NCBI GenBank assembly: GCA_001486445.1 | Contig: LN908986.1 | Coordinates: 46,182-110,181 of the forward strand | Length of the DNA stretch: 64,000 bases | Origin: Hugonella massiliensis | GTDB lineage: Bacteria; Actinomycetota; Coriobacteriia; Coriobacteriales; Eggerthellaceae | Direction: 5' to 3' | Shown here: piece after piece, positions 1-64,000 of the stretch | Position numbering within the stretch: position 1 is the first letter of the stretch | Layout: each line of letters begins with the position of its first letter | Notes under the pieces: model-generated | Told to the model about the DNA's origin: nothing | Seen by the model: only the letters and a program-made list of their open reading frames with translations | Databases searched by the model: none | Made by a program: the position numbers and the translations under genes

Positions 1-611
1 TCGCCTTCCGCTTCCCCTTCCTCGTAGGCCGATGGGTCGGGCACGCGGCGGCGCAGGACGAGCAAGACGAGGATTGCCGCCACGCCGGGCACGATCATCA
101 CGCCAAGGGCGCTTCCGAAGGAGTTATGCGTGGCCTGCAGAATCGCCGCCACCACCAGAGGACCCGCAAAGGCACCGACCTGGTCCATGAGCTCGTGAAT
201 CGCAAAGCCCTTTCCGCGTCCCACCTTGGCCGAAGCATGCGAGATCATCGCGTCGCGCGAGGGCGTACGCAGCGATTTGCCGAAGCGTTCGACGATAATA
301 AGAGCCGACACGGCCACGACGCTGCCGGCGAAGCCCATGGCGGGCACCGCGAGGCCCGTGATCGCATAGCCCGCGATTGCGAATATCCAATAGCGGCCCG
401 TGCGGTCGGCAGCCGGTCCGCTCACCAGGCGGCCGGCAAGCGAGGTGGCCTCGCCCAGACCGCTCACCAGGCCCACCAGGGCAGCGCTGGCGCCCAGTGA
501 GGCGAGCAAGGGGCCCTGCACCGAAAGGGCGGCCTGGTAGACCACGTCCATGAGCATGCTCACGACGCCAAAGGACAGGATGAAGCCGAACGGGCCGGTT
601 CGCGGTTTCAC
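1..611 (-). CDS. MFS transporter, 3' end outside window
   Basis: N-terminal 203 residues of a major facilitator superfamily permease reading off the left edge. The start is a GTG at 609-611, preceded by GGGAGCC; no ATG fits. About five to six hydrophobic segments are visible. The TM2-TM3 loop carries the family motif A (GRLVSGPAADRTGRYW, about residues 60-75), and TM4-5 contains RFGKSLRTPSRDAM, typical of the drug/proton antiporter branch. The substrate cannot be named because the C-terminal half is missing. Its upstream side faces the repeat array at 709-1072. The fold assignment is firm; efflux as the role is inferred from family. Confidence 0.85.
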   Translation of the reverse strand, partial: MKPRTGPFGFILSFGVVSMLMDVVYQAALSVQGPLLASLGASAALVGLVSGLGEATSLAGRLVSGPAADRTGRYWIFAIAGYAITGLAVPAMGFAGSVVAVSALIIVERFGKSLRTPSRDAMISHASAKVGRGKGFAIHELMDQVGAFAGPLVVAAILQATHNSFGSALGVMIVPGVAAILVLLVLRRRVPDPSAYEEGEAEG

Positions 612-708
612 GCAGGCTCCCTTCGATTCCGAAACGCAGCAGATAGCCCCGATTGTACGCTTGCAGTGAGTCAAGGGGGATCACACGTGCTTGGCTCACC
701 CGCGCCCC

Positions 709-1072
709 GCTCAACCCGCAAGCTTCTTGCACACTCCCGCTCATCCCGCAGGGCCGGTGCAATCCCCCTGCTCATTTCGCAGGGCCGATGCGATTCCCGT
801 GCTCATCCTGCAGGGCCGGTGCGATTCCCTGCTCGTTTCGCAGGGCCGGTACACGTGGTTGAGCGCTCGGGCCCCGCATGCGGGGCCCTTTGCTCAAAAC
901 GCAGGGGGATGTCGCGCCGAACGGGCAAATCCCGCTCATCCCGCAGGGCCCTTGCACGGTTCCGCTCACAACGCAGGGCCGTGACGGGTTTCGCGTGCCT
1001 TTCCCCTGCGAAACGAGCTTTGGAAGCGCCGTTTCCCGTTCGGCGCGCAAAGGCCCTGCATGTTGTGCAGGC
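709..1072. repeat. Array of about 30-31 nt repeats (copy R1)
   Basis: Units begin with GCTCA at 709, 739, 770, 801 and 831 (spacing 30, 31, 31, 30), and diverged units begin at 892, 934 and 964. The unit consensus is GCTCATnnnGCAGGGCCGnTG followed by CnATnCCC. The whole unit is conserved, so there are no spacers as in a CRISPR. A non-repeated tail (about 985-1072) contains CGAAACGAG, TTTCCCGTTCGG and CCTGCATGTTGTGCAG. The same units and tail, more diverged, occur at 37448-37766. No protein-coding gene is supported here. The function is unknown. Confidence 0.85.
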
Positions 1073-1077
1073 GGGCG

Positions 1078-1253
1078 GAAAGAGGCAGGGCGATGGCGGC
1101 CGCCCTCTCCTCCTCGCTCGCGTAGGCGCGCGCGTACTGCCGCTCCTACGCGAGCGTCCTGTTCATGCGCTCGACCTTGCCGCTCTGCCAGGGGCTGAAG
1201 GGCCTGGTGTACGTGCGCTCGATGTCCGTCGCCTCCAGCCAGTCGTTGAACAG
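1078..1253 (-). pseudogene. IS481/IS3-type transposase fossil (integrase core C-terminus)
   Basis: The minus strand reads FNDWLEATDIERTYTRPFSP followed by WQSGKVERMNRTLA, then an in-frame TAG, then ERQYARAYASEEERAAAIAL. This is the region around the third catalytic residue (Glu of GKVERMNRTL) of a DDE integrase-type transposase. Only about 58 codons remain, one of them is a stop, and neither the first two catalytic Asp residues nor terminal inverted repeats are seen. The fossil begins directly next to the stop codon of the aminotransferase gene at 1254, so the insertion or later deletion ended exactly there. Confidence 0.75.
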
Positions 1254-2093
1254 CTAGGCGGTGGCGGTGAGCAGCTCGTTCACGACGCTCGCGCGCAGGG
1301 CCTCGACCAGCTCGCCCGCCTTGCCGCCCACCGACGCCCCGTCGAGCTCGCAGGCGCGCATACAGGGCGTGCCCGAACTGCTCACGATCACCTCATCGGC
1401 CGCGCGCAAGCGATCGAGCGTGTAGGGTTCCTCGCGCACGGGAATCCCCAGGCGCCCGCAGGCCGCGATCAGGTGCGCCCGCCCGATCCCGGGCAGAATG
1501 AGGTTGTCGGCGGGCGCCGTGACGAAGGCCCCGTCCTCGATGATGTGCACGTTGCTGTGGGCGCATTCGGTCACACGCCCACCCGGACGGTAGAGCACCG
1601 TCTCGTAGGCACCGGCGCGCTTGGCCGCTTCGGCCGCCATAACCGAGGGGATGAGGTTCAAGGTCTTCACGTTGCAGTGGAAAAAGCGCGTGTCTTCGGC
1701 CGTGATGAGCTTCACGGGCGTATGCCCCTCGTCGATTTCGTAGGGCACGAGCGTCACCCACAGGTTGGCAGGCCCTTGGCAGAACACGTGATTGCGCGGC
1801 GCCGTCCCGCGCGTGACCTGGAAGTAGACGAGCAGATCGCCCGTATCCATCTTGCGCATGAGGTCCTCGAGCAGGTCGGCCAGCTCGGATTTGGTCACGG
1901 GCACCTCGATTTCCAACGCCGCCGCGCTGCGGAAGAAGCGGTCGATGTGCTCGTCCATCGCGAACATGCGGTAGTTGCGCGCCGGACCCGCGTCGTAGAC
2001 GCCGTCGCCGAACCAGCTCGCGCGGTCGTTCATAGGCACGGTCATTTCCTCGAGCGGGCCCCAGGTGCCGTTGTAGTAGCCGAGTGTTTTCAT
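1254..2093 (-). CDS. Aminotransferase class IV, D-amino-acid transaminase-like
   Basis: 279-residue PLP enzyme of fold type IV, the usual length for D-amino-acid transaminase and branched-chain aminotransferases. The Schiff-base lysine is K143 in HCNVKTLNLIPSV, and the glycine/serine-rich phosphate-binding segment follows as GRVTECAHSNVHII. The Lys context resembles D-alanine transaminase more than IlvE. The ATG at 2091-2093 is chosen because GAGGAG lies six bases upstream; a longer in-frame start at 2114 has no ribosome site. It would interconvert D-alanine, 2-oxoglutarate and D-glutamate for peptidoglycan precursors (inferred). The stop abuts a transposase fossil; the C-terminus itself looks intact. 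Confidence 0.8.
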   Translation of the reverse strand: MKTLGYYNGTWGPLEEMTVPMNDRASWFGDGVYDAGPARNYRMFAMDEHIDRFFRSAAALEIEVPVTKSELADLLEDLMRKMDTGDLLVYFQVTRGTAPRNHVFCQGPANLWVTLVPYEIDEGHTPVKLITAEDTRFFHCNVKTLNLIPSVMAAEAAKRAGAYETVLYRPGGRVTECAHSNVHIIEDGAFVTAPADNLILPGIGRAHLIAACGRLGIPVREEPYTLDRLRAADEVIVSSSGTPCMRACELDGASVGGKAGELVEALRASVVNELLTATA

Positions 2094-2235
2094 GCAAGCT
2101 CCTCTTCGCCGCAAGCGTATTCGTTACGCCCGCTAGCCTATCACGCGCGCAAGGGCCGAGCGCATCCGCCGACAGATGTGCACGACCTATGGCACAATGG
2201 GAACCCGAATGCACCGCAATCGGGAGAGGAACCTA

Positions 2236-3693
2236 ATGAAAGACGAAATCGCCGTGCCCACGATGGGGGCCGCGGACGCGCCCAACGCCGTATACGACGC
2301 CCGCGCGCTCGGTCGTCCCAAGATGATCGTGTTCGGCCTGCAGCACATGTTCGCCATGTTCGGCGCCACCGTGCTCGTGCCCACGATCACCGGCCTTTCG
2401 GTGTCGGCCACCCTGTTGTTCGCCGGGCTCGGCACCCTGCTCTTCCACCTGATTTCGAAGGGCAAGGTACCCGCCTTCCTGGGCTCGTCGTTCGCCTTCA
2501 TCGCCGGCTACACGGCCATCGCACCCATGCTGCCCGACGCTTCCGGCAACCTGGCCGTGGCCAACACGGCCCTTTTGCCCTACGCCTGCTTGGGCGTAGC
2601 CTGCGCCGGCTTGCTCTACCTGGTGCTTTCGGCCCTCTTCCGCGCCTTTGGCGCCGCCCGCGTCATGCGCTACTTCCCGCCGGTCGTCACCGGCCCCATC
2701 GTGATCGCGATCGGTCTCACGCTTTCGGCATCGGCCGTGGCCAACTGCCAGACCAACTGGTTCGTAGCCGTGATCGCGATCGCCACGATCGTCGTCTTCA
2801 ACATCTGGGGCAAGGGCATGCTGAAGATCATCCCCATCCTGCTCGGCGTCATCGCCGGCTACGTGGCCGCTGTGGCCCTGGGCCTCGTCGATTTCACGCC
2901 CGTAGCCCAAGCGTCGTGGATCGGCCTGCCCGTTTTGTGGGAGAACACGGTCTTCTCGCTCGCGGGACCCGGCTTCGACACCGGTCTGGCCATCACGGCG
3001 ATCATCACGATCATGCCCCTTGCCTTCGCCACGATGATCGAGCACATCGGCGACATCTCGGCCATCAGCTCTACCTGCAACCGCAACTACATCGCCGAGC
3101 CCGGCCTGCACCGCACGCTCTTGGGCGACGGCCTGGCCACGATTCTGGCCTCCCTCTTCGGAGCGCCGGCCAACACCACCTACGGCGAAAACACCGGCGT
3201 GCTCGCCCTCACGCGCGTCTTCGATCCCCGCGTGATCCGCATCGCCGCCTGCTTCGCGATCCTCTTCTCCTTCTGCCCTAAGTTCGCGGCGATCATCGAG
3301 GTCATGCCCGCCTGCGTGATCGGCGGCGTGTCGCTCGTCCTCTACGGCATGATCTCGGCGGTGGGCATTCGCAACCTCGTGGAAAACCACGTCGACTTCA
3401 CCCTGTCGCGCAACATCATCATCACGGCCCTCATCATCGTGCTGTCGATCGGCATTTCCTACAGCGCCGCCGGCGCCATCGTCATCCCCACGGGCAGCAT
3501 CACGATCTCGCTTTCGGGCCTGGCCGTGGGCTCGCTGGTGGGCATCGTGTTGAACATCGTGCTTCCCGGCAAGGAAACCATCTACAGCGTCGACGGCACC
3601 ATGGTGGAAGGCGACGAGCAACTTGCCGCCCACTCCGACGAGCTACCCCTGGAAGGCCCCACGATGGCCGAAGGCGAGCGCGCGCAGAAATAG
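2236..3693 (+). CDS. uraA: Uracil/xanthine permease, NCS2 family
   Basis: 485-residue membrane protein with about 14 hydrophobic segments, a proton-coupled nucleobase symporter. Family signatures are visible: GLQHMFAMFGATVLVP near the N-terminus, the substrate-binding Glu about residue 269 in TMIEHIGD, and NTTYGENTGV with its Glu at about 318. These match UraA-type uracil permeases more closely than purine permeases. The ATG at 2236 follows GGGAGAGGAACCTA; an ATG-like start at 2176 lacks a ribosome site. CCCGA and TCGGG at about 2206-2227 could form a small hairpin running into the Shine-Dalgarno sequence, but no PyrR site or riboswitch was recognised. It is transcribed alone. Confidence 0.88.
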   Translation: MKDEIAVPTMGAADAPNAVYDARALGRPKMIVFGLQHMFAMFGATVLVPTITGLSVSATLLFAGLGTLLFHLISKGKVPAFLGSSFAFIAGYTAIAPMLPDASGNLAVANTALLPYACLGVACAGLLYLVLSALFRAFGAARVMRYFPPVVTGPIVIAIGLTLSASAVANCQTNWFVAVIAIATIVVFNIWGKGMLKIIPILLGVIAGYVAAVALGLVDFTPVAQASWIGLPVLWENTVFSLAGPGFDTGLAITAIITIMPLAFATMIEHIGDISAISSTCNRNYIAEPGLHRTLLGDGLATILASLFGAPANTTYGENTGVLALTRVFDPRVIRIAACFAILFSFCPKFAAIIEVMPACVIGGVSLVLYGMISAVGIRNLVENHVDFTLSRNIIITALIIVLSIGISYSAAGAIVIPTGSITISLSGLAVGSLVGIVLNIVLPGKETIYSVDGTMVEGDEQLAAHSDELPLEGPTMAEGERAQK

Positions 3694-3761
3694 CGGTGGG
3701 AGCGGCACCGCTCGCGGCGGCGAGCGCGCCCGCAGAACGAACCCCCTGCCCCAGCAGCCCG

Positions 3762-5198
3762 CTAACGCGCCCGCGCGATGACGCGGGCCACCTCGTGCGC
3801 CGCATCAACGTCGAGCCCCGCGTACTGGACCACGAAACGCGGGCGCCCGTCGGGTGCGGGCGCCTCGTGGCGGTAGGTCGAAAGGCCGGCGAGCTTCACG
3901 CCCGCCGCAAGGGCCCGCGCGGCGATGTCGGCCTCGCTTGCCGGCGAATCGAGGGCCATCACGAAATGCAGGCCCGAATCGGCCTCTTCGATTGCGACCG
4001 TGCCGCCAAGCTCGGCGCTCAGGGCATCGATCAGCGCATCGCGTACCTCGCGCTGCTGCTTGCGCCAACGGGCCACATGCCGCTCGTAGGCACCCGATTC
4101 GAGCGTGCGCGCCAACGTGACCTGGTCTATCACCGAAAGCGTGTTGGTCACGTAGCCCACGCGTTCGTCAAGCGCGCCCGCCAGGCGCGGCGGCACCACC
4201 ATATAGGCCATGCGCAACGCAGAGCTCAGGCTCTTCGAGAAGGTCGACAGGTAAATCACGCGCCCCGTGGCGTCGACCGAAGCGAGGGCGGGAATCGGCA
4301 TGCCGGCAAAGCGGAACTCCCAGTCGTAGTCGTCTTCCACGATCATGCGGTCGGGCGCCTCGCATGCCCAGCCGAGCAGCTCGTAGCGCCGAGCGACCGT
4401 CATGGGCCGCCCCGTGGGGAACTGGTGCGAGGGCGTCACATGAGCCACGCTCGCCCCGCTTGCGCTAAGAGCCGACGCGCTCATACCTTCCGCATCGACC
4501 GGCACGAAAGTGGCCCGAGCGCCGTCGCCTTCGTAAAAGGCCGCCAACCCCGGCACGCCCGGGTCTTCCACCGCAAAGGTGCGCCGCGCGCCTAAAAGCT
4601 TCACCACGACCGAATAGAGCACCTGGGCGCCGGCGCCCACGTAGATGCAGGCCGGGTCGACGTCCATGCCGCGCGCGCCGCGAAGGTAGGCGGCGATGGC
4701 CTGCCGCAGGCGCTCGCTACCCCAAGCCGGTTGCGGGCCGAAAAGGTCCTCGTAGCGCTCGTGAGCGATGCAGGACCGCAGAGCCCGGGTCCAGAAGGCG
4801 CCCACTTCGGCGGACGCCCCCGTGCCTGGCCGCGACAGGTCGGCGAGCAGAGACCGCGCCGGGGCGGCGCAGCCCGCAGCCACGCTCGGCCGCGACGGAA
4901 TCGCCCGTGCGGCCGTCGACGCCACGAAGGCCCCCGTTCCCTGTACCCTGCCCCGGGGCAGGCGCTCGACGAAGTAGCCCCGCCGTTCTTCGGCGCGCAG
5001 GTAACCCTCGGCCGCAAGCTGGGCGTAAGCCGCTTCTACCGTCACCACGCCCACACCCAGATGCTCGGCAAACCGCCGTTTCGAGGGCAGCTTGTCGCCT
5101 TCGGCGATGCGACCTTCAAGGATATCCCCCCGGATGCAGCGGTAGAGGTACTCGTAGCGGCTTGCCTCGCCGCGCGCTGTCATGTCGTAACTGAGCAT
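3762..5198 (-). CDS. pdxR: MocR-type regulator of pyridoxal phosphate synthesis, PdxR
   Basis: 478 residues: a GntR winged helix-turn-helix (about 1-85, with LPSKRRFAEHLGV and TVEAAYAQLAAEGYL) fused to a fold-type-I aminotransferase-like domain (about 115-475). The PLP lysine is K322 in STFSKSLSSALRM. It lies divergent from pdxST across a 128-base gap, which is the classic arrangement of PdxR. In Listeria, Corynebacterium and Streptococcus this protein controls pdxST according to PLP supply. The ATG at 5196-5198 has AGGA upstream; a second ATG five codons in is less likely. Regulation of pdxST is inferred from family and position. Confidence 0.9.
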   Translation of the reverse strand: MLSYDMTARGEASRYEYLYRCIRGDILEGRIAEGDKLPSKRRFAEHLGVGVVTVEAAYAQLAAEGYLRAEERRGYFVERLPRGRVQGTGAFVASTAARAIPSRPSVAAGCAAPARSLLADLSRPGTGASAEVGAFWTRALRSCIAHERYEDLFGPQPAWGSERLRQAIAAYLRGARGMDVDPACIYVGAGAQVLYSVVVKLLGARRTFAVEDPGVPGLAAFYEGDGARATFVPVDAEGMSASALSASGASVAHVTPSHQFPTGRPMTVARRYELLGWACEAPDRMIVEDDYDWEFRFAGMPIPALASVDATGRVIYLSTFSKSLSSALRMAYMVVPPRLAGALDERVGYVTNTLSVIDQVTLARTLESGAYERHVARWRKQQREVRDALIDALSAELGGTVAIEEADSGLHFVMALDSPASEADIAARALAAGVKLAGLSTYRHEAPAPDGRPRFVVQYAGLDVDAAHEVARVIARAR

Positions 5199-5221
5199 CT
5201 GGTCCTATCGGTCGTGTTAAT

Positions 5222-5263
5222 CTGACTCTATTCTGACCTTATCATTTTTTCATTATTTGATAA
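5222..5263. promoter_or_regulatory. Candidate PdxR operator in the pdxR-pdxS gap
   Basis: The AT-rich part of the gap has CTGAC at 5222 and again at 5233, one helical turn apart (CTGACTCTATT, CTGACCTTATC). It also has an inverted repeat, TTATCA at 5239 and TGATAA at 5258. Paired direct and inverted repeats in this position are typical of MocR regulator sites, but no experimental consensus for this lineage is known to me. Confidence 0.4.
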
Positions 5264-5326
5264 TTCTCGCAGCATCAGTTCAGCTCTAGCATCTTCGGCA
5301 TCACACATTTCGAAGAAAGGACCGCT

Positions 5327-6220
5327 ATGGCAGAACCCACCCAGACCCCCGCAGAGCGCGCCGCCCTCAACCGCCAGCTCGCCCAAATGCTCAAAGGCGG
5401 CGTCATCATGGACGTCACCACCCCCGAGCAGGCCCGCATCGCCGAAGAAGCGGGCGCCGCCGCCGTCATGGCGCTCGAGCGCATCCCCGCCGATATCCGC
5501 GCCGCAGGCGGCGTCTCGCGCATGAGCGACCCCAAGATGATCAAGGGTATCCAGGAAGCCGTGTCGATTCCCGTCATGGCCAAATGCCGCATCGGGCATT
5601 TCGTGGAAGCCCAGGTCCTGCAGGCGATCGACATCGACTACATCGACGAATCGGAAGTGCTCTCCCCCGCCGACGACATCTACCACATCGACAAAACCGC
5701 CTTCGCCGTGCCCTTCGTCTGCGGCGCCCGCAACCTGGGCGAAGCCCTGCGCCGCATCGCCGAAGGCGCCAGTATGATCCGCACCAAGGGCGAACCGGGC
5801 ACGGGCGACGTGGTGCAGGCCGTGAGCCACATGCGCCTGATCAACGCCGAAATCCGCCACGTGCAGAGCCTGCGCGCCGACGAGCTGTACGAGGAAGCCA
5901 AACGGCTCGAAGTGCCCATCGACCTCGTGCGCTTCGTGCATGACCACGGCAAGCTCCCCGTGGTGAACTTCGCCGCCGGCGGCGTCGCTACCCCGGCCGA
6001 CGCGGCCCTCATGATGCAGCTGGGCGCCGAAGGCGTGTTCGTGGGCAGCGGCATCTTCAAGAGCGGCAATCCCGCCAAGCGGGCGCGCGCCATCGTGGGC
6101 GCGGTGACCAACTACCGGGATCCCCAGGTCATCGCCGAACTATCCGAAGACTTGGGCGAAGCCATGGTGGGTATCAACAAAGACGAGATCGACCTGCTCA
6201 TGGCCGAGCGAGGCAAATAA
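5327..6220 (+). CDS. pdxS: Pyridoxal 5'-phosphate synthase lyase subunit PdxS
   Basis: 297-residue TIM barrel that makes PLP from ribose 5-phosphate, glyceraldehyde 3-phosphate and ammonia from PdxT. Expected catalytic positions are present: D29 (GGVIMDVT), the first imine-forming lysine K86 (VMAKCRIGH) and the second lysine K154 ([10 protein letters not shown]). The phosphate-binding glycines ([14 protein letters not shown] and GVFVGSGIF) are intact. The ATG at 5327 follows GAAAGGACCGCT. Its TAA overlaps the pdxT start by one base (TAATG), so the two subunits are translationally coupled. Length and motifs match Bacillus PdxS. Confidence 0.97.
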
Positions 6221-6810
6221 TGGCCACCGCGGTCCTGGCCCTGCAGGGTGCCTTCATCGAGCACGAACGCGCCCTCGCCGACGTGGGCGAGCCCTCCTTA
6301 GAGCTGCGCTGCGCGGCCGACCTGTCCCGCCCCTTCGACCGATTGGTCCTTCCGGGCGGCGAGAGCACCGTGCAGGGCAAGCTTTTGCGTGAAGAGGGCA
6401 TGCTCGCACCCCTGCGCGAGCGCATCGAAGCCGGCATGCCGGTGCTCGCGACCTGCGCCGGCCTCATCCTGCTTGCGCGTGCGATCGCAGGCGACGGGTC
6501 GCGGGAGAGCGAGCCCCGGGCGGCGCAAACGGGCCCCTGGATCGGCACGCTCGACGTGACGGTGAAGCGCAACGCCTACGGGCGGCAACTGGGAAGCTTC
6601 CATACGACGGCACCGGTCGACGGCATTCCCAACGTGCCGATGACCTTCATCCGCGCCCCGTTCGTTGCCAACGTGGGGCCCGCCGCCCAAGCGATCGCCA
6701 CCGTCGACGGCCACGTGGTCGCCGTGCGGCAGGGAGCGCAGATCGGCCTCGCCTTCCACCCCGAACTCGACGGCGACCGGCGCATTCACGAGCGCTTCGT
6801 GCGGCTCTAG
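6220..6810 (+). CDS. pdxT: Pyridoxal 5'-phosphate synthase glutaminase subunit PdxT
   Basis: 196-residue class I glutamine amidotransferase that feeds ammonia to PdxS. The triad is visible: nucleophile C79 (LATCAGLILLA), H180 and E182 (AFHPEL). The N-terminal VLALQGAFIEH and the oxyanion segment LPGGEST are diagnostic. The start overlaps the pdxS stop. The protein ends in a short arginine tail typical of the family. It forms a dodecamer of synthase subunits decorated with PdxT (known for the family). No terminator with a T-run was found in the 108 bases before the converging hsmA gene. Confidence 0.96.
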   Translation: MATAVLALQGAFIEHERALADVGEPSLELRCAADLSRPFDRLVLPGGESTVQGKLLREEGMLAPLRERIEAGMPVLATCAGLILLARAIAGDGSRESEPRAAQTGPWIGTLDVTVKRNAYGRQLGSFHTTAPVDGIPNVPMTFIRAPFVANVGPAAQAIATVDGHVVAVRQGAQIGLAFHPELDGDRRIHERFVRL

Positions 6811-6918
6811 CGCCCAAGGCGGCTGCGCGGGGCGCCCCTTGGCCGGCCGGGACGCTGCCCGCCACCGCCCCGGCCCCGCACGTTGCGAATCACCGGGGCG
6901 AAGGAAGGCGCCTTGAGG

Positions 6919-7413
6919 TTAGCCGCGCTGGGGGCGGTTGCGGCGGGCGGCGGCGTTGGTGCGCAGGCAGAGGATGCCGCCGACGCCCACCGACACCGTC
7001 GCCGCGGTCGCCAAGGCACCGCCGGTGGTCATATGGAGCGCCGGCACGCCCATGAGCATGCCGCACACGTACGGAACGAGCCAGAAGAGCCACACCGCCA
7101 CGCTGAAGCGATGGAAGCGCGCAAGTGATGCGGGATTGCGGCGGATGACGGCGACGGTCGCCCAAAGCGCGTGCGCAAGCATAAGGACGAGGGCGATGGC
7201 ACCGATGATCGCATGGACAGGATTGGCGCCCGCACCTTGCGCGAGCTGGGCCATGGCACTCGTCCCGACCGTGTCGCAGGCAAGACCTGCATAGAAGAAG
7301 GCCAGATGGGCGGGCCTCAAGGTGCCGGCACGTCGTTCGAGGAAGACGCCCGCGGTGTAGAAGACCAGGGCGATAGAGATGATGCCGGCGGCGAAAGCGA
7401 TAGAAGCGTTCAT
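6919..7413 (-). CDS. HsmA-family (TIGR03987-like) small membrane protein
   Basis: 164 residues with four to five predicted transmembrane helices. Conserved patterns are FYTAGVFLERRAGTL, FFYAGLACDTVGT, MLAHALWATVAV and FHRFSVAVWLFWLVPY, which match the HsmA/TIGR03987 membrane family of unknown biochemical role. The ATG at 7411-7413 is used because the hydrophobic N-terminus begins there; the ribosome site (AAAGGTCG) is weak. The gene lies 79 bases downstream of a TetR-type regulator on the same strand, so it is probably that regulator's target. The C-terminal tail is arginine-rich. Confidence 0.75.
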   Translation of the reverse strand: MNASIAFAAGIISIALVFYTAGVFLERRAGTLRPAHLAFFYAGLACDTVGTSAMAQLAQGAGANPVHAIIGAIALVLMLAHALWATVAVIRRNPASLARFHRFSVAVWLFWLVPYVCGMLMGVPALHMTTGGALATAATVSVGVGGILCLRTNAAARRNRPQRG

Positions 7414-7492
7414 GGGATGCGACCTTTCGGACGAGGTTCTTTGTTCGACTTCAAGGCTACGCGCGTGCCCATGAACATCAACGGGGATATGT

Positions 7493-8158
7493 TCACGCCC
7501 GCCCCGAGCCATACAGACCGCGCTCGAGCAGGACGAAGAGAACCGGGCAGTCTTCCTCGCCGTGGGTAAGCGCCGTCAGCATCGACGTGAAGGTGAACGC
7601 AGCCACCGATGCGGCGTCGACGCCCTCGGGGAGTTCGTCCCAGCGGATCGCGCCATCGTGCGCCGCCACGGCGGCAAGCCCCCGTTCGGCGTGCTCCACC
7701 ACCGCGCCCCCGCGCAAGCGGGCGGCAACCAAATCGGCTTGGGGCATATCCTCGCGGTCGGCCAGCCAATGGGCGCGAAAGTCGCGCAGCACGTCGACCG
7801 CTCGGGCGTAGAGCCTCCGGGCGTAGGCGATGAAGGTTTCGTCCGGGTTGATGTGGCAGAAATCTTCGAAGAAGGCCCGCTCGAAAAAGCGCGTCGCCGC
7901 CGCGACCACGATGTCGCTCTTGGTGGGAAACATCTTGTAAAGAGCGCCCACCGAAACGCCTGCCTCGCGGGCGACCCCGCGGGCAGACACAGCCGCGAGT
8001 CCCTGGGCGGACGCGATGCGCCAGGCCGCGTCGACCACCCGCTCGCAACGGGTATCCTCGCTCCCCGCAGATGCGCCCGCCCCTTGGGACGGCGCTTGGG
8101 ATCCCACCGACCCGCGCACCGTGTGCGCGCGCCCTTTTCGTTCACCGCCCTGGCTCAT
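7493..8158 (-). CDS. TetR/AcrR family transcriptional regulator
   Basis: 221 residues. After a low-complexity N-terminal tail of about 35 residues, a TetR helix-turn-helix spans about 38-85 (RVVDAAWRIASAQGLAAVS, VSVGALYKMFPTKSDIV). The remainder is an unclassified ligand-binding helical domain. The ATG at 8156-8158 follows AAAGGCGAAGCT. It is followed on the same strand by the HsmA-type membrane protein. Repression of this pair and a small-molecule inducer are inferences from family only. The upstream 317-base gap holds its promoter. Confidence 0.85.
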   Translation of the reverse strand: MSQGGERKGRAHTVRGSVGSQAPSQGAGASAGSEDTRCERVVDAAWRIASAQGLAAVSARGVAREAGVSVGALYKMFPTKSDIVVAAATRFFERAFFEDFCHINPDETFIAYARRLYARAVDVLRDFRAHWLADREDMPQADLVAARLRGGAVVEHAERGLAAVAAHDGAIRWDELPEGVDAASVAAFTFTSMLTALTHGEEDCPVLFVLLERGLYGSGRA

Positions 8159-8476
8159 AGCTTCGCCTTTCTCGCCTTCCGTGCCTACGCGCAGACCCCT
8201 GGAAGGCTCTCTTCACCCGCGGTGGTCTGCTTGAGCGCATAGTATGAGACCGGTTGCGCGATGCAGGAGCTTACCCACACTTGTTACTAAACGTGCACGC
8301 ACCCGTTACGGGCCGAAGGCAACCGCTCGCCGAATCCCGCCCGATTATCGACAAGGGAATAGACGGCGAGACAGGAGCCTTGATGATTTGTTGAACATGG
8401 GGAAATTACCGATATTGATAGGTGTTCCTGATTGTAAACTAACCTTAGTACCACACTGCGAATAAGGAGCGAACCC
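8159..8476. other. Divergent intergenic region, no gene
   Basis: 318 bases between the tetR-type and fur-type genes. The half near the fur-type gene is AT-rich (8370-8465). TTGATA at 8415 and TAAACT at 8435 have only 14 bases between them, so no confident promoter can be called. The segment TGATTGTAAACTAACCTTAG just before the fur-type gene could be an autoregulatory site. No RNA gene or coding sequence is supported. Confidence 0.5.
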
Positions 8477-8878
8477 ATGGTGCAACGAAGAAACACGCGC
8501 CAGCGCACGCTCGTCGCCGAAGCTGTATCGGCGCTCCATACCCACCCGTCCGCCAACGACGTGTACGCCTACGTGCACGAACGCGACCCCCATGTGAGCT
8601 TGGGCACGGTGTATCGCAACCTCAACCTGCTCGCCGAAGAGGGCAAGATCCTCGAAGTGCATACGCCGGGCGGGTCGCACTACGACTTCCGTACCGACGA
8701 CCACGACCATGTGGTGTGCACCCACTGCGGCTCGGTCGCCGACGCCGGCGTGAGCCGCCACCGCTCGATCGACGACGACGTCGAGGTCAACACCGGCTAC
8801 CGGGTCACGGGCCACTTCACCGTCTTCGAAGGCGTCTGCCCGGCTTGCCAGGCCAAACAGGCGGCCCAGGCCTCCTAG
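8477..8878 (+). CDS. Fur-family regulator, PerR/Zur-like
   Basis: 133-residue ferric uptake regulator family protein. It has a winged helix N-terminus (TRQRTLVAEAVSALHTHPSA, SLGTVYRNLNLLAEEGKI) and a C-terminal dimerisation domain with two CxxC zinc pairs (CTHCGS at about 89-92 and CPACQ near the end). The structural Cys4 site and histidine-rich sensing region (HYDFRTDDHDHVVC) favour PerR-like function, but Fur, Zur and PerR cannot be separated by eye. The ATG follows AAGGAGCGAACCC. It is monocistronic and closed by a hairpin at about 8924-8956. Confidence 0.85.
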   Translation: MVQRRNTRQRTLVAEAVSALHTHPSANDVYAYVHERDPHVSLGTVYRNLNLLAEEGKILEVHTPGGSHYDFRTDDHDHVVCTHCGSVADAGVSRHRSIDDDVEVNTGYRVTGHFTVFEGVCPACQAKQAAQAS

Positions 8879-8923
8879 AAGCCGCACGCGTTCGGCACGC
8901 CGGCTCGCCCCGCTACCGCAAGG

Positions 8924-8957
8924 CTCCCCTCTCGCACGCGACAGGGGAGCCTTTCCT
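8924..8957. terminator. Intrinsic terminator hairpin
   Basis: AGGCTCCCCT and AGGGGAGCCT form a stem of about ten pairs around a short loop, followed by TTCCTT on the plus strand. It sits between the converging fur-type gene and the esterase gene and could serve both. Confidence 0.7.
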
Positions 8958-8959
8958 TG

Positions 8960-9763
8960 TTAAACAAGACGTGCGACCGTCCAGGCAATGCCCGCGGCCA
9001 AACGCCCCGTCGGGTCGTTGAAGTGCCCGCCCGGATTCCACACGAAGGCGCTTGCGCGCACCGCGTCGCTTTCCTGCAGCGCAGAGGCAAAGGCTTCGGT
9101 CGCCGCACCCACCTGCGCCATCTGGGCGTTGCGTACCCGGGGCTCCTTCTTCCCCAGGCTCAGGTAGGCGACCGATGCGGCCGGGGCCGCATGATCGCGC
9201 GCCCAGTCCGTCCAGCCGGGAAACCACAGCGAGCCCGAACAGGAGGCAAGCCCCTGGAAGGCGCCCGATTCCAAGAAAGCCCAGGCGGCAAACAGACCCG
9301 CAAGCGAGTAGCCGACAATCGCGCGGGGGCGCGTTCCGCCCGCGCCTTCGATCGCAGGGATACAGGCCTCCCGCAGCCACGCGAGCGTGGCCGGCCCCTC
9401 GCCAGCGAAGGATTCCCCATAGGCGCCCTTGGCTTCGGGCCAAGGGGAAAGCTCGGCATTCCAGTCGCCCGTCTCGCAGGCGACCAGAGTGAAAGCGACA
9501 GACCCCGGACGTGCGGCGGCACCAGCGCCGGACGTTTCGGCGTCTTCGGCAACCGCAGACTGCGCGAGCACCCGCGCTGCGGCCCGGGCGAGTTCTTCAG
9601 CGTCGTCGCCGTGCTCCCTGTCGATGAAAGCGTAGCAGACGGGCGAAGCGGGACCCACGGCGCCCACCTCGACCTGCCCTACCGTACGGCCTTCGATCGT
9701 GCGCGGGGGTGCCGGGCGCAGAGCCATCCCATCGACAGCGGGCATGCCTTCGCGTGCGGTCAT
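8960..9763 (-). CDS. Alpha/beta-hydrolase fold esterase-like protein
   Basis: 267 residues of the esterase D/enterochelin-esterase-like alpha/beta hydrolase group. The nucleophile elbow GYSLAG (in PRAIVGYSLAGLFAAW) supplies the Ser; WNPGGHFNDP near the C-terminus supplies the His. A segment like SGSLWFPGW follows the elbow, as in Fes/IroE-type siderophore esterases, but the substrate is not established. The start ATG at 9761-9763 is two bases after the stop of the HxlR-type regulator on the same strand, so the two form an operon. The N-terminal 20 residues are poorly conserved in character. Confidence 0.75.
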   Translation of the reverse strand: MTAREGMPAVDGMALRPAPPRTIEGRTVGQVEVGAVGPASPVCYAFIDREHGDDAEELARAAARVLAQSAVAEDAETSGAGAAARPGSVAFTLVACETGDWNAELSPWPEAKGAYGESFAGEGPATLAWLREACIPAIEGAGGTRPRAIVGYSLAGLFAAWAFLESGAFQGLASCSGSLWFPGWTDWARDHAAPAASVAYLSLGKKEPRVRNAQMAQVGAATEAFASALQESDAVRASAFVWNPGGHFNDPTGRLAAGIAWTVARLV

Positions 9764-9765
9764 CG

Positions 9766-10122
9766 TTACTCCTTGTTCTGAGCGTGCAGGTAGTCGATAT
9801 AGCCGTTGCCCCAGGTCTCGATGGCGTCGAGCACCGGCTGAAAGCTCTGCCCAACGGCGGTGAGCTCGTATTCGACCCGCGGCGGGATTTCGGGATAGGC
9901 CGTGCGCAGGACGAGCCCCTCCGCTTCGAGGTTCTTCAGCTGGCTCGACAGCGTTGCCTGGGTGATGTCGATGCTGCGCTGCAGCTCGCCGAAACGCTTG
10001 GGGCCGCTTGAAAGCTCGTGGATGATGAGCAGGGCCCATTTGCCCTGGAGCAGCTTCTGCGCGGTGACGAAGGGGCAGACGCCGAAATTCTTTGGAAGAG
10101 GACGCTCGGCCAACGCAGGCAT
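9766..10122 (-). CDS. HxlR-family transcriptional regulator
   Basis: 118-residue single-domain winged helix protein of the HxlR (DUF24) family. It contains CPFVTAQKLLQGKWALLIIH, GPKRFGELQRSI and LEAEGLVLRTAYPEIPPRV, and the conserved N-terminal Cys that is redox- or electrophile-sensing in relatives such as YodB. The ATG at 10120-10122 has AAAGGAGACTT directly upstream. It is first in an operon with the esterase and divergent from the dioxygenase gene, so it probably controls both directions from the AT-rich gap at 10123-10261. Confidence 0.9.
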   Translation of the reverse strand: MPALAERPLPKNFGVCPFVTAQKLLQGKWALLIIHELSSGPKRFGELQRSIDITQATLSSQLKNLEAEGLVLRTAYPEIPPRVEYELTAVGQSFQPVLDAIETWGNGYIDYLHAQNKE

Positions 10123-10151
10123 GAAGTCTCCTTTTCTCAAGTGAAACGTAC

Positions 10152-10218
10152 CTACTAACGGTGAAAATACCGATTGCGTAGTTCTTTTTCACAAAGTATA
10201 ACAGTATTTGTTAGTTGG
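10152..10218. promoter_or_regulatory. Divergent promoter region with candidate HxlR sites
   Basis: The gap between hxlR-type and dioxygenase genes is much more AT-rich than its surroundings. CTACTAACGG at 10152 and TTGTTAGTTG at 10208 form a loose inverted pair (CTAAC and GTTAG) typical in layout of HxlR operators. No clear -35/-10 pair can be asserted. Confidence 0.35.
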
Positions 10219-10261
10219 TTATTTGAAGTAACATGTCTGTTCATACTTTAAGGAGAAGCCC

Positions 10262-11044
10262 ATGACGCAGAAGAGAATGCCCGTCGTCTTCGCCGGACAC
10301 GGCAGCCCCATGCTCGCCCTGGAACACACCGAAGTCACGCGCACGCTGACAAAGCTGGGAACGCGCATCGTCGAAGAATGCGGCACCCCGCGCGCCATTC
10401 TCGCCGTATCGGCTCATTGGTACGCGCCGGGCACCTTCGTGCAGAGCGCTGCGCACCCGCGCCAAGTCTACGACATGTACGGGTTTCCCCATGAGCTCTA
10501 CGAGGTCGACTATCCGGTGGACGGCAGCGCCGAGCTCACGAAAGCCGTGCAGGAAGCGCTGGGCGACCGCGTTGCGATCAACGACAACTGGGGCATCGAC
10601 CACGGTACCTGGACCGTGCTCGTGCATATGTTCCCCAAGGCCGACATCCCCGTCGTGCAGCTTTCGGTCGACCAGGGCGCGGGCGCGCGCGACGCCTACG
10701 AGGTCGGGCGGACGCTCGAAGGCCTGCGCGACCAGGGCTTTTTGATTGTGGCCAGCGGCAACACCGTGCACAACCTGGGCATGGTCGAATGGGACAACGA
10801 AGACGGCACCAAGATGGCGCACCACTTCAACGACGCCGTGGTCGACGCGGTGAAGCACCGCGTCGACGAGGCCGCGATCGCCTACGAAAAGCTGCCCGAC
10901 GCCGCCTATGCCGTGCCCACGCCCGACCACTACCTGCCCCTGCTCTACTGCCTTGGCGCAGCGCCGGGCGAGGAGCCGCGCGTCTTCAACAACGTGTGCA
11001 CTCTGGGCTCGATCGCCATGACGGGCTTCGCCTTCGGCCTGTAG
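10262..11044 (+). CDS. LigB-type extradiol ring-cleavage dioxygenase (YgiD/DODA-like)
   Basis: 260-residue class III extradiol dioxygenase, the YgiD/4,5-DOPA dioxygenase group. Metal and catalytic histidines are visible at H13 (FAGHGSPM), H52 (AVSAHWY), H114 (GIDHGTW) and H170 (SGNTVHNLG). Length matches single-subunit DODA enzymes. The reaction would be Fe- or Zn-dependent catechol ring opening using oxygen; in an anaerobe the protein may instead respond to quinone or catechol stress, consistent with the divergent HxlR regulator (inference). The ATG at 10262 follows TAAGGAGAAGCCC. The following 200 bases to 11244 hold no recognised gene. Confidence 0.88.
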   Translation: MTQKRMPVVFAGHGSPMLALEHTEVTRTLTKLGTRIVEECGTPRAILAVSAHWYAPGTFVQSAAHPRQVYDMYGFPHELYEVDYPVDGSAELTKAVQEALGDRVAINDNWGIDHGTWTVLVHMFPKADIPVVQLSVDQGAGARDAYEVGRTLEGLRDQGFLIVASGNTVHNLGMVEWDNEDGTKMAHHFNDAVVDAVKHRVDEAAIAYEKLPDAAYAVPTPDHYLPLLYCLGAAPGEEPRVFNNVCTLGSIAMTGFAFGL

Positions 11045-11244
11045 CGCAGGGTGGCCGCCCGCGACCGCACAACAAGCCCTGCGCGCACTGCACGAAACGG
11101 TGCCATCTGCCGGTCCAAAGACCGCGTGCTCTCCGATGACGCCCTCGCGCTCGTCCGCGCCCTGAGAAAGGGACGCTAGCCGGGCGCCGCGGCGATACCT
11201 CTTCGGGTGCAGCTCGCCGAGCCCTCCCAGCAGTCGCTCCCCGC

Positions 11245-12276
11245 CTAGAAGAAGAGACGGGCCGCTGCCATCACGAACAGCATGAGCACGACCGAGGCGA
11301 CGAACGCCGCGCCCAGGGCGTTGCGGCCGCGCGAGAGAAGGACGCGAAAGTTGACCGTCATACCCAAGGCGGCCATGGCCATCCCCAAGAGCAGGTAGCT
11401 CGTATTCACCAGGCCGGCGAGGGCGCCTTCGCCCAGGGGAACGAACGTGCCCACCACGCTCGCCGCGAGGAAGCCCACCATGAACCAGGGGATGGGCACG
11501 CGCCCGGCTGCTTGTCCTGCGTCTTCCCCGCCGTGCCGGCGGCGGTACCATAGGCCGATCACCATCGCCGCCGGAGCCAGCAAGAGCACGCGCGAGAGCT
11601 TGGTGATGATCGCCACGTCGAGGCTTTCGGACCCCAGGGCGCTGCCCGCCGCCACCGCATGGGCGATTTCGTGCAGCGACCCTCCCGCCAGGACGCCGAA
11701 CTGCGATGAGCTCAGGCCCAGCAGAGGGCCAAGTGCCACGTCCACCAGGGTGAACACGGTGCCCAGGATCGCGACGACGGCCACGGCGACCACCTTGTTT
11801 TCGGACTGACGCACACGGTCGCGCTCGGTGGCGCCTTCGGGCAGCTGGGAAGAGATGCCCATCACGGCGGCGGCCCCGCAAATGCCGCATCCCGATGCGG
11901 TGAGAATCGCCAAATGGGAATCGACGCCCATCTTGCGCGCCAGCTTGTAGGTGAGCGCGATAGTCCCCGCAACGATCGCGCAGGCGAGCGCGATGGTCCG
12001 TACGCCCGAATCGGCGAGCACGAGCAGGTTGAGGCGGAAGCCCAGAAGGATGATGCCCGCGCGAAGGAACTTGTTGGAGATAAGGGCGATGCCACGGCTA
12101 CCGAAAGCCACCGGGCGCCGCAAGGCCTGCGCCAGCATGCCCAGCAAGAGCGATATCACCATAGCGCCCACCACCTGCAGGTAGGGCAGCTTGGCGAGCA
12201 GGCTGCCCGCAAGCGAGCAGGCGAAGGTGAGCGCAAGCGCCACGAGAAAGCCTTTGGAGAAGACGACTTCTTTCAT
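11245..12276 (-). CDS. YeiH-family putative sulfate/sulfite exporter
   Basis: 343-residue UPF0324/YeiH membrane protein with about ten transmembrane helices. Signature segments are GIILLGFRLNLL, TASGCGICGAAAVMG and GGSLHEIAHAVAAG. Escherichia coli YeiH has been associated with sulfite/sulfate or cysteine-linked stress; transport direction and substrate are not proved for this family. The ATG at 12274-12276 follows GAAAGGACCGTG; a longer in-frame start at 12306 lacks one. It is divergent from a LysR-type regulator, exactly as yeiH and yeiE are paired in enterobacteria. Confidence 0.85.
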   Translation of the reverse strand: MKEVVFSKGFLVALALTFACSLAGSLLAKLPYLQVVGAMVISLLLGMLAQALRRPVAFGSRGIALISNKFLRAGIILLGFRLNLLVLADSGVRTIALACAIVAGTIALTYKLARKMGVDSHLAILTASGCGICGAAAVMGISSQLPEGATERDRVRQSENKVVAVAVVAILGTVFTLVDVALGPLLGLSSSQFGVLAGGSLHEIAHAVAAGSALGSESLDVAIITKLSRVLLLAPAAMVIGLWYRRRHGGEDAGQAAGRVPIPWFMVGFLAASVVGTFVPLGEGALAGLVNTSYLLLGMAMAALGMTVNFRVLLSRGRNALGAAFVASVVLMLFVMAAARLFF

Positions 12277-12323
12277 GCACGGTCCTTTCGATTGAATGCG
12301 GACCAAGTGTAGCGACGTGCGGC

Positions 12324-12375
12324 TATAATCTTTCCCAATAGTATGTTATCGATGCATTAGCATTGCTTATAAGAT
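12324..12375. promoter_or_regulatory. yeiH-lysR divergent promoter and operator region
   Basis: TATAAT lies at 12324-12329 on the plus strand, but no -35 at proper spacing is clear. ATGC-ATTA-GCAT (12352-12363) is a short dyad inside an AT-rich stretch that also contains the palindrome CTTATAAG. This placement next to the lysR start is typical of autoregulated LysR sites. Confidence 0.4.
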
Positions 12376-12384
12376 GAGGCTTCC

Positions 12385-13242
12385 ATGTTCAACCTGCTCG
12401 ACCACCGCCTTGCAACCCTCGCGGTCGTGGCGCGCACGGGATCCTATACCGCTGCCGCCGAAGAGCTCTTCATCAGCCAGCCGGCGGTATCGCAGCACAT
12501 CGCCTCGCTCGCTTCCGAGCTGGGCGTCCGCCTGGTCGAGCGGCGCGGACGCCGCATGGAGCTCACCAGCGCCGCGCTCGAGCTGGTGGGCTACGCCAAC
12601 CGCGCGGGCATCGACGGCACCCGCCTGGTCGAGCGCCTCCAGCAGGGCGCGCCGCAGCCCCTGGCCCTGGGTGCCACCCTGTCGATCAGCCAGTTCCTCC
12701 TGCCGCACTTGATCACGCGGGCGGTGGCCGCCGAGCGGCCCTTCAGCGTACGCGTCCTCAACACGGCGGGCCTGCTCTCCGGCATCGACGAAGGCACGAT
12801 CGACCTCGCCCTCGTCGAGGGAAACTTCGACCGAAGCGCCTACGACTTCATCGACCTGGGCGCCGAGCCCTTCGTCGCGGTGCTGCCCGCAGGCGCCCCG
12901 CAGCCGACCGGTTTCGAGGACCTCCTCGACACCCCGTTGCTCCTGCGCGAGCGCGGGTCGGGCACGCGAGCCATTTTCGAGGACATGCTTTCCGCGCGCG
13001 GGCTCGCCCTGGCCGATTTCCACCATGTCGTCGAAGTAGGCAATCCCGCCACCATCATTGAAATGCTCAGGCAAGGCTGCGGAGCGTCCTTCATGTACCG
13101 CGCGCTCGTGACCGACCAGCTTTCGAACGGCACGCTTTCGGAAGGGCGCGCGGCCTGCCTGCGCTCCGAGCATTTGCTTTCGGCCGTGTATTTGAAGGGG
13201 TCGTCCGACGCCGCCCGCTACCGGGCCTTTCTCGACCTGTAG
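12385..13242 (+). CDS. LysR-family regulator, YeiE/CysB-like
   Basis: 285 residues. The N-terminal helix-turn-helix (LATLAVVARTGSYTAAAEEL, FISQPAVSQHIASL) is canonical LysR; residues about 90-285 form the periplasmic-binding-protein-like effector domain (LSISQFLLPHLI, IDLALVEGNFD, LLLRERGSGTRAIFE). The RERGSGT motif is typical of the CysR/YeiE group that responds to sulfur compounds or small anions. It is divergent from the YeiH exporter and probably activates it. The ATG follows AAGATGAGGCTTCC. Confidence 0.9.
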   Translation: MFNLLDHRLATLAVVARTGSYTAAAEELFISQPAVSQHIASLASELGVRLVERRGRRMELTSAALELVGYANRAGIDGTRLVERLQQGAPQPLALGATLSISQFLLPHLITRAVAAERPFSVRVLNTAGLLSGIDEGTIDLALVEGNFDRSAYDFIDLGAEPFVAVLPAGAPQPTGFEDLLDTPLLLRERGSGTRAIFEDMLSARGLALADFHHVVEVGNPATIIEMLRQGCGASFMYRALVTDQLSNGTLSEGRAACLRSEHLLSAVYLKGSSDAARYRAFLDL

Positions 13243-13267
13243 CGGGCATGCGCCAAGAGGCGGACGC

Positions 13268-13338
13268 GGCAAATAACGCACATTTCCGAACGACTGTTCT
13301 TCAATTCGGCTCATATGCTTCGAAATTGTGCGTTATTT
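13268..13338. repeat. Palindromic element D with flanking 7-bp direct repeats
   Basis: Arms AAATAACGCACATTTC (13271-13286) and GAAATTGTGCGTTATTT (13322-13338) are inverted copies with one bulged base around a 35-nt loop. CGGACGC occurs on both outer sides (13261-13267 and 13339-13345), as a target-site duplication would. The loop edge TTTCCGAACGACT is also found in element A1 at about 22776-22788. It lies between a lysR gene and an amino-acid permease promoter. Confidence 0.75.
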
Positions 13339-13422
13339 CGGACGCAACACCCCGGATGCGTCCTGTGCCGCGCCCCACACGCGCCGGGCAAAAGGCGCAC
13401 CCCCGTTAATTCCCCGCTCGGC

Positions 13423-13453
13423 TTGACACGAAAGCGCCTTCTTGCGGTAGACT
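13423..13453 (+). promoter_or_regulatory. Candidate sigma-70-type promoter of the permease gene
   Basis: TTGACA (13423-13428) and TAGACT (13448-13453) are separated by 19 bases, slightly long. The predicted start would give a leader of about 70 bases before the permease ATG at 13528. Confidence 0.5.
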
Positions 13454-13527
13454 CATGCGCGTACTTTATCACTCTAGTTCGCTAAAGTGCGCGCCGGCAA
13501 TTCGGGCGCGCTGCGGAAGGACACCCC

Positions 13528-15027
13528 ATGGCAGAAGCCCTCGCCCCACAGAAAGGCCAGCTCAAGCGCATGTTTGGTATGCGCGAAGCCGTCACCATCG
13601 CCGCTGGATCGGTAATCGGCGTCGGTCTCTTCACCACCGGCTCCAACGTGGTGGGCGATCTGGGACCCTTCGTGATCTTCGCCACCCTGCTGGCGCTCGC
13701 GGTGAGCGTCTACCCCTCGCTGCTCTATGCCGAGATGGGCGCCGAGTTGCCCTACGCGGGCGGCACCTACCAGTTCGCATCGATGGGCATCGGCCGCTGG
13801 GCAGGGGTCCTCGCAGGCTGGAACTTCATCATCTCCCTCGTGTCGGTGACCGGCGGCGAGGCCCTCGCCTTCAGCTACTACTTCAAGACGATCTTTTTGG
13901 CCCTGGGCATCGACCTGCCCATCGACGACGCCGTGCTTGCCGCGCTCGTGGTGGCCGGCTTCACGATTGTCAACGTCTTCGGCGTGGGGCTTTCGGGCCG
14001 CGTGCAGAACGCGTCGATGTTCTTCTTCTGGGGCGTGGCCCTCATCTGGTTCCTCACGATGATCCCCAACGTGAGCCTGCCCACCTTCATCACCACGCCC
14101 GACTTCATTTCCCAGACCACGCCGCTGTCGTTCTTCGCGGCCATGTGCATGATCTGGTGGTGCTTCGCCGGCTTCGAATCGGCCGTGTCGATGGGCGAGG
14201 AAATCAAGTACCCCCATATCAACATCCCCCGCGCCATGTTCCTCACGCCCTTCGTCGTGTTCGCCGTGAACGCCCTGTTCCAGTGGTTCCTGGTAGGCAT
14301 CACGCCGGTCGACGCGATGGGCGCCCTCTCCGACGCCGACGCGCCCTTCGCCGAAGCCATGATCTCGGCCGGCATCATGGGCTTCCCGCTCATCCTGCTC
14401 TGCATCGGCATCGCCTTCGGCGGCGACTTCTCCACTCTCAACGCCTCGACCGCCACCACGGGCCGCTACCTCTTCGTGATGGCACGCGACGGCGCGGTGC
14501 CCAAAGTGTTCGCGAAAACGAGCAAGCGCTTCAGCACGCCCTATGTGGCCGTCCTCACGCTCGGCGCACTTTCGATCCTTCTGATTCTCACGAACTCACT
14601 CGACTACATCGCCAATCTGTCGCTGTTCGCCGACCTGTTCTACTACGTGATCGGCATCATCGCCGCGCTCTGCCTGCGCCAGCGGTTCCCGCAGATGGCA
14701 CGCGCCTACCGCGCGCCCGCCATCAAGATCGGCGCGCCGGTGAGCGCCGTGATCTACGTGCTCATGATGACCCAGCTCGAGCCCGACGCCTTCACCACGG
14801 GCATCGTGTGGTGCCTGGTCGCGCTCGTCGTGTACGCCATCTGCCGCAAGGTGTACGGAACAGGCGGGGAATTCACGCTCGACTTGGCCGCATCGGGTGC
14901 CAACGACGAACCCGATGACGAAGAGCGGGCCAAAATGGACCGCGAGTACCGCCTGTGGAAGATCGTCGTGGGCGCTGCCTGCGTCCTCGCCCCCGTGCTG
15001 TTTGCCTTCCCCTACCTGCTGGTGTAG
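13528..15027 (+). CDS. APC-superfamily amino-acid permease
   Basis: 499 residues with about 12 to 13 transmembrane helices. The unwound TM1 glycine motif AAGSVIGVGLFTTGSNVVG and the TM6 segment FAGFESAVSMGEEIK are the substrate-binding signatures of amino acid-polyamine-organocation transporters. A cytoplasmic acidic stretch (ANDEPDDEERAKMDREYRL) precedes the last helix. The closest visible type is a general amino-acid or ethanolamine-like APC carrier; the substrate cannot be fixed. The ATG follows GGAAGGACACCCC. The gene is closed by a long imperfect hairpin at 15041-15083. Confidence 0.85.
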   Translation: MAEALAPQKGQLKRMFGMREAVTIAAGSVIGVGLFTTGSNVVGDLGPFVIFATLLALAVSVYPSLLYAEMGAELPYAGGTYQFASMGIGRWAGVLAGWNFIISLVSVTGGEALAFSYYFKTIFLALGIDLPIDDAVLAALVVAGFTIVNVFGVGLSGRVQNASMFFFWGVALIWFLTMIPNVSLPTFITTPDFISQTTPLSFFAAMCMIWWCFAGFESAVSMGEEIKYPHINIPRAMFLTPFVVFAVNALFQWFLVGITPVDAMGALSDADAPFAEAMISAGIMGFPLILLCIGIAFGGDFSTLNASTATTGRYLFVMARDGAVPKVFAKTSKRFSTPYVAVLTLGALSILLILTNSLDYIANLSLFADLFYYVIGIIAALCLRQRFPQMARAYRAPAIKIGAPVSAVIYVLMMTQLEPDAFTTGIVWCLVALVVYAICRKVYGTGGEFTLDLAASGANDEPDDEERAKMDREYRLWKIVVGAACVLAPVLFAFPYLLV

Positions 15028-15040
15028 AAGAGCGCAGCAG

Positions 15041-15083
15041 AGCGGGCAAAGGTGGCGGGCTCACGTGCCGCCTTTGCTCGCTA
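15041..15083. terminator. Long hairpin after the permease gene
   Basis: GCGGGCAAAGGTGGC and GCCGCCTTTGCTCGC pair at 13 of 15 positions with a short loop. There is no T-run, so it is a possible rather than certain terminator. Confidence 0.45.
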
Positions 15084-15087
15084 GCGC

Positions 15088-15405
15088 TTGACGCGCGCGA
15101 CGCGCTTGTCCGCCCGCGCGGGCGCGCGAAATAGGCGAGCAGCAGCGAGCCGCCCAGGGAGTGTGCACTGGGGCACCATGTCCTCGCTCGCCCCCAAGAG
15201 GCGGGCGACGCTTTCCATACAGGCGAAACCCGCCAACGCAAGCACGGTGCCGGCGGCAAGCGTCACGTAGACGATCAATGAGAGCAGGGTGTTGCCCTCC
15301 CCGACCCGCCTCGAGCGAGAGCAGGCCCTCGCGCACCATGCGATGCACGGCGGAGTTGATGGTCTGCTTGCCGTCGAAGCAGCGCATCACGAGCGCACGC
15401 AATCG
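15088..15405 (-). pseudogene. Fossil of a MarR regulator joined to a MATE efflux pump
   Basis: From about 15405 to 15300 one minus-strand frame reads LRALVMRCFDGKQTINSAVH then RMVREGLLSLEAGRG, a MarR-type winged helix core. From about 15300 a different frame reads GEGNTLLSLIVYVTLAAGTV, then LALAGFACMESVARLLGAS and EDMVP, which is the loop between helices of a MATE multidrug transporter (ARLLGASxDM). Everything else of both genes is missing. A large deletion plus frameshifts has therefore fused the two. Many gut anaerobes carry a marR-mate operon, which is the presumed ancestor. Confidence 0.65.
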
Positions 15406-15507
15406 CCATGAGCGTCGCATACAAGGCGGACACGCGAACGGCCGGCGGCGCATCCGCGCGCCAGCCGGCCGTTCGTCTCATGAGGGGTTCGCCCTTTGGC
15501 TTCCGCC

Positions 15508-15924
15508 CTATCCCTTGTTGGAATCATCCTTCTTTTCGAAGGTCATCGAGACATCGCTCTCGCTCAGGGTGAGCTTGCCGTCTTTCAGCGTTGCAGGCAC
15601 CGAATCGCCTTCGACGGTAAAGGTGGCTTCGGTTGCGCTCTTCGCTTCCCAATCGCCCTTCTGGGACTCGCCGAAGAAGGTCAGATTGAAGGTGCCGTCC
15701 TCGTTGACGGTCAAGTCGATCGTCATCCCCAGCGAGTCGAGCATGGCCATGTCGTCGGCGCTCACGGGCTCGCCGTTTTCGGTCATCTCGGTGAGCTTCC
15801 ACTGCCCGATATAGGCTTTCTTGGCATCGGCGCTCGATCCGCTGCAGGCGAACAAGCCCAGGCACAGCAGGGCCAAGGCGCATACCAGGACGATGCGGCC
15901 CGCCATTTTCTTCGTCGTCTCCAT
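15508..15924 (-). CDS. Small lipocalin-like lipoprotein
   Basis: 138 residues with a lipoprotein signal: basic start METTKKMAGR, a hydrophobic core, and the lipobox LGLFAC with the lipidated cysteine at about 27. The mature part (IGQWKLTEMTENGEPVSADD, MTIDLTVNEDGTFNLTF, WEAKSATEATFTVEGD) has the repeated beta-strand pattern of lipocalin-like DUF domains in surface lipoproteins. It would be anchored on the outer face of the membrane. The ATG follows GAAGGGATTCAA. It is followed by no partner gene; the DUF4428 gene lies just upstream on the same strand. Confidence 0.75.
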   Translation of the reverse strand: METTKKMAGRIVLVCALALLCLGLFACSGSSADAKKAYIGQWKLTEMTENGEPVSADDMAMLDSLGMTIDLTVNEDGTFNLTFFGESQKGDWEAKSATEATFTVEGDSVPATLKDGKLTLSESDVSMTFEKKDDSNKG

Positions 15925-15957
15925 TTGAATCCCTTCCTTTCTGTCACCGCACAGGTG

Positions 15958-16692
15958 CTATACGCCCATGGCGCCGCCGCAGTATTCGCAGCGCCCGTTC
16001 GCGTCCGGAATGGTGGTGGCCCCGCAGAAGGGGCAGGTCTGCGCAACCTTGGGCTTGGCCGCCTCGGCTGCGGCGTCGCGCGTCTCCTGTCGCACCGTCG
16101 CGAGGGCCTCGCGGATCTCGCCCGCCTGGCGTTCGGCCTCGCGGAATTCAACCGACGTACGCTCTTCGATGCGACAGTCGTTGATCTTGAAGGTGATCTC
16201 GTCGAAGTAGGGCGTGTTCACATGGATGGTGAGGTACATGTCGTAGTCGACGTCGTAGCGGGGCGGTTCGTAGGAATGCTCGTTACCGTCGTCGTCTCGC
16301 CAGTGCAGCTCGGTGCGCGATTCGCGGATTTCGGTATCGCACCCGGTCACCTGCGAGAAATCGAGCACGTCGGGGTTGGCGTCGCGCCAACGGCCGCCCT
16401 TGGTGACAAGGAAGCGATGGGCGTCCTCGTCGAGCAGGACCTTCGTGTCGTTGCCAAGCGTGCGCGTGACGTTGAACTGCGCGACCCGTTCCTTGTTGGC
16501 CTCGCGCCATGCCAGCTGGTCGGAGATTTCCGCCACCGTCGAATGCCGTCGCTCGCTGAAAAACGGGGAAAGCTTCGACGCGCATTCCTTGCAGAGGTTT
16601 CCGTCCTCGAGCTTGCGATTGCCCAACAGCCCGATTTCGCCGCCGCAGATGGCACACGTCTTCTTTTCGAACATTTTCCCGAACAGGCCCAT
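15958..16692 (-). CDS. DUF4428 zinc-ribbon protein
   Basis: 244 residues. The N-terminus is a DUF4428 domain (CAICGGEIGLLGNRKLEDGN, CKECASKLSPFFSERRHST). The middle (about 70-190) is an unnamed beta-rich domain, followed by a charged helical stretch (about 190-215). The C-terminus is a second zinc ribbon (CPFCGATTIPDANGRCEYCG). Such proteins accompany SPFH and virion-core-like proteins in gut actinobacteria and Firmicutes, and one of those lies at 21070. Function unknown. The start at 16690-16692 fits the conserved N-terminus MGLFGKMFEKKTCAICGG. Confidence 0.75.
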   Translation of the reverse strand: MGLFGKMFEKKTCAICGGEIGLLGNRKLEDGNLCKECASKLSPFFSERRHSTVAEISDQLAWREANKERVAQFNVTRTLGNDTKVLLDEDAHRFLVTKGGRWRDANPDVLDFSQVTGCDTEIRESRTELHWRDDDGNEHSYEPPRYDVDYDMYLTIHVNTPYFDEITFKINDCRIEERTSVEFREAERQAGEIREALATVRQETRDAAAEAAKPKVAQTCPFCGATTIPDANGRCEYCGGAMGV

Positions 16693-16890
16693 CGTCGACC
16701 CCCTTGCCTCAAAGGTTGCTTCCTACGTTTATTGTGGCGAAAGGGGCCCATCGCCAGAAGCCACCTGCGTCCCATTTAGCGGCTCTGCAGCGCGCCATGC
16801 GGCTCGACTGGGTCCGCTGCGGGAGCAAGCGAACCGCACACGCGGGTGCCACCGCCAGCGCGAGCGCATGCGGCGCCCGTACGCGGGCGA

Positions 16891-17547
16891 TCAGGAAACG
16901 GCAGGAGACTCTGGCCCGATGGGCTCATCGGGCGCAAGCTGGGGGACGATGAGGCCACTGGCGACGGCGTGCACTGCCAAGCGCAGAATGCTGTCGTAGC
17001 CGGTTTTGGCGAGGATCTCGGATATGCGCCGCTTGACGGTCCCCTCGCTCATGTAGAGGTCGCAAGCGATTTCCTTGCGCGACTTGCCCTCGCAGACGCA
17101 GCGCAGGATGGCGATTTCGGTATCGGAAAGCTTGGCCGCACCCGACAGCATGCTCGCATGCGCATGGGGGAAGGTCGAGTAGCCCTCGGCGGTCGACGTG
17201 ATGATCGCGGCGAGCTCAGCGGTGCCCACGTTCTTGTACACGAAGCTGTCGGCGCCGGCGCTTTTGGCCTGGTCGATAAAGGTAATTTCGGGCATTCCCG
17301 TCATGATTACGACTTTGACCTGGGGAAAGTCCCTTTTGATAGCGCGGGTGGCGGAAATGCCGTTCGCGTCGTGTTCCGTGCACACGTCCATGAGGACGAC
17401 GTCGACATCGTGGGCGCGCACGGCGGCAAGCGCGAGCTCGGCGTTGCCTATACCGGCCACCACCTGCATATCGGGGCGGGTGTCGAGCGCGGCGGAGAGC
17501 GACTCGCGCAAGATTACCTGGTCTTCAACGATGAGGATGCGAATCAT
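16891..17547 (-). CDS. NarL/LuxR-family response regulator
   Basis: 218 residues. The receiver domain (about 1-120) has acidic residues VEDQ and the phosphoacceptor Asp in VVLMDVCTEHDANG, with Thr in IMTGMPE and Lys in FVYKNVG. A LuxR-type helix-turn-helix (LSDTEIAILRCVCEGKSRKE, MSEGTVKRRISEILAKTGY) follows. The ATG at 17545-17547 has AGGAGGCTTCCC upstream and overlaps the 3' end of the kinase gene by 23 bases. It is the last gene of a three-gene sensor operon. Target genes are unknown. Confidence 0.92.
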   Translation of the reverse strand: MIRILIVEDQVILRESLSAALDTRPDMQVVAGIGNAELALAAVRAHDVDVVLMDVCTEHDANGISATRAIKRDFPQVKVVIMTGMPEITFIDQAKSAGADSFVYKNVGTAELAAIITSTAEGYSTFPHAHASMLSGAAKLSDTEIAILRCVCEGKSRKEIACDLYMSEGTVKRRISEILAKTGYDSILRLAVHAVASGLIVPQLAPDEPIGPESPAVS

Positions 17548-19042
17548 GGGAAGCCTCCTTTGGGTCGAGGGAGCGATCGCGGGCATCGCGCGGGGAAAGC
17601 GGTAGACGCGCGCGTAGGGAGAAAGGCGAGGTGGAAACGATCTCGAAGGTACCGCCCACCTCCTCGGCGGCCGCACGCATGCCCGGCACGCCAAGGCCTT
17701 CGGTCAGATGCGACGGCGCAGGGGCGCCGTTGTTCGAAACCGTGAGCGTGCACGCCTCCGACGTGAGGGAAATCGCAACGTCAACGCGGGCTGCCTGCCC
17801 GTGCTTGACGGCGTTGGTCGCCGATTCGCGCACGATGTCGACGACTGCGCGCGCAAGGCGCCGCTCGCGGGGCAGCGTGCCTTCCACAACAAGAGCGCAC
17901 CTCACGAGCGAGAAGGCGTCGACGATGGAGGCGAGTTCGGCTACGGGATCCACCTCGTCGGCGACGGCGATGTCGTGGGTGATGTCGCGCAGGAGCTCCT
18001 TCACCTGCGCGAGCTCTGCGGCCGTAGGGTCGCTCTTTTCCAGATAGCGGTGCAGAATCGAAAGCTTCTGCCCGATCGTGTCGTGCACGCGCGAACGCAT
18101 TTTGCGCTCGGCATCGGCCCGCGCGACCGCTCGCACGTCGGCAAGGGAGGCGGCGAGCTCGCGATTGGCCGTCGCAAGCAGATCGTTCGTGCGCGCGATA
18201 GCCCGGTTGAGCGACTCCTCTTCCGTCACGTCGGCGGCGGTGACGCAGCGGCAGTGCCTGGCACGCAGCATGACATGGCAGACATCGAACAGCAGCGTCG
18301 AGCCGTCCGGCATGACGACGCGCAGCTGGCGCAGCGCCTCGTAGGGATCTTCCGGCTGGGCATCTTGCTCGCTGTCGGGAGCCCCGCGTCCCGCCTGCAC
18401 GAGAAACGCGGCTATCTCGTCGGCGGACGAGAGGTCGGCAGGCGCCCCCAAGCCGTTTAGGCAAGAGCGCATGCGGTTGTTCATGAACACGATGCGTCCG
18501 TGCATGTCTGCATACAGCACGCCCTCGGGCAGCACGTCGAGCGCATCGACGCACGAGAGCGGCGAGGGCTGGCGCTGGAGCACGACCCGGTCGACCGCCA
18601 GGTTGCTGGCCGTGCGGAACAGAACGTAGCCGCACTCCACGATGACCAGAACCACATAGGAATCGCCGAGTGCAGACACGAACGGCGGGGTAAAGCAGAG
18701 GAGCAGCACCGCTTCCACGCTCTCCCAGACACGGTGGCAGCGCACCGCCACGAGCAGCGCGAGCAGCGCGCATGGCACGCTCACGTACAGCAGCAGATCA
18801 GCCGGCACCTTGAGCGCGAAGAGGTACACGAACCCGCTCACGTTGCCAGTCACCGACAGCTGGACGAGCGCAACGCAGACAAAGAGCTGCACGACCAGGG
18901 AAAACTCGTACGCGCATCGCAGCGGCGACGAATCGGCGCGCTTGGTGCACAGCAAAGCGTGCACGAATTGCCCGCACACGAGCAGAAACAGGCATGCGTA
19001 GAGCGCATGGGCGACGGGAGTATGCACCGACAGAACGTTCAC
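17525..19042 (-). CDS. PAS-containing sensor histidine kinase
   Basis: 505 residues. About five transmembrane helices (about 10-150) precede a PAS-like domain (about 160-280, VLPEGVLYADMHGRIVFMNN). A coiled coil then leads into a HisKA_3-like dimerisation helix with H320 (RSRVHDTIGQKLSILHRYL). The ATPase domain has ESATNAVKHGQAARV (N box) and EGLGVPGMRAAAEEVGG (G box). The GTG start at 19040-19042 overlaps the stop of the upstream 7TM sensor gene (GTGA). It should phosphorylate the overlapping NarL-type regulator. The signal is unknown. Confidence 0.85.
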   Translation of the reverse strand: MNVLSVHTPVAHALYACLFLLVCGQFVHALLCTKRADSSPLRCAYEFSLVVQLFVCVALVQLSVTGNVSGFVYLFALKVPADLLLYVSVPCALLALLVAVRCHRVWESVEAVLLLCFTPPFVSALGDSYVVLVIVECGYVLFRTASNLAVDRVVLQRQPSPLSCVDALDVLPEGVLYADMHGRIVFMNNRMRSCLNGLGAPADLSSADEIAAFLVQAGRGAPDSEQDAQPEDPYEALRQLRVVMPDGSTLLFDVCHVMLRARHCRCVTAADVTEEESLNRAIARTNDLLATANRELAASLADVRAVARADAERKMRSRVHDTIGQKLSILHRYLEKSDPTAAELAQVKELLRDITHDIAVADEVDPVAELASIVDAFSLVRCALVVEGTLPRERRLARAVVDIVRESATNAVKHGQAARVDVAISLTSEACTLTVSNNGAPAPSHLTEGLGVPGMRAAAEEVGGTFEIVSTSPFSLRARLPLSPRDARDRSLDPKEASHDSHPHR

Positions 19043-20823
19043 GAGCCCGTTTCCTCCCGCACGAGCAGCTCGACGCGCACAGCTGCGTCCTCGAAGGAAA
19101 CCGAGGCCGACTGCCCCGCTTCATCCGGCGACTCCAGCAGCCGGCACGCCTTCCCCAACGCCTCCGCGCACGCCTCCGCGCACTGGAGCACGCCGCGGAT
19201 GCGGACATCGCCCGGGGCAGGCGCCTGCTGCACATAGAGCATCACGACGGCATCGTCGAGGCCGCACGCAACGTCCGCGAGCTCGTACAGGCAATCGTAG
19301 ACCGCGCTTGCAGCGTGCGTCGAGACCGGTCGGGCAACATCAACGAGCGTGCCGCATTCGATGCCGACCCCGCGCATATCGCTTGCAATCTGGCCCAAGC
19401 CGAGCCGCAAGCTCTCTGGGGTAACCGCAGAGCCCTCCTCGCCTCCAAGCGCGAGCGCCCCCTGCTGTTTGCACCAGCTCACGAGCAACTTGGCTTGGGC
19501 GAGTTGGCCGCGCGCCAGGGCCGGGTCGTCCGGCAGCGCGTCGAGCAGGCTGTCGATGCGCGCGACCTTTTCTGCCAGGGTCTCGGTGATGTCGTCTGCA
19601 ATCCGCGCTTCCTCGCGCTGGCGCGCGAGCGTGCGTTCGAGCTCGCTTTGGTGGGAAAGCGCCCGGTTGCGACGCTTGAGCTGGGCGCGCTGGCGTTCGA
19701 GCTGGGCGCGCTGCTCCACAAGCGACGAGACGTCCTTTCTGGCGAGCGCGTATCCGCCCAGCACCGCATACACCGTATAGCTGGACCTCGGCGTCTTGGA
19801 AAGGTGCAGCGTCACGGGGCCGTCGGAATGCCCCGCTACGCGGACAGCGCGTGCGGCAAGGTGCTCGGGCAGAGGCTTTGCCGCATCCGACTGCGCGCAG
19901 ACGCGCCCCTTCCCGTCGAGCACGCGCACGTCGTAGGGCACGGTCTCGAACAGCGCTCCGTACCATGTGTACGAGGGGAGTATTCCAAGCTCGAGCGCGC
20001 ACTCCATCCCGATCATGACGAGCAGGGACTGCACAACGGTCAAGTTGAGCGGAAAGCTCGCCCCAAGCACATAGAGAATGCTGTAGGCCGCGCCAACGGC
20101 CAAGAAGAACCCCACCACTGCCAGCGTCTTGCGCAGGTCCTTGCGTGCGTTGACGAAGGCGATGATGAGAAAGCCCAGGTACTGGACGATAATCCAGATG
20201 TAGAGGACGACATACGCGGGGGCATAGGCATACGCAGATCTCCACTCGGGGTCGGAAAAGTCAAAGTCGAAGACCGCATGGTGGAGGTTGTTCGTGAGCA
20301 CGAGCACAAGGAACATGCCGTCGATGGCAAAGCACGCCGCCCGCGCCCAGCGCGCCCGTGGAGAAGAGCCCCATTTGGTCTGCGGGACGATGGAAAACAG
20401 CACGAACGTGGGGACGGCCAGCATCGGAAGGTAGTACAGGTACCACATGATGCTTACGGCGATGCTGCTCTGGACATTCCACTTTGCGACGGTGAGCGCG
20501 AGCCAGAAGAAGAGCAGCGCCGCAACGGCAAGCAGGCAGCGCATCGTCTCTGCAGAGGAACAGCGCAAGCGGACTGAGTAGCCCCACCCGGTCACGGCAA
20601 GCGCGCAGAGGACCATGACGAGCTCCCTGTTGATGCTGCCGTCCGTGGGATACCGGGGCTCGACCTGGGACGGTGGCGTCGCCACCTGGCAAATGCACAG
20701 CACGGCGACCAGCACGACGGCGCACGAAGCGGCGGCCAGGCGAATGATGCGGATGCGCTTGGCAGCCGCCTGCGGCGTCATGCCGGCAAGGCCGCGTGTT
20801 TGGTATGTGCTCCGCCTCTCCAC
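19039..20823 (-). CDS. Histidine kinase N-terminal 7TM-domain sensor protein
   Basis: About 594 residues from the suggested GTG at 20821-20823 (AAAGGCGGCAGG upstream); an ATG at 20779-20781 is the alternative. The N-terminal half has seven to eight helices with the HisKA_7TM pattern (WYLYYLPMLAVPTFVLF, LTNNLHHAVFDFDF, ELGILPSYTWYGALFE). A PAS-like segment and a long coiled coil (about 385-470, rich in QLERQRAQLKRR) follow. The C-terminal helical-ATPase-like part has no recognisable phosphorylatable H box or canonical N/G boxes. It may be a co-sensor feeding the kinase encoded next, whose start overlaps its stop. Confidence 0.75.
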   Translation of the reverse strand: MERRSTYQTRGLAGMTPQAAAKRIRIIRLAAASCAVVLVAVLCICQVATPPSQVEPRYPTDGSINRELVMVLCALAVTGWGYSVRLRCSSAETMRCLLAVAALLFFWLALTVAKWNVQSSIAVSIMWYLYYLPMLAVPTFVLFSIVPQTKWGSSPRARWARAACFAIDGMFLVLVLTNNLHHAVFDFDFSDPEWRSAYAYAPAYVVLYIWIIVQYLGFLIIAFVNARKDLRKTLAVVGFFLAVGAAYSILYVLGASFPLNLTVVQSLLVMIGMECALELGILPSYTWYGALFETVPYDVRVLDGKGRVCAQSDAAKPLPEHLAARAVRVAGHSDGPVTLHLSKTPRSSYTVYAVLGGYALARKDVSSLVEQRAQLERQRAQLKRRNRALSHQSELERTLARQREEARIADDITETLAEKVARIDSLLDALPDDPALARGQLAQAKLLVSWCKQQGALALGGEEGSAVTPESLRLGLGQIASDMRGVGIECGTLVDVARPVSTHAASAVYDCLYELADVACGLDDAVVMLYVQQAPAPGDVRIRGVLQCAEACAEALGKACRLLESPDEAGQSASVSFEDAAVRVELLVREETGS

Positions 20824-21069
20824 CAGCCTGCCGCCTTTCGTCCGAAACGACCTGCATTGAAGTATACGCGACACCTGAAACGGAAAAATCGGCTGGGCAG
20901 CTGCCGGGCGGGATACAGCTGGGACATTCGGCTCTCTTTTCACGCGAGAGCTGGCCAGATGTCTCAGCGAAATGCAGGCAAGCGGGGCACGGGGGTGTCT
21001 ATTTCGAGAGGACTACCAGCTAGGATTTACGTTGAGCACGATTGCAGCACTCTCGGAAAGGGGCCTGTC

Positions 21070-22354
21070 ATGGGACTTCTGAAAGCCGGCATAGGCGCAG
21101 CGAGCGGCGTTTTGGCCGATTCGTGCCGCGACTACTTCTACTGCACATCACTCGATGCCGACACCCTTGTTGCAAAGGGAGAAAAGCGCACGTCGGAGCG
21201 GAGTTCGAACGTGCACGGCGAGCAGAACATAATATCGGACGGATCGATTGTGGCGGTCAACGAGGGCCAGTTCATGATCATCGTCGAGCAGGGCGCGATC
21301 GTCGAGGCCTGCGGCGAGCCCGGCGAGTTCGTCTTCGATTCCTCCACCGAGCCGAGCCTTTTCTTCGGCGAGTCGGGGTCGCTGGGCGAGCGCCTGCGCC
21401 AGACCTTCGAGCGCATGGGCGCGCGATTTTCCTTCGGCGGCGACACCGGCAAGGACCAGCGGGTCTACTTCTTCAACACGAAAGAGATCGTCAACAACAA
21501 GTACGGAACGGCCTCCCCGGTACCTTTCCGCGTCGTCGACGCCAACATCGGACTCGACGTGGACATCTCGGTGCGCTGCAACGGATCCTACTCCTACCGC
21601 ATCGTCAACCCGCTGCTCTTCTACAAGAACGTGTGCGGCAACGTTGAAGAGCCCTACCGGCGCGACCAGATCGACGGGCAGCTGAAAAGCGAGCTGCTCA
21701 CCGCCTTGCAACCGGCCTTCGCCCGCATCTCGGCGATGGGCGTGCGCTACAGCGCCGTACCCGCGCACACCAAAGAGCTCGCCCAGGCGCTCAACGAAGA
21801 GCTTTCCGACACCTGGTCCGACCTGCGCGGCATCGAGGTGGCGTCGTTCGGCGTGAACTCGATCGCCGCGTCGCCCGAAGACGAGGACATGATCAAGCAG
21901 CTTCAGAAGGCGGCGGTCATGCGCGACCCCACCATGGCGGCGGCGAACTTGGCGGCGGCCCAAAGCGACGCCATGCGCGCGGCGGCAGCCAACGAGGCGG
22001 GAGCCGCCGTGGGCTTCATGGGCATGGGAATGGCAGGCGCCATGGGCGGCATGAACGGCGCCGACCTGTACGGACGCGGGAGTGCCGGAGGCGCTGCGGC
22101 GCCGCAATCCGCCTACCAGCAGGCTCCGGGCGGGGGCTTTGGCGCGGCGGCGGGCACGGCACGCGGGGGCAGGTGCCGCAGCGGGAGCCAACGGCTGGAC
22201 CTGTCCGGCATGCGGCGTGGCCAACACCGGCAAGTTCTGCTCCGAGTGCGGCGCCCCGCGCCCGGCAGCGGCGCAGGGCGCATGGCACTGTCCGGCATGC
22301 GGCGCGGCCAACACCGGCAAGTTCTGCTCCGAGTGCGGCACCCCGCGCCCGTAA
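21070..22354 (+). CDS. SPFH/virion-core-like protein with frameshifted C-terminal zinc ribbons
   Basis: The ATG at 21070 follows GAAAGGGGCC. About 365 residues read in one frame. They comprise an SPFH-like domain of the YdjI/virion core group (DSCRDYFYCTSLDADTLV, QRVYFFNTKEIVNNKYGT, YSYRIVNPLLFYKNVCGN), then an Ala/Gly/Met-rich linker. Two tandem zinc ribbons (WTCPACGVANTGKFCSECG, WHCPACGAANTGKFCSECG) are encoded only in the next frame. Skipping one G in the run GGGGG at 22165-22169 would join them and end at 22354. Without the shift the frame runs to 22572 through non-native sequence. This could be a sequence error, a recent mutation or a programmed shift. Likely role: membrane-associated chaperone or stress protein (inferred). 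Confidence 0.75.
22202..22353 (+). repeat. Tandem 87-bp zinc-ribbon coding repeat
   Basis: TGTCCGGCATGCGGCG starts at 22202 and again at 22289. About 63 bases of each copy are almost identical, giving two CPACGxANTGKFCSECGxPRP modules. This points to a recent internal duplication or conversion. Confidence 0.85.
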
Positions 22355-22370
22355 CGCACGACGAGCAACC

Positions 22371-22405
22371 GGCGGGGCCGCAAACGCAGGGCACGCGGCC
22401 CCGCC
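22371..22405 (+). terminator. Hairpin after the SPFH gene
   Basis: GGCGGGGCCGC and GCGGCCCCGCC form an 11-bp perfect stem around a 13-nt loop, followed by TTGCG. It lies 17 bases after the zinc-ribbon stop at 22354, which supports that frame as the real gene end. Confidence 0.6.
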
Positions 22406-22540
22406 TTGCGTGCCCGAAGGCGTTCCAGAGGGGCTTCGGGTGCAGGGCGCGCGCCCGTTTTGCAAGCGGAACGCGACCCACGGGAGGATCGATGGCACAC
22501 TTCTTCGTCCCCTCCGCGGCTGACCGCGTCCCCCGAAAAA

Positions 22541-22574
22541 GCGCAAGCGCAGCGCCTCGTCCCGCATGTTGAGC
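22541..22574. repeat. GC-rich repeat segment, copy 1
   Basis: GCGCAAGCGCAGCGCCTCGT then CCCGCATGTTGAGC. It resembles segments at 60188-60232 and 60573-60617, which share GCGCCCCGTCCCGC and GTTGAAC-like ends. All copies lie next to the long palindromic elements. Confidence 0.5.
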
Positions 22575-22682
22575 GACCCGGCATAAGCAGCGCACACGTC
22601 CCGACCGAGCGGAGGCAGAAAGCCCCTTCCACCGGAGACGCCCTCCACCGAATCGTCCCCCGTCACGCCCAGAGGACGAAAA

Positions 22683-22821
22683 TGGCATGCCGATCAAGTT
22701 TTCGAGAGAAATCGGCTTCGATACCTAATCGAACGTCACGTTATTGAACGAAACATCAATAGACGTTCACTAATTTTTCCGAACGACTCTGAAATGGCTC
22801 GAAAACTTGATCGGCGTGCCA
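22683..22821. repeat. Long palindromic element A1
   Basis: The left arm 22683-22706 (core GCCGATCAAGTTTTCGAG) and right arm 22798-22821 are inverted copies at 23 of 24 positions, around a 91-nt AT-rich loop. The right flank GGCGCCCGTTTCGTTTCCAG is conserved at element A2 (60071-60090), so the repeat unit extends beyond the arms. The region is gene-free. Confidence 0.85.
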
Positions 22822-22905
22822 TGGAGGCGCCCGTTTCGTTTCCAGGCGCGCAAAGGGGGCGTACAGCCGCAGCGGAAAGCAGGGGGGTGTGGAAAGAAAC
22901 GGCGA

Positions 22906-23006
22906 CCGAGGCGAGACGGGCGCAGCGGAACGCGCGCGGCCCAAGGCGGAACGCGAGCATCGTGAAGCACGCTGCCCGAGGCGAGACGGACACAGCGGGA
23001 AGCACG
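22906..23006. repeat. Direct repeat pair in gene-free spacer
   Basis: CCGAGGCGAGACGGGCGCAG at 22906 recurs as CCGAGGCGAGACGGACACAG at 22976, a 70-base period. It lies in a purine-rich spacer of about 300 bases between palindromes A1 and B1. No open reading frame with gene-like character is present. Confidence 0.6.
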
Positions 23007-23121
23007 AGGCCCGGGGCAAGGCGCGCACGAGGGAAAGCGAGCGCTCGGAGCGCGCAACAGCCCCAACGGGCAGTGGGCGGGCACGGTCACCGCAGCGACG
23101 GGCACGCAGGGAGCCAAGAAA

Positions 23122-23271
23122 TGACGTAAATGTCTCTAATTCGCGAGGCCAAAGGTCATGATCGTCAGGATAGTGAACGGATTGTTGAATATCACCCGTC
23201 AATGAAGCTCCCAAACGCAGGAACGAGCATCACCCGCGCTTGAAATCCGCGAATGAGCGATATTTACGTCA
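23122..23271. repeat. Long palindromic element B1
   Basis: Left arm 23122-23145 (TGACGTAAATGTCTCTAATT plus CGCG) and right arm 23248-23271 match in inverted orientation at 20 of 24 positions around a 102-nt loop. Outer flanks GCCAAGAAA and AAAACTCCCCTTC recur at element B2 as GCCGAGAAA and AAAATCCCCTTC. Confidence 0.85.
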
Positions 23272-23419
23272 AAACTCCCCTTCTGGCGTGCAAATGAGAC
23301 CAAAAGCACGCGGGCGGGCGGGCCGGCGCCCCGCCCCGGCGTGAGGATTTCCTCTGCCCGTAATGGGAAAGCTTCTCAGGTGGGTGTAGCATGAACCCCA
23401 AGAGAAGAAAGAGGCTCCC

Positions 23420-24703
23420 ATGACCGACCCCATCAGCACGCCCGCGATCGACGCGTCCACCCCCACCCCGGACGCCATCCGCGCCCTCGCCGCCTCCTAC
23501 GAGCAGCAGATCGTCGAATGGCGCCGCCACTTCCATCGCCACCCCGAACTGGGCGCCCATGAAGTGCACACCTCGGAATTCATCCGCGCCGAGCTCGCCC
23601 GCATCGGCGTGCCCTACCGCCTCGTCCGCGGCGAGCGCCCGCAACGGTTCCAGCAAGAGCGCACCGATTTCATCGGCACGGGCATCATTGCCACGATTGC
23701 CGGCACCGCGCCCGACGCCTACGACGACAACGGCACCCCCACCCACCGCATCGCCCTGCGCACCGATATGGACGCCCTGCGCGTTCAGGAACGCACCGAG
23801 CTGGCCTTCGCTTCCGAAGCCGAAGGCCTCATGCACGCCTGCGGCCACGACTGTCATATGGCCATGATGCTCGGTGCCGTCCGCGTGCTCTGGGCCCTGC
23901 GCGACCGCCTGCACGGCGAGGTCCGCGTCATCTTCCAGCCCGCCGAGGAAATCTCGATCGGCGCGCGCGACATGATCGCCGCCGGCGCGCTCGACGGCGT
24001 CGAAGCCATCTACGGCGCCCACATCTGGTCGGAAGTCGACGCCGGCACCGTGTCCTGCCAGCCCGGCCCCCGCATGGCCAACACCGACTGGTTCCGCATC
24101 GACATCCAGGGGGCGTCGGCTCACGGGTCGATGCCGCACAAGGGCGTCGACGCCATCGTCATCGCCTGCAAGATCGTCGATTCCCTGCAGGTGCTCGTCT
24201 CCCGCGACACCTCGCCCTTCGAACCGATCGTCGTTACCGTGGGCGAAATCCACGGCGGCACCGCCCGCAACATCATGGCCGGCAGTTCTTACCTCACGGG
24301 CACCCTACGTACGTGGCACAAGAGCTCGAGAAAAAACGCGATCGAGGAAATCGACCGGATTTCGCGCAAGGTCGCCCATGCGTTTGGCGCCGAATACAAC
24401 TTCACCTTCGAAGCGGGCAACCCCAACGTCGTCAATGACGCCCGCTGCAGTGAAATCGCCGGCTCCGCCGTCGAGAAGGTGCTTGGCGCGGACGCCCTGG
24501 CCACCTACGAAGGCACGCTCGCCGGCGAGGACTTCGCCGAATACCTGCAGATCGTTCCCGGCGTCTTCGCCTTCATCGGCACGCGCAACCCCGCAGTGGG
24601 CGCAAAGTTCCCCCAGCACAGCTGCTACTACACCATCGACGAAAGCGTGCTGGCCAAAGGAACTATGGTCGCCGCCCAATGGGCCTGCGACATGCTCGCT
24701 TAA
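23420..24703 (+). CDS. M20-family amidohydrolase
   Basis: 427 residues of the peptidase M20 / aminoacylase-hippurate hydrolase group. The dinuclear metal site is visible: RTDMDAL (Asp), HACGHDCHM (C141 and H143), the general-base pair in FQPAEE, and HSCYYT near the C-terminus. The dimerisation domain contains ASAHGSMPHKGVDAIV. It would hydrolyse an N-acyl amino acid or similar amide in the cytoplasm; the substrate is unknown. The ATG at 23420 follows AAGAGGCTCCC. Palindromic element B1 ends 149 bases upstream. The gene is followed after 104 bases by a TIM-barrel protein. Confidence 0.9.
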   Translation: MTDPISTPAIDASTPTPDAIRALAASYEQQIVEWRRHFHRHPELGAHEVHTSEFIRAELARIGVPYRLVRGERPQRFQQERTDFIGTGIIATIAGTAPDAYDDNGTPTHRIALRTDMDALRVQERTELAFASEAEGLMHACGHDCHMAMMLGAVRVLWALRDRLHGEVRVIFQPAEEISIGARDMIAAGALDGVEAIYGAHIWSEVDAGTVSCQPGPRMANTDWFRIDIQGASAHGSMPHKGVDAIVIACKIVDSLQVLVSRDTSPFEPIVVTVGEIHGGTARNIMAGSSYLTGTLRTWHKSSRKNAIEEIDRISRKVAHAFGAEYNFTFEAGNPNVVNDARCSEIAGSAVEKVLGADALATYEGTLAGEDFAEYLQIVPGVFAFIGTRNPAVGAKFPQHSCYYTIDESVLAKGTMVAAQWACDMLA

Positions 24704-24807
24704 ACGAGCCCACGCCCGGGCAAATTTTGACCAACTGTAAAAATCACCTGACCGCGAATGGATACACTGAAAGTCACGAGCTTTGGATTGTCTAAAGGAG
24801 GCGTTGC

Positions 24808-25542
24808 ATGACCCACTTGAAGTGGAACCACGAACTGCAAGGCAAAAAAGACGTGCTCATGCCAGAAATCGAGCGCGATGACGCCGAAGGCGTCGCCCCG
24901 ATCGAATCGCGTCTGCGCCACAACATCCTGCGCGTACCCAAGGAAATCGAGCAGGCAAGCGGCATTGTGGTCTACGGCCGTCGCATCAAGAGCCTCCTTT
25001 TCAGCACCGACATCGCCATCATCCGCAACTGCGATGCCGACGCCGTGTTCTGCGTCTACCCCTTCACCGCCCAGCGCGCGATCAGCTCTGCCGTGGTGAG
25101 CGCGGCCGCCGTGCCCGTCTTCTGCGGCGTGGGCGGCGGCACCACCCAGGGCATGCGCGCCACCTACCTGGCCATGGACGCCGAAAACCAGGGCGCCATG
25201 GGCGTCGTAGTAAACGCGCCTTTGCCCAATCGCGATCTGCGCATGATGGCCCGCATCGTCGATATCCCGATCGTTGCCACCGTGGTATCGGAAAATACCG
25301 ACGTGGGACGCCGCATGGAGTTCGGCGCCACGATCTTGAACGTGGCCGCCGGCGCGAAAACCGCCGAAGTTGTAGCCAAAATCCGCAAGGAGCATCCGCG
25401 CGCCCCCATCATCGCCTCGGGCGGCAAGACCCCCGAATCGATCACGAAGACGATTGAAGCCGGCGCCAACGCCATCGTCTACACGCCGCCTTCGTCCTCG
25501 CAGCTCTTCAGCACGATGATGGACGATTACCGCGCGATGTAG
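24808..25542 (+). CDS. Conserved TIM-barrel protein of unknown function
   Basis: 244 residues, often labelled hydrolase in Firmicutes and actinobacteria without biochemical support. Beta/alpha-barrel features are visible: phosphate-binding-like loops VFCGVGGGTTQGMR and PIIASGGKTPESI, plus GANAIVYTPPSSSQLF at the end. The N-terminus has the conserved ESRLRHNILRVPKEIEQASG. It resembles IGPS/ThiG/HisA-type barrels, so binding of a sugar- or nucleotide-phosphate is plausible (inference). The ATG follows TAAAGGAGGCGTTGC, a very strong ribosome site. The gene ends at a strong intrinsic terminator and converges on the PucR gene. Confidence 0.75.
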   Translation: MTHLKWNHELQGKKDVLMPEIERDDAEGVAPIESRLRHNILRVPKEIEQASGIVVYGRRIKSLLFSTDIAIIRNCDADAVFCVYPFTAQRAISSAVVSAAAVPVFCGVGGGTTQGMRATYLAMDAENQGAMGVVVNAPLPNRDLRMMARIVDIPIVATVVSENTDVGRRMEFGATILNVAAGAKTAEVVAKIRKEHPRAPIIASGGKTPESITKTIEAGANAIVYTPPSSSQLFSTMMDDYRAM

Positions 25543-25558
25543 GCGCAACCGCGCACCC

Positions 25559-25597
25559 AAGCGGGAAGACGGAACGATCCGCCTTCCCGCTTTTTTT
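25559..25597 (+). terminator. Strong intrinsic terminator
   Basis: AAGCGGGAAG (25559-25568) pairs with CTTCCCGCTT (25583-25592) and is followed by a run of seven T. It closes the TIM-barrel gene. Confidence 0.93.
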
Positions 25598-25604
25598 CGC
25601 CCGC

Positions 25605-26801
25605 CTACCGTGCGGCCGCGATCCGCGCCAGGCGCAATGCCACGTCGAGCTGCTCCATGTCGACGGGCTCGCGCGGGGCGAGTCCGGTGAGGCGCTCTAT
25701 CGCATCGAGCCGGTAGCGCACCGTGTTCTGGTGCTGGCCGAGCGCCTTTGCGGTGCGGGCCACGCTGCAGCCGCACTCCGCAAAAGCTTCGAGCGTCGCC
25801 AAGAGCTGTCCATTGTGGGCAGCATCATGTGCGCGCAAGGGCTCGACGATCGCACGCGTGAAACCGGTGAGCTCGGGTTCGTCGGCGAAAGGGAGAAGCA
25901 CCTTGTCGATGCCGAGCGCATCGAAGCTCACCGGAGCCCCGCCATCGGAAACCGACCGGTCGGCCGCCCACAAGGCTTCGCGCACGCAACGACCGAACCA
26001 CTCGAGCCCCACCTGCACCGAGCTCGCACCGATGCCGCCTATTTGGGCAGGAGTTTCCGCAGCGTCGAGGGGCGCCAGGACATCGCGCTGGAAGGTGGCG
26101 AGGATTGCGCTCGTATCGAGGGCCTGTTCAGGGTCGCAAGTCGCAACGAGCAGGATTCCCCCGCGATAGGAGAAGACGGCAGTTCCGGGGCGGTGAAGGG
26201 AGCTCGCCAAAAAGGCGCGGTCGACCGCGCGGGCGCACGCAGCGCCGACGGTTCCCCCTACCACCGCGTAGGCGCACACCAAGCGCTCGTCGAACGAGGG
26301 GTTCACGGCCAGTGCGCATGCCCGCACCTCTTCGGCGGGGCAGGACCGTCGCCGCGCCGCATCGACGCGCCCTTGCACGAACGTCGACGAACCCATGTCG
26401 CGCACGCGTTCGGACACCTCGACGATCACATGGTCGAAGAGGAACCCCCGCCCGCTGGCCAAGATGAGGGGCAGGTTGCGCGCGTTCGCGTAGCGCAGGG
26501 CCGCATCGGGAACCTGCAGGTGCAGAACGTTTTTCACCACGAGCGCGCTCGCCCCGTTCGCCACCAACGTGCGCACCGCTTCGGTGATGAGATAGGGGTC
26601 GTCTTTGGCATAGAGGAAGGTCGACAGCACGAGCTGGTCTTCGGCGAGATTGAGCCGTTCGTACTTGTCGCGCAAGCCGGGCATGAGCTCGTAATCTAAG
26701 ATGCCCACCTCGGAGATGGGGCGCGCCAAACCGCCCGCGCCCGCAACGAGGCGCACGGAGTCGCGATAGACCTTCATGAAATCGGATACGGTGAACGGCA
26801 T
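25605..26801 (-). CDS. PucR-family transcriptional regulator
   Basis: 398 residues. The N-terminal PucR domain (about 1-125, with GILDYELMPG and LPLILASGRGFLFDHVI) is followed by a GGDEF-like middle region. The C-terminal PucR-type helix-turn-helix is ECGCSVARTAKALGQHQNTV then RYRLDAIERLTGL. Such regulators control purine, amino-acid or gamma-aminobutyrate catabolism in other bacteria. It is divergent from the cyclodeaminase/aminotransferase operon, so that operon is the likely target. The ATG at 26799-26801 follows AAGGAAAGCT. Confidence 0.88.
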   Translation of the reverse strand: MPFTVSDFMKVYRDSVRLVAGAGGLARPISEVGILDYELMPGLRDKYERLNLAEDQLVLSTFLYAKDDPYLITEAVRTLVANGASALVVKNVLHLQVPDAALRYANARNLPLILASGRGFLFDHVIVEVSERVRDMGSSTFVQGRVDAARRRSCPAEEVRACALAVNPSFDERLVCAYAVVGGTVGAACARAVDRAFLASSLHRPGTAVFSYRGGILLVATCDPEQALDTSAILATFQRDVLAPLDAAETPAQIGGIGASSVQVGLEWFGRCVREALWAADRSVSDGGAPVSFDALGIDKVLLPFADEPELTGFTRAIVEPLRAHDAAHNGQLLATLEAFAECGCSVARTAKALGQHQNTVRYRLDAIERLTGLAPREPVDMEQLDVALRLARIAAAR

Positions 26802-27001
26802 AGCTTTCCTTAGCGATACCTCTGATTCTTATAAGGCCATTATAGAGTGTTCTACAAGATGATTAGAAGAGTATCGAAATAACTGGAATTATATTCTTAA
26901 AGCGGCCGCATATTGTTGGAGTATTCTCCATTATTCTCCCCTCGCTTTCCCCCGCGTTCGACCCGTAAGATGGCCCCATCCCGCAGAGGAAAGGATCCCA
27001 C
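26802..27001. promoter_or_regulatory. Divergent promoter region, pucR-type / cyclodeaminase operon
   Basis: 200 bases, strongly AT-rich at 26820-26930. It contains GGAGTATTCTCCATTATTCTCC (26915-26936), in which GGAG-TATT-CTCC is a short dyad and ATTCTCC is repeated 11 bases on. These are candidate PucR sites; no promoter hexamers are certain. Confidence 0.35.
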
Positions 27002-28021
27002 ATGACACAGTTGCTCGTTCTTTCATCAGACGACATCGCCCGGACGTTCACGATCGCCGATGCAATCGACGCCGTCGAAGACGCCTACGTGCAGAAAGCC
27101 AAAGGCACCGGCGTCGCATGGCCCATGGTCTACGAAGCGTTCACGCCCGGCGAAGCCGATATGGACATCCGCTCGGGCGAGCTTGCGGGCAGCGGCCTGT
27201 TCGGCCTGAAGCTCACCGCCTGGTTCGGCGCCAACCCCCAGCGCGGCCTGCCCGAAATCTTCGGCACCGTCCTGCTCTGCGACGACCGCACCGGCGAGCC
27301 GCTCGCTCTGGTCAACGGCAGCGCGCTCACGGGCATGCGCACGGGCGCCGCGGGCGCCCTGGGCATCGCCCACCTGGCCCGCGCGGACGCGCGCACCCTG
27401 CTCGTCTGCGGTGCCGGTCACCAAGCCGCGTTCCAAATCGCGGCAACCCTGATCCTGCGCCCCGAGATCGCGAAGGTCATGGTGTGGGACCCCCGTCACG
27501 CAACCGCTCCCCTCGCCCGCGTCGAGCAGATCGGCGCCCAGGTCGCCCGCCTGCTCGCCGATGCCGGCGCCTCTTCCGAAACGCACATCGAAGCCGTTGC
27601 CGACGGCAAGGCGGCGGTGGGCGCCGCCGACGCGATCGTCACGGTGACGCCGGCAACCGAGCCTTTCATCGAAGCGGACTGGGTGCGACCGGGCACCCAC
27701 CTGTCGTGCGTGGGGGCCGACATGCCCGGCAAGCAGGAAATCGCAAGCGACCTGGCCGCCGCCGCCCGCCTCTTCTGCGACGACCGTGCCCAGTCGATTT
27801 CGTCGGGCGAGTTCGAAGTGCCCATCGCCCACGGGGCCTTCGCCGCCGAACGCATTGTCGAAATCGGCGAGGTGATTGCGGGCACCGCACCCGGCCGCAC
27901 GAGCGAAAGCGACATCACCGTCTTCGACACCTCGGGTATCGCCGTGCAGGATCTAGCCTCCGCCAAAACCGCCTACGACCGCGCCATCGATGCCGGCTTG
28001 GGCACCACCGTCAACCTGTAA
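27002..28021 (+). CDS. Ornithine cyclodeaminase / mu-crystallin family protein
   Basis: 339 residues. A Rossmann fold is visible (LLVCGAGHQAAFQIAATLIL), with the family segments GLFGLKLTAWFGANP, GSALTGMRTGAAGALG and HLSCVGADMPGKQEI. The family includes ornithine cyclodeaminase, alanine dehydrogenase of archaea, and imine/ketimine reductases, which all use NAD(P). Because two aminotransferases follow, a role in an amino-acid or imino-acid interconversion is likely, but the exact substrate is unknown. The ATG follows GAGGAAAGGATCCCAC. It is first in a three-gene operon. Confidence 0.85.
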   Translation: MTQLLVLSSDDIARTFTIADAIDAVEDAYVQKAKGTGVAWPMVYEAFTPGEADMDIRSGELAGSGLFGLKLTAWFGANPQRGLPEIFGTVLLCDDRTGEPLALVNGSALTGMRTGAAGALGIAHLARADARTLLVCGAGHQAAFQIAATLILRPEIAKVMVWDPRHATAPLARVEQIGAQVARLLADAGASSETHIEAVADGKAAVGAADAIVTVTPATEPFIEADWVRPGTHLSCVGADMPGKQEIASDLAAAARLFCDDRAQSISSGEFEVPIAHGAFAAERIVEIGEVIAGTAPGRTSESDITVFDTSGIAVQDLASAKTAYDRAIDAGLGTTVNL

Positions 28022-28060
28022 GCCCCGCACCCTGCACCGTCACCGCAAGAAAGGACTCTC

Positions 28061-29194
28061 ATGAACATCAAGGACTTCGCCGTCGAGCAATGGATGAACG
28101 AATGGGAAACCAAATGCACCTACAACGTCGCCGAGACCTGCACCTACTCTCTCACGCTCGACCAGCTCTTCGAGGTCTGCGGCGGCGACCGCGCCCAATT
28201 CATGAACGACTTCGCCCAGCGTAGGCTCACCTACGGCGACATCGAAGGCAACCCGGCCTTCCTCAAAGGCGTCTGCAACCTCTACGAAACCGTCGAGCCC
28301 GGCCACATCATCCCCACTCACGGCGCGGCCGGCGCCAACTACCTGGTGCTTTCCACCCTGTGCGGTCCGGGCGACCACGTGGTGTCGATCATGCCCACCT
28401 ACCAGCAGCTCTATTCGATTCCCGAAATGTGCGGCGCCACCGTCGACATCCTCCATCTGGAAAAAGACGCGCACTACCATGTCGACGCCGAAAAACTCGC
28501 CGCGCTGGTGACCGACGACACCAAAGTCATCTGCATCAACAATCCCGACAACCCCACCGGCGCCCTGCTCTCGCGCGAAGAGATCGAAACGATCGTGGAT
28601 ATCGCCCGCGCGCACGGGTCCTGGCTCATGTGCGACGAGGTCTACCGCCTGCTCACCCAGGACGACGACGGCTTCACCACTTCGCCTATCGACCTCTATG
28701 ACAAAGCCGTCGTGACGAGCTCGATGTCGAAGGTCTGGTCGCTGGCGGGCATCAGGCTGGGCTGGGCCATCACCAAGAGCCCCGAGCTGCGCCACGACCT
28801 GCTCTCCCATCGCGACTACGACCTCATTTCCTGCGGCATGTTCGACGAAGCCGTAGGCGCCTACGCCCTCGCGCACGCCGACAAGATCCTTGCCCGCAGC
28901 CGCCGTATCGTCCGCCAGAACCTGGCCGCCCTCGAAGCCTGGGTCGATTCCGAAGCGCACCTGTCCTTCGTGAGGCCCGAAGCGGGCACCACGGCGCTCG
29001 TCTACTACGACTACGACCTCGATTCCTACGAGTTCTGCACGCGCATGATCGAAACGACCGGCGCGCTCGTAACTCCGGGCGACGCCTTCGAGGAGCCCAA
29101 GAGCATGAGGATCGGCTACGCCTACAGCGACAACGTCGACGACCTGAAAAAGGGCCTCGCCGCCATCAGCACCTTTCTGCGCACGCTCGAATAG
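28061..29194 (+). CDS. Fold-type I aminotransferase (class I/II)
   Basis: 377 residues. PLP-binding elements are present: GAAGANYLVL, NNPDNPTGALLS, CDEVYR, and the Schiff-base lysine in SSMSKVWSLAGIRLGW. The N-terminal WETKCTYNVAETCTYSLTLD is characteristic of a capreomycidine-synthase-like or aspartate-family aminotransferase seen in gut anaerobes. It lies 39 bases after the cyclodeaminase-like gene. The ATG follows AAGAAAGGACTCTC. It probably transaminates the product or substrate of its neighbour (inferred). A GC-rich hairpin follows at 29228-29261. Confidence 0.85.
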   Translation: MNIKDFAVEQWMNEWETKCTYNVAETCTYSLTLDQLFEVCGGDRAQFMNDFAQRRLTYGDIEGNPAFLKGVCNLYETVEPGHIIPTHGAAGANYLVLSTLCGPGDHVVSIMPTYQQLYSIPEMCGATVDILHLEKDAHYHVDAEKLAALVTDDTKVICINNPDNPTGALLSREEIETIVDIARAHGSWLMCDEVYRLLTQDDDGFTTSPIDLYDKAVVTSSMSKVWSLAGIRLGWAITKSPELRHDLLSHRDYDLISCGMFDEAVGAYALAHADKILARSRRIVRQNLAALEAWVDSEAHLSFVRPEAGTTALVYYDYDLDSYEFCTRMIETTGALVTPGDAFEEPKSMRIGYAYSDNVDDLKKGLAAISTFLRTLE

Positions 29195-29227
29195 CCCCGC
29201 ACTGCGCCCCGCCGTCTGGCGTGCGGT

Positions 29228-29261
29228 GCGGCCCGCGCAGCGGTTGTGCCGCGCGGGCCGC
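29228..29261. terminator. Perfect 11-bp hairpin between aminotransferase genes
   Basis: GCGGCCCGCGC pairs with GCGCGGGCCGC around a 12-nt loop. There is no T-run, so it may reduce read-through or stabilise the upstream mRNA rather than terminate fully. Confidence 0.45.
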
Positions 29262-29305
29262 CCCTCGGCACAAGGCACCCGGTCCACCCTCCCCAAGGAG
29301 CAGCC

Positions 29306-30370
29306 ATGAGCACCTTCTTCAACGAACGCTACGCGGGCATCGTCCCCTACGTGCCGGGCGAACAGCCCCACGACCGGTCCTACGTCAAGCTCAACGCAAA
29401 CGAGACGAGCGTGCCCCCGGCCCCGGGCGTGCGCGCGGCCGCAAACGACGGCCTCTTCGCCTCCCTCGGCCGCTACGCCGACCCTGCTGCCCTGCCCTTC
29501 CGTCGGGCCGTGGCGCGCCGCTTCGGCATCGATGCCAGCTGGGTCTTCGCCGGAAACGGCAGCGACGAGGTGCTCGCCTTCTTCTTCCTCGCCTGCTTCG
29601 GGCCCCACGACCCCGTCTGCTTCCCCGACGTCACCTACGGGTTCTACCGCACCTACTGCGACGCCTTCGGCGTACCGTGCCGTGAAATCCCCCTGAACGA
29701 CGATTTCACTCTCGACGTCGACGCTTTCTGCGCGGCGCCCGAGCACGTGGTCATCGCCAACCCCAACGCACCCACGGGCCTGCGCATTCCCCCCGCCGAC
29801 GTCGCGCGCATCTGCCGGGCCCATCCCCATCGACTCGTGATCGTCGACGAAGCCTACGTCGATTTCGGAAACCCCACCTGCGCGCCCCTCGTGCACGAGT
29901 TCGAAAACCTTGTCATCGTGCAAACCCTATCGAAGTCGCGCAACCTGGCGGGCGCCCACATCGGCTTCGCCATCGCCCGACCCAGCCTGGTCGACGATGT
30001 TCGGAAGGTGAAGATGTGCTTCAACCCCTTCAACATGAGCGCGCCGACGATGGCCTTGGGCATCGCCGCCCTCGACGACCAGTCCTACTACGACGCGTGC
30101 ATCGCCCGCACGATAGAAGAGCGCGAGCGCACGACCGAAGAGCTCGCCCGTCGGGGCTTCACGGTCCTGCCCTCGCATGCGAACTTCGTCTTCGCCACCC
30201 GCCCCGACCTCTCCGCCGCCGACTGGGCGGATTCCCTGCGCCGTCAAGGGGTGCTCTGCCGCCACTACGACGCGCCCCGCATCGCCGACTGGCTGCGCGT
30301 CACCGTGGGCACGCATGCCGAGATGGACGCTTTCCTTTCCTGCACCGACACCTTCCTGGCCGGCCGTTAG
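29306..30370 (+). CDS. Histidinol-phosphate aminotransferase-like protein
   Basis: 354 residues with the HisC/CobC pattern: KLNANETSVPPAP at the N-terminus, FAGNGSDEVLAFFF, IANPNAPTGLRIP, IVDEAYVDFG, and the lysine in TLSKSRNLAGAHIGF. The C-terminal ADWADSLRRQGVLCRHYD and RVTVGTHAEMDAF are typical of HisC. No other his genes are nearby, so it may act on another substrate of the operon. The ATG at 29306 follows AAGGAGCAGCC. It lies 111 bases after the preceding aminotransferase and is followed by a strong hairpin. Confidence 0.85.
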   Translation: MSTFFNERYAGIVPYVPGEQPHDRSYVKLNANETSVPPAPGVRAAANDGLFASLGRYADPAALPFRRAVARRFGIDASWVFAGNGSDEVLAFFFLACFGPHDPVCFPDVTYGFYRTYCDAFGVPCREIPLNDDFTLDVDAFCAAPEHVVIANPNAPTGLRIPPADVARICRAHPHRLVIVDEAYVDFGNPTCAPLVHEFENLVIVQTLSKSRNLAGAHIGFAIARPSLVDDVRKVKMCFNPFNMSAPTMALGIAALDDQSYYDACIARTIEERERTTEELARRGFTVLPSHANFVFATRPDLSAADWADSLRRQGVLCRHYDAPRIADWLRVTVGTHAEMDAFLSCTDTFLAGR

Positions 30371-30401
30371 CCCCCGGCCCCCTGTGGGGGTTGCTCCTGC
30401 G

Positions 30402-30435
30402 CTTGTGCGCCCCACGGGCACGCGGGGCGCACAAG
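30402..30435. terminator. Perfect 12-bp hairpin before prfC
   Basis: CTTGTGCGCCCC (30402-30413) pairs perfectly with GGGGCGCACAAG (30424-30435), loop ten bases. It lies between the hisC-like stop and the prfC start, ending 39 bases before the GTG. It may terminate the upstream operon or attenuate prfC. Confidence 0.55.
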
Positions 30436-30474
30436 ATGCTAGACTACGTGCGCACAGAAAACGAAGGAGCACAC

Positions 30475-32088
<1,614 letters not shown>

Positions 32089-32093
32089 CAACG

Positions 32094-32120
32094 AGCGCCC
32101 CGCATGAGCGGGGCGCTTTT
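32094..32120 (+). terminator. Intrinsic terminator of prfC
   Basis: AGCGCCCCGC and GCGGGGCGCT form a ten-bp stem with an ATGA loop, followed by TTTTCT. It begins six bases after the stop codon. Confidence 0.9.
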
Positions 32121-32326
32121 CTGCGGCAGGTGCTACGCGAGCGGAACGCGATGCGGATTTGCGAGCGCCGATGCGCACCCGTGTAGCACGCGTGCGAGGC
32201 CGCGCACTCAACAAACGGGTAACCCTTGGCCGACGAATCGCCCTTCCCCGAAAAACCTCTTCCAACGGGGCGCCAAGGGACTACGATAGCGACGTTGTCA
32301 GGTTCCCAGGAAAAAAGGAGTCGCCC

Positions 32327-33301
32327 ATGTGCACGGCAGCAACCTACACCGCGAAAGACCACTATTTCGGCCGCAATCTCGACCTTGAATACTCCTACCA
32401 CGAGCAAGTCGCAATCACCCCGCGCAACTACCGTTTCGCCCTGCGCAACCTGCCCGACATGGAAACCCACTACGCCATCATCGGCATGGCATTCGTCGTC
32501 GACGGTTTCCCCCTCTACTACGACGGCATCAACGAAAAGGGCCTGGGAATGGCCGGTCTCAACTTCCCCGGCAACTGCCAGTTCCGTCCCGTCGAAGAGG
32601 GCAAGGACAACGTGGCCTCCTTCGAGCTCGTCGCCTGGATTTTGGGCACCTGCGCCAGCGTCGACGAAGCCCGCGCCAAGCTTGCCCATGCCAACATCAC
32701 CGACCAGAACTTCACCGATGACCTGAAGGCCAACCCCCTCCACTGGATCATCGCTGACAAGGAGTGCCAGATCGTCGTCGAGCAAACGGCCACCGGCCTG
32801 CACGTCTACGACGACCCGGTGGGCGTGCTCACCAACAACCCCACCTTCGATATGCAGATGACCATGCTGGCCAACTACCGCAATCTCTCCGTCGACCAGG
32901 GCGACAACCGTTTTGCCCCCGGCGTTGACCTTGCCGCCTACAGCCGCGGCATGGGCGGCATGGGTCTGCCCGGCGACCTTTCGAGCGCATCGCGCTTCGC
33001 CAAGGTGGCCTTCACGCGCATGAATTCGGTGTCGGGCGAAAACGAATCGGAAGCCGTGAGCCAGTTCTTCCATATCCTGGGCAGCGTCGAACAGCAGCGC
33101 GGGCTCTGCAAGCTCGGCGAAGACTCCTATGAGATTACGATCTACTCGAGCTGCTGCAACCAGGACAAGGGGATCTACTACTACACCACCTACGAGAACA
33201 GCCAGATCACCGCGGTCGACATGCACAAGGAAGACCTCGACGGAGATAAAGTCGTCGCCTACGACCTGGTCAAGGGTCAGCAGATCAACTATCAGAACTA
33301 A
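32327..33301 (+). CDS. bsh: Bile salt hydrolase (choloylglycine hydrolase)
   Basis: 324-residue Ntn hydrolase that cleaves glycine- or taurine-conjugated bile acids. After removal of Met, Cys2 (MCTAATYT) is the nucleophile. FGRNLDLEYSY supplies the Arg and Asp of the site, and GMAGLNFPGN, NNPTFDMQMT and GLPGDLSSASRFAKVAF are conserved BSH segments. The DLEYSY string resembles the Clostridium perfringens enzyme and argues for BSH rather than penicillin V acylase. There is no signal peptide, so it acts in the cytoplasm. The ATG at 32327 follows AAAAAAGGAGTCGCCC. It is monocistronic with its own terminator. Confidence 0.93.
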   Translation: MCTAATYTAKDHYFGRNLDLEYSYHEQVAITPRNYRFALRNLPDMETHYAIIGMAFVVDGFPLYYDGINEKGLGMAGLNFPGNCQFRPVEEGKDNVASFELVAWILGTCASVDEARAKLAHANITDQNFTDDLKANPLHWIIADKECQIVVEQTATGLHVYDDPVGVLTNNPTFDMQMTMLANYRNLSVDQGDNRFAPGVDLAAYSRGMGGMGLPGDLSSASRFAKVAFTRMNSVSGENESEAVSQFFHILGSVEQQRGLCKLGEDSYEITIYSSCCNQDKGIYYYTTYENSQITAVDMHKEDLDGDKVVAYDLVKGQQINYQN

Positions 33302-33330
33302 GCGGCCGCCGCAGAGGCAACCGCATGCAG

Positions 33331-33363
33331 CCGGGCCCGCGCACGCGCGCGGGCCCGGTTTTT
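33331..33363 (+). terminator. Intrinsic terminator of bsh
   Basis: CCGGGCCCGCGC and GCGCGGGCCCGG form a perfect stem with a very short loop, followed by TTTTT. It lies between bsh and the converging DUF364 gene. Confidence 0.92.
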
Positions 33364-33413
33364 ACTCCCGCAGCAAGGCGGAGGGGCGGGCGGCCGCTCT
33401 AAACGAGGCACCG

Positions 33414-34172
33414 CTACACGCCCGGACGCACAAGGGCGCACTTGAGGAAGGCGTTGCCGAAGGGCGCCCCCGTTGCGCACGCAGTAAGGGCGGCAGACGC
33501 GTCGCCCACGATGCGACCGGCCAACACGTCGATGCCGTAATCGAACAGAACGGGCAGCATTGGCGTCGTGGGGCCGGTGACCAACACGGTTGCATCCTTT
33601 GCCAGCTCGAGCAGGCGCGGCATGGTCTTGTTGGTGAAGGTTGTGCCCGTCATGAGCACGAAGTCCGCTTGAGGCAGCACGTACTCGCAGGCGGCATCGG
33701 GCAAATCGCCCTCGCGCGGGCGGCGTTCGAGGACCGTAAGGTCGCTCGCGGCCGCAAGCTCGTCCATATGTGGGAAGTGCCCGATCACGCAAGCCTTGGG
33801 GCAGCCGCCGCGCGCCTTGATGCGGTCCATGACGAGGGAAAAGCCGTCGGATCCCTCTCCCGTGAGCAGGTCGGGACCTTCCAGCTTTTGAGGCGAAGCG
33901 TACCAGGCGTTGAGGGCCGCAGCGCCCAGCGACGCATCTTCAAAGCACCACGATTTCACGAGCGCCGCCACGTCGCGCAGGCGGACACCTGCCACGTCGC
34001 GCGCGACCGCAGGGGCCGTCCCGCCATGGAAGGTGTAGGCCACGCCCGCCCCCGATTCCGCAGACACGCAGGTCCAGTGCGACCCAACGCAGGCCTCGAT
34101 CACCCGGACGTCGGCGGGCACCCCTTCGATAAGGCGGTCGTAGATCTCCCACGGGTTGCGCACACCGGCCAT
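33414..34172 (-). CDS. DUF364/DUF4213 domain protein
   Basis: 252 residues. N-terminal DUF4213-like part (WEIYDRLIEGVPADVRVIEA, SWCFEDASLGAAALNAWYAS) and C-terminal DUF364 Rossmann-like part (ACVIGHFPHMDELAAASDLT, LPQADFVLMTGTTFTNKTMP, VTGPTTPMLPVLFDYGIDVL). This family is proposed to bind a transition metal and is found next to metal-uptake or cofactor genes in anaerobes; its biochemical role is not known. The ATG at 34170-34172 follows AAGGAGGCCGCT. It lies divergent from cysK and is not in an operon. Confidence 0.85.
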   Translation of the reverse strand: MAGVRNPWEIYDRLIEGVPADVRVIEACVGSHWTCVSAESGAGVAYTFHGGTAPAVARDVAGVRLRDVAALVKSWCFEDASLGAAALNAWYASPQKLEGPDLLTGEGSDGFSLVMDRIKARGGCPKACVIGHFPHMDELAAASDLTVLERRPREGDLPDAACEYVLPQADFVLMTGTTFTNKTMPRLLELAKDATVLVTGPTTPMLPVLFDYGIDVLAGRIVGDASAALTACATGAPFGNAFLKCALVRPGV

Positions 34173-34294
34173 AGCGGCCTCCTTCCCCAGCGCGGACGGT
34201 CCGCGCCGCTGCAATCGAAACGATGCGCCCGCTTCAAGCCGGGCGCTCCCACCCCACTATACGGCACGAACCCGCATCTGACACGCTTCTCACC

Positions 34295-34378
34295 TGGCAT
34301 TTCGGCTCGAGCGAATGCCAGCGTTCGCATTCCCGAAACGCCGTTTCGCTTGACGCGAACACCCCTGCGGCATAACGT
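34295..34378 (+). promoter_or_regulatory. cysK upstream region: hairpin and candidate promoter
   Basis: A hairpin TGGCATTTCG..CGAATGCCA spans 34295-34320. TTGACG (34350-34355) and TAACGT (34373-34378) have an ideal 17-base gap and would start transcription about 70 bases before the cysK ATG. CCTACCTTGTTACTAGG (34397-34413) is a short dyad that could be an operator; no T-box or SAM motif was recognised. Confidence 0.45.
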
Positions 34379-34455
34379 AGCACCTGAACTTATTCCTACC
34401 TTGTTACTAGGCATTGCAAACTCTACCTAGGGCAGCAAAGAGAGAGAAGACACGC

Positions 34456-35373
34456 ATGACTGTGAAGGCAATCACCCGCATCGATCAGCTGATCGGCAAC
34501 ACCCCGCTCGTCAAGCTCAACGTTTCCGACAAGGCTAACGTCTACGGCAAGCTCGAAAAGCAGAACCCCGGCGGCTCCGTGAAGGACCGCATCGCCAAGG
34601 CCATCATCGACGACGGCATCGCCAAGGGCCGCATCAACAAGGACACCCTGATCATCGAATCCACCTCCGGCAACACGGGCGTCGGCCTGGCCATGATCGG
34701 CGCCGCCTACGGCCTGAAGGTCATCATCTTCATGCCCAAGAGCATGTCGGTCGAGCGCCGCAAGCTCATCCAGGCCTACGGCGCCGAACTGCGCCTGGTC
34801 GACGGCGGCGTGCCGCTGGCCAACGAAGAGGCCGCCAAGCTGCTGGCTGCCACCCCCAACAGCTTCGCCCCCAGCCAGTTCACCAACGAAGTGAACGTCC
34901 AGGCCCACTACACCACCACCGGCCCCGAGATTTGGCGTGACACCGAAGGTGAAATCGACGCCTACATCGCCGGCGTGGGCACGGGCGGCACGCTCACCGG
35001 CGCTTCCAAGTACCTCAAGGAGCAGAACCCCGCCATCAAGTCCTTCGCCGTCGAACCCGAAGAGTCCCGCATCCTCGAGGGCGGCGAAAACCACCCGCAC
35101 AAGATCCAGGGCATCATGGCCGGCTTCATCCCCGACATCCTCGACCAGAACTACTACGACGACATCATCCACGTCTCCACGGAAGAGGCCTTCGCTTACC
35201 AGAAGAAACTGGCCGCCGGCCAGGGCCTGTTCGTAGGCATTTCCGCCGGCGCTGCCGCTGCTGCCGGCGCCAAGCTGGCCGAGCGCCCCGAATTCGCCGG
35301 CAAGAACATCGTGGTGATCCTGCCCGACACCGGCGAGCGCTACCTGTCGATGCTCGACTTCGACGAAGAGTAA
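34456..35373 (+). CDS. cysK: Cysteine synthase A (O-acetylserine sulfhydrylase)
   Basis: 305-residue fold-type II PLP enzyme. The Schiff-base lysine is K43 in NPGGSVKDRIA. The substrate loop is ESTSGNTGVGLAM, and the phosphate-binding glycines are in GVGTGGTLTGASKYL. The C-terminal SAGAAAAAGAKLA and LPDTGERYLS are conserved. Length is that of CysK rather than cystathionine beta-synthase. It makes cysteine from O-acetylserine and sulfide. Codon use is strongly biased, suggesting high expression. The ATG at 34456 follows AGAGAGAAGACACGC. An intrinsic terminator follows. Confidence 0.95.
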   Translation: MTVKAITRIDQLIGNTPLVKLNVSDKANVYGKLEKQNPGGSVKDRIAKAIIDDGIAKGRINKDTLIIESTSGNTGVGLAMIGAAYGLKVIIFMPKSMSVERRKLIQAYGAELRLVDGGVPLANEEAAKLLAATPNSFAPSQFTNEVNVQAHYTTTGPEIWRDTEGEIDAYIAGVGTGGTLTGASKYLKEQNPAIKSFAVEPEESRILEGGENHPHKIQGIMAGFIPDILDQNYYDDIIHVSTEEAFAYQKKLAAGQGLFVGISAGAAAAAGAKLAERPEFAGKNIVVILPDTGERYLSMLDFDEE

Positions 35374-35400
35374 TCGCGCAATCGCTTCATATTCATGCGA

Positions 35401-35429
35401 AGAGCCGCTCCTTCGGGGCGGCTCTTTTT
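35401..35429 (+). terminator. Intrinsic terminator of cysK
   Basis: AGAGCCGCTCC and GGGGCGGCTCT form a stable stem with a TTC loop, followed by TTTTTC. Confidence 0.93.
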
Positions 35430-35516
35430 CATATTCGCTAGAATAGACGCGAACGCCCTGCGGCACCCCTTTGCAACGCCGCACCTTGCACGCTAGAACA
35501 TCAGGAGGTTTCCCCC

Positions 35517-37427
35517 ATGTCGGAATCGAACGAGCGCTATCTTTCCCTGCTCGCGAAAGGACTCCCTTCGAAAAGCGCCGTTCAGGCTGAACTCGCCCGC
35601 ATCGCCGGCGAGCGAGCCCTGCCCAAGCCCCCGGAAGTCTACGTGTCCGACGTCCACGGCGAATACGGGGCCTTCTCGCACGTGATCCGCAACGGCGCCG
35701 GATCGATCCGCCGCACGATCGACGCCCTCTTCCCCGACATGAAGGACGCCGACCGCGCCGAGCTCGCCACCCTTATCTACTACCCTAGCGAGAAGATCGC
35801 CCTGTGGACCGAACGAGGCGCCAACGTGCAGAAACGCTGCGCGGCCGCAATCGAGCCGCTCGCCCGCGTGCTGGCCTCCTTCGCGAGCACCTACACCCAC
35901 GAGCACGTGCGCAGCATGATCGAAGGCGAGCTCGCCCCCGTGGTCGAAGAGCTCATCTGCATGCCCCATTCCGCCGCCACCGCGGCCATCGTCGCAAGCG
36001 CCGCTTCGACCGGATGCGCCGATGCCCTCGTGCTGGCCTTGGCACGCGCGATCAAACGGCTGGCCGTGGCCCGCATCCACTTGGTGGGCGACATCTACGA
36101 CCGCGGACCCGCGCCCGAGCGCATTCTCGACGCCGTGGGCAGCCTGCCCAACATCGACATCGAATGGGGCAACCACGACGTCGTGTGGATGGGCGCCGCA
36201 CTGGGCAGCGCGGGCTGCATCGCCCATGTGGTGCGCAACTGCGCCCGCTACGGCAACCTGTCGGTGCTCACCGACGCCTACGGCATCAACCTGATCACCC
36301 TGTCGCTGTTCGCGCTCGACGCCTACCGCGACGACCCCTGCGTCGCCTTCGGGCTCAAGGGAGGGCGAGCGGCCTACCCCGAGCTCACCGACGCCGAATA
36401 CGACCTCACCGTTAAGGTGCAGAAGGCCATGGCCATCATCGAGTTCAAGGTCGAAGCCCAGATCATCGCCCGCAACCCGTCCTTCCGCATGGAGGACCGC
36501 AACCTGCTCGGCGCCATCGATTTCGCCCGCGGCACGGTTGAGATCGACGGCACCGTCTACCCCCTGACCGACACGGTTCTGCCCACGGTCGACCCGGCAC
36601 ATCCGCTCGAGCTCACGCCCGCCGAAGCCTCGGTGGTCGAAAGCCTGCAGAAGGCCTTCACCAGCTGCGAGCGCCTGCAAGGCCACATGCGCACCCTGCT
36701 CGACAAGGGCAGCATGTACCGCATCGAGAACAACGTGCTCATGTTCCACGCCTGCGTCCCCCTGAACCCCGACGGATCGCTTTTGGCGGTCAACCTGTTC
36801 GGGGCGTCCTACAAGGGTCGCGCCCTCTTCGACGCGATCGACGGCTACGTGCGCGACGCCTTCGCGGCCACCGACGCCCGCACCCGCCAACGCGGAGCCG
36901 ACCTTCTGTGGTATCTGTGGCTCGGCCAGGGATCCCCCTTGTTCGCCAAGAGCAAGATGGCCACCTTCGAGATCTATTTCGTCGACGACAAGAACGCCAA
37001 GAAGGAAGCGCGCAACGCCTTCTACACCCTTTACGAGGACAAGAACGTGCTCGACGACATCTTCCGCGACTTCGGCATGGACCCACAGAGCGCCCGCATC
37101 GTGTGCGGCCACGTGCCGGTGAAGGTGGCGAGCGGCGAGAACCCGCTCAAGTGCGGCGGCGTGGTGATCGATATCGACGGCGGCATGTCCAAGCCCTACC
37201 AGAGCAAAACGGGCATCGCCGGCTTCGCCCTGGTAAGCGACGGACGCGGCCTGGTGCTCAACGCCCTCGACCCGCTCGAATCGACCGAAGCGGCCGTGCG
37301 CGACAACCTCGACGTGCACCCCACCCCCACCGTGGTGAGCGATGCGCCCGTGCGCGTGGCCGATACCGACGAAGGCACCGCGTTGGCCCAGTGCGCCGAG
37401 AACATCAAGGCCCTGTTGAGCGTGTAG
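35517..37427 (+). CDS. fbp: Fructose-1,6-bisphosphatase class III
   Basis: 636-residue metallophosphatase-type FBPase of the Firmicutes/actinobacterial class III. Calcineurin-like metal motifs are visible: VSDVHGEYGAFSHV, VGDIYDRGPAPERIL and WGNHDVVWMGAALG. The C-terminal third contains CGHVPVKVASGENPLKCGG and VIDIDGGMSKPYQSKTGIAG. It catalyses the committed gluconeogenic step in the cytoplasm. The ATG follows ATCAGGAGGTTTCCCCC, a strong ribosome site. It is transcribed alone; TAGAAT at 35439 may be its -10. The 3' end is followed immediately by repeat copy R2. Confidence 0.96.
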   Translation: MSESNERYLSLLAKGLPSKSAVQAELARIAGERALPKPPEVYVSDVHGEYGAFSHVIRNGAGSIRRTIDALFPDMKDADRAELATLIYYPSEKIALWTERGANVQKRCAAAIEPLARVLASFASTYTHEHVRSMIEGELAPVVEELICMPHSAATAAIVASAASTGCADALVLALARAIKRLAVARIHLVGDIYDRGPAPERILDAVGSLPNIDIEWGNHDVVWMGAALGSAGCIAHVVRNCARYGNLSVLTDAYGINLITLSLFALDAYRDDPCVAFGLKGGRAAYPELTDAEYDLTVKVQKAMAIIEFKVEAQIIARNPSFRMEDRNLLGAIDFARGTVEIDGTVYPLTDTVLPTVDPAHPLELTPAEASVVESLQKAFTSCERLQGHMRTLLDKGSMYRIENNVLMFHACVPLNPDGSLLAVNLFGASYKGRALFDAIDGYVRDAFAATDARTRQRGADLLWYLWLGQGSPLFAKSKMATFEIYFVDDKNAKKEARNAFYTLYEDKNVLDDIFRDFGMDPQSARIVCGHVPVKVASGENPLKCGGVVIDIDGGMSKPYQSKTGIAGFALVSDGRGLVLNALDPLESTEAAVRDNLDVHPTPTVVSDAPVRVADTDEGTALAQCAENIKALLSV

Positions 37428-37447
37428 CCGCCCCCAGCACGCGCAGT

Positions 37448-37766
37448 GCTCATTTCCAATGCGCCGTTCGTTTTGCACAGCTCTTGCGCGCGGAGTGCTC
37501 ATTTCGCTCGACCGTTGCTACTTTACGCTCATCCTGCAGGCTTGTTGCAAGGGATTTCGAGATCGACCCCCGTATTCGGGGTTCTCTGCACATTTTGCAG
37601 GGAAATGTCACGTCAAACGGGAATATCCTGCTCATCTTGCACGGTCGTTGCACGATTCTGCTCAACATGCACAGCCGTGGCAGATTTCGCCTGCTATAAC
37701 CCTGCAAAACGAGTTTCCAGGTGCCTCTTTCCCGTTCGGCCTGCAACACCCCTGCATTCTGTGCAG
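37448..37766. repeat. Array of about 30 nt repeats (copy R2)
   Basis: A diverged copy of the array at 709-1072. Units start with GCTCAT at 37448, 37498, 37528 and 37630 and GCTCAAC at 37660; neighbouring units are 30 nt apart (37498/37528 and 37630/37660). Between units the order of landmarks is as in R1: CCCGTATTCGGGG (R1: CCCGCATGCGGGG), TTTTGCAGGGAAATGTC (R1: AACGCAGGGGGATGTC), GTCAAACGGGAAT (R1: GCCGAACGGGCAAAT), then the tail CGAGTTTCCAG, TTTCCCGTTCGG and CCTGCATTCTGTGCAG. R2 is less GC-rich than R1. No gene is supported. Confidence 0.85.
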
Positions 37767-37810
37767 CTAAGAAGCGAGAGGGCGAGGCGGGGCAGGGGGA
37801 TAAGGGAGCA

Positions 37811-38010
37811 AGAGAAGATAGAGCGCGCCTCCCCTGTGCCACTGAATGGGCACGTTGATGCCCACACCAAGAGAGCGAGAGAAGATGGAGTGCGTCCCCT
37901 GTGCCACACCTGGAGCTTGGCACAGGGGGGGGTGCGACCTCGCTCGCGCATGTGCCGCCCCGGGGCATGGCACGCTTCACGCTCCCGGGGCTTGGCACAG
38001 CCTTACCGCA
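37811..38010. repeat. Direct repeats and CCCCTGTGCCA hairpin
   Basis: AGAGAAGATAGAGCGCG at 37811 recurs as AGAGAAGATGGAGTGCG at 37878 (67-base period), each followed by CCCCTGTGCCA. The second copy forms a hairpin with TGGCACAGGGGG at 37918. Two more TGGCAC motifs follow in CCCCGGGGCATGGCACGC and CCCGGGGCTTGGCACAGC. The whole stretch from the fbp stop to the rsmJ stop holds no gene. Confidence 0.6.
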
Positions 38011-38029
38011 TGGGCGCACCGCCACCCCG

Positions 38030-38800
38030 TTAGCGGGCGAAGACGTAGCAGTCGTAGCGAACGGCCTTGCCCTGCAGGGAATACGACGGCGCCGCCTCCG
38101 CCAGGTGAGGCCCCTTGGGCGGTCGCTTCACAACGATTTTGCGCGGGCCGGCCGCGCGCGCCGCAGCGAAAAGGTCCGCTTCGTCGGCGCAGGGCCGCTC
38201 GAGCCGATGGATGAGCTGGAACTTCTTCTTCACCGCTGCGCTCTTGCGGCGCGCCGGGAACATGGGGTCGAGAAGGACGACGTCGGGCGCCGGCGGGTCC
38301 CACCCCTCGAGCGCCGCGATGCTGTCGCCTTCGATGAAGGCAATGCGCGCCGCGATGGGCGCCAGGCAATCGTCGAGAGCGGCGCGGGCAAGCGCATCGG
38401 ACAAGAGCGCCGCGATAACCGGGTCGCGCTCGAAAAGGGTCACGCGAAAACCGGCGGCCGCGAGAAGGAAGCCGTCCTCGCCCATGCCCGCGGTCGCATC
38501 GACGACGTGCGGGGCGGCTACCCCCTTCACGCGAGACGCCCGCACGAGCAGCTCGCGCGGCAAGTTGGCCTGACGCAGGCGCTTTTCCATCGCGGCGAAA
38601 TCGCCTCGCATGCGCATCCCGTCGCCTGCGAGGAAGAGCCCGTCGGCGTCAAGGGCGAGGGCGAGCTCATCGTCTGCCGGAACGCCCTCCCGCATGGGAA
38701 CGCCCAGCGAGGCCGCTAGACGCTCCGCGTGCGCACCGTCGCCACCCGGCGCGCACCGCACGCACGCCACCTGGCCGCTCGCAGCTCCCGTATTGCCCAT
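38030..38800 (-). CDS. rsmJ: 16S rRNA (guanine1516-N2)-methyltransferase RsmJ-like
   Basis: 256 residues, a class I SAM-dependent methyltransferase. The SAM motif is VVDATAGMGEDGFLLAAAGF, with acidic FERDPVIAALL after it and the catalytic motif LLDPMFPARRKSAAVKKKFQ, which is specific for RsmJ (YhiQ). The C-terminal PRKIVVKRPPKGPHLAEAAP is also conserved. It modifies the small-subunit rRNA. The ATG at 38798-38800 follows AAAGGGCGGCG. It lies downstream of the flx-hdr operon but is separated by a strong hairpin, so it is probably expressed independently. Confidence 0.88.
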   Translation of the reverse strand: MGNTGAASGQVACVRCAPGGDGAHAERLAASLGVPMREGVPADDELALALDADGLFLAGDGMRMRGDFAAMEKRLRQANLPRELLVRASRVKGVAAPHVVDATAGMGEDGFLLAAAGFRVTLFERDPVIAALLSDALARAALDDCLAPIAARIAFIEGDSIAALEGWDPPAPDVVLLDPMFPARRKSAAVKKKFQLIHRLERPCADEADLFAAARAAGPRKIVVKRPPKGPHLAEAAPSYSLQGKAVRYDCYVFAR

Positions 38801-38906
38801 CGCCGCCCTTTCCTCGCGTACTGGTCTTCCCCACCATACAGGAAGACCGTCGCCCGCGCATGCAGGGGCCGAGAATGCCCGACCCGCAGCCGTCGCCCGC
38901 GCACGA

Positions 38907-38937
38907 GAGGGGCCGGCGCTGCACACGCCGGCCCCTC
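38907..38937. terminator. Perfect 12-bp hairpin at the end of the hdr-flx operon
   Basis: GAGGGGCCGGCG pairs with CGCCGGCCCCTC around a seven-base loop. It lies about 60 bases past the flxA stop, in front of rsmJ. No T-run follows on the minus strand. Confidence 0.55.
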
Positions 38938-38999
38938 GTCATCCATTGCGTCGCGCCCGTAGGCACCCGCGCCTTTGCGTCGATCGCAGCGCGCCCCCG

Positions 39000-39878
39000 C
39001 TAGTCGCGCGGCATGCGGGCGAGCTCGGCTTCGGTGAACACCGGCCCTTCAAGGCAGATGAACACGCCGCCCACGTTGCAGCGGCCGCACTTGCCCACGC
39101 CGCACTTCATGCGCGCCTCGAGCGTCGTCACGATGTCTTCGGGCGCGAAGCCCAGCTTCAGCAGGCTCTCGCGGCAGGTGCGGAAGAGGCTCGGCCCGCC
39201 GCAGAGCACCGCGCAGGCGTTTTCGGTCGACAGCCCCTCTTCGGCGAAGACCTTTTCCAGGTAGGGGGCCGTGTACGACACCGCCCCGTCCCAACCGTCG
39301 CCCTCCTTGGCGTGGTAGACGCTCACGTGCACATGGGTGTCGGGCTCGTTGGGCCACACGTTGAACAGGTCGTCCTTGCACACCAAGTCGTCGTAGGTGC
39401 TCGCCGAGTACACGAAGTCGATGCGACCGTAGTCTTCGCGATGCTCTAGGCAATGGCGCAGGAAGGCCCGCACCGGGGGCATGCCGATGCCGCCGCCGAT
39501 GAAGAGCATGTCGCGCCCCTTGGCGGACTCGTAGGGGAACCAGTTGCCGTAGGGGCCGCGCAGACCCACCTCGTCGCCCACCGACAGCTCGTGCAGGTGG
39601 TTGGTGGTGAACCCCACGTTCTTCACGATGAACTCGCAGTAGTCCTCCCCCACGCCGGCCACGGCGAACATGCACTCGCCGTAGGGAGGGTCGCTGAACA
39701 TGCCCAGCTGGCCCGGCTCGCAGGCGAAGGGCCGCTTGCCGTCGAGGGTCTGCAAGCGGAAGGACTTCACGTCGTGGGTCTGCTCCTGGATGTCGATGAC
39801 CCGGCACACCTGGGGCACGTAGGGCTCGCCGTTGTTGCGCGCGCAGCCATGCTGCACTTCGATGGGCGTCTTAGGCAT
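39000..39878 (-). CDS. flxA: FlxA: FAD/NAD(P)-binding oxidoreductase subunit
   Basis: 292 residues of the ferredoxin-NADP reductase-like family (HydG/AsrB type). The FAD-binding region contains PFACEPGQLGMFS, and the NAD-binding region contains DMLFIGGGIGMPPVRAFLR. The C-terminal cysteine cluster CGVGKCGRCNVGGVFIC binds a [2Fe-2S] centre. It is the last gene of the hdrCBA-flxDCBA operon and should be the NAD(H) entry point, as in the FlxABCD-HdrABC complex studied in Desulfovibrio vulgaris. It overlaps flxB by eight bases. Confidence 0.88.
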   Translation of the reverse strand: MPKTPIEVQHGCARNNGEPYVPQVCRVIDIQEQTHDVKSFRLQTLDGKRPFACEPGQLGMFSDPPYGECMFAVAGVGEDYCEFIVKNVGFTTNHLHELSVGDEVGLRGPYGNWFPYESAKGRDMLFIGGGIGMPPVRAFLRHCLEHREDYGRIDFVYSASTYDDLVCKDDLFNVWPNEPDTHVHVSVYHAKEGDGWDGAVSYTAPYLEKVFAEEGLSTENACAVLCGGPSLFRTCRESLLKLGFAPEDIVTTLEARMKCGVGKCGRCNVGGVFICLEGPVFTEAELARMPRD

Positions 39879-40893
39879 GCGCCATCGCCTCCTTTTCCTG
39901 CGCCGGCTCGCTGGCCGCGATGCGGTCGATGATCAGCGAGATGTCCACCGCCGCCGGACAGTCGCGCATGCAGCGGCCGCAGCCCACGCACAGGTTCATG
40001 TCGTAGCGGTCGTTGAAGTAGGAAAGCTTATGCATGAAGCGCTGGCGCACGCGGCTCTCCTTCGAAGCGCGCGGGTTGTGGCCGCCGGCCATGGCCGTGT
40101 AGTCGGTGAACATGCACGAATCCCAGCAGCGGAAGCGCTTGCCCTCGTCTTCGCGCACGTCCTGGTCGATGTTGAAGCAGTAGCAGGTGGGGCACACGAA
40201 GGTGCAGGTGCCGCAGGTGAGGCACTGGTCGCCGATGTCGCTCCAGATGGGGTCGTCGAACATGCCCTTGAGCTTTTCGGGCACCGTTGCCATGTCCACC
40301 TTGAGCGCACATGTCGCCTTGACGGGCTCAGCGTCGCCCTCTTCAAGATACGGCGCCCACGCCGCCACGGCTGCGGTACCCTTTTCGGTCTGGGGGGTCA
40401 CGACCCAGGCGTCGCCCGCGTCCTCGAGCAGAACGTCGGCAGCGGGCGCCTCATGCGGGCTCGTCGCAATCGAATCGCAGAAGCATTCGCGCCCCGGATG
40501 CGCGCAGGTCGCCACGACGAAGGTCGCCGCCTCGCGCTTGGCCTGGTAGAACTCGTCGACGTAGCCCTTGGTGAGGAAGACTGCATCCAGGCGGTCGACC
40601 GAGGCCATATCGCAGGGACGCAGCCCGAACACGCAAAAGGGGTCGCTTTCCGAAAACGCGCTGTCGATGGACAGGTCGGCCCCGTCGCGCGACCATCTAT
40701 AGAGGGTCTCGGTCGCCGGGAAGAGCAGGTCCTTGGGCGGCAGCTTGGTGTTGATCAGGTCGAAGCGCGGCGCAACGCCCTCCTCGTAGGCCACGAAACG
40801 CGAGGTCCCGCGGTCGTCGGCGGGCACGAATACGCGCTCGTTGGCGGCGATCGCATCGAGCAGCGCGCCCACGTTGGCTTTCTTCAAAAGCAT
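39871..40893 (-). CDS. flxB: FlxB: 4Fe-4S dicluster electron-transfer subunit
   Basis: 340 residues, related to the beta subunit of sulfhydrogenase and anaerobic sulfite reductase A. The N-terminal domain (about 1-215) contains GLRPCDMASVDRLDAVF and CAHPGRECFCDS. Two ferredoxin motifs follow: CLTCGTCTFVCPTCYC and CVGCGRCMRDCPAAVD. It relays electrons between FlxA and FlxC/HdrA (inferred from complex architecture). The ATG at 40891-40893 lies 12 bases after flxC with GGAGGCCCTGCC upstream. The gene partners overlap or nearly touch, consistent with a stoichiometric complex. Confidence 0.88.
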   Translation of the reverse strand: MLLKKANVGALLDAIAANERVFVPADDRGTSRFVAYEEGVAPRFDLINTKLPPKDLLFPATETLYRWSRDGADLSIDSAFSESDPFCVFGLRPCDMASVDRLDAVFLTKGYVDEFYQAKREAATFVVATCAHPGRECFCDSIATSPHEAPAADVLLEDAGDAWVVTPQTEKGTAAVAAWAPYLEEGDAEPVKATCALKVDMATVPEKLKGMFDDPIWSDIGDQCLTCGTCTFVCPTCYCFNIDQDVREDEGKRFRCWDSCMFTDYTAMAGGHNPRASKESRVRQRFMHKLSYFNDRYDMNLCVGCGRCMRDCPAAVDISLIIDRIAASEPAQEKEAMAHA

Positions 40894-40905
40894 GGCAGGG
40901 CCTCC

Positions 40906-41760
40906 TTACATGAATTCTTCGATATCGTCGGTCTTGTAGGTGCGCAGGGGGTCGGGGCCGCTATCGGTAATCCCGCCGCCTTCGTAGGGGCCGAAGAGCT
41001 TGTCGATGTCGCGCACCTGCTGGTGCATGATCACCATAAGCGGCAGCCCCATGGGGCAGGCGCGCTCGCATTCGCCGCATTCGATGCAGCGGTCGCCGGT
41101 GTGGAAGGCGCGGATCATGCCGTAGTAGCGGGCCTCGTTGACGTTGAAGGCCTTGCCCTGCCAGCCTACCTTGTCCTGTTCCACGAAGCACTCGCGACAG
41201 GTGCAGCAGGGGCAGGCGTTGCGACAGGCGTAGCAGCGGATGCATTTGCCGTACATCTCGTCGAAGAAGGCCCGGCGCTCCTCGCGGCTCATGGCCTCGA
41301 CGCGGTCGACTTCGGCGAAGCGGTAGGGCTTGGGTTCGGGCACGGGGTCGCCCACGAGCTCATCGTGCACGACCGGGTTGCGCACCTGGCATTCGGCGCA
41401 CCGCTTGAGCGTCTCGCCGGTGGCCGGATCGACCATGCCCGGGCAGGGCACGCCGATCACGTACACCTGGTCGCGCGCGAGCTGGTGGTCGGCGATGAAG
41501 CGATTCACCGCACGCGACTCGCAGCCGCGGGCCACGAGCGCCACCTTGCCCTCGCCCGTATGCTCGAGCAGGCGCTTGGCGGTCATCTGCACGCACGAGG
41601 AATCGAACACGAGCTTTTCCGCATCTTCGGCACGCTTAATCACCAGGGGGAAGCGGACCTCGTCGAAACGGCCGGCTCCCCAACCGATCACGGCGCTCAC
41701 CGTGCCTGCGGAAAGCAGGGCGGCGGCGCGTTCGCGTATGACGGCTTGCACATCGGCCAT
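40906..41760 (-). CDS. flxC: FlxC: 4Fe-4S iron-sulfur subunit
   Basis: 284 residues. The N-terminal region resembles coenzyme F420 hydrogenase beta-type proteins (VIGWGAGRFDEVRFPLVIK, LVARGCESRAVNRFI, VYVIGVPCPGMVD). Two cysteine clusters are present, CIRCYACRNACPCCTCREC and CIECGECERACPMGLP. It joins MvhD-like FlxD to FlxB in the proposed electron path. The ATG at 41758-41760 directly abuts the flxD stop, with AAGGAGGCGATC upstream inside flxD. Cysteine density is unusually high for its length (more than ten in about 100 residues). Confidence 0.86.
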   Translation of the reverse strand: MADVQAVIRERAAALLSAGTVSAVIGWGAGRFDEVRFPLVIKRAEDAEKLVFDSSCVQMTAKRLLEHTGEGKVALVARGCESRAVNRFIADHQLARDQVYVIGVPCPGMVDPATGETLKRCAECQVRNPVVHDELVGDPVPEPKPYRFAEVDRVEAMSREERRAFFDEMYGKCIRCYACRNACPCCTCRECFVEQDKVGWQGKAFNVNEARYYGMIRAFHTGDRCIECGECERACPMGLPLMVIMHQQVRDIDKLFGPYEGGGITDSGPDPLRTYKTDDIEEFM

Positions 41761-42282
41761 TTAGATCGCCTCCTTAGCGGCTGCGGAAAGCTCCGCGTCG
41801 GCTTCGGGGGACGCCACGGTCCCCGCCACCTTCTCGATCGCCGCGCGGCTCGGCGCGTCGTTTTCCATAGGGCCGAGCGCGCGAATCTGTTCGGAGACCT
41901 CCACCACGGTGTCGCGGAACTTGCCCGCTTCCGAACCCGAGATCCAGCGGATCTGGAACCGCTCGGGAGACAGCCCCGCGAATTCCACCATGCGCTTGAA
42001 GATCATCATGCGGCGCTTGGCGTAGTAGTTGCCCGTGGAGTAGTGGCAGTCGCCCGGGTGGCAGCCGCACACGAGCACGCCGTCGCAGCCGCTCTGCAGG
42101 GCCTTCAGCACGTACTGGGGGTTCACGCGGCCCGAGCAGGGCACGCGTAGGACCTTGACGTCGGCCGGATAGTTCATGCGGTTCAAGCCCGCCAGATCGG
42201 CGCCGGCGTAGGTGCACCAATTGCAGCAGAACGCCAGAATCTTGGGAGTGAACCCGTTCGTTTGCTCCTTATCGCATGGCAT
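41761..42282 (-). CDS. flxD: FlxD: MvhD-type [2Fe-2S] hydrogenase-linker subunit
   Basis: 173 residues of the MvhD/HdrA-associated delta-subunit family. Conserved cysteines are in FCCNWCTYAGADLAG, VPCSGRVNPQYVLKAL and VCGCHPGDCHYSTGN. In methanogens MvhD passes electrons from hydrogenase to HdrA; here it connects the NADH-linked FlxABC proteins to HdrA. The ATG at 42280-42282 overlaps the hdrA 3' end by 14 bases, with GAGAGGTGG upstream; the in-frame start further upstream lacks one. The C-terminal 50 residues are Ala/Glu-rich and poorly conserved. Confidence 0.88.
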   Translation of the reverse strand: MPCDKEQTNGFTPKILAFCCNWCTYAGADLAGLNRMNYPADVKVLRVPCSGRVNPQYVLKALQSGCDGVLVCGCHPGDCHYSTGNYYAKRRMMIFKRMVEFAGLSPERFQIRWISGSEAGKFRDTVVEVSEQIRALGPMENDAPSRAAIEKVAGTVASPEADAELSAAAKEAI

Positions 42283-44260
42283 AAGCTTCCACCTCTCGCA
42301 TGATTCCCTCGTCGTTGAAGCCAAGCAGGTCACTGGCGCCGGGACGGCAGGCCACCGTGCAGGCGCCGCAGCCTTGGCAGAGGCCTTCGTTGACCTGCGC
42401 CACCGTGCGCGTGACCTTCCGCGAGTTCTCGCGCAGGGTCTTTTCTACGAGCGTGACGGCCGAATAGGGGCAGATGTCGACGCAGGCGCCGCAGCCCGAG
42501 CACTTGGCATCGTCGACATGGGCGACCATGGGGTTCGATTCGATCGACTGCTTGCACAGAAGGCCGATGACCTTGGCCGCCGCGGCGCCCGCCTGGGCCA
42601 CCGTGTCGGGGATGTCCTTGGGACCCTGGGCGGTGCCCGCCAGGTAGAGGCCGCCCGTGTTGGTTTCCACCGGGCGCAGCTTGGGATGGGCTTCGGAGAA
42701 GAAGCCTTCGGGACCCAGCTGAGTGTTCACCGCCTGCGCCAGCTTTTTTTCGCCTTCGGGCGGCACCATCGCGGTTTCGAGCACCACCAGGTCGGCATCG
42801 ACTTCGACCACGTTGCCCGAAAGCGTGTCCTCGCCCAGGCAGACGAGCTTGCCGTCGGACCGGCGCGTGATTTTGGAAATGCGGCCGCGAATGTAGTGGG
42901 CTCCTTCGTGCAGGGTGTTCATGTAGAACTCGTCGTAGTTCTTGCCGGGCGTGCGCACGTCCATGTAGAAGACGAAGCACTTCCCGCCGGGGATCTTGTC
43001 CATGAACTGATGGGCATGTTTGGCGCCATACATGCAGCAGGCGCGCGAGCAGTAGGGCACGCCCTTGTGCGGGTCGCGGCTGCCCACGCACTTCACGATG
43101 ACCATGGTCTTGGGCTCGGTGCCGTCGGAGGGGCGCAGGATATGGCCTTCGGTGGGACCCGAAGCGTTCACCAGGCGCTCGAACTGCAGACCGCTGATCA
43201 CGTCGGCGTAGCGCCCGCCGCCGTATTCGCCGTAGAGCTTGGTCCAGTCGATCAGATCGTAACCGGTGGCCAGCACGATCGCGCCGTAGCGCTCGGTGGT
43301 GACGCGGTCGACGTCCTGGTAGTTAATCGCCCCCGTGGGGCACACCTTGGCGCACACGCCGCATTTGCCTTCGGTGAGCATACGGCAGTGGGCGGCGTCG
43401 ATCGTGGGCTTGTTGGGCACCGCCTGCGGAAAGGGCTTGTAGATCGCCGTGCGCATGCTCATCCCCTGGTTGAATTCCGAGGGGATCTTCTTCTGCGGGC
43501 ACTTGGTCTCGCACATGCCGCAGCCCGTGCAGGCGTCGTAGTCGATGTACTTGGCCTTTTCGCGGATGGTCACGTCGAAGTTGCCGATGTAGCCCTCTAC
43601 CTTCTCGACTTCGGAAAGAGTCTTGATCTCGATGAGGGGGTGCGCCTCGCATTCGCTCATCTTGGGCGTGGAAATGCAGGCCGAGCAGTCGAGCGTGGGG
43701 AAGGTTTTGTCGAGCATGGGCATCTTGCCGCCGATTGTGGTCTTGCGTTCCACGATGGTGACGGGAAAGCCCGCGTCGGCGATGTCGAGCGCCGCCTGGA
43801 TGCCCGCGATGCCGCCGCCGATGATGAGGGCGCGTTTGGTCACGGGAATCTCGTGCGTGAACAGCTGGGTGTCGCAGTCGGCCTTGGCCACGGCCATGGC
43901 CACGAGGCTTATGGCCTTGGGCGTGCCGATCTGCTTGTCCTTGTGCACCCAGGAGCACTGCTCGCGAATGTTGGCCACTTCGAGCAGGTAGGGGTTGAGG
44001 TCGGTCTTTTCGGCCAGAACCTTGCGGAAAAGGCGCTCGTGCATGCGCGGCGAGCAGGAGGCGATCACCACGCGGTCGAGGTTATGTTCCTTGACCAGGT
44101 CGACGATGTAGTCCTGCCCCTGGGCCGAGCACATGTACTTGTTGGTGCCCGCGTAGACGACGTTGGGCATCTGGCGGGCGGCTTCGGCAACCGCTTCCAC
44201 GTCGACCGTGCCGGCGATGTTGGTGCCGCAATGGCAGACGAAGACACCGATCCTACTCAT
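42269..44260 (-). CDS. hdrA: HdrA: electron-bifurcating heterodisulfide reductase flavoprotein
   Basis: 663 residues, the FAD subunit of soluble heterodisulfide reductase. The N-terminus (RIGVFVCHCGTNIAG) and NREQCSWVH-like region come first. The FAD-binding Rossmann motif is ALIIGGGIAGIQAALDIADA, preceding the HdrA-specific DCSACISTPKM. Inserted clusters are CTGCGMCETKCP and CGVCAKVCPTGAI; C-terminal ferredoxin clusters are CSGCGACVDICP and CQGCGACTVACRPG. HdrA carries the bifurcating flavin that splits NADH-derived electrons between ferredoxin and HdrBC in homologous complexes. The ATG at 44258-44260 overlaps hdrB by eight bases. Confidence 0.93.
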   Translation of the reverse strand: MSRIGVFVCHCGTNIAGTVDVEAVAEAARQMPNVVYAGTNKYMCSAQGQDYIVDLVKEHNLDRVVIASCSPRMHERLFRKVLAEKTDLNPYLLEVANIREQCSWVHKDKQIGTPKAISLVAMAVAKADCDTQLFTHEIPVTKRALIIGGGIAGIQAALDIADAGFPVTIVERKTTIGGKMPMLDKTFPTLDCSACISTPKMSECEAHPLIEIKTLSEVEKVEGYIGNFDVTIREKAKYIDYDACTGCGMCETKCPQKKIPSEFNQGMSMRTAIYKPFPQAVPNKPTIDAAHCRMLTEGKCGVCAKVCPTGAINYQDVDRVTTERYGAIVLATGYDLIDWTKLYGEYGGGRYADVISGLQFERLVNASGPTEGHILRPSDGTEPKTMVIVKCVGSRDPHKGVPYCSRACCMYGAKHAHQFMDKIPGGKCFVFYMDVRTPGKNYDEFYMNTLHEGAHYIRGRISKITRRSDGKLVCLGEDTLSGNVVEVDADLVVLETAMVPPEGEKKLAQAVNTQLGPEGFFSEAHPKLRPVETNTGGLYLAGTAQGPKDIPDTVAQAGAAAAKVIGLLCKQSIESNPMVAHVDDAKCSGCGACVDICPYSAVTLVEKTLRENSRKVTRTVAQVNEGLCQGCGACTVACRPGASDLLGFNDEGIMREVEAYAMR

Positions 44261-45278
44261 GTGCCGCCTCCTTCGCTTCCGCAGGCGCCGCCGCGGCGGC
44301 GGCCTGGGCGGCCTTGCGCGCGGCCGCCTGCTTCTTGGCCGCGGCGATGCGGGCCGCCTTCTTCTCTTCCGGGGTAAGTTCGACGACGACCTCGCGCGTC
44401 TTCGCTTCAGCGAGCAGGGCGCCGGCGGGCACGAAGTTGCGCGCGATGCCGGCTTCCGCGTCGCTTGCCCCCATGGCACTCGCAAGCAGCTGGGTGAAGA
44501 AGTAGACGGGGATGTCGAGGGGCGCTTCGCCGCGGGCGGCCCGGGCCTTGTTGATTTCGGCCTCGCGCATGTCGAGGTTCATGTTGCACAGGGGGCAGGC
44601 CGTGGCGATGGCTTCGGCACCCGCGTCGATCGCGTCGGCCAGGATACGCTCGACGAGCGGCTTCATGGCCGCGGGATTGCTCACATGGTGCGAGGCGCCG
44701 CAGCATTCGGTCTTGCGACCCCACTCCACCGGGTCGGCGCCGGCGAGTTTCACGACCGTCTCCATCGACTGCGGGTTCTCCTCGTCATCGAAATCGGTGA
44801 GCGCGCGGGGCCGCACCAAGGCGCAGCCGTAGTAGCACGCCACTTTCAGGCCGTTAAGCGGCTGGGTCACGCGGGCCTTCACCGCATGCGCCGTCTCGGG
44901 CTCGAGGAAGGGGTCGATGCCGCAGACCACGTCGGCCTTGGCCTCGTAGGGCTGGCCGATAAGGGCTTCGATTTGACGGCGGCGGTCCTCACTTTCGCGA
45001 GCGTGGACCAGGGCGCGGCGCAGGTTGGAATAGCATCCGGCGCACAGGGCGAGCACGGGTTCGTCGCCGAAGGCGGCTTCCGCGTTCGCAAGCGACCGGG
45101 CGGGCAGGGCGTCGCCCAAATCATCGCTCTGCAGGCGGCCGGCCGAAGCGCCGCAGCAGTTCCAATCGGGCACTTCGTCGATGTCGATGCCCGCGCGACG
45201 TGCCACGAAGGAGAAGGATTCGGTATAGGCCTTGCCCGTCGTCGAAGCCGAGCAGCCCGGGAAATTCGCGTACCTCAT
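44253..45278 (-). CDS. hdrB: HdrB: heterodisulfide reductase catalytic subunit with Ala-rich tail
   Basis: 341 residues. Two CCG domains carry the noncubane iron-sulfur ligands: PDWNCCGASAGRL and KTECCGASHHVSN, with companion cysteines in ALCAGCYSNL, CYYGCALVRP and ACPLCNMNLD. The physiological acceptor in non-methanogens is unknown, probably a protein or small-molecule disulfide. From about residue 300 the protein adds a Lys/Ala-rich helical tail (EEKKAARIAAAKKQAAARKA) not part of the HdrB core and about 40 residues longer than usual. The ATG at 45276-45278 overlaps the hdrC stop by four bases. Confidence 0.92.
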   Translation of the reverse strand: MRYANFPGCSASTTGKAYTESFSFVARRAGIDIDEVPDWNCCGASAGRLQSDDLGDALPARSLANAEAAFGDEPVLALCAGCYSNLRRALVHARESEDRRRQIEALIGQPYEAKADVVCGIDPFLEPETAHAVKARVTQPLNGLKVACYYGCALVRPRALTDFDDEENPQSMETVVKLAGADPVEWGRKTECCGASHHVSNPAAMKPLVERILADAIDAGAEAIATACPLCNMNLDMREAEINKARAARGEAPLDIPVYFFTQLLASAMGASDAEAGIARNFVPAGALLAEAKTREVVVELTPEEKKAARIAAAKKQAAARKAAQAAAAAAPAEAKEAAHE

Positions 45279-45847
45279 TTGGTTCCCCCTTCGCCCGCAC
45301 GGATATCGTGCACGATGCGTTTGACGTCGGGACCACCCGCCGGCTTGTAACCGTTGCCCGACAGCAGGCCGCGCGAAAGCATGCGCGGCGAGTTCGCGAC
45401 GTCTTGGAAAAGGTGGCCGGTCTGCAGGTTGTAGCGCATCGCGAGCATGGTTTCGTCGGAGACGCCCTTAGCTTCCACATTGTCCAAGAAGATGTTCATG
45501 AAGGCCTCGCCTTCGCGTTCGGCCGCGATGCCCCGCTTCATCTCGTAGCGGCAGATGGCCGTGTTGAGCGCCGGCAAGTCGATGCTCTGCGGGCAACGCG
45601 CCAGGCAGACGCCGCACCCCAGGCAGAGCCAGGGCATCTGCAGGGTGAGCACGCGATCGACGTCGCCGATCTGCAGAAGGCGGATGACGCCGCGGCAATC
45701 GACGTCGGCCGACGCGGCCACGGGGCACCCGGCCGCGCATTTGCCGCACTGGTAGCACTCCTTCACGTCGACGCCCGATTCGGCGGCGATTTCGGAAAGA
45801 GCGTCTGAAGCGGCTCGATCGAGTTCCGATAGATTGCAGAATCCCAT
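45275..45847 (-). CDS. hdrC: HdrC: heterodisulfide reductase iron-sulfur subunit
   Basis: 190 residues with two [4Fe-4S] ferredoxin motifs, CYQCGKCAAGCPVAA and CLGCGVCLARCPQSI, then a helical region (YNLQTGHLFQDVANSPRML) that contacts HdrB. It is the first gene of the seven-gene operon hdrCBA-flxDCBA. The ATG at 45845-45847 follows AGGAGGTTGCACA, a near-perfect ribosome site. The operon promoter must lie in the AT-rich region at about 45890-46020. Confidence 0.92.
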   Translation of the reverse strand: MGFCNLSELDRAASDALSEIAAESGVDVKECYQCGKCAAGCPVAASADVDCRGVIRLLQIGDVDRVLTLQMPWLCLGCGVCLARCPQSIDLPALNTAICRYEMKRGIAAEREGEAFMNIFLDNVEAKGVSDETMLAMRYNLQTGHLFQDVANSPRMLSRGLLSGNGYKPAGGPDVKRIVHDIRAGEGGTK

Positions 45848-46020
45848 TGTGCAACCTCCTATCCGGGCAGAGCCCGAAATTTCGTCCTCTTTCCTATATA
45901 CCCGTTCAAGGAGCTACCAGGTGCGACAGTTTGGGCCAACGGATGTATTTTTGTCCTAATTGACCGCATTTTATTCACTACTAGTTAGTAGGATTTAGGA
46001 TATATGCAGTTTTGTTTACC
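45848..46020 (-). promoter_or_regulatory. Promoter region of the hdr-flx operon with a 14-bp palindrome
   Basis: The stretch 45890-46020 is far more AT-rich than its surroundings. CTACTA-GT-TAGTAG (45978-45991) is a perfect dyad about 130 bases before hdrC and is a candidate operator. It does not match the Rex consensus TTGTGAA-TTCACAA. No promoter hexamers can be called with confidence. Confidence 0.4.
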
Positions 46021-46219
46021 CACATTAGGGAAGTTGTCTATAGTCGTTTTCCCCTGATGAAGGCATGCGGAGCCATTTGCCGGGCGAACGGAGGCGTTGT
46101 CGCCCGCGCCGAACGAGTCAGAGAGATGTGGTCCCTCCGACTCATCGCCCTTCGGCTATTTCGTAAGGATGCGTCCCGCATCGCCGCCGACCGCGCTGAA
46201 AGCGTGTATCCTTAAGCCA

Positions 46220-46318
46220 TACGCGCTGTGACTGACGGTTCATGTGGGTCACCACAGGGGAGCAGCGCGCCCAATCCGCCGACCGTCTGGGCAAGCCGCG
46301 CACACCAGAGGGGGCTTG
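46220..46318 (+). ncRNA. ZTP (pfl) riboswitch upstream of purine genes
   Basis: All parts of the pfl motif are visible. P1 pairs CGCGCT (46222-46227) with AGCGCG (46264-46269). The conserved GTGACTGACGG holds one pseudoknot strand, GACGG (46234-46238). A hairpin TGTGG-GTCA-CCACA precedes the invariant GGGGAGC (46257-46263). The 3' part CCGACCGTCTGGGCA supplies CCGTC (46283-46287) for the pseudoknot and CTGGGCA for ligand binding. The next segment can form CAAGCC/GGCTTG (46292-46318), a possible expression platform. ZTP/AICAR signals low 10-formyl-tetrahydrofolate, which fits the AICAR-using enzyme encoded downstream. The leader also has a hairpin at 46115-46143. Confidence 0.92.
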
Positions 46319-46373
46319 TCTACCTACGGCTCCTTCCGCGCCGGCTCGAGAGAGCATCTGGAAGGAGATGCGC

Positions 46374-47015
46374 ATGCAAGATTTGGCAGCTATTCTTCGA
46401 ACCAACCCCTACCCGGGGCGCGGCATCGTGGTGGGCCACGACCGCGTGTACTACTGGATCATGGGCCGCAGCGCCAACAGCCGCAACCGCGTGTTCGTGC
46501 CCACCGACGACGGCATCCGCACCGAAGCCCACGACCCCGCCCTGCTCGAAGACCCCAGCCTGATCATCTACCACCCCGTGCGCACCATGGGCGACGCGCT
46601 CGTCGTGACCAACGGCGACCAGACCGACACGATCGTCGAAGCCGGCTGCTTCCACAAGGGGTGCAAACAGCGCCGCTTCGAGCCCGATGCCCCCAACTTC
46701 ACCCCGCGCATCAGCGCGATCGTCAGGCCCGACGGCAGCTTCCAAATCTCGATTCTGAAGCATGCGGAAGGCCCCGCCGACCGCTGCACCCGCGAGTTCT
46801 TCGCCTACGAAGGCGTCGACGAAGGCCAGGGCTACTTCATCAGCACCTACCAGGGCGACGGCAACCCCCTGCCCAGCTTCGCTGGCGAACCCCAGCTCGT
46901 GACCGTGCCCGACCCCGCCGCGGTGTGGGACGCCCTCAACCCCGACAACAAGGTGTCCCTCTACGTCAACGTGGCCGGCGACGTAACCCTCTTCAACAAG
47001 AACCTGGGCGACTAG
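46374..47015 (+). CDS. purO: IMP cyclohydrolase, PurO type
   Basis: 213 residues of the IMP cyclohydrolase family first known from archaea (PurO). It closes FAICAR to IMP, the last step of purine synthesis. Family segments are LRTNPYPGRGIVVG, WIMGRSANSRNRVF, YHPVRTMGDALVVTNGDQTD and FTPRISAIV. The ATG at 46374 is chosen because GGAAGGAG ends six bases upstream; the ATG at 46368 would overlap the ribosome site. It is 56 bases from the end of the riboswitch and 74 bases before the AICAR transformylase gene. Together they replace the bifunctional PurH. Confidence 0.88.
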   Translation: MQDLAAILRTNPYPGRGIVVGHDRVYYWIMGRSANSRNRVFVPTDDGIRTEAHDPALLEDPSLIIYHPVRTMGDALVVTNGDQTDTIVEAGCFHKGCKQRRFEPDAPNFTPRISAIVRPDGSFQISILKHAEGPADRCTREFFAYEGVDEGQGYFISTYQGDGNPLPSFAGEPQLVTVPDPAAVWDALNPDNKVSLYVNVAGDVTLFNKNLGD

Positions 47016-47089
47016 GCCGGCGCCCGACGCGCCGTCCCGCGCAGACGCGCATCCTCAACCGCCCCATCCCACCGCACAGAGGAGGACCT

Positions 47090-48268
47090 GTGAATTCCCT
47101 TGAACTGAAATACGGTTGCAACCCCAACCAGAAGCCCGCCCGCATCTTCATGAAGGATGGCTCCGATTTGCCCGTCACCGTCGTGAACGGCAAACCCGGT
47201 TACATCAACTTTCTCGACGCCTTGAACTCCTGGCAGCTCGTCCGTGAGCTCAAGGAGGCCACCGGCCTGCCCGCTGCCGCGTCCTTCAAGCACGTGAGCC
47301 CCGCCGGCGCCGCCCTGGGCCTGCCCCTTTCCGACGTCGAGCGCCAGATCTACTTCGTGGACGACGGCTTCGACCCCTCGCCCGTAGCCGCCGCCTACAT
47401 CCGCGCTCGCGGCGCCGACCGCATGTCGTCCTACGGCGACTGGGCAGCCGTATCCGACATCTGCGACGCCGACGTGGCCCGCGTGCTCCAGCACGAGGTG
47501 TCCGACGGCATCATCGCCCCGGGCTACACCGACGAGGCTATCGAGATTCTGAAGACCAAGAAGAAGGGCAACTACAACATCGTCGCGATCGATCCCTCCT
47601 ACGAGGCGGCCGAAATCGAGCAGAAGGACGTCTTCGGCATCACCTTCGAGCAGCGCCACAACGACTACAAGATCTCGGCCGACCAGCTCGACAACGTCGT
47701 GACCGATAACAAAACCATCCCCGACGCCGCCAAGACCGACTTGGTGCTCGCCCTCATCACCCTGAAGTACACCCAGTCGAATTCGGTCTGCTACACCAAG
47801 AACGGCCAGACCGTGGGCGTGGGCGCCGGCCAGCAGAGCCGCATCCACTGCACGCGCCTGGCCGGCAACAAGGCCGATACCTGGAGCCTGCGCCACCACC
47901 CCAAGGTCTTGGGCCTGCAGTTCGTCGACGGCATCCGCCGCGCCGACCGCGACAACGCCATCGACGTCTACATCTCCGACGAGCACGACGACGTCCTGCG
48001 CGACGGCGCCTGGCAGCGCGTCTTCAAGGTAAAACCCGACGTGCTCACCGACGAAGAGAAGAAAGACTGGATCGCCCAGCAGACGGGCCTGTCGCTGGGT
48101 TCCGACGCCTTCTTCCCCTTCGGCGACAACATCGAGCGCGCCCGCAAATCGGGCGTGACCTACGTGGCCGAACCGGGCGGGTCGATTCGCGACGATAACG
48201 TGATCGAAACCGCCAACCGCTACGGCATGGCCGTGGCCTTCACCGGCATGCGTCTCTTCCATCACTGA
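47090..48268 (+). CDS. Stand-alone AICAR transformylase (PurH C-terminal domain)
   Basis: 392 residues equal to the AICAR formyltransferase half of PurH without the N-terminal IMP cyclohydrolase half. It transfers formyl from 10-formyl-tetrahydrofolate to AICAR. Visible signatures are LKYGCNPNQKPARIF, the catalytic Lys-His in ASFKHVSPAGAALGLPLS, TLKYTQSNSVCYTKNGQTVG, GAGQQSRIHCTRLAG and FFPFGDNIERARKSGV. The start is a GTG at 47090, with AGAGGAGGACC upstream. It follows purO and shares the ZTP riboswitch. A GC-rich terminator lies at 48296. Confidence 0.93.
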   Translation: MNSLELKYGCNPNQKPARIFMKDGSDLPVTVVNGKPGYINFLDALNSWQLVRELKEATGLPAAASFKHVSPAGAALGLPLSDVERQIYFVDDGFDPSPVAAAYIRARGADRMSSYGDWAAVSDICDADVARVLQHEVSDGIIAPGYTDEAIEILKTKKKGNYNIVAIDPSYEAAEIEQKDVFGITFEQRHNDYKISADQLDNVVTDNKTIPDAAKTDLVLALITLKYTQSNSVCYTKNGQTVGVGAGQQSRIHCTRLAGNKADTWSLRHHPKVLGLQFVDGIRRADRDNAIDVYISDEHDDVLRDGAWQRVFKVKPDVLTDEEKKDWIAQQTGLSLGSDAFFPFGDNIERARKSGVTYVAEPGGSIRDDNVIETANRYGMAVAFTGMRLFHH

Positions 48269-48295
48269 TCCGGCGCCCCGCAACGCTTGCGCACC

Positions 48296-48340
48296 GAGAC
48301 CCCCGACCTGCCGCGCGCGGGCCGGGGGTCTCCTCGTTTT
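48296..48340 (+). terminator. Intrinsic terminator of the purO operon
   Basis: GAGACCCCCG (48296-48305) and CGGGGGTCTC (48323-48332) pair, followed by CTCGTTTT. Confidence 0.8.
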
Positions 48341-48390
48341 CGCCGCCCGCTTCTGCTAGGATGCTGCCTGCTCGATAGAAGGGATTGCGC

Positions 48391-49239
48391 ATGACCCGTA
48401 CCGCTCGCTCGCGCAAGCACAAAGGATTCGATCTGGAAAAGCGCCTGGCCGCCGCCGCTACCGCCGTGGAACGCGACCCCGCCCGCTGGCGAGGGCGCTG
48501 GCATACCTGGCACGCTGCCGAAACGACCGCCGGCGCCCGCCCCTGGCGCCGGGTCGTCGTCGATTTAGGCTGCGGAAAAGGCGCAGCGACCGTGGCCCTT
48601 GCCGCCGCGTACCCCGACACCTTGTTCGTGGGCATCGACGCCGAACCGGTGTGCACCCTGCAGTCTGCCGAGAAAGCGGTGGCCGCTCACCTGTCCAACG
48701 CCGTCTTCCCCCTCTGCGCGGACCCGCAGCTGCCCGACCTGTTCGCCCCCGGGGAAATCGATCGGCTCGCGATGAACTTCCCCACCCCGCATCCCAAGAA
48801 GAAGCACGCGCCCCTGCGCTTGACCCACGTCGATCGGCTGATCGCCTATCGGCCTCTGCTCGCACCGGGCGCCGTGCTCGCTCTGAAGACCGATAGCGAC
48901 CCCTTCCTGCAGTTCAGCTTGGAAGAACTCGCACTCGCCCGCTACCGCGTCGTGCAGACCGCGCGCGACTGGCGTGCCGCCCACCCCGACGAGCCGGCGA
49001 CCGAATACGAAGAAAAGCTGGTGGCCAAGGGCGCGCCCGTGCTCGGCCTTCTAGCCCTGCCCACCACCGAGCCCGCACCGCACCCCGAGGACATCGTGCA
49101 GACAGCCCACCTGAGCCTCTACGACTACCTGCCCGCCAACCTCGACGAGCTCGCTTACGTGGCCCACGGGATGGAGGGCGCCGTGGAGAACATGCGCAAC
49201 CACGCCCGTCACCTGGCCGAGAAGCGTACCCGCGCCTAG
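48391..49239 (+). CDS. trmB: TrmB-family tRNA (guanine46-N7)-methyltransferase
   Basis: 282 residues. The SAM-binding motif VVVDLGCGKGAATVALAAAY, FVGIDAEPVCTLQSAEKAV, and the TrmB segments LAMNFPTPHPKKKHAPLRLT and LALKTDSDPFLQFSLEEL are present. It adds m7G at position 46 of tRNA. It is longer than the usual 210-240 residues, with extra N-terminal (about 45) and C-terminal sequence, and the canonical NFxDPWPKxRHxKRR is altered (NFPTPHPKKKHAPLR). Function is therefore likely but substrate not certain. The ATG at 48391 follows GAAGGGATTGCGC. Confidence 0.8.
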   Translation: MTRTARSRKHKGFDLEKRLAAAATAVERDPARWRGRWHTWHAAETTAGARPWRRVVVDLGCGKGAATVALAAAYPDTLFVGIDAEPVCTLQSAEKAVAAHLSNAVFPLCADPQLPDLFAPGEIDRLAMNFPTPHPKKKHAPLRLTHVDRLIAYRPLLAPGAVLALKTDSDPFLQFSLEELALARYRVVQTARDWRAAHPDEPATEYEEKLVAKGAPVLGLLALPTTEPAPHPEDIVQTAHLSLYDYLPANLDELAYVAHGMEGAVENMRNHARHLAEKRTRA

Positions 49240-49280
49240 CGGGGGCGCAACCGTCGCGCCCCCGCGCGCCCCGCATGAAA

Positions 49281-49318
49281 AAGCGGGCGCAAGCTCGCCG
49301 CTCGCGCCCGCTTCCCTT
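49281..49318. terminator. Bidirectional terminator hairpin
   Basis: AAGCGGGCGC (49281-49290) pairs with GCGCCCGCTT (49304-49313). A-rich sequence on one side and TCCCTT on the other suit termination of the converging trmB and oxidase genes. Confidence 0.75.
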
Positions 49319-49335
49319 CGCTTTTAATGCGCGCC

Positions 49336-50757
49336 CTAGAGGTCGCTGCAGACCTTGCCCGGGTTGAGGATGCCCTTGGGGTCGAACACGTTCTTGATGC
49401 CCGCCATGAGCGCAATGGCCTCGTTGCCGAGCGACTCGCGCAGGTAGGCCTTCTTGCCGAAGCCGATGCCGTGCTCGCCGGACACCTGCCCGCCGAACTC
49501 CTCGGCCTTGGCGTAAGCGTCGTGCATGACCTTAGCGACCTTTTCCTTGAACTCGCCTTCGTCGATGTCGTTGCCGGCGCAGTAGATGTGCAGGTTGCCG
49601 TCGCCGGCATGGCCGAACGAGCGGATGCGCACGCCGTACTTGACGCCCGTTTCGTGCACGAACTTGAGCATGGCGGCGATCTTGTCGACCGGGACGCAGA
49701 CGTCCATCTCGTCGAGCAGGTCGGCCTCGTCTTCGATCACAGTGAGGAAGGCGCTGCGGGCGGCCCACACCGCTTCCTTCTGGGACGGTTCGTCGACGAC
49801 GAGCACGTCGAAGGCCCCGGCTTCATCGGCCACTTCGGCCAGGGTTTCGGCGCGCTGCATGATTTCGTCGAGGTCGTTGCCGTCGAGCGTGACCAGGATA
49901 TAGGCGCCCGCTTCCTGCCCCTGCACTTCGGTGGGGAACACGTTGTTGCCCGTGGCCGCCGCCGAAGAGTCGACGATATCGCGTTCCATGAATTCGAGCG
50001 ACTGGGGGTTCAGGCCGGCCAGCTTGATCTTCGGCACGGCGCTGATGGCCTCGTTGATGTCGGTGAAGGGAAGGATGAAGCTGATGTTCTCCTGCGGGTT
50101 GGGGATGAGCTTCATCGTGAGCTCGGTAATCACCGCGAGCGTGCCCTCGGAGCCCACGAGCAGATGCAGCAAGCTGTAGCCCGACGAGGACTTGGCCACC
50201 GCGCGGCCGATCTTCATGATGTGGCCGTTGGGCAGCACGGCGGTGACGGCTTCGACGTAGTCGCGCGTGGTGCCGTACTTGACGGCGCGCATGCCGCCGG
50301 CGTTGGTGGACACGTTGCCGCCGATCGAGCCGGTCTTCTCGCCGGGATCGGGCGGATACATGAGGTCATGCTCGAGGGCGTCGGCAGCCAGGTCGCACAG
50401 GCGCACGCCGGGCTGAACGCGCACGTTGAGGTTGTTCATGTCGTAGCCGATGATCTGGTCCATATGCATGGTGCACAGGATCACGCCGCCGGCAAGCGGG
50501 GTGCAGCCGCCGGCAAGCCCCGTGCCCGCGCCGCGCACGGTGACGGGAATCTCATGCTCGTTGCAGACCGCCATGATCTCGGACACCTGTTCGGTGGTAG
50601 CGGGGAACAGCACGAGGTCGGGCATGCGAGACCCGTAGATCGGCATCTCGTCGTGCGCGTAGTCTTCGTTGATATCCTCGTACTCGTAATTGTCTTCGCC
50701 GACGATCGACTTGAGCTTGGCCGCAAGTTCGTCGGTGAGCTCGTTGTAATGGGGCAT
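49336..50757 (-). CDS. FAD-linked oxidase, glycolate/D-lactate dehydrogenase type
   Basis: 473 residues of the GlcD/DLD family. The PCMH-type FAD domain (about 35-215) contains PVTVRGAGTGLAGGCTPLAG, DPGEKTGSIGGNVSTNAGGM and YGTTRDYVEAV. The C-terminal FAD-oxidase domain ends with GQVSGEHGIGFGKK and NVFDPKGILNPGKV. It oxidises a 2-hydroxy acid such as D-lactate or glycolate; electrons would pass to an electron-transfer flavoprotein or quinone in relatives. No partner (GlcE/F or EtfAB) lies adjacent. The ATG at 50755-50757 follows AAAGAGGACGAT. Confidence 0.9.
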   Translation of the reverse strand: MPHYNELTDELAAKLKSIVGEDNYEYEDINEDYAHDEMPIYGSRMPDLVLFPATTEQVSEIMAVCNEHEIPVTVRGAGTGLAGGCTPLAGGVILCTMHMDQIIGYDMNNLNVRVQPGVRLCDLAADALEHDLMYPPDPGEKTGSIGGNVSTNAGGMRAVKYGTTRDYVEAVTAVLPNGHIMKIGRAVAKSSSGYSLLHLLVGSEGTLAVITELTMKLIPNPQENISFILPFTDINEAISAVPKIKLAGLNPQSLEFMERDIVDSSAAATGNNVFPTEVQGQEAGAYILVTLDGNDLDEIMQRAETLAEVADEAGAFDVLVVDEPSQKEAVWAARSAFLTVIEDEADLLDEMDVCVPVDKIAAMLKFVHETGVKYGVRIRSFGHAGDGNLHIYCAGNDIDEGEFKEKVAKVMHDAYAKAEEFGGQVSGEHGIGFGKKAYLRESLGNEAIALMAGIKNVFDPKGILNPGKVCSDL

Positions 50758-50986
50758 ATCGTCCTCTTTCCCGAAGTTAGACGTTTTCGTTTGTACCATT
50801 GGCCCCGCCGCGCGGCAGCAAGGATTCGGGGAACGCGCAACAAGGTCCTTAAGCGGCGCGAATACGGGGGCGAACGGAAAGCGATGCGGCTTGGGCGCAT
50901 TTGGTAACGACTGGCGCGCGCCCCTTCCCGCGGGCCGCATCAGGCGTACACTTCACTCGAACGCACCGATACGCAAAGGAGTTCCC

Positions 50987-52138
50987 ATGGCCGAAACCAA
51001 GGGCCCGGTGAAGATCATCCTGCTCACCGGTTATCTGGGAGCGGGCAAGACCACCCTGCTCAACCACATTCTGGCGAACGACGAGGGCATCCGCGCCGCC
51101 GTGATCGTCAACGACATCGGAGAGGTCAACGTCGACGCCGGCCTCATCGCCAACGGCGGCTATTCTCAGGCCGACGACATCATTCCCCTGTCGAACGGCT
51201 GCATCTGCTGCACGCTCGCCGACGACCTGGCCCAGCAGCTTTCCGACATCGCCGATTCGGGCGACTTCGACTACATCATCATCGAGGCTTCGGGCATCTG
51301 CGAGCCCATCCCCATCGCCTACACGATCCAGGCCTTCTGCGACGATTCCCAGCACAACGGCCACGCGCCGCTCGCCTTGGACAACATCGTCGCCGTCGTC
51401 GACTGCGCCCGCATGTTCGACGAGTTCCAAGGCGGGCGCGACCTGCTCGCCGACGACATCGACGAGGACGACATCGAGGCCCTGCTCATCCAGCAGCTCG
51501 AGTTCTGCACCACGGTCGTCCTGAACAAGACCGACCAGGTCACGCCCGACCAGATCGCCGAGCTCAAGGCCATCGTGCGCAGCCTGCAGAAGGACGCCGT
51601 CATCGTGGAGGCCGACCACGGCAACGTCGACATGGGCGAGCTGCTCAACACCGGCCGCTTCGACTTCGAGCGCGCCTACGACTCCGCCGCCTGGATCGAC
51701 GCGATGGAACACCCCGAAGAGCACGACGACCCCGAAGTGCTCGAGTACGATATCGCAACCTTCGTCTACCAGCGCCGCCGCCCCTTCGACATCGAGAAGC
51801 TTTCCGCCTACGTGGAAACCTGGCCCGACGCGGTCGTCCGGTCCAAGGGCATGCTCTGGTCGGCAGAAGACCCCGACACCTGCTACATCTTCGAGCAGGC
51901 CGGCCAGCGGGTCTCGCTGATGGAGAACGGTCTCTTCGTCGATTCGGCCCCCGAAGAGGAAAAGAAGAAGATCATCGCCGAGAACCCCGAGCTGCTCGAC
52001 AACTGGGACGACGAGGTGGGCGACCGCATGAACAAGATCGTCTTCATCGGGCGCCACATGGACCAAGACGCCCTGATCGAAGGTCTCGACGCCTGCCTGA
52101 CCGACTGGATCCCCGACGAATTCGACGAGAAGGCGTAA
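50987..52138 (+). CDS. CobW/P47K-family GTP-binding metallochaperone
   Basis: 383 residues. The P-loop is LLTGYLGAGKTTLLN (about 12-26), and the metal-binding CxCC motif is SNGCICCTLADD (about 69-80). The Walker B-like IIIEASGICEP and the guanine-specificity motif VLNKTDQ are present. The C-terminal CobW domain (about 255-370) has the expected YDIATFVYQRRRPFDIEKL. It would deliver zinc, cobalt or another metal to a client enzyme; the client is not evident here, and no Zur box was identified. The ATG follows CAAAGGAGTTCCC. A perfect GC hairpin follows the gene. Confidence 0.9.
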   Translation: MAETKGPVKIILLTGYLGAGKTTLLNHILANDEGIRAAVIVNDIGEVNVDAGLIANGGYSQADDIIPLSNGCICCTLADDLAQQLSDIADSGDFDYIIIEASGICEPIPIAYTIQAFCDDSQHNGHAPLALDNIVAVVDCARMFDEFQGGRDLLADDIDEDDIEALLIQQLEFCTTVVLNKTDQVTPDQIAELKAIVRSLQKDAVIVEADHGNVDMGELLNTGRFDFERAYDSAAWIDAMEHPEEHDDPEVLEYDIATFVYQRRRPFDIEKLSAYVETWPDAVVRSKGMLWSAEDPDTCYIFEQAGQRVSLMENGLFVDSAPEEEKKKIIAENPELLDNWDDEVGDRMNKIVFIGRHMDQDALIEGLDACLTDWIPDEFDEKA

Positions 52139-52149
52139 GAGCCCCCGAC

Positions 52150-52172
52150 GGCGCCCCGTCCCCTGGGGCGCC
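52150..52172 (+). terminator. Short GC hairpin after the CobW-type gene
   Basis: GGCGCCCC and GGGGCGCC form a stem of eight pairs around a seven-base loop, without a T-run. It separates the GTPase gene from the BASS transporter. Confidence 0.45.
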
Positions 52173-52190
52173 GGCTTGCGAAAGCCCCTC

Positions 52191-53198
52191 ATGTCAACTT
52201 CCCGCATCTTCGACAATTGGAAGGCCCTCGGCCGGTTCATCGGCCGGCATATGGCCGTCGCGATCCTGTTCTGCCTGGCGGCGGGCATCTCCTTCCCCCA
52301 GGCCTTTTCCCCGCTCACCCATGCGGTACCGGCGCTCTTCGCCTTCATGACCTTCCAGAGCTCGCTGGGCATCACCCTGCGCAGTCTGAAGGACGCCCTC
52401 GCCCACCCGGCCGCCATCCTGCTCACGCTCGCCTTCGCCCATGTCGTCGTCCCCCTGCTCGCCTTCCTCGCAGGCAACCTCTTCTTCGGGTTCGATCCCA
52501 CCATCGTGTGCGGCATCGTGCTGGAATACTGCGTGCCCGTCGCGACGAGCGCGATCATGTGGGTGGCCATGTTCCACGGCAACGTGTCCATAGCGCTCGC
52601 AACCCTGCTCGCAAGCGTCCTTATCTCGCCCTTCTCGATCCCCTTCACCCTGCAGGTTCTGTTGGGCACGTCGGTCGAGATCGACGCGGCGGGAATGATC
52701 GCCTCGATGGCGGGGATGGTGGCCCTGCCCGCGCTCGCCGGGCTCGCGATCAACGAGGGCACGAAAGGCTGGGGGGAGCGCAGCCTTTCACCTGCGATCG
52801 CGCCGGCGGCCCGCATCGTGCTCGTGACGATCGTGGCCACCAACTCGTCGGCCATCGCCGATTACGTGCGCCACCTCACGCCCGAGCTCGTGGGCGTGCT
52901 CGTCTTCGTGGGGCTCTTCGCCGTCTGCACCTTCTTCGCGGGCATGGGAATCGCCTGGGTCACGCGGCAGAAGCGCGACCGCTTCATCCCGATGACCTTC
53001 GGCTGCGGCATGCGCAACATTTCGGCGGGCGCCGTGCTCGCGATGCAGTACTTCCCCGCCGCCACGCTCTTCCCCGTTATGGCGGGCACGCTCTACCAGC
53101 AGGTCCTCGCCGCCCTGTTCAGCAAGCTGATGACGCGCGTCCTGCGCCAGGTGGCCAAACGCGAGGCGGACGAGGGCAAGACGGGTTCGGAAGGCTAG
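52191..53198 (+). CDS. Bile acid:sodium symporter (BASS) family transporter
   Basis: 335 residues with nine to ten transmembrane helices. Recognised segments are MTFQSSLGITLRSLKDALAH, ILEYCVPVATSAIMWVAMFH in the core, and FGCGMRNISAGAVLAMQYFP near the C-terminus, which match the SBF/BASS fold. Bacterial members move bile acids, pantoate or other organic anions with sodium, so bile acid transport is possible but not shown. The ATG at 52191 has only a weak ribosome site; a TTG at 52176 is an alternative. It converges on the PhoR-type kinase gene with a 15-base gap. Confidence 0.8.
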   Translation: MSTSRIFDNWKALGRFIGRHMAVAILFCLAAGISFPQAFSPLTHAVPALFAFMTFQSSLGITLRSLKDALAHPAAILLTLAFAHVVVPLLAFLAGNLFFGFDPTIVCGIVLEYCVPVATSAIMWVAMFHGNVSIALATLLASVLISPFSIPFTLQVLLGTSVEIDAAGMIASMAGMVALPALAGLAINEGTKGWGERSLSPAIAPAARIVLVTIVATNSSAIADYVRHLTPELVGVLVFVGLFAVCTFFAGMGIAWVTRQKRDRFIPMTFGCGMRNISAGAVLAMQYFPAATLFPVMAGTLYQQVLAALFSKLMTRVLRQVAKREADEGKTGSEG

Positions 53199-53213
53199 CC
53201 GCGCGGGCGCGCC

Positions 53214-54599
53214 CTACGCGACGGCCGCGGGCAACTCGACGACGAACGAGGCGCCGCCCCATTCGCTTTCCTCCACATGCACCGTTCCGCCATGGGCTTC
53301 GGCCGCATGCTTCACGATGGCCAGGCCCAGGCCCGTTCCGCCCGTTTCGCGCGAACGGCTTTCATCGACGCGGAAAAAGCGCTCGAAGATGCGCTCGCGA
53401 TATTCCTTGGGCACGCCCGGGCCGTCGTCATCGACGGCAAGCACGACCGTATCGCCCGACCGCGCGATACGGACGCGCACGCGGCCGCCGTCGACCGAAT
53501 AGCGCGCCGCGTTGTCGAGCAGGTTGTAGACGAGCTGTTCGAGCAGTGCCTCGTTGCCGCGCACGAGCGCCTCTTCGGGATGCTTGGACTCTTCGAGCAG
53601 CTGGGTCGACAGATGCTTTTCCTCGAACTGAGGGCGTAGGCGCACGCTCACGCGAATGGCCACCTGCGACAGGTCGACCAGAGGAGCGTCGTCGCCCACC
53701 ATGTTCCCCTCGTCCAGGTGGGACAGGGTAAGCACGTCGTCGACCAGCGAGCGCATGGTCCGCGATTCGGCGAGGATAAGGCCGGCAAAATGCTTGACGT
53801 CGCCGGGAGGCACCATCCCGTTTTCCATGAGCTCGGCATAGCCGCCGATGACCTGCAGAGGCGTTTTCATCTCGTGGCTCACGTTGCCGGTGAACTCGCG
53901 GCGCAGGTTGGCCGCCCGCCTCAGCTCCTCGTTGGACTTGACCAGCTGGCGGCGCTGTTCGTCGATACGGTCGACCAAGGGCTGCATTTCCTCGTAGTAG
54001 GAGCCGACCGAAGGGTGCTTGAGATCGATGGCATCGAAAGGCTTGACGATGCTGCTCACGAGCATGCGGGCGATCAGGTAGGCCACGACGAATTCGACGG
54101 CAGTTCCAAGGAGCAGGGCGGGCAACATCGAGCTCACGAAAGCCGGGAAAGACCGCTTGACCTCGCCCAGCCGCACGACCTGGCCGTCGTCGAGTTTGAC
54201 CGCGGCGAACATGAGGTCCTCCCCCACCGTCGCCGATTGGCGCGAGGACACCGACGAACCCTCGGTGCGCGCCCCCTCTATTTCGGGCCGCCCGTTGTGG
54301 TTTTCCATCGTGGAGGCGTCGGCTTCGGAATCGTAGAGAACCACTCCATCGGGGTCGACGAGGGTGCTGCGCACGTCGCTCATCGCAAGGCCCCCCAAAT
54401 CGCGCACACGGTAATCGGCGTCGACGGCATCGAGCGACGCCGCGACCGCCTCGGTGCGGTCGAGCAGAGAATCGCTCATGTCCCGTTCGTAGGTTTGGTA
54501 ACAGACCGCTGTGATGATGGTGGCGATCACGAGCGCCGCCGCCACTGCGAAGAGGAATAACTCGAGGAAGAGGCGGCGGGAGAGGTTTTTGCGGGCCAC
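53214..54599 (-). CDS. PhoR-type sensor histidine kinase
   Basis: 461 residues. Two transmembrane helices (about 10-32 and 150-178) flank an extracellular domain with VRSTLVDPDGVVLYDSEADA. HisKA is at about 225-295 with H242 (GNVSHEMKTPLQVIGGYAEL). The ATPase domain has NLLDNAARYSVDGG, DDGPGVPKEYRERIFERFFR and GGTGLGLAIVKHAAEAHGG. The GTG at 54597-54599 is nine bases after the response-regulator stop, so both are co-transcribed. Linked to phosphate transport and Ppx, it is probably a phosphate sensor (inferred). No HAMP domain is obvious. Confidence 0.88.
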   Translation of the reverse strand: MARKNLSRRLFLELFLFAVAAALVIATIITAVCYQTYERDMSDSLLDRTEAVAASLDAVDADYRVRDLGGLAMSDVRSTLVDPDGVVLYDSEADASTMENHNGRPEIEGARTEGSSVSSRQSATVGEDLMFAAVKLDDGQVVRLGEVKRSFPAFVSSMLPALLLGTAVEFVVAYLIARMLVSSIVKPFDAIDLKHPSVGSYYEEMQPLVDRIDEQRRQLVKSNEELRRAANLRREFTGNVSHEMKTPLQVIGGYAELMENGMVPPGDVKHFAGLILAESRTMRSLVDDVLTLSHLDEGNMVGDDAPLVDLSQVAIRVSVRLRPQFEEKHLSTQLLEESKHPEEALVRGNEALLEQLVYNLLDNAARYSVDGGRVRVRIARSGDTVVLAVDDDGPGVPKEYRERIFERFFRVDESRSRETGGTGLGLAIVKHAAEAHGGTVHVEESEWGGASFVVELPAAVA

Positions 54600-54608
54600 G
54601 GCGGACGC

Positions 54609-55301
54609 CTAAGAATCGCTGCGGGCCCGATAACCCACGCCGCGTACCGTTTGAATCACGTCGCCCGCACCTTTTTCGACGTCGTTGAGCTTCTTGCGCA
54701 GGGTTTGGACGTGGGTGTCGACCGTGCGCGTTTCGCCGACGTAGTCGGTATCCCAGACCTCTTTGAGCAGCTGGGCGCGGCTGAGCACATGCCCCCGGTT
54801 CTCGACGAGGGTGTATAGGAGGCTGAACTCCTTCAGAGTGAGTTCGACGGGCGCGCCGTTGACGCGCACGTCATGAGCGTCGGTGTCGATTGCGATGTCG
54901 CCGCAGCGCACCACTGCGTCGCGCGCGGCCTCGCCGCGCGACGCGCGGCGCAAGAGGGCGTTGCAGCGGCTCACAAGCTCCATCATGCCGAAGGGCTTGG
55001 CCAAGTAGTCGTCGGCACCGGCGTCGAGCCCGGTGACCTTGTCGATTTCGGTCCCCTTGGCCGTGAGCATCATGACGGGGATGTTGGCCAGGCGCGCATC
55101 CTGACGCAGCTGGCGCAGAATGGTGAGCCCGTCGGTGTGCGGGAGCATGATGTCGAGCAGGATAAGGTCGGGCACCGCTTCCCTGCAGGCCGCGTAGAAG
55201 GGTTCCGCTTCAGGAAAGCCCTTGGCTTCGAGTCCCGATTGAGCGAGCGCGTAGAGCGCTAGCTCGCGTACGTTTGCATCGTCTTCAACGTAGTAAATCA
55301 T
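54609..55301 (-). CDS. PhoB-type OmpR-family response regulator
   Basis: 230 residues. The receiver has acidic VEDDAN, the phosphoacceptor Asp in PDLILLDIMLPHTDG, Thr in VMMLTAKGTE and Lys in DYLAKPFGMMEL. An OmpR-type winged helix follows (about 130-228, VELTLKEFSLLYTLVENRGH, RTVDTHVQTLRKKL). It is the partner of the kinase encoded downstream. The ATG at 55299-55301 lies nine bases after the ppx stop. A weak ribosome site suggests coupling to ppx translation. Confidence 0.9.
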   Translation of the reverse strand: MIYYVEDDANVRELALYALAQSGLEAKGFPEAEPFYAACREAVPDLILLDIMLPHTDGLTILRQLRQDARLANIPVMMLTAKGTEIDKVTGLDAGADDYLAKPFGMMELVSRCNALLRRASRGEAARDAVVRCGDIAIDTDAHDVRVNGAPVELTLKEFSLLYTLVENRGHVLSRAQLLKEVWDTDYVGETRTVDTHVQTLRKKLNDVEKGAGDVIQTVRGVGYRARSDS

Positions 55302-55310
55302 AGCCGCATT

Positions 55311-56264
55311 CTACAATCGTGAAATTCTATCGAGCAAGTAGCCTTCGCGCACGCCGCACTTGTTTATCGTCATGCGCTGGGCGCCCGTGGCGCGGAAGAC
55401 CTCGCGGATGATCGCACAGCCGGGCACGAGCGTGTGCACGCGCTGAGCGCACACGCGCAGAAGACCATGGGCGAAGGGTCCGGGCTCATCTTGGCAGGAA
55501 GCGATGATTTCGTCGACGTGAGCGGGCAGAAGCACGTTCGAGCGAACGCCGCCGTTGCACAAATCGCCCCAAACGCGCGCCGCCGCGCGCACCGAACCGC
55601 CCATGCCGAAGAGTTCCGATTCGCCGTGCACCGGCAGCCGGGCCTCGTCGAGAGCGAGGCGGAAGGAGGCGCCGATGCGTTTGATTTCGGCCTTCGTGGG
55701 AATCACGCAGTCGACGAACTGGCGGTAGGAGGACAGGGACCCCATGGGGATGCTCTCGCCCGCCACGCTGCCGTCTGCGAAGAGGCGGGTCACTTCGGTC
55801 GAGCCGCCGCCCACGTCGATGAGGACGCCCTCTTCAAGGGGGAAAGCCAGGCGCGCGCCCAGAAGGCCCAAGCGCGCCTCCTCCTCGCCGGAGAGCACCT
55901 CGACCGCAGCACCCGCTTCCTCTTCCAGCGCGGCGACGGCCATGGCGGAGTTGGTGCAGTTGCGCAGAGCGGCGGTGGCGAACACCCATACCTGGTCGGC
56001 GCAGACCACCTGGGCGCGTTTCACCTGACGCTTCACAGCCTTGGCGGCTGCGTCGATGCCCGCCTGCGTCATCGTGCCCAGACGGGACCCGTCCGTGGAG
56101 AAGCCGCCCGCAGGCGGCTCCACGAACGCGGACAGACCGATGGATTCCTTCACGTCGATGATCTTGCGCGGCTTCCCCCCGCGCACAGACTTCTTCTTCG
56201 GAACGTCGTAGGCGCATAGGCGCACTGTGTTCGACCCTACGTCGATAACCGCGTATCTGCCCAC
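55311..56264 (-). CDS. Ppx/GppA-family exopolyphosphatase
   Basis: 317 residues of the ASKHA fold. The phosphate-1 motif YAVIDVGSNTVRLCAYDV is N-terminal. GEEEARLGLLG, EEGVLIDVGGGSTEVT (phosphate-2) and MGSLSSYRQF follow. It hydrolyses polyphosphate or pppGpp; the single-domain length suits the short bacterial Ppx. The GTG at 56262-56264 follows TAGGGCGG. It lies ten bases downstream of uspA and upstream of the PhoB-type regulator, which supports a phosphate-homeostasis operon. Confidence 0.9.
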   Translation of the reverse strand: MGRYAVIDVGSNTVRLCAYDVPKKKSVRGGKPRKIIDVKESIGLSAFVEPPAGGFSTDGSRLGTMTQAGIDAAAKAVKRQVKRAQVVCADQVWVFATAALRNCTNSAMAVAALEEEAGAAVEVLSGEEEARLGLLGARLAFPLEEGVLIDVGGGSTEVTRLFADGSVAGESIPMGSLSSYRQFVDCVIPTKAEIKRIGASFRLALDEARLPVHGESELFGMGGSVRAAARVWGDLCNGGVRSNVLLPAHVDEIIASCQDEPGPFAHGLLRVCAQRVHTLVPGCAIIREVFRATGAQRMTINKCGVREGYLLDRISRL

Positions 56265-56274
56265 GATAACCGCC

Positions 56275-57129
56275 CTACGGTTGGGGAACGATGACGGTGG
56301 GCACGGCGATGTTCATGAGCACCGAATGGGTGACCGAGCCGAACACCACGCGCCCCAAGGTTGAACGGGAGTGCGTGCCCATGACCAGGTAGTCGAACTT
56401 CTTCGAATACTCCACGAGCGTGGCGGAAGGCGTGGGACCTTCGATCGATTCGCCCGAGACCGAAAGGTCGGGATAGGTTTCGCGCAGATGGTCGACCAGG
56501 GAGTTCAGGCGGCGCTGGAACTGCTCGCCCACCGGGTCGATGCCGCCGCCCATGGCCTCGGCGGGACGGGTGAGGTAGCTCGGCAGGCCCCACGCCGACA
56601 CAAGGTCGATCGGCAGGTTGCGGGCCGCGGCATGGTTGGCCGCCCACACGATCGCGCTGTCGCTCGAATCGTCGGCCGCCACGGCAACCATGATTCCGCT
56701 CGTCATGTCTTTGGGCTCCCAGTCGAAGGGAACGACGACCGTGGGCACCGTGGTGGAAATCGACACGCGCAGCCCCTTGGCGCCTGTGATGGTCTCGCTC
56801 ACCGTGGAACCGTGGTGGGTGCCCAAGACAACCGCATCGTGCTGATTGGCCTCGTCGACGATCGTGTCGATGACGGCGCCCGTCTTGGCAAGGGTCTCAA
56901 CCTTCAGGTCGGGGTAGCGGGCAAGGACCTTTTCCTTGGCCGCCTCGAGAACGGCCTCGATCGAAGCCTCGACCTTTTCGGGAGCCACGCCCGCCTCCTT
57001 GGCGAAGTCGGGGTCGCCCACGCACAGGAGCGTGAGCTTGGCGTCCTGGCCCAGCACGTCGCGTGCGGCCCATTCCAAGGCCTTTTCGCCGCGCGAGCTG
57101 CCGTCAATGCCAACGAGAATCTTTTTCAT
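56275..57129 (-). CDS. Universal stress protein with two UspA domains
   Basis: 284 residues made of two tandem UspA domains (about 1-135 and 145-282). Each carries the start strand (KKILVGIDGSSRGEKAL, GIMVAVAADDSSDSAI) and the ATP-binding glycine loop (VLGTHHGSTVSETITGAKGL, VMGTHSRSTLGRVVFGSVTH). The second has the full GxxG-9x-G(S/T)V-type pattern, so nucleotide binding is likely. The position between the phosphate transporter genes and ppx suggests co-regulation. The ATG at 57127-57129 has GGAAGGACA upstream, spaced a little long. Confidence 0.9.
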   Translation of the reverse strand: MKKILVGIDGSSRGEKALEWAARDVLGQDAKLTLLCVGDPDFAKEAGVAPEKVEASIEAVLEAAKEKVLARYPDLKVETLAKTGAVIDTIVDEANQHDAVVLGTHHGSTVSETITGAKGLRVSISTTVPTVVVPFDWEPKDMTSGIMVAVAADDSSDSAIVWAANHAAARNLPIDLVSAWGLPSYLTRPAEAMGGGIDPVGEQFQRRLNSLVDHLRETYPDLSVSGESIEGPTPSATLVEYSKKFDYLVMGTHSRSTLGRVVFGSVTHSVLMNIAVPTVIVPQP

Positions 57130-57232
57130 GAGTACCGATGTCCTTCCCTATCGGTAGAAGCCTACGTAAAGCGTCTCTCGACAAAAAGAGCCGGACCCTT
57201 ATGCGTGGCGGCGTTCGGCTCCCCTTCGGTGC

Positions 57233-57451
57233 TTAGTGGAACACCGGGATGATGAGGTAGAGGGCGTAGATGACAACCGCAACGCAACCGGCGAAACAAA
57301 GGTAGGCAAGAGCCTTTCGTGCGCTTCCCACCTGGTTCTGGCGGCCTTCGTCGCCCACGAGCAGACGCAAGCCGCTTGCAAACAGGAAGCCTACGCCACA
57401 GACGATGCCAGTGGCGACGGCGAGTACGAGGAAAAAGTTTGCTACCTGCAT
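57233..57451 (-). CDS. Small two-helix membrane protein next to PiT
   Basis: 72 residues with two transmembrane helices (about 5-28 and 46-69) joined by a polar loop (VGDEGRQNQVGSARKAL). No family is recognised. It begins 15 bases after the PiT transporter stop with AGGAGAACGTC before its ATG, so it is expressed with the transporter and could be an accessory or regulatory subunit (inference). Confidence 0.7.
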   Translation of the reverse strand: MQVANFFLVLAVATGIVCGVGFLFASGLRLLVGDEGRQNQVGSARKALAYLCFAGCVAVVIYALYLIIPVFH

Positions 57452-57466
57452 GACGTTCTCCTATCC

Positions 57467-58621
57467 CTAAGCCTGAGCAGCGGCATCGTTGGTAGGGTTG
57501 AGCTTCACGTCGGTGCCCTCGTTGACGTTGGTGGCGTTGACGGGGTTGCGGCGCGACAAGCGGAAGATGATGAAGGCGCAGGCCACGAAGAGGACGGCGA
57601 CCGCGATCGTCCCGTAAATGCTCGTCTTCGCGAGAGCGCAGGCAAGAGCACCGACGAGGCCGGCGGCCGGGAAGGTGACGAGCCAGGCGATGAGCATCTT
57701 GCCGGCAACTTTCCAGTTGACCGCGTTGCCCTTCTTGCCGAGACCGCAGCCGATGATCGAACCCGAGCAGACCTGCGTGGTCGAAAGGGCGAAGCCCAGG
57801 TGGGAAGACACGAGGATGGTAGTCGTGGAAGCGGCTTCAGAGGCGAAACCCTGCAGGGGGGTCACTTCGGTGAGGCCCTTGCCGAGGGTGCGGATCACGC
57901 GCCAACCGCCCATATAGGTGCCCATCGCGATGGCGAGACCGCAGATGAGGACCACCCAGAACTGGGGGCCGGTACCCGACGCCTGCTCGCCGACGGCAAT
58001 GAGGGTCAGCGTGATGATGCCCATGGTCTTCTGGGCATCGTTGGTGCCATGAGAGAGGGCCAGCAAGCACGCGGTGATCGTCTGCCCGTGACGGTAGCCC
58101 TCTTCCATCTGCTGCTCGTTCATCTTCTTTACTACCGCCGACATGACCCGTACCGCGCAGAATGCGGCGAATCCCGCAATGACCGGCGAGATGAGCGCCG
58201 GGATGAGAATCTTGTTGAGCACGGCCATGAAGTTCACGCCTTCGACGCCCGCGCCCACGATGACAGCGCCCACGAGGCCGCCGAAGAGGGCGTGGGAGGA
58301 ACTCGACGGGAGGCCGACGAGCCAGGTGATAAGGTTCCACAGGATGGCGCCCACCAGGCCGGCGAAGATGAAGCCCGCCTGGATGGTGACCTGCTGTTCG
58401 TTGATAATGCCGCCCGAAATGGTCTTGGCGACTTCGGTCGACAGGAAGGCGCCGATCAGGTTGAGGGTGCCGGCGGCCATAACGGCGGTCTTGGGTTTCA
58501 GGGCCCCGGTGGCAATCGAGGTGGCCATAGCGTTCGCCGTGTCATGGAAGCCGTTCGTAAAGTCGAAGACGAGCGCAGTGGCGATAACGAGGATCACGAC
58601 GGTGAGCGTTACTGGATCCAT
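57467..58621 (-). CDS. pit: Low-affinity inorganic phosphate transporter, PiT family
   Basis: 384 residues with about ten transmembrane helices. The duplicated PiT signatures are present: FDFTNGFHDTANAMATSIAT near the N-terminus and ALSHGTNDAQKTMGII in the second half, plus ITWLVGLPSSSSHALFGGL and FALSTTQVCSGSIIGCG. It moves phosphate as a metal-phosphate complex with protons or sodium. It starts the block PiT, small membrane protein, UspA, Ppx, PhoB-type and PhoR-type genes. The ATG at 58619-58621 follows GGGAGGGATCGGATTTCGC. A Pho box could not be identified by eye. Confidence 0.93.
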   Translation of the reverse strand: MDPVTLTVVILVIATALVFDFTNGFHDTANAMATSIATGALKPKTAVMAAGTLNLIGAFLSTEVAKTISGGIINEQQVTIQAGFIFAGLVGAILWNLITWLVGLPSSSSHALFGGLVGAVIVGAGVEGVNFMAVLNKILIPALISPVIAGFAAFCAVRVMSAVVKKMNEQQMEEGYRHGQTITACLLALSHGTNDAQKTMGIITLTLIAVGEQASGTGPQFWVVLICGLAIAMGTYMGGWRVIRTLGKGLTEVTPLQGFASEAASTTTILVSSHLGFALSTTQVCSGSIIGCGLGKKGNAVNWKVAGKMLIAWLVTFPAAGLVGALACALAKTSIYGTIAVAVLFVACAFIIFRLSRRNPVNATNVNEGTDVKLNPTNDAAAQA

Positions 58622-58931
58622 GCGAAATCCGATCCCTCCCGAATACCCTGCCGTTTACAGGCAAATTGCAAGACGGCATCAATAGTAAGAAACCTTTGTT
58701 AAATGTAGGTCAGAAACGACAAGCGGTCGTGTCAGGTTTTTAAGGCGGCTTTTGCGGATTTCATAGAGGAACTCACGCCCTTCACCTGGGAAAATACGCT
58801 ACGTCTTGAATATAGCACCCCTCAGTTCACGGCGCAGCGCATACAGCGTAAGAACTTTGCAGAAACGTTGCTCGCCCGCAAAGCGATACACTGAAAGAGT
58901 TGACCGTCGGTAGGCACGAAGGAAGGGAACC
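58622..58931. other. Divergent intergenic region, pit / dCMP deaminase
   Basis: 310 bases with promoters for both directions and no coding sequence. GATACACTGAAAG at 58885-58897 is identical to 24761-24773 upstream of the TIM-barrel gene and may hold a -10 element (TACACT) for the deaminase gene. AT-rich sequence at 58680-58745 is the probable pit control region. Confidence 0.5.
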
Positions 58932-59408
58932 ATGCCCGACAAACGCAACAACGTCATTTCTTGGGACGAGTTCTTCATGAAGGTGGCCGTCGCGGCGTCG
59001 CAACGCAGCAAAGACCCCAACACGCAGGTGGGCGCTTGCATCGCCAACACCAACCACCGCATTCTTTCGGTGGGCTACAACGGCACGCCGAGCGCCTTGA
59101 ACGACGACGACTTCCCCTGGGGCGCCTCCGACGACCCCCTGCACGACAAACACAGCTACGTGGTACACGCCGAAGCCAACGCCGTGCTCAACTATCGCGG
59201 GTCGCTCAAGGACCTCGAAGGCGCGACCGTGTACGTGACCCTCTTCCCCTGCCAGGAATGCGCGAAGATCCTCGTGCAGGTGGGCATCGGGGCAGTGGTC
59301 TACGCCGACGACAAATACAAGGGCACGATCGGCAATCAGATCAGCCGGCGCATCTTCGATGACTGCGGCGTGACCTACCGCAAGTTCGAAGGCGACGACG
59401 AAGCCTAG
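58932..59408 (+). CDS. dCMP deaminase (ComEB-like)
   Basis: 158-residue zinc cytidine/deoxycytidylate deaminase. The catalytic motif is HAEANAVLN (zinc His and proton-shuttle Glu), and the zinc cysteines are in PCQECAKILVQ. The N-terminal SWDEFFMKVAVAASQRSKDP and ILSVGYNGTPSAL are typical of dCMP deaminase rather than tRNA adenosine deaminase. It supplies dUMP for thymidylate synthesis. The ATG follows AAGGAAGGGAACC. It is monocistronic; the 1.25 kb after it contains only repeats. Confidence 0.92.
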   Translation: MPDKRNNVISWDEFFMKVAVAASQRSKDPNTQVGACIANTNHRILSVGYNGTPSALNDDDFPWGASDDPLHDKHSYVVHAEANAVLNYRGSLKDLEGATVYVTLFPCQECAKILVQVGIGAVVYADDKYKGTIGNQISRRIFDDCGVTYRKFEGDDEA

Positions 59409-59429
59409 GGGACCCCGCCCTAAGGCCCA

Positions 59430-59600
59430 GTGCCGCAGCCGCCGAATCATCCCCATCGCCGCTTCCGCTGCCGTCGCCACATCCCCGCAGCCGCCGCCGC
59501 TTCCCCGTCGCAACCGCAGCCGCCGCTTTCGCCGCCCCAATCCTCGCAACCGCAGCCGCCGCTTCCCCGTCGCTGCTCCCCATCCGGCGTTTTCGGCAAC
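59430..59600. repeat. CCGCAGCCGCCGCTT low-complexity repeats
   Basis: CCGCAGCCGCCGCTTCCCCG occurs twice (about 59497 and 59550) with shorter versions between. Such GC-rich low-complexity DNA precedes palindrome B2, as a GC-rich repeat pair precedes palindrome B1. Protein coding is not supported. Confidence 0.55.
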
Positions 59601-59622
59601 AGACACGACAGAGGCCGAGAAA

Positions 59623-59761
59623 TGACGTAAATATCTCTATTTCGCGAACGGTAGCTCAGTTATTGGACACTATCAGTTTTTTTGTTTAGAAACAGTCTTC
59701 TGCAGAAGGCCAACGGCCCGTTTTCTCCAAGGGAACACGCGAAATAGAGGTTTTTACGTCA
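59623..59761. repeat. Long palindromic element B2
   Basis: Left arm 59623-59646 (TGACGTAAATATCTCTATTT plus CGCG) and right arm 59738-59761 are inverted copies at 22 of 24 positions around a 91-nt AT-rich loop. The outer flanks match those of B1. The loop contains TTGGACACTATCAGTTTTTT, similar to loops of A2 and C. Confidence 0.87.
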
Positions 59762-59927
59762 AAATCCCCTTCCGCTCATGAAAGGGAGGGCAGCGGCGTA
59801 TGAAGAACGCCCACTACACCGGGGCGCAGTCGCGGCGTGCGGCATGGACAACAAACCCTCGCAAGAGAGAACGAGCGTCAAACCAAGCGAGGCGCAGCCC
59901 TCGACACGCACGCCCGAAAACCCTTGA

Positions 59928-60066
59928 TGGTCTGCCAATCAAGTTTTCGATGCAATTCGGTCTCTGAACCGTGGAAGAGTGCTTCGTACCTGGACATATA
60001 TTGCAATGTTGTTCATTGTTAATGACCTGAGGAGCGCGAGGGCTCGAAAACTTGGCGGGAAAGCCA
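59928..60066. repeat. Long palindromic element A2
   Basis: Left arm 59928-59950 and right arm 60043-60066 share CCAAGTTTTCGA-type cores in inverted orientation, with the rest of the stem partly mismatched. The 92-nt loop contains CTGGACATATATTGCAATGT then TGTTCATTG. The right flank GCGCCGCCGATTTCGTTTCG resembles that of A1. Confidence 0.8.
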
Positions 60067-60187
60067 TAGCGCCGCCGATTTCGTTTCGAGCAGAGGACAA
60101 AGCGCACCGCACGGATGAACCACACCAGCGTTCGAAGGCGGCGACACAGCATCCGCCCCGCCTTGCGAACAGATCGCAACCGGGACC

Positions 60188-60232
60188 GGGGGCGCGAGCG
60201 AATATCACGCGCCCCGTCCCGCGGGTCGAGCC
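60188..60232. repeat. GC-rich repeat segment, copy 2
   Basis: GGGGGCGCGAGCGAATATCA then CGCGCCCCGTCCCGCGGGTC. It aligns with 60573-60617 and, more weakly, with 22541-22574 and 59818-59840. It lies between palindromes A2 and C. Confidence 0.6.
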
Positions 60233-60380
60233 AGCCGGTAGCAGGGAGCGCACGCACCCCGTCGCATGGGCGAAAGGTCATCGAGATGCAGACCGCAAGC
60301 GACCGCTATTCCGCTTAAGCCCACACGGAAACGAGGCGCGATGATCCGCTTCACGACACTCGGGATACGCCATCGGTTTC

Positions 60381-60524
60381 TCAGACGAGTTTTTCCCAAG
60401 AAGCCCCGACACCGGTTCTCGCATTGTATTGTTGGACATGATTTTCAGTATTGTTCGTTACGACGATTACGGTAAGGCACGATGTGCCGTACCGATTCTC
60501 ACCAGCAGGGAAAAACTCGTCTGA
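60381..60524. repeat. Long palindromic element C
   Basis: TCAGACGAGTTTTTCCC (60381-60397) and GGGAAAAACTCGTCTGA (60508-60524) are a perfect 17-bp inverted repeat around a 110-nt loop. The loop contains TTGGACATGATTTTCAGTAT then TGTTCGTTACG and an internal hairpin GGTAAGGCAC-GAT-GTGCCGTACC. Confidence 0.88.
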
Positions 60525-60572
60525 AAGACCAAAATGACGATCATTTCATGATGTAAAGGTACAGCCAAACAC

Positions 60573-60617
60573 CGGGGCGCAAGCGAAGCGCACGCGCCCC
60601 GTCCCGCAGGTTGAACC
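60573..60617. repeat. GC-rich repeat segment, copy 3
   Basis: CGGGGCGCAAGCGAAGCGCA then CGCGCCCCGTCCCGCAGGTT. It follows palindrome C by about 50 bases and ends 47 bases before the response-regulator stop. Confidence 0.6.
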
Positions 60618-60663
60618 CGCCCCAAAACGAACCGATGCCGGGGCGGGCGGGCGCGGCGTCCCT

Positions 60664-61299
60664 CTACACGCGAATGAGCCCATGCGAGGCAGCGTAGTCG
60701 AACAACTCGGGTTTGGTATGCAGGCCCAGCTTCCCCATGATCTTGCTCTTCTGGCTTTCGACCGTTTTCACCGAGATATGCAGGTGCGCGGCGATGTCGT
60801 TGTTGGAATACCCCCGCACCGCCAGCGAGACGACCTCCGATTCGCGCGGCGTGAGCTCGACGGCCCCCGGCTTGGCCCCGTTGATCGCATCCTGGACGAA
60901 AGCGCCCAGAAGCTCGTGGCAGATATAGGTGTCGCCGCGCGCGGCAGTGCGAATCGCGGTGAAGAGAGCGTCGTCTTCCGAACTCTTCAACACGTAGCCC
61001 TTGGCCCCGCGCGACATGGCCTGGCGCAAATACTCCTGCTCGTCGTGCATAGACAGCATGACCACCGCAGTGGGCAGGCCCGATTCGACGACGCGTTCGC
61101 ACAAGAGCAAGCCCGACTTCTCGCTTCCCATCGAGATGTCGGTCACGAGCACGTCGGGGCGGAGCGTGGCCACCATATCGAGCGCCTCTTCGGGCGACGA
61201 GGCCTCCCCCACCACTTCCATGTCGGGCTGCAGGCCCAGAATCATCTCGAACCCTTTGATGACGATCCGATGATCGTCGGCAAGCACGATGGTGATCAT
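60664..61299 (-). CDS. NarL/NreC-type response regulator
   Basis: 211 residues. The receiver has ADDH, the phosphoacceptor Asp in PDVLVTDISMGSEKSG, and Lys in AKGYVLKSSEDDAL. The LuxR-type helix-turn-helix is ELTPRESEVVSLAVRGYSNN and HISVKTVESQKSKIMGKLGL. The ATG at 61297-61299 overlaps the kinase stop (ATGA), with GGGGGAGGC upstream. It lies downstream of narI, so nitrate- or oxygen-responsive control of the nar operon is likely (inferred). Downstream comes the repeat-rich 1.25-kb gap. Confidence 0.92.
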   Translation of the reverse strand: MITIVLADDHRIVIKGFEMILGLQPDMEVVGEASSPEEALDMVATLRPDVLVTDISMGSEKSGLLLCERVVESGLPTAVVMLSMHDEQEYLRQAMSRGAKGYVLKSSEDDALFTAIRTAARGDTYICHELLGAFVQDAINGAKPGAVELTPRESEVVSLAVRGYSNNDIAAHLHISVKTVESQKSKIMGKLGLHTKPELFDYAASHGLIRV

Positions 61300-62444
61300 G
61301 CCTCCCCCTTCCTTCCCTGTCCCCCGAAGGGCACGCGAACGCGCACCGTGCATCCCTCGCCCGGCGCCGATTCCACGCTCACCTCGCCGCCGAAGGCGCC
61401 TGCCCGCTCCCGCATGCCGGCAAGCCCCAAACCGCCCCCGTGAATCTCGGGGCGATCGACGTTGAAGCCCACGCCGAAGTCGCGCACCGTCAGGCACACG
61501 CCCCCGTCGTCGGAAGCGAGCTCGACGTCGAGCGTGTCGGAACGCGAGTACTTGCAGGCGTTCGAAGACGCCTCTTGGAAAATGCGGTAGAGGGCCACTT
61601 CGGCATCGGGGTTGACGTTGCACAAATGCTCGATACGATCGGTCACGTGGATGCCGAAAGACCGTTCGATCTGACGACATTCTGCCTCGATCGCCGGTGC
61701 CAACCCCAATTCGTCGAGCGAAGCCGGACGCAGGTTCGACGCGATGCGCGACACGTGGGTAAGCACCTCGCGCAGCTCTTCGGACGCGCGCTTAATCGCT
61801 TCGGGCACCTCGTCTTCCGGCAGGTACTTGGCCTTGCGCAGCTCGATCTGCACGAGCAGGAGCTCCTGCGCCAAGCCGTCGTGAAGCTCGCGAGCGATGC
61901 GCTTGCGCTCGTCTTCCTGCGCTTGGATGATCTTATGGGTGGTTTCGGCGTACACGGGCGTCATACTTTCCGCGCGAAGGACGGAGGGCTCCACGGCCGA
62001 GGTTGAAAGCCCGGAAATGCGGGCTGCCCGCTCTTGCGCGGCCGCGTAGGCCCGAGCCGTCACCCGACGGTCGTCGCGATACGCGCATAAGACGACAAAG
62101 GCCAGGTCATCGCCTGAAAGCAAGGGGAAGGCGAGCATGCTCGTGAGGCCTTCCGAGGCGACGATCGGAAACTGGTACCACACATCGCGGGCGATGTCGA
62201 TGCGGGTGTTGCCCACCACCAGGCCCCGCTTGGTAGCCGCCACCGTGCCCAGGGCGCCCACGCCTTCGGGCAGCCAGATGCGCCGGGTGCGCGGCGTAAG
62301 GCTCCCCGCCAGGCAGCTCCAGTTATAGAGGCCCCCGCGCTCCCGCGGCGCGAGCGAGACCCCCACGAAATCGAAATCGAAGCTGCTGCGCAAACCGTCG
62401 GCAAGACGGTCGCCCACCGTCACGGTGTTCTCCTCTGCAGGCAT
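61296..62444 (-). CDS. GAF-domain sensor histidine kinase (NreB/NarX-like)
   Basis: 382 residues, soluble, no membrane helix. A GAF-like domain spans about 10-150 (EGVGALGTVAATKRGLVVGN, YQFPIVASEGLTSMLAFPLL). The HisKA_3 helix carries H188 (DERKRIARELHDGLAQELLL). The ATPase domain has EASSNACKYSRSDTL and GGGLGLAGMRERAGAFGGEV. It pairs with the overlapping NarL-type gene. The four-cysteine oxygen-sensing cluster of NreB is not seen in the N-terminus, so the signal remains open. It follows narI by 57 bases, with a hairpin between. Confidence 0.88.
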   Translation of the reverse strand: MPAEENTVTVGDRLADGLRSSFDFDFVGVSLAPRERGGLYNWSCLAGSLTPRTRRIWLPEGVGALGTVAATKRGLVVGNTRIDIARDVWYQFPIVASEGLTSMLAFPLLSGDDLAFVVLCAYRDDRRVTARAYAAAQERAARISGLSTSAVEPSVLRAESMTPVYAETTHKIIQAQEDERKRIARELHDGLAQELLLVQIELRKAKYLPEDEVPEAIKRASEELREVLTHVSRIASNLRPASLDELGLAPAIEAECRQIERSFGIHVTDRIEHLCNVNPDAEVALYRIFQEASSNACKYSRSDTLDVELASDDGGVCLTVRDFGVGFNVDRPEIHGGGLGLAGMRERAGAFGGEVSVESAPGEGCTVRVRVPFGGQGRKGEA

Positions 62445-62461
62445 GGCAATCCTTCCCCAAC

Positions 62462-62490
62462 GCCCCGCCCCCGCGATTCGGGAGCGGGGC
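62462..62490. terminator. GC hairpin between narI and the kinase gene
   Basis: GCCCCGCCCCCG pairs with the GGGAGCGGGGC side with one mismatch. There is no T-run in the direction of nar transcription, so it may only reduce read-through. Confidence 0.35.
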
Positions 62491-62501
62491 CCTTTTGCAA
62501 G

Positions 62502-63254
62502 CTACTTCCTATCGAGGATGATAGCATCGGGGAATTCGAGGTCGCGCTCGCCATGGGCGCGCACGTCATGCATGCGAGCGCGATAGAGCACCGCCTTGCG
62601 GCGGGCATACTTGAAGGGCGCCGTGATCCCGCTGAACATATGCACGAGGCGCGTGAAGGGCAGCACCGCGAAGAGAATCATCCAGCAGCACATGTGAATC
62701 TTGAAGGCAAGGGGCACCTGCGCCATGAGCGCGATGTCGGGCTGGAAGGCAAACAGGCTGCGGAACCAGGGCGAAAGCGATTCGCGGTAGTTGAAGGCGC
62801 CCGACGCGTTCGAGAAGGTGGCCACAAGCCCCATGACGATCGTGGCGGTAAGCACTACGTAGAGGACCTTGTCGGACGTCGACGTGTTGGCCTTCATGCG
62901 CTCGTAGCCGCCGAAGCGACGGCGGATGAGCAAGATGAGGGCCAGGCCCAAAAGAACGCCGAACAGGCCGCCCATGCCGAAGGCCGCCATATGGTACATC
63001 TCTTCGGAAACGCCCAGGGCGTCGGTGGCCTCATGTGGGATGAGCACGCCGCCCACATGGCCGAAGAAGACGAAGAGGATCGACAGGTGGAAGAGGGGGT
63101 TGGCCACCCGCTCCTGCTTGCGTTCGAGGAACTCGCTCGACTTCGACGTCCAGGTGCGCGCGAAGAACACGCGGCGGATGGCCGTCACCACGATGAGCAT
63201 CGTGAACGAGATATAGGGAGCGATGCCCCACAGAAAGATGTCGATGCCGTTCAT
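62502..63254 (-). CDS. narI: Respiratory nitrate reductase gamma subunit NarI
   Basis: 250 residues, a five-helix di-heme cytochrome b subunit. Helices and histidines fit NarI: FLWGIAPYISFTMLIVVTAI, NPLFHLSILFVFFGHVGG, the HMAAFGMGGLFGV segment, and KIHMCCWMILFAVLPFTRLV followed by HMFSGITAPFKY. It feeds quinol electrons to NarGH. The ATG at 63252-63254 overlaps the narJ stop by four bases. narG and narH, normally upstream, are not in the window because the operon breaks inside narJ at about 63.68 kb. Confidence 0.92.
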   Translation of the reverse strand: MNGIDIFLWGIAPYISFTMLIVVTAIRRVFFARTWTSKSSEFLERKQERVANPLFHLSILFVFFGHVGGVLIPHEATDALGVSEEMYHMAAFGMGGLFGVLLGLALILLIRRRFGGYERMKANTSTSDKVLYVVLTATIVMGLVATFSNASGAFNYRESLSPWFRSLFAFQPDIALMAQVPLAFKIHMCCWMILFAVLPFTRLVHMFSGITAPFKYARRKAVLYRARMHDVRAHGERDLEFPDAIILDRK

Positions 63255-63673
63255 GCGCGCACCGCCTCCTTTTCATAGGCGCCGGCGAGGGCAATCGCCG
63301 CCCTGACCACCTGCGCGTAATCGGAAAGATTGTGAGCTTCGAGGGCCGCCGCCAGCGAGGCGACGTCGGCGGCGGTCGTGCGAATCATCCGCGCGGCGCA
63401 GTCGGGCGCCGCCTGCGCGGCAAGCTCGAGCACCGCGGGCAGATAGTCGGGCGATTCGCTTTCAGGCTGAAAGCCGGCCTCGGTGAAGTAGACCGCGTAC
63501 GAAAGCAGGTCGGTGCGGCGCTGGGCGTCGTCGCCGCGGTCGCGGCTCGTCAGGTAGAGGCTCGTGTCCTTGTTGAAGTCGAAGGCGTCGACGTAGCGCT
63601 TCTCGAATTCCTGCGCGTCCGCCGCACGCGCAGCCGCCACGAAGGCCGCAAGCTGGTCCGCCGGCTCGCCCGC
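63251..63673 (-). pseudogene. narJ: narJ chaperone gene, 5' end lost at a junction
   Basis: NarJ is the chaperone that inserts the molybdenum cofactor into NarG. The preserved part (from about 63673, LAGEPADQLAAFVAAARAAD, EKRYVDAFDFNKDTSLYLTS, RRTDLLSYAVYFTEAGFQPE, SPDYLPAVLELAAQ) is the conserved core. The usual first 40-60 residues are absent and upstream sequence becomes the antisense of a LysR gene. An in-frame GTG at 63638-63640 gives 129 residues but has no ribosome site. The gene is therefore truncated in this sequence, either truly or by misassembly. Confidence 0.75.
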
Positions 63674-63678
63674 AAGGC

Positions 63679-63921
63679 GTCGCCTACACGATCTTCACCG
63701 GGGTCTTTCCCGAAGGGCAGGGCATCGCGTCGGTGTCCCTTGAAACCGACGAGGTCATGAACGTGGGCTACATCAAACGGGCGGGGGCGCCGCTCACCCC
63801 CCTAGCCGACGAGTTCCTCGCCCTGGCGAGCGAGCGCATCTTCGCGCACACCGACATCGTCGAGCCCTCGTCGGTAGCCTTCGACTACCACTGTCGCCGC
63901 GCCGAAGGGAGCACACGATGA
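63679..63921 (+). pseudogene. LysR-family regulator, C-terminal fragment only
   Basis: From 63679 the frame reads VAYTIFTGVFPEGQGIASVS, then LETDEVMNVGYIKRAGAPLT and PLADEFLALASERIF. This is the end of a LysR effector-binding domain (the EVMNVGYIKRAGAPLTPLA type). The helix-turn-helix and most of the effector domain are missing because narJ sequence on the opposite strand begins upstream. The TGA at 63919-63921 overlaps the next gene's ATG by three bases. Confidence 0.8.
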
Positions 63922-64000
63922 AACGCACGGGTTCCTCCCAGGTGCGCGGCGTCTTGCTCGCTCTGCTCGGAGGCATGCTCTGGGGCTTTTCGGCCTCCTG
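63918..64000 (+). CDS. DMT/EamA-family transporter, N-terminus only
   Basis: The first 27 residues (MKRTGSSQVRGVLLALLGGM, then LWGFSAS) are the basic start and first helix of an EamA-type transporter; LLGGMLWGFSAS is the classic TM1 pattern. The ATG overlaps the LysR fragment stop. The rest lies beyond the right edge. The substrate is unknown. Confidence 0.7.
   Translation, partial: MKRTGSSQVRGVLLALLGGMLWGFSAS

Follow-up and report, generated by a model that had tools for sequence, protein, structure and literature searches.

Positions 60381-60524 of the window (the whole stretch of 64,000 nucleotides analysed, C9:46182-110181 of the genome of Hugonella massiliensis, here G000, a 2.09-Mb draft in 9 contigs; window GC content 65%) form the inner part, a perfect 17-bp inverted repeat, of a long palindrome named C. 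Two other palindromes, A2 and B2, lie beside it, and the locus raises the question of why palindromes with different arms should have a motif of their loops in common. A sequence-only reading had proposed that the three loops align while the arms are unrelated, and that the palindromes belong to one superfamily with a conserved core, whose arms differ and yet remain self-complementary, which was taken to imply either selection on the fold or a mechanism of gene conversion. The features discussed below are listed in the table.

Palindromes of the window, with their cores, outer triplets and common sequence
Feature	Position	Strand	Description
Element C	60373..60532	+	diverged A-type palindrome; arms 60375-60397 and 60508-60530; loop 110 nt
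Core dyad of C	60433..60457	.	TGGACA-N13-TGTTCG; TGGACATGATTTTCAGTATTGTTCG; half-spacers left 35 (off phase), right 50
Element A2	59927..60067	+	arms 59927-59951 and 60043-60067; loop 91
Core dyad of A2	59991..60015	.	TGGACATATATTGCAATGTTGTTCA; half-spacers 39/27
Outer ACG of A2	59910..59912	.	14 nt beyond the left arm; CGT at 60082-60084 as mirror
Element B2	59621..59763	+	arms 59621-59646 and 59738-59763; loop 91
Core dyad of B2	59664..59688	.	TGGACACTATCAGTTTTTTTGTTTA; half-spacers 17/49
Outer ACG of B2	59605-59607		left; right one not kept
Element A1	22682..22822	+	arms 22682-22706 and 22798-22822; loop 91
Core dyad of A1	22745..22769	.	TGAACG-N13-CGTTCA; half-spacers 38/28
Outer triplets of A1	22665-22667, 22837-22839		ACG and CGT
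Element B1	23120..23273	+	arms 23120-23145 and 23248-23273; loop 102
Degenerate core of B1	23174..23198	.	no recognisable half-site on the right; score 4.1; half-spacers 28/49
Outer triplets of B1	23104-23106, 23287-23289		ACG and CGT
Palindrome D	13271-13338		inverted repeat AAATAACGCACATTTCCGAA; span 68 nt, loop 28 nt; before gene called at 13528
13-mer TTTCCGAACGACT	13283-13295, 22776-22788		exact in D and in A1

The shared core and the family defined by it

As proposed, C, A2 and B2 have loops that align, around a 25-bp dyad, TGNACR-N13-YGTNCA, which is also present in A1. An 18-base version of the motif as first read, searched with up to 2 mismatches, was at chance level in the window (4 matches, 4.7 expected). 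The form TGRACR-N13-YGTTYA occurred at 9 places genome-wide, in 9 forward and 4 reverse rows against 1 and 2 for the reversed control, and 8 of the 9 places fell inside palindromes of the A or B kind: A1, A2, B2, three new ones of A type (L002, L013 and L015, spanning 141 bp as do A1 and A2) and two of B type (L012 and L014). At the ninth place, L010, no inverted repeat was seen. A search with the dyad alone thus recovered palindromes of both arm types, in agreement with a single superfamily. The right half of the core of C is slightly deviant; C was matched by a second pattern, which gave four loose-spacing matches besides.

Models built from 13 A-type and 5 B-type elements were run over G000 and one other genome of the genus, the Eggerthellaceae MAG JALCHN01 (G001, about 95% complete), which holds the best match of the response-regulator gene beside C (92% identity, residues 104-338); both genomes are drafts. 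After merging of strands and overlaps 44 places remained, and a weak match at C8:174270 (model R1, E 0.03) was dropped from all counts. The resulting family of 43 elements comprises 25 in G000 (14 A-like, C included, and 11 B) and 18 in G001 (12 A-like and 6 B). Among 119 family genomes searched with the A and B models only these two were positive, the other 117 giving no match under filters strict enough to lose weak ones; when 41 genomes, other families of the order among them, were searched at the DNA level with a single A element, matches again came from G000 and G001 only. The non-redundant set used below leaves out five near-duplicates or orthologues and still contains other orthologous pairs.

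The motif persisted as more copies were aligned. Leave-one-out core scores exceeded 8 in 39 of the 43 elements, a presence that was partly selected for, since 8 of the 43 were found only through the core pattern and loop positions are part of the models; shuffled loops scored far lower (mean -1.2, 95th percentile 5.7, 99th percentile 9.3). The four elements at or below 8 were B1 and three long A-like ones. In its longer form the core measures about 33 bp, TTnnTGNACR-N13-YGTNCAnnAA, and a core model built without the two degenerate cores (B1 and C6:29417) matched 40 rows (30 places), all inside elements. Chance or AT composition as the source of the motif was rejected on the shuffled-loop scores together with the coherence of core position. 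Over 99 family genomes the core pattern showed no general excess. High counts were noted in G012, G045 and G100 (13/12, 10/12 and 8/8, with controls of 3/1, 0/1 and 3/2), which may represent another palindromic repeat.

Arms and outer flanks

Read from the outside inwards, each element consists of a triplet ACG, a 14-bp gap, an arm, a spacer and the core, followed by a spacer and the mirror image. The A arm is 25 bp long (ATGGCNTGCCRATCRAGTTTTCGAG) and the B arm 26 bp (WWTGACGTAAATATCTCTAWTTCGCG). The gap ends at the TG-like start of the arm. In A-type elements the outer triplet stands in the context GAAACG. With C not counted, one exact offset accounted for the outer ACG in 45 of the 50 A flanks and in 26 of the 34 B flanks; no other offset from 5 to 39 gave more than 6. 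The GC content is 43% in the arms, 49% in the spacers, 31% in the core and 68% in the outer flanks.

The arms are not all unrelated as had been proposed. An A-type model (R1) from which C had been left out matched C, whose own arms are 91% complementary, at E 3.1e-6, and the A and B half-sites have the outer ACG in common in the same register. Compared by their arms alone, A and B were not significantly related (737 of 5000 column shuffles were as good); with the outer flanks included, 19 of 5000 shuffles were as good, which is suggestive of a sequence relationship between the half-sites. The sequence reported as common to D and A1 is indeed an exact 13-mer, but D, with a 68-nt span and a 28-nt loop, is too short for the phased layout and was left out of the family.

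Terminal inverted repeats such as these are a mark of miniature non-autonomous transposons (MITEs), and the elements are moreover repeated, intergenic, limited to one genus and set as AT-rich islands. On that account the arms with the outer ACG would be bipartite terminal repeats, the core would bind an accessory bending protein, and the phase described below would allow a transposase to synapse ends about 140-200 bp apart. Several observations oppose it: in the pooled flanks no position beyond the outer ACG passed the conservation threshold, so that nothing marks an end; for target-site duplication the best similarity observed stayed close to a mismatched control at every length tried; and exact A-arm matches, 39 over both draft genomes, lay without exception inside elements, none being solitary or flanking a gene. 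Eleven matches with one mismatch lay outside elements, of which three were inspected.

Helical phasing of the half-spacers

The best position of the core in each loop was found with a leave-one-out matrix and without constraint on place. Of the 34 non-redundant elements whose core is clear, 33 have arm-to-core distances of 17, 27-28, 38-39 or 48-50; the exception is C, which is off by about 3. The left half-spacers measured 17 (one element), 27-28 (seven), 35 (C), 38-39 (17) and 48-49 (eight), and the right ones 27-28 (13), 38-39 (11) and 48-50 (10); left and right are interchangeable for some elements, minus-strand ones being partly read in contig orientation, and the two sets of values are nearly alike. 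The pooled mean resultant length for these 34 elements was 0.94 at 10.5-10.75 bp, and in 300 sets of shuffled loops it never exceeded 0.46 (left side). At 10.67 bp the phase, calculated separately, was 6.61 for A (n=21) and 6.46 for B (n=14). When lengths were reduced to distinct classes (7 A and 6 B, merged by us within 1 nt against the effect of shared descent), the best period within 5-20 bp was 10.65 bp and none of 20,000 random sets was as coherent, with some non-independence of the copies remaining even after this reduction. The period is close to the helical repeat of DNA.

The half-spacers combine as 38/28, 28/39, 39/39, 49/28, 49/39, 17/49 and others. The two halves step separately, and therefore the core must be in phase with each arm, rather than the arms with one another alone. 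Whole-turn spacing, as for two sites on one face of the helix, was found throughout, C excepted. Loop lengths of 124, 135 and 145, in three A-like elements where no core could be recognised, continue the series 91/102/113. Since C is off phase and also lacks the standard outer ACG, it may be decaying.

Genomic context and pairing of the arms

Context was examined for 37 of the 43 elements, with genes called by our own codon-score caller instead of a standard one. None of the 37 overlapped a called gene, and the host intergenic regions, of 413-1876 bp, were convergent for 13 elements, divergent for 8 and tandem for 16. Convergent pairs are over-represented (13/37 elements against 28/196 neighbouring pairs in the same loci, elements sharing one region being counted singly), and because of this the placement is not fully orientation-neutral. 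The cluster B2-A2-C lies between convergent genes for a deoxycytidylate deaminase and a LuxR-type response regulator, and the counterpart of this region in G001 contains a B and an A-like element in a different order. A regulon was considered and rejected, the 30 flanking proteins of 15 G000 loci being unrelated in function; none of the 30 matched a transposase or recombinase family, and two had no Pfam match.

The excess of convergent pairs would be compatible with an RNA hairpin selected for folding (a regulatory or stability element, terminator or small RNA), as would the strong pairing of the folded arms. The proposal that arms change yet stay self-complementary held for C and for one G001 element (C13:36311), in both of which the two arms are altered together, and failed generally; selection on the fold is accordingly not supported. 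Among 14 non-redundant B elements 287 of 364 arm positions were Watson-Crick pairs, the mean being 286.7 when right arms were shuffled among elements. For 24 non-redundant A elements 497 of 600 positions paired, against 474 after shuffling, an excess reached in 12 and 20 of 2000 shuffles (two runs); when C and C13:36311 were omitted the figures became 454 of 550 and 456, and the excess was gone. G-T mismatches showed no excess over shuffles, and a covarying stem was not found in the B arms, which are independent, nor in the A arms beyond these two elements. Because left and right arms otherwise vary independently, pairing is not the general constraint, and an RNA or cruciform fold is not supported as such. 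Elements also occur in divergent and tandem regions, and Rfam at the gathering threshold gave none at the elements of the window, its sole match there being a ZMP/ZTP riboswitch at 46218-46299 (61.8 bits). Finally, loops lengthen in steps of about 10.7 nt, one turn of the duplex, and half-loops likewise by duplex turns; folding of a strand offers no account of this. We regard the hairpin reading as very improbable. The arms look instead like two inverted copies of a recognition site, and the joint alterations in C and C13:36311 could be a change of dialect or the correction of one arm by the other.

Orthologous loci and duplicated copies

Loci with an element in both species were identified by alignment of the flanks. 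Over six pairs, 254 of 306 arm positions (83%) and 48 of 60 key bases of the core (80%) were identical, against 256 of 485 spacer positions (53%; 226 of 485, 47%, after shuffling), a contrast between arm and spacer that is biased, the elements having been found through their arms. The ACG triplet was kept in 19 of 24 cases, and the 6-nt outer windows (44/72, 61%) were about as conserved as the 14-nt gaps (97/168, 58%). Spacer homology was clear in three pairs (z 4.7, 4.9 and 8.0) and not in the other three (z 0.9, 1.7 and 2.5), and for this reason some pairs may be independent acquisitions. Two further pairs (C9:412082/C36 and B1/C29) had no spacer homology and were dropped from the comparison. 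A near-identical pair was also left out, as it lies in a 3.9-kb segment (G000 C9:114003-117884, L094; L042 1-3886) that is 97% identical between the two species, the other matched stretches having 78-93%; the segment is possibly a recent transfer.

One clear pair was G000 C6:29417 and G001 C13:14824, in which the spacers are homologous (z 8.0 with the core removed) and one half-spacer measures 49 in one copy and 39 in the other, a 10-nt indel equivalent to one turn. Such maintenance of phase after speciation in a clear orthologous pair speaks against miniature transposons. The copies themselves provide evidence on both sides. Five A copies of G000 have the spacer start GAATAWCGGC in common, a 527-bp block carrying a B and an A element occurs in two intergenic regions of G000 (C9:309087-309611 and C6:69555-70073), the copies being 90% identical, and a G001 element has no counterpart at window 49225-49273, the one presence/absence locus, with borders that are not resolvable; all three would suit mobility. 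Against it, the recent duplicates include flanking repeats copied along with the elements, and no unit is delimited. Helical quantisation driven by synapsis has a precedent in the internal eliminated sequences (IESs) of Paramecium (PMC3464196). The main rival to a loop acting in place is thus a miniature mobile element whose ends are synapsed, and we consider it a possible, though somewhat doubtful, origin of the family.

Phage att sites have a dyad with a variable middle, inverted accessory arms and helical phasing. By this resemblance the elements might be site-specific recombination sites (attP-like or inverton), with a recombinase on the core, a 13-7-13-like dyad, and the arms as accessory sites. 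In four orthologous pairs with homologous spacers, however, the loops lie the same way round, and the only PF00589 proteins of G001 (about 95% complete) are two Xer-like ones, no dedicated tyrosine recombinase common to both genomes having been found; because only these two were found in G001, such an enzyme is unlikely. Recombination sites therefore appear improbable.

A proposed looped recognition element

We think it rather probable that the palindromes act as duplex DNA, each offering three recognition sites and being looped by a putative bridging protein. The layout was likened to a protein-bridged loop because two inverted asymmetric half-sites and a dyad lie on one helix face. The parts of this reading that were observed are the three conserved parts, the outer ACG at its exact offset, the quantisation at about 10.65 bp and the phase common to A and B, with neither a solitary exact A arm nor a core-model match outside the elements; from them we infer protein binding, DNA looping and action in place at intergenic sites. 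The bridging protein would bind two inverted half-sites of about 45 bp each (outer ACG, fixed gap and 25-bp arm), and a second dimer or bending factor would bind the extended core dyad between them. The intervening DNA would be looped with arms and core on one helix face, a need under which spacers would drift in sequence and change their length by whole turns. The loop may act in place, in an architectural or insulating role, and not only during transposition; this is favoured because phase and parts are kept in clear orthologous copies, mainly three pairs, while the spacers drift.

Some facts do not fit the loop reading well. The family is limited to one genus (2 genomes), which would be unexpected if it served a basic function of the chromosome. 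On one side (35) C is off phase, and it lacks the standard outer ACG; B1 has lost half of its core, and three elements have none. Element counts per locus differ between the two species. The excess in convergent gene pairs, the one-mismatch arm matches outside elements, and the partial spacer homology and biased arm conservation of the orthologous pairs also count against it. A wider picture can be offered tentatively, as one that may well prove wrong: a genus-specific, genome-wide set of some 18-25 miniature DNA loops per genome, in which a dedicated protein bridges half-sites of two dialects (A and B) and one apex protein is common to both, the phase being under selection at each locus and the sites serving architecture or insulation. 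We know of no bacterial counterpart of such a genome-wide system.

Relation to known systems

Helical phasing has usually been demonstrated by engineering, one promoter each time. In this genus evolution has seemingly carried out the helical-twist experiment dozens of times over, with two half-spacers per element. If the loop reading is true, these bacterial elements are natural miniature DNA loops open to direct testing, and the DNA alone predicts a protein that forms them, the two dialects of its sites and a partner at the apex; repeat palindromes taken for hairpins can be duplex DNA sites. In the open-licence literature on intergenic repeats of Eggerthella or Coriobacteriia and on helically spaced bacterial repeats, nothing alike was found among the matches listed.

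The nearest worked example is the gal repressosome, the GalR-HU loop of E. coli, whose operators lie 113 bp apart on one helix face with HU at the apex, and which represses best at 103/113/123/133 bp (PMC4693257). Two sites on one helix face and an apex site are alike in both. The gal system, as its source describes it, is a single regulatory locus with promoters inside the loop, whereas the elements occur in tens of intergenic copies, have asymmetric half-sites of about 45 bp and show no sign of a regulon. The nearest natural length spectrum is that of the Paramecium IESs. In this natural family, lengths under 150 bp recur with a period of about 10.2 bp, which has been interpreted as looping of the DNA between its ends (PMC3464196); the IESs are eukaryotic, excised and bounded by weak Tc1/mariner-like ends, in contrast to the bacterial elements with their long arms and phased central dyad.

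Among bacterial repeats, the Correia repeat enclosed elements (CREE) of Neisseria, which are MITEs, are mostly 104-108 or 153-157 bp long with 26-bp inverted ends, some having an internal IHF site; their target is duplicated, their core sequence is in common and their length variants differ by 5, 9, 11 and 64 bp (PMC2649163). The present elements differ from what is described there in having no target duplication, diverged spacers and helically quantised lengths. With REP/BIME palindromes they have in common that they are intergenic repeated palindromes, but REPs measure 20-40 bp (PMC3733652), while the elements measure 139-195 bp and have a central dyad and phasing.

Other repeats of the window

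Arrays of a GCTCATNNTGCAGGG-type intergenic repeat, a family separate from the palindromes, were noted at window positions 739-1070 and 37440-37760 and also in L131, L132 and L134, the units being spaced 31 bp apart in the first array and some arrays having TGCAAAACGAGTTTTCGAA. A GC-rich intergenic repeat around GCCCCGTCCCGCAGGTTGA occurs near elements, at window positions 60200-60240 and 60575-60610, in L037 and in the tail of L105. Within a Band_7/SPFH gene, at window positions 22196-22351, there are two copies of a 69-bp stretch, 87 bp apart and 94% identical, which by our own reading are two zinc-ribbon-like units.
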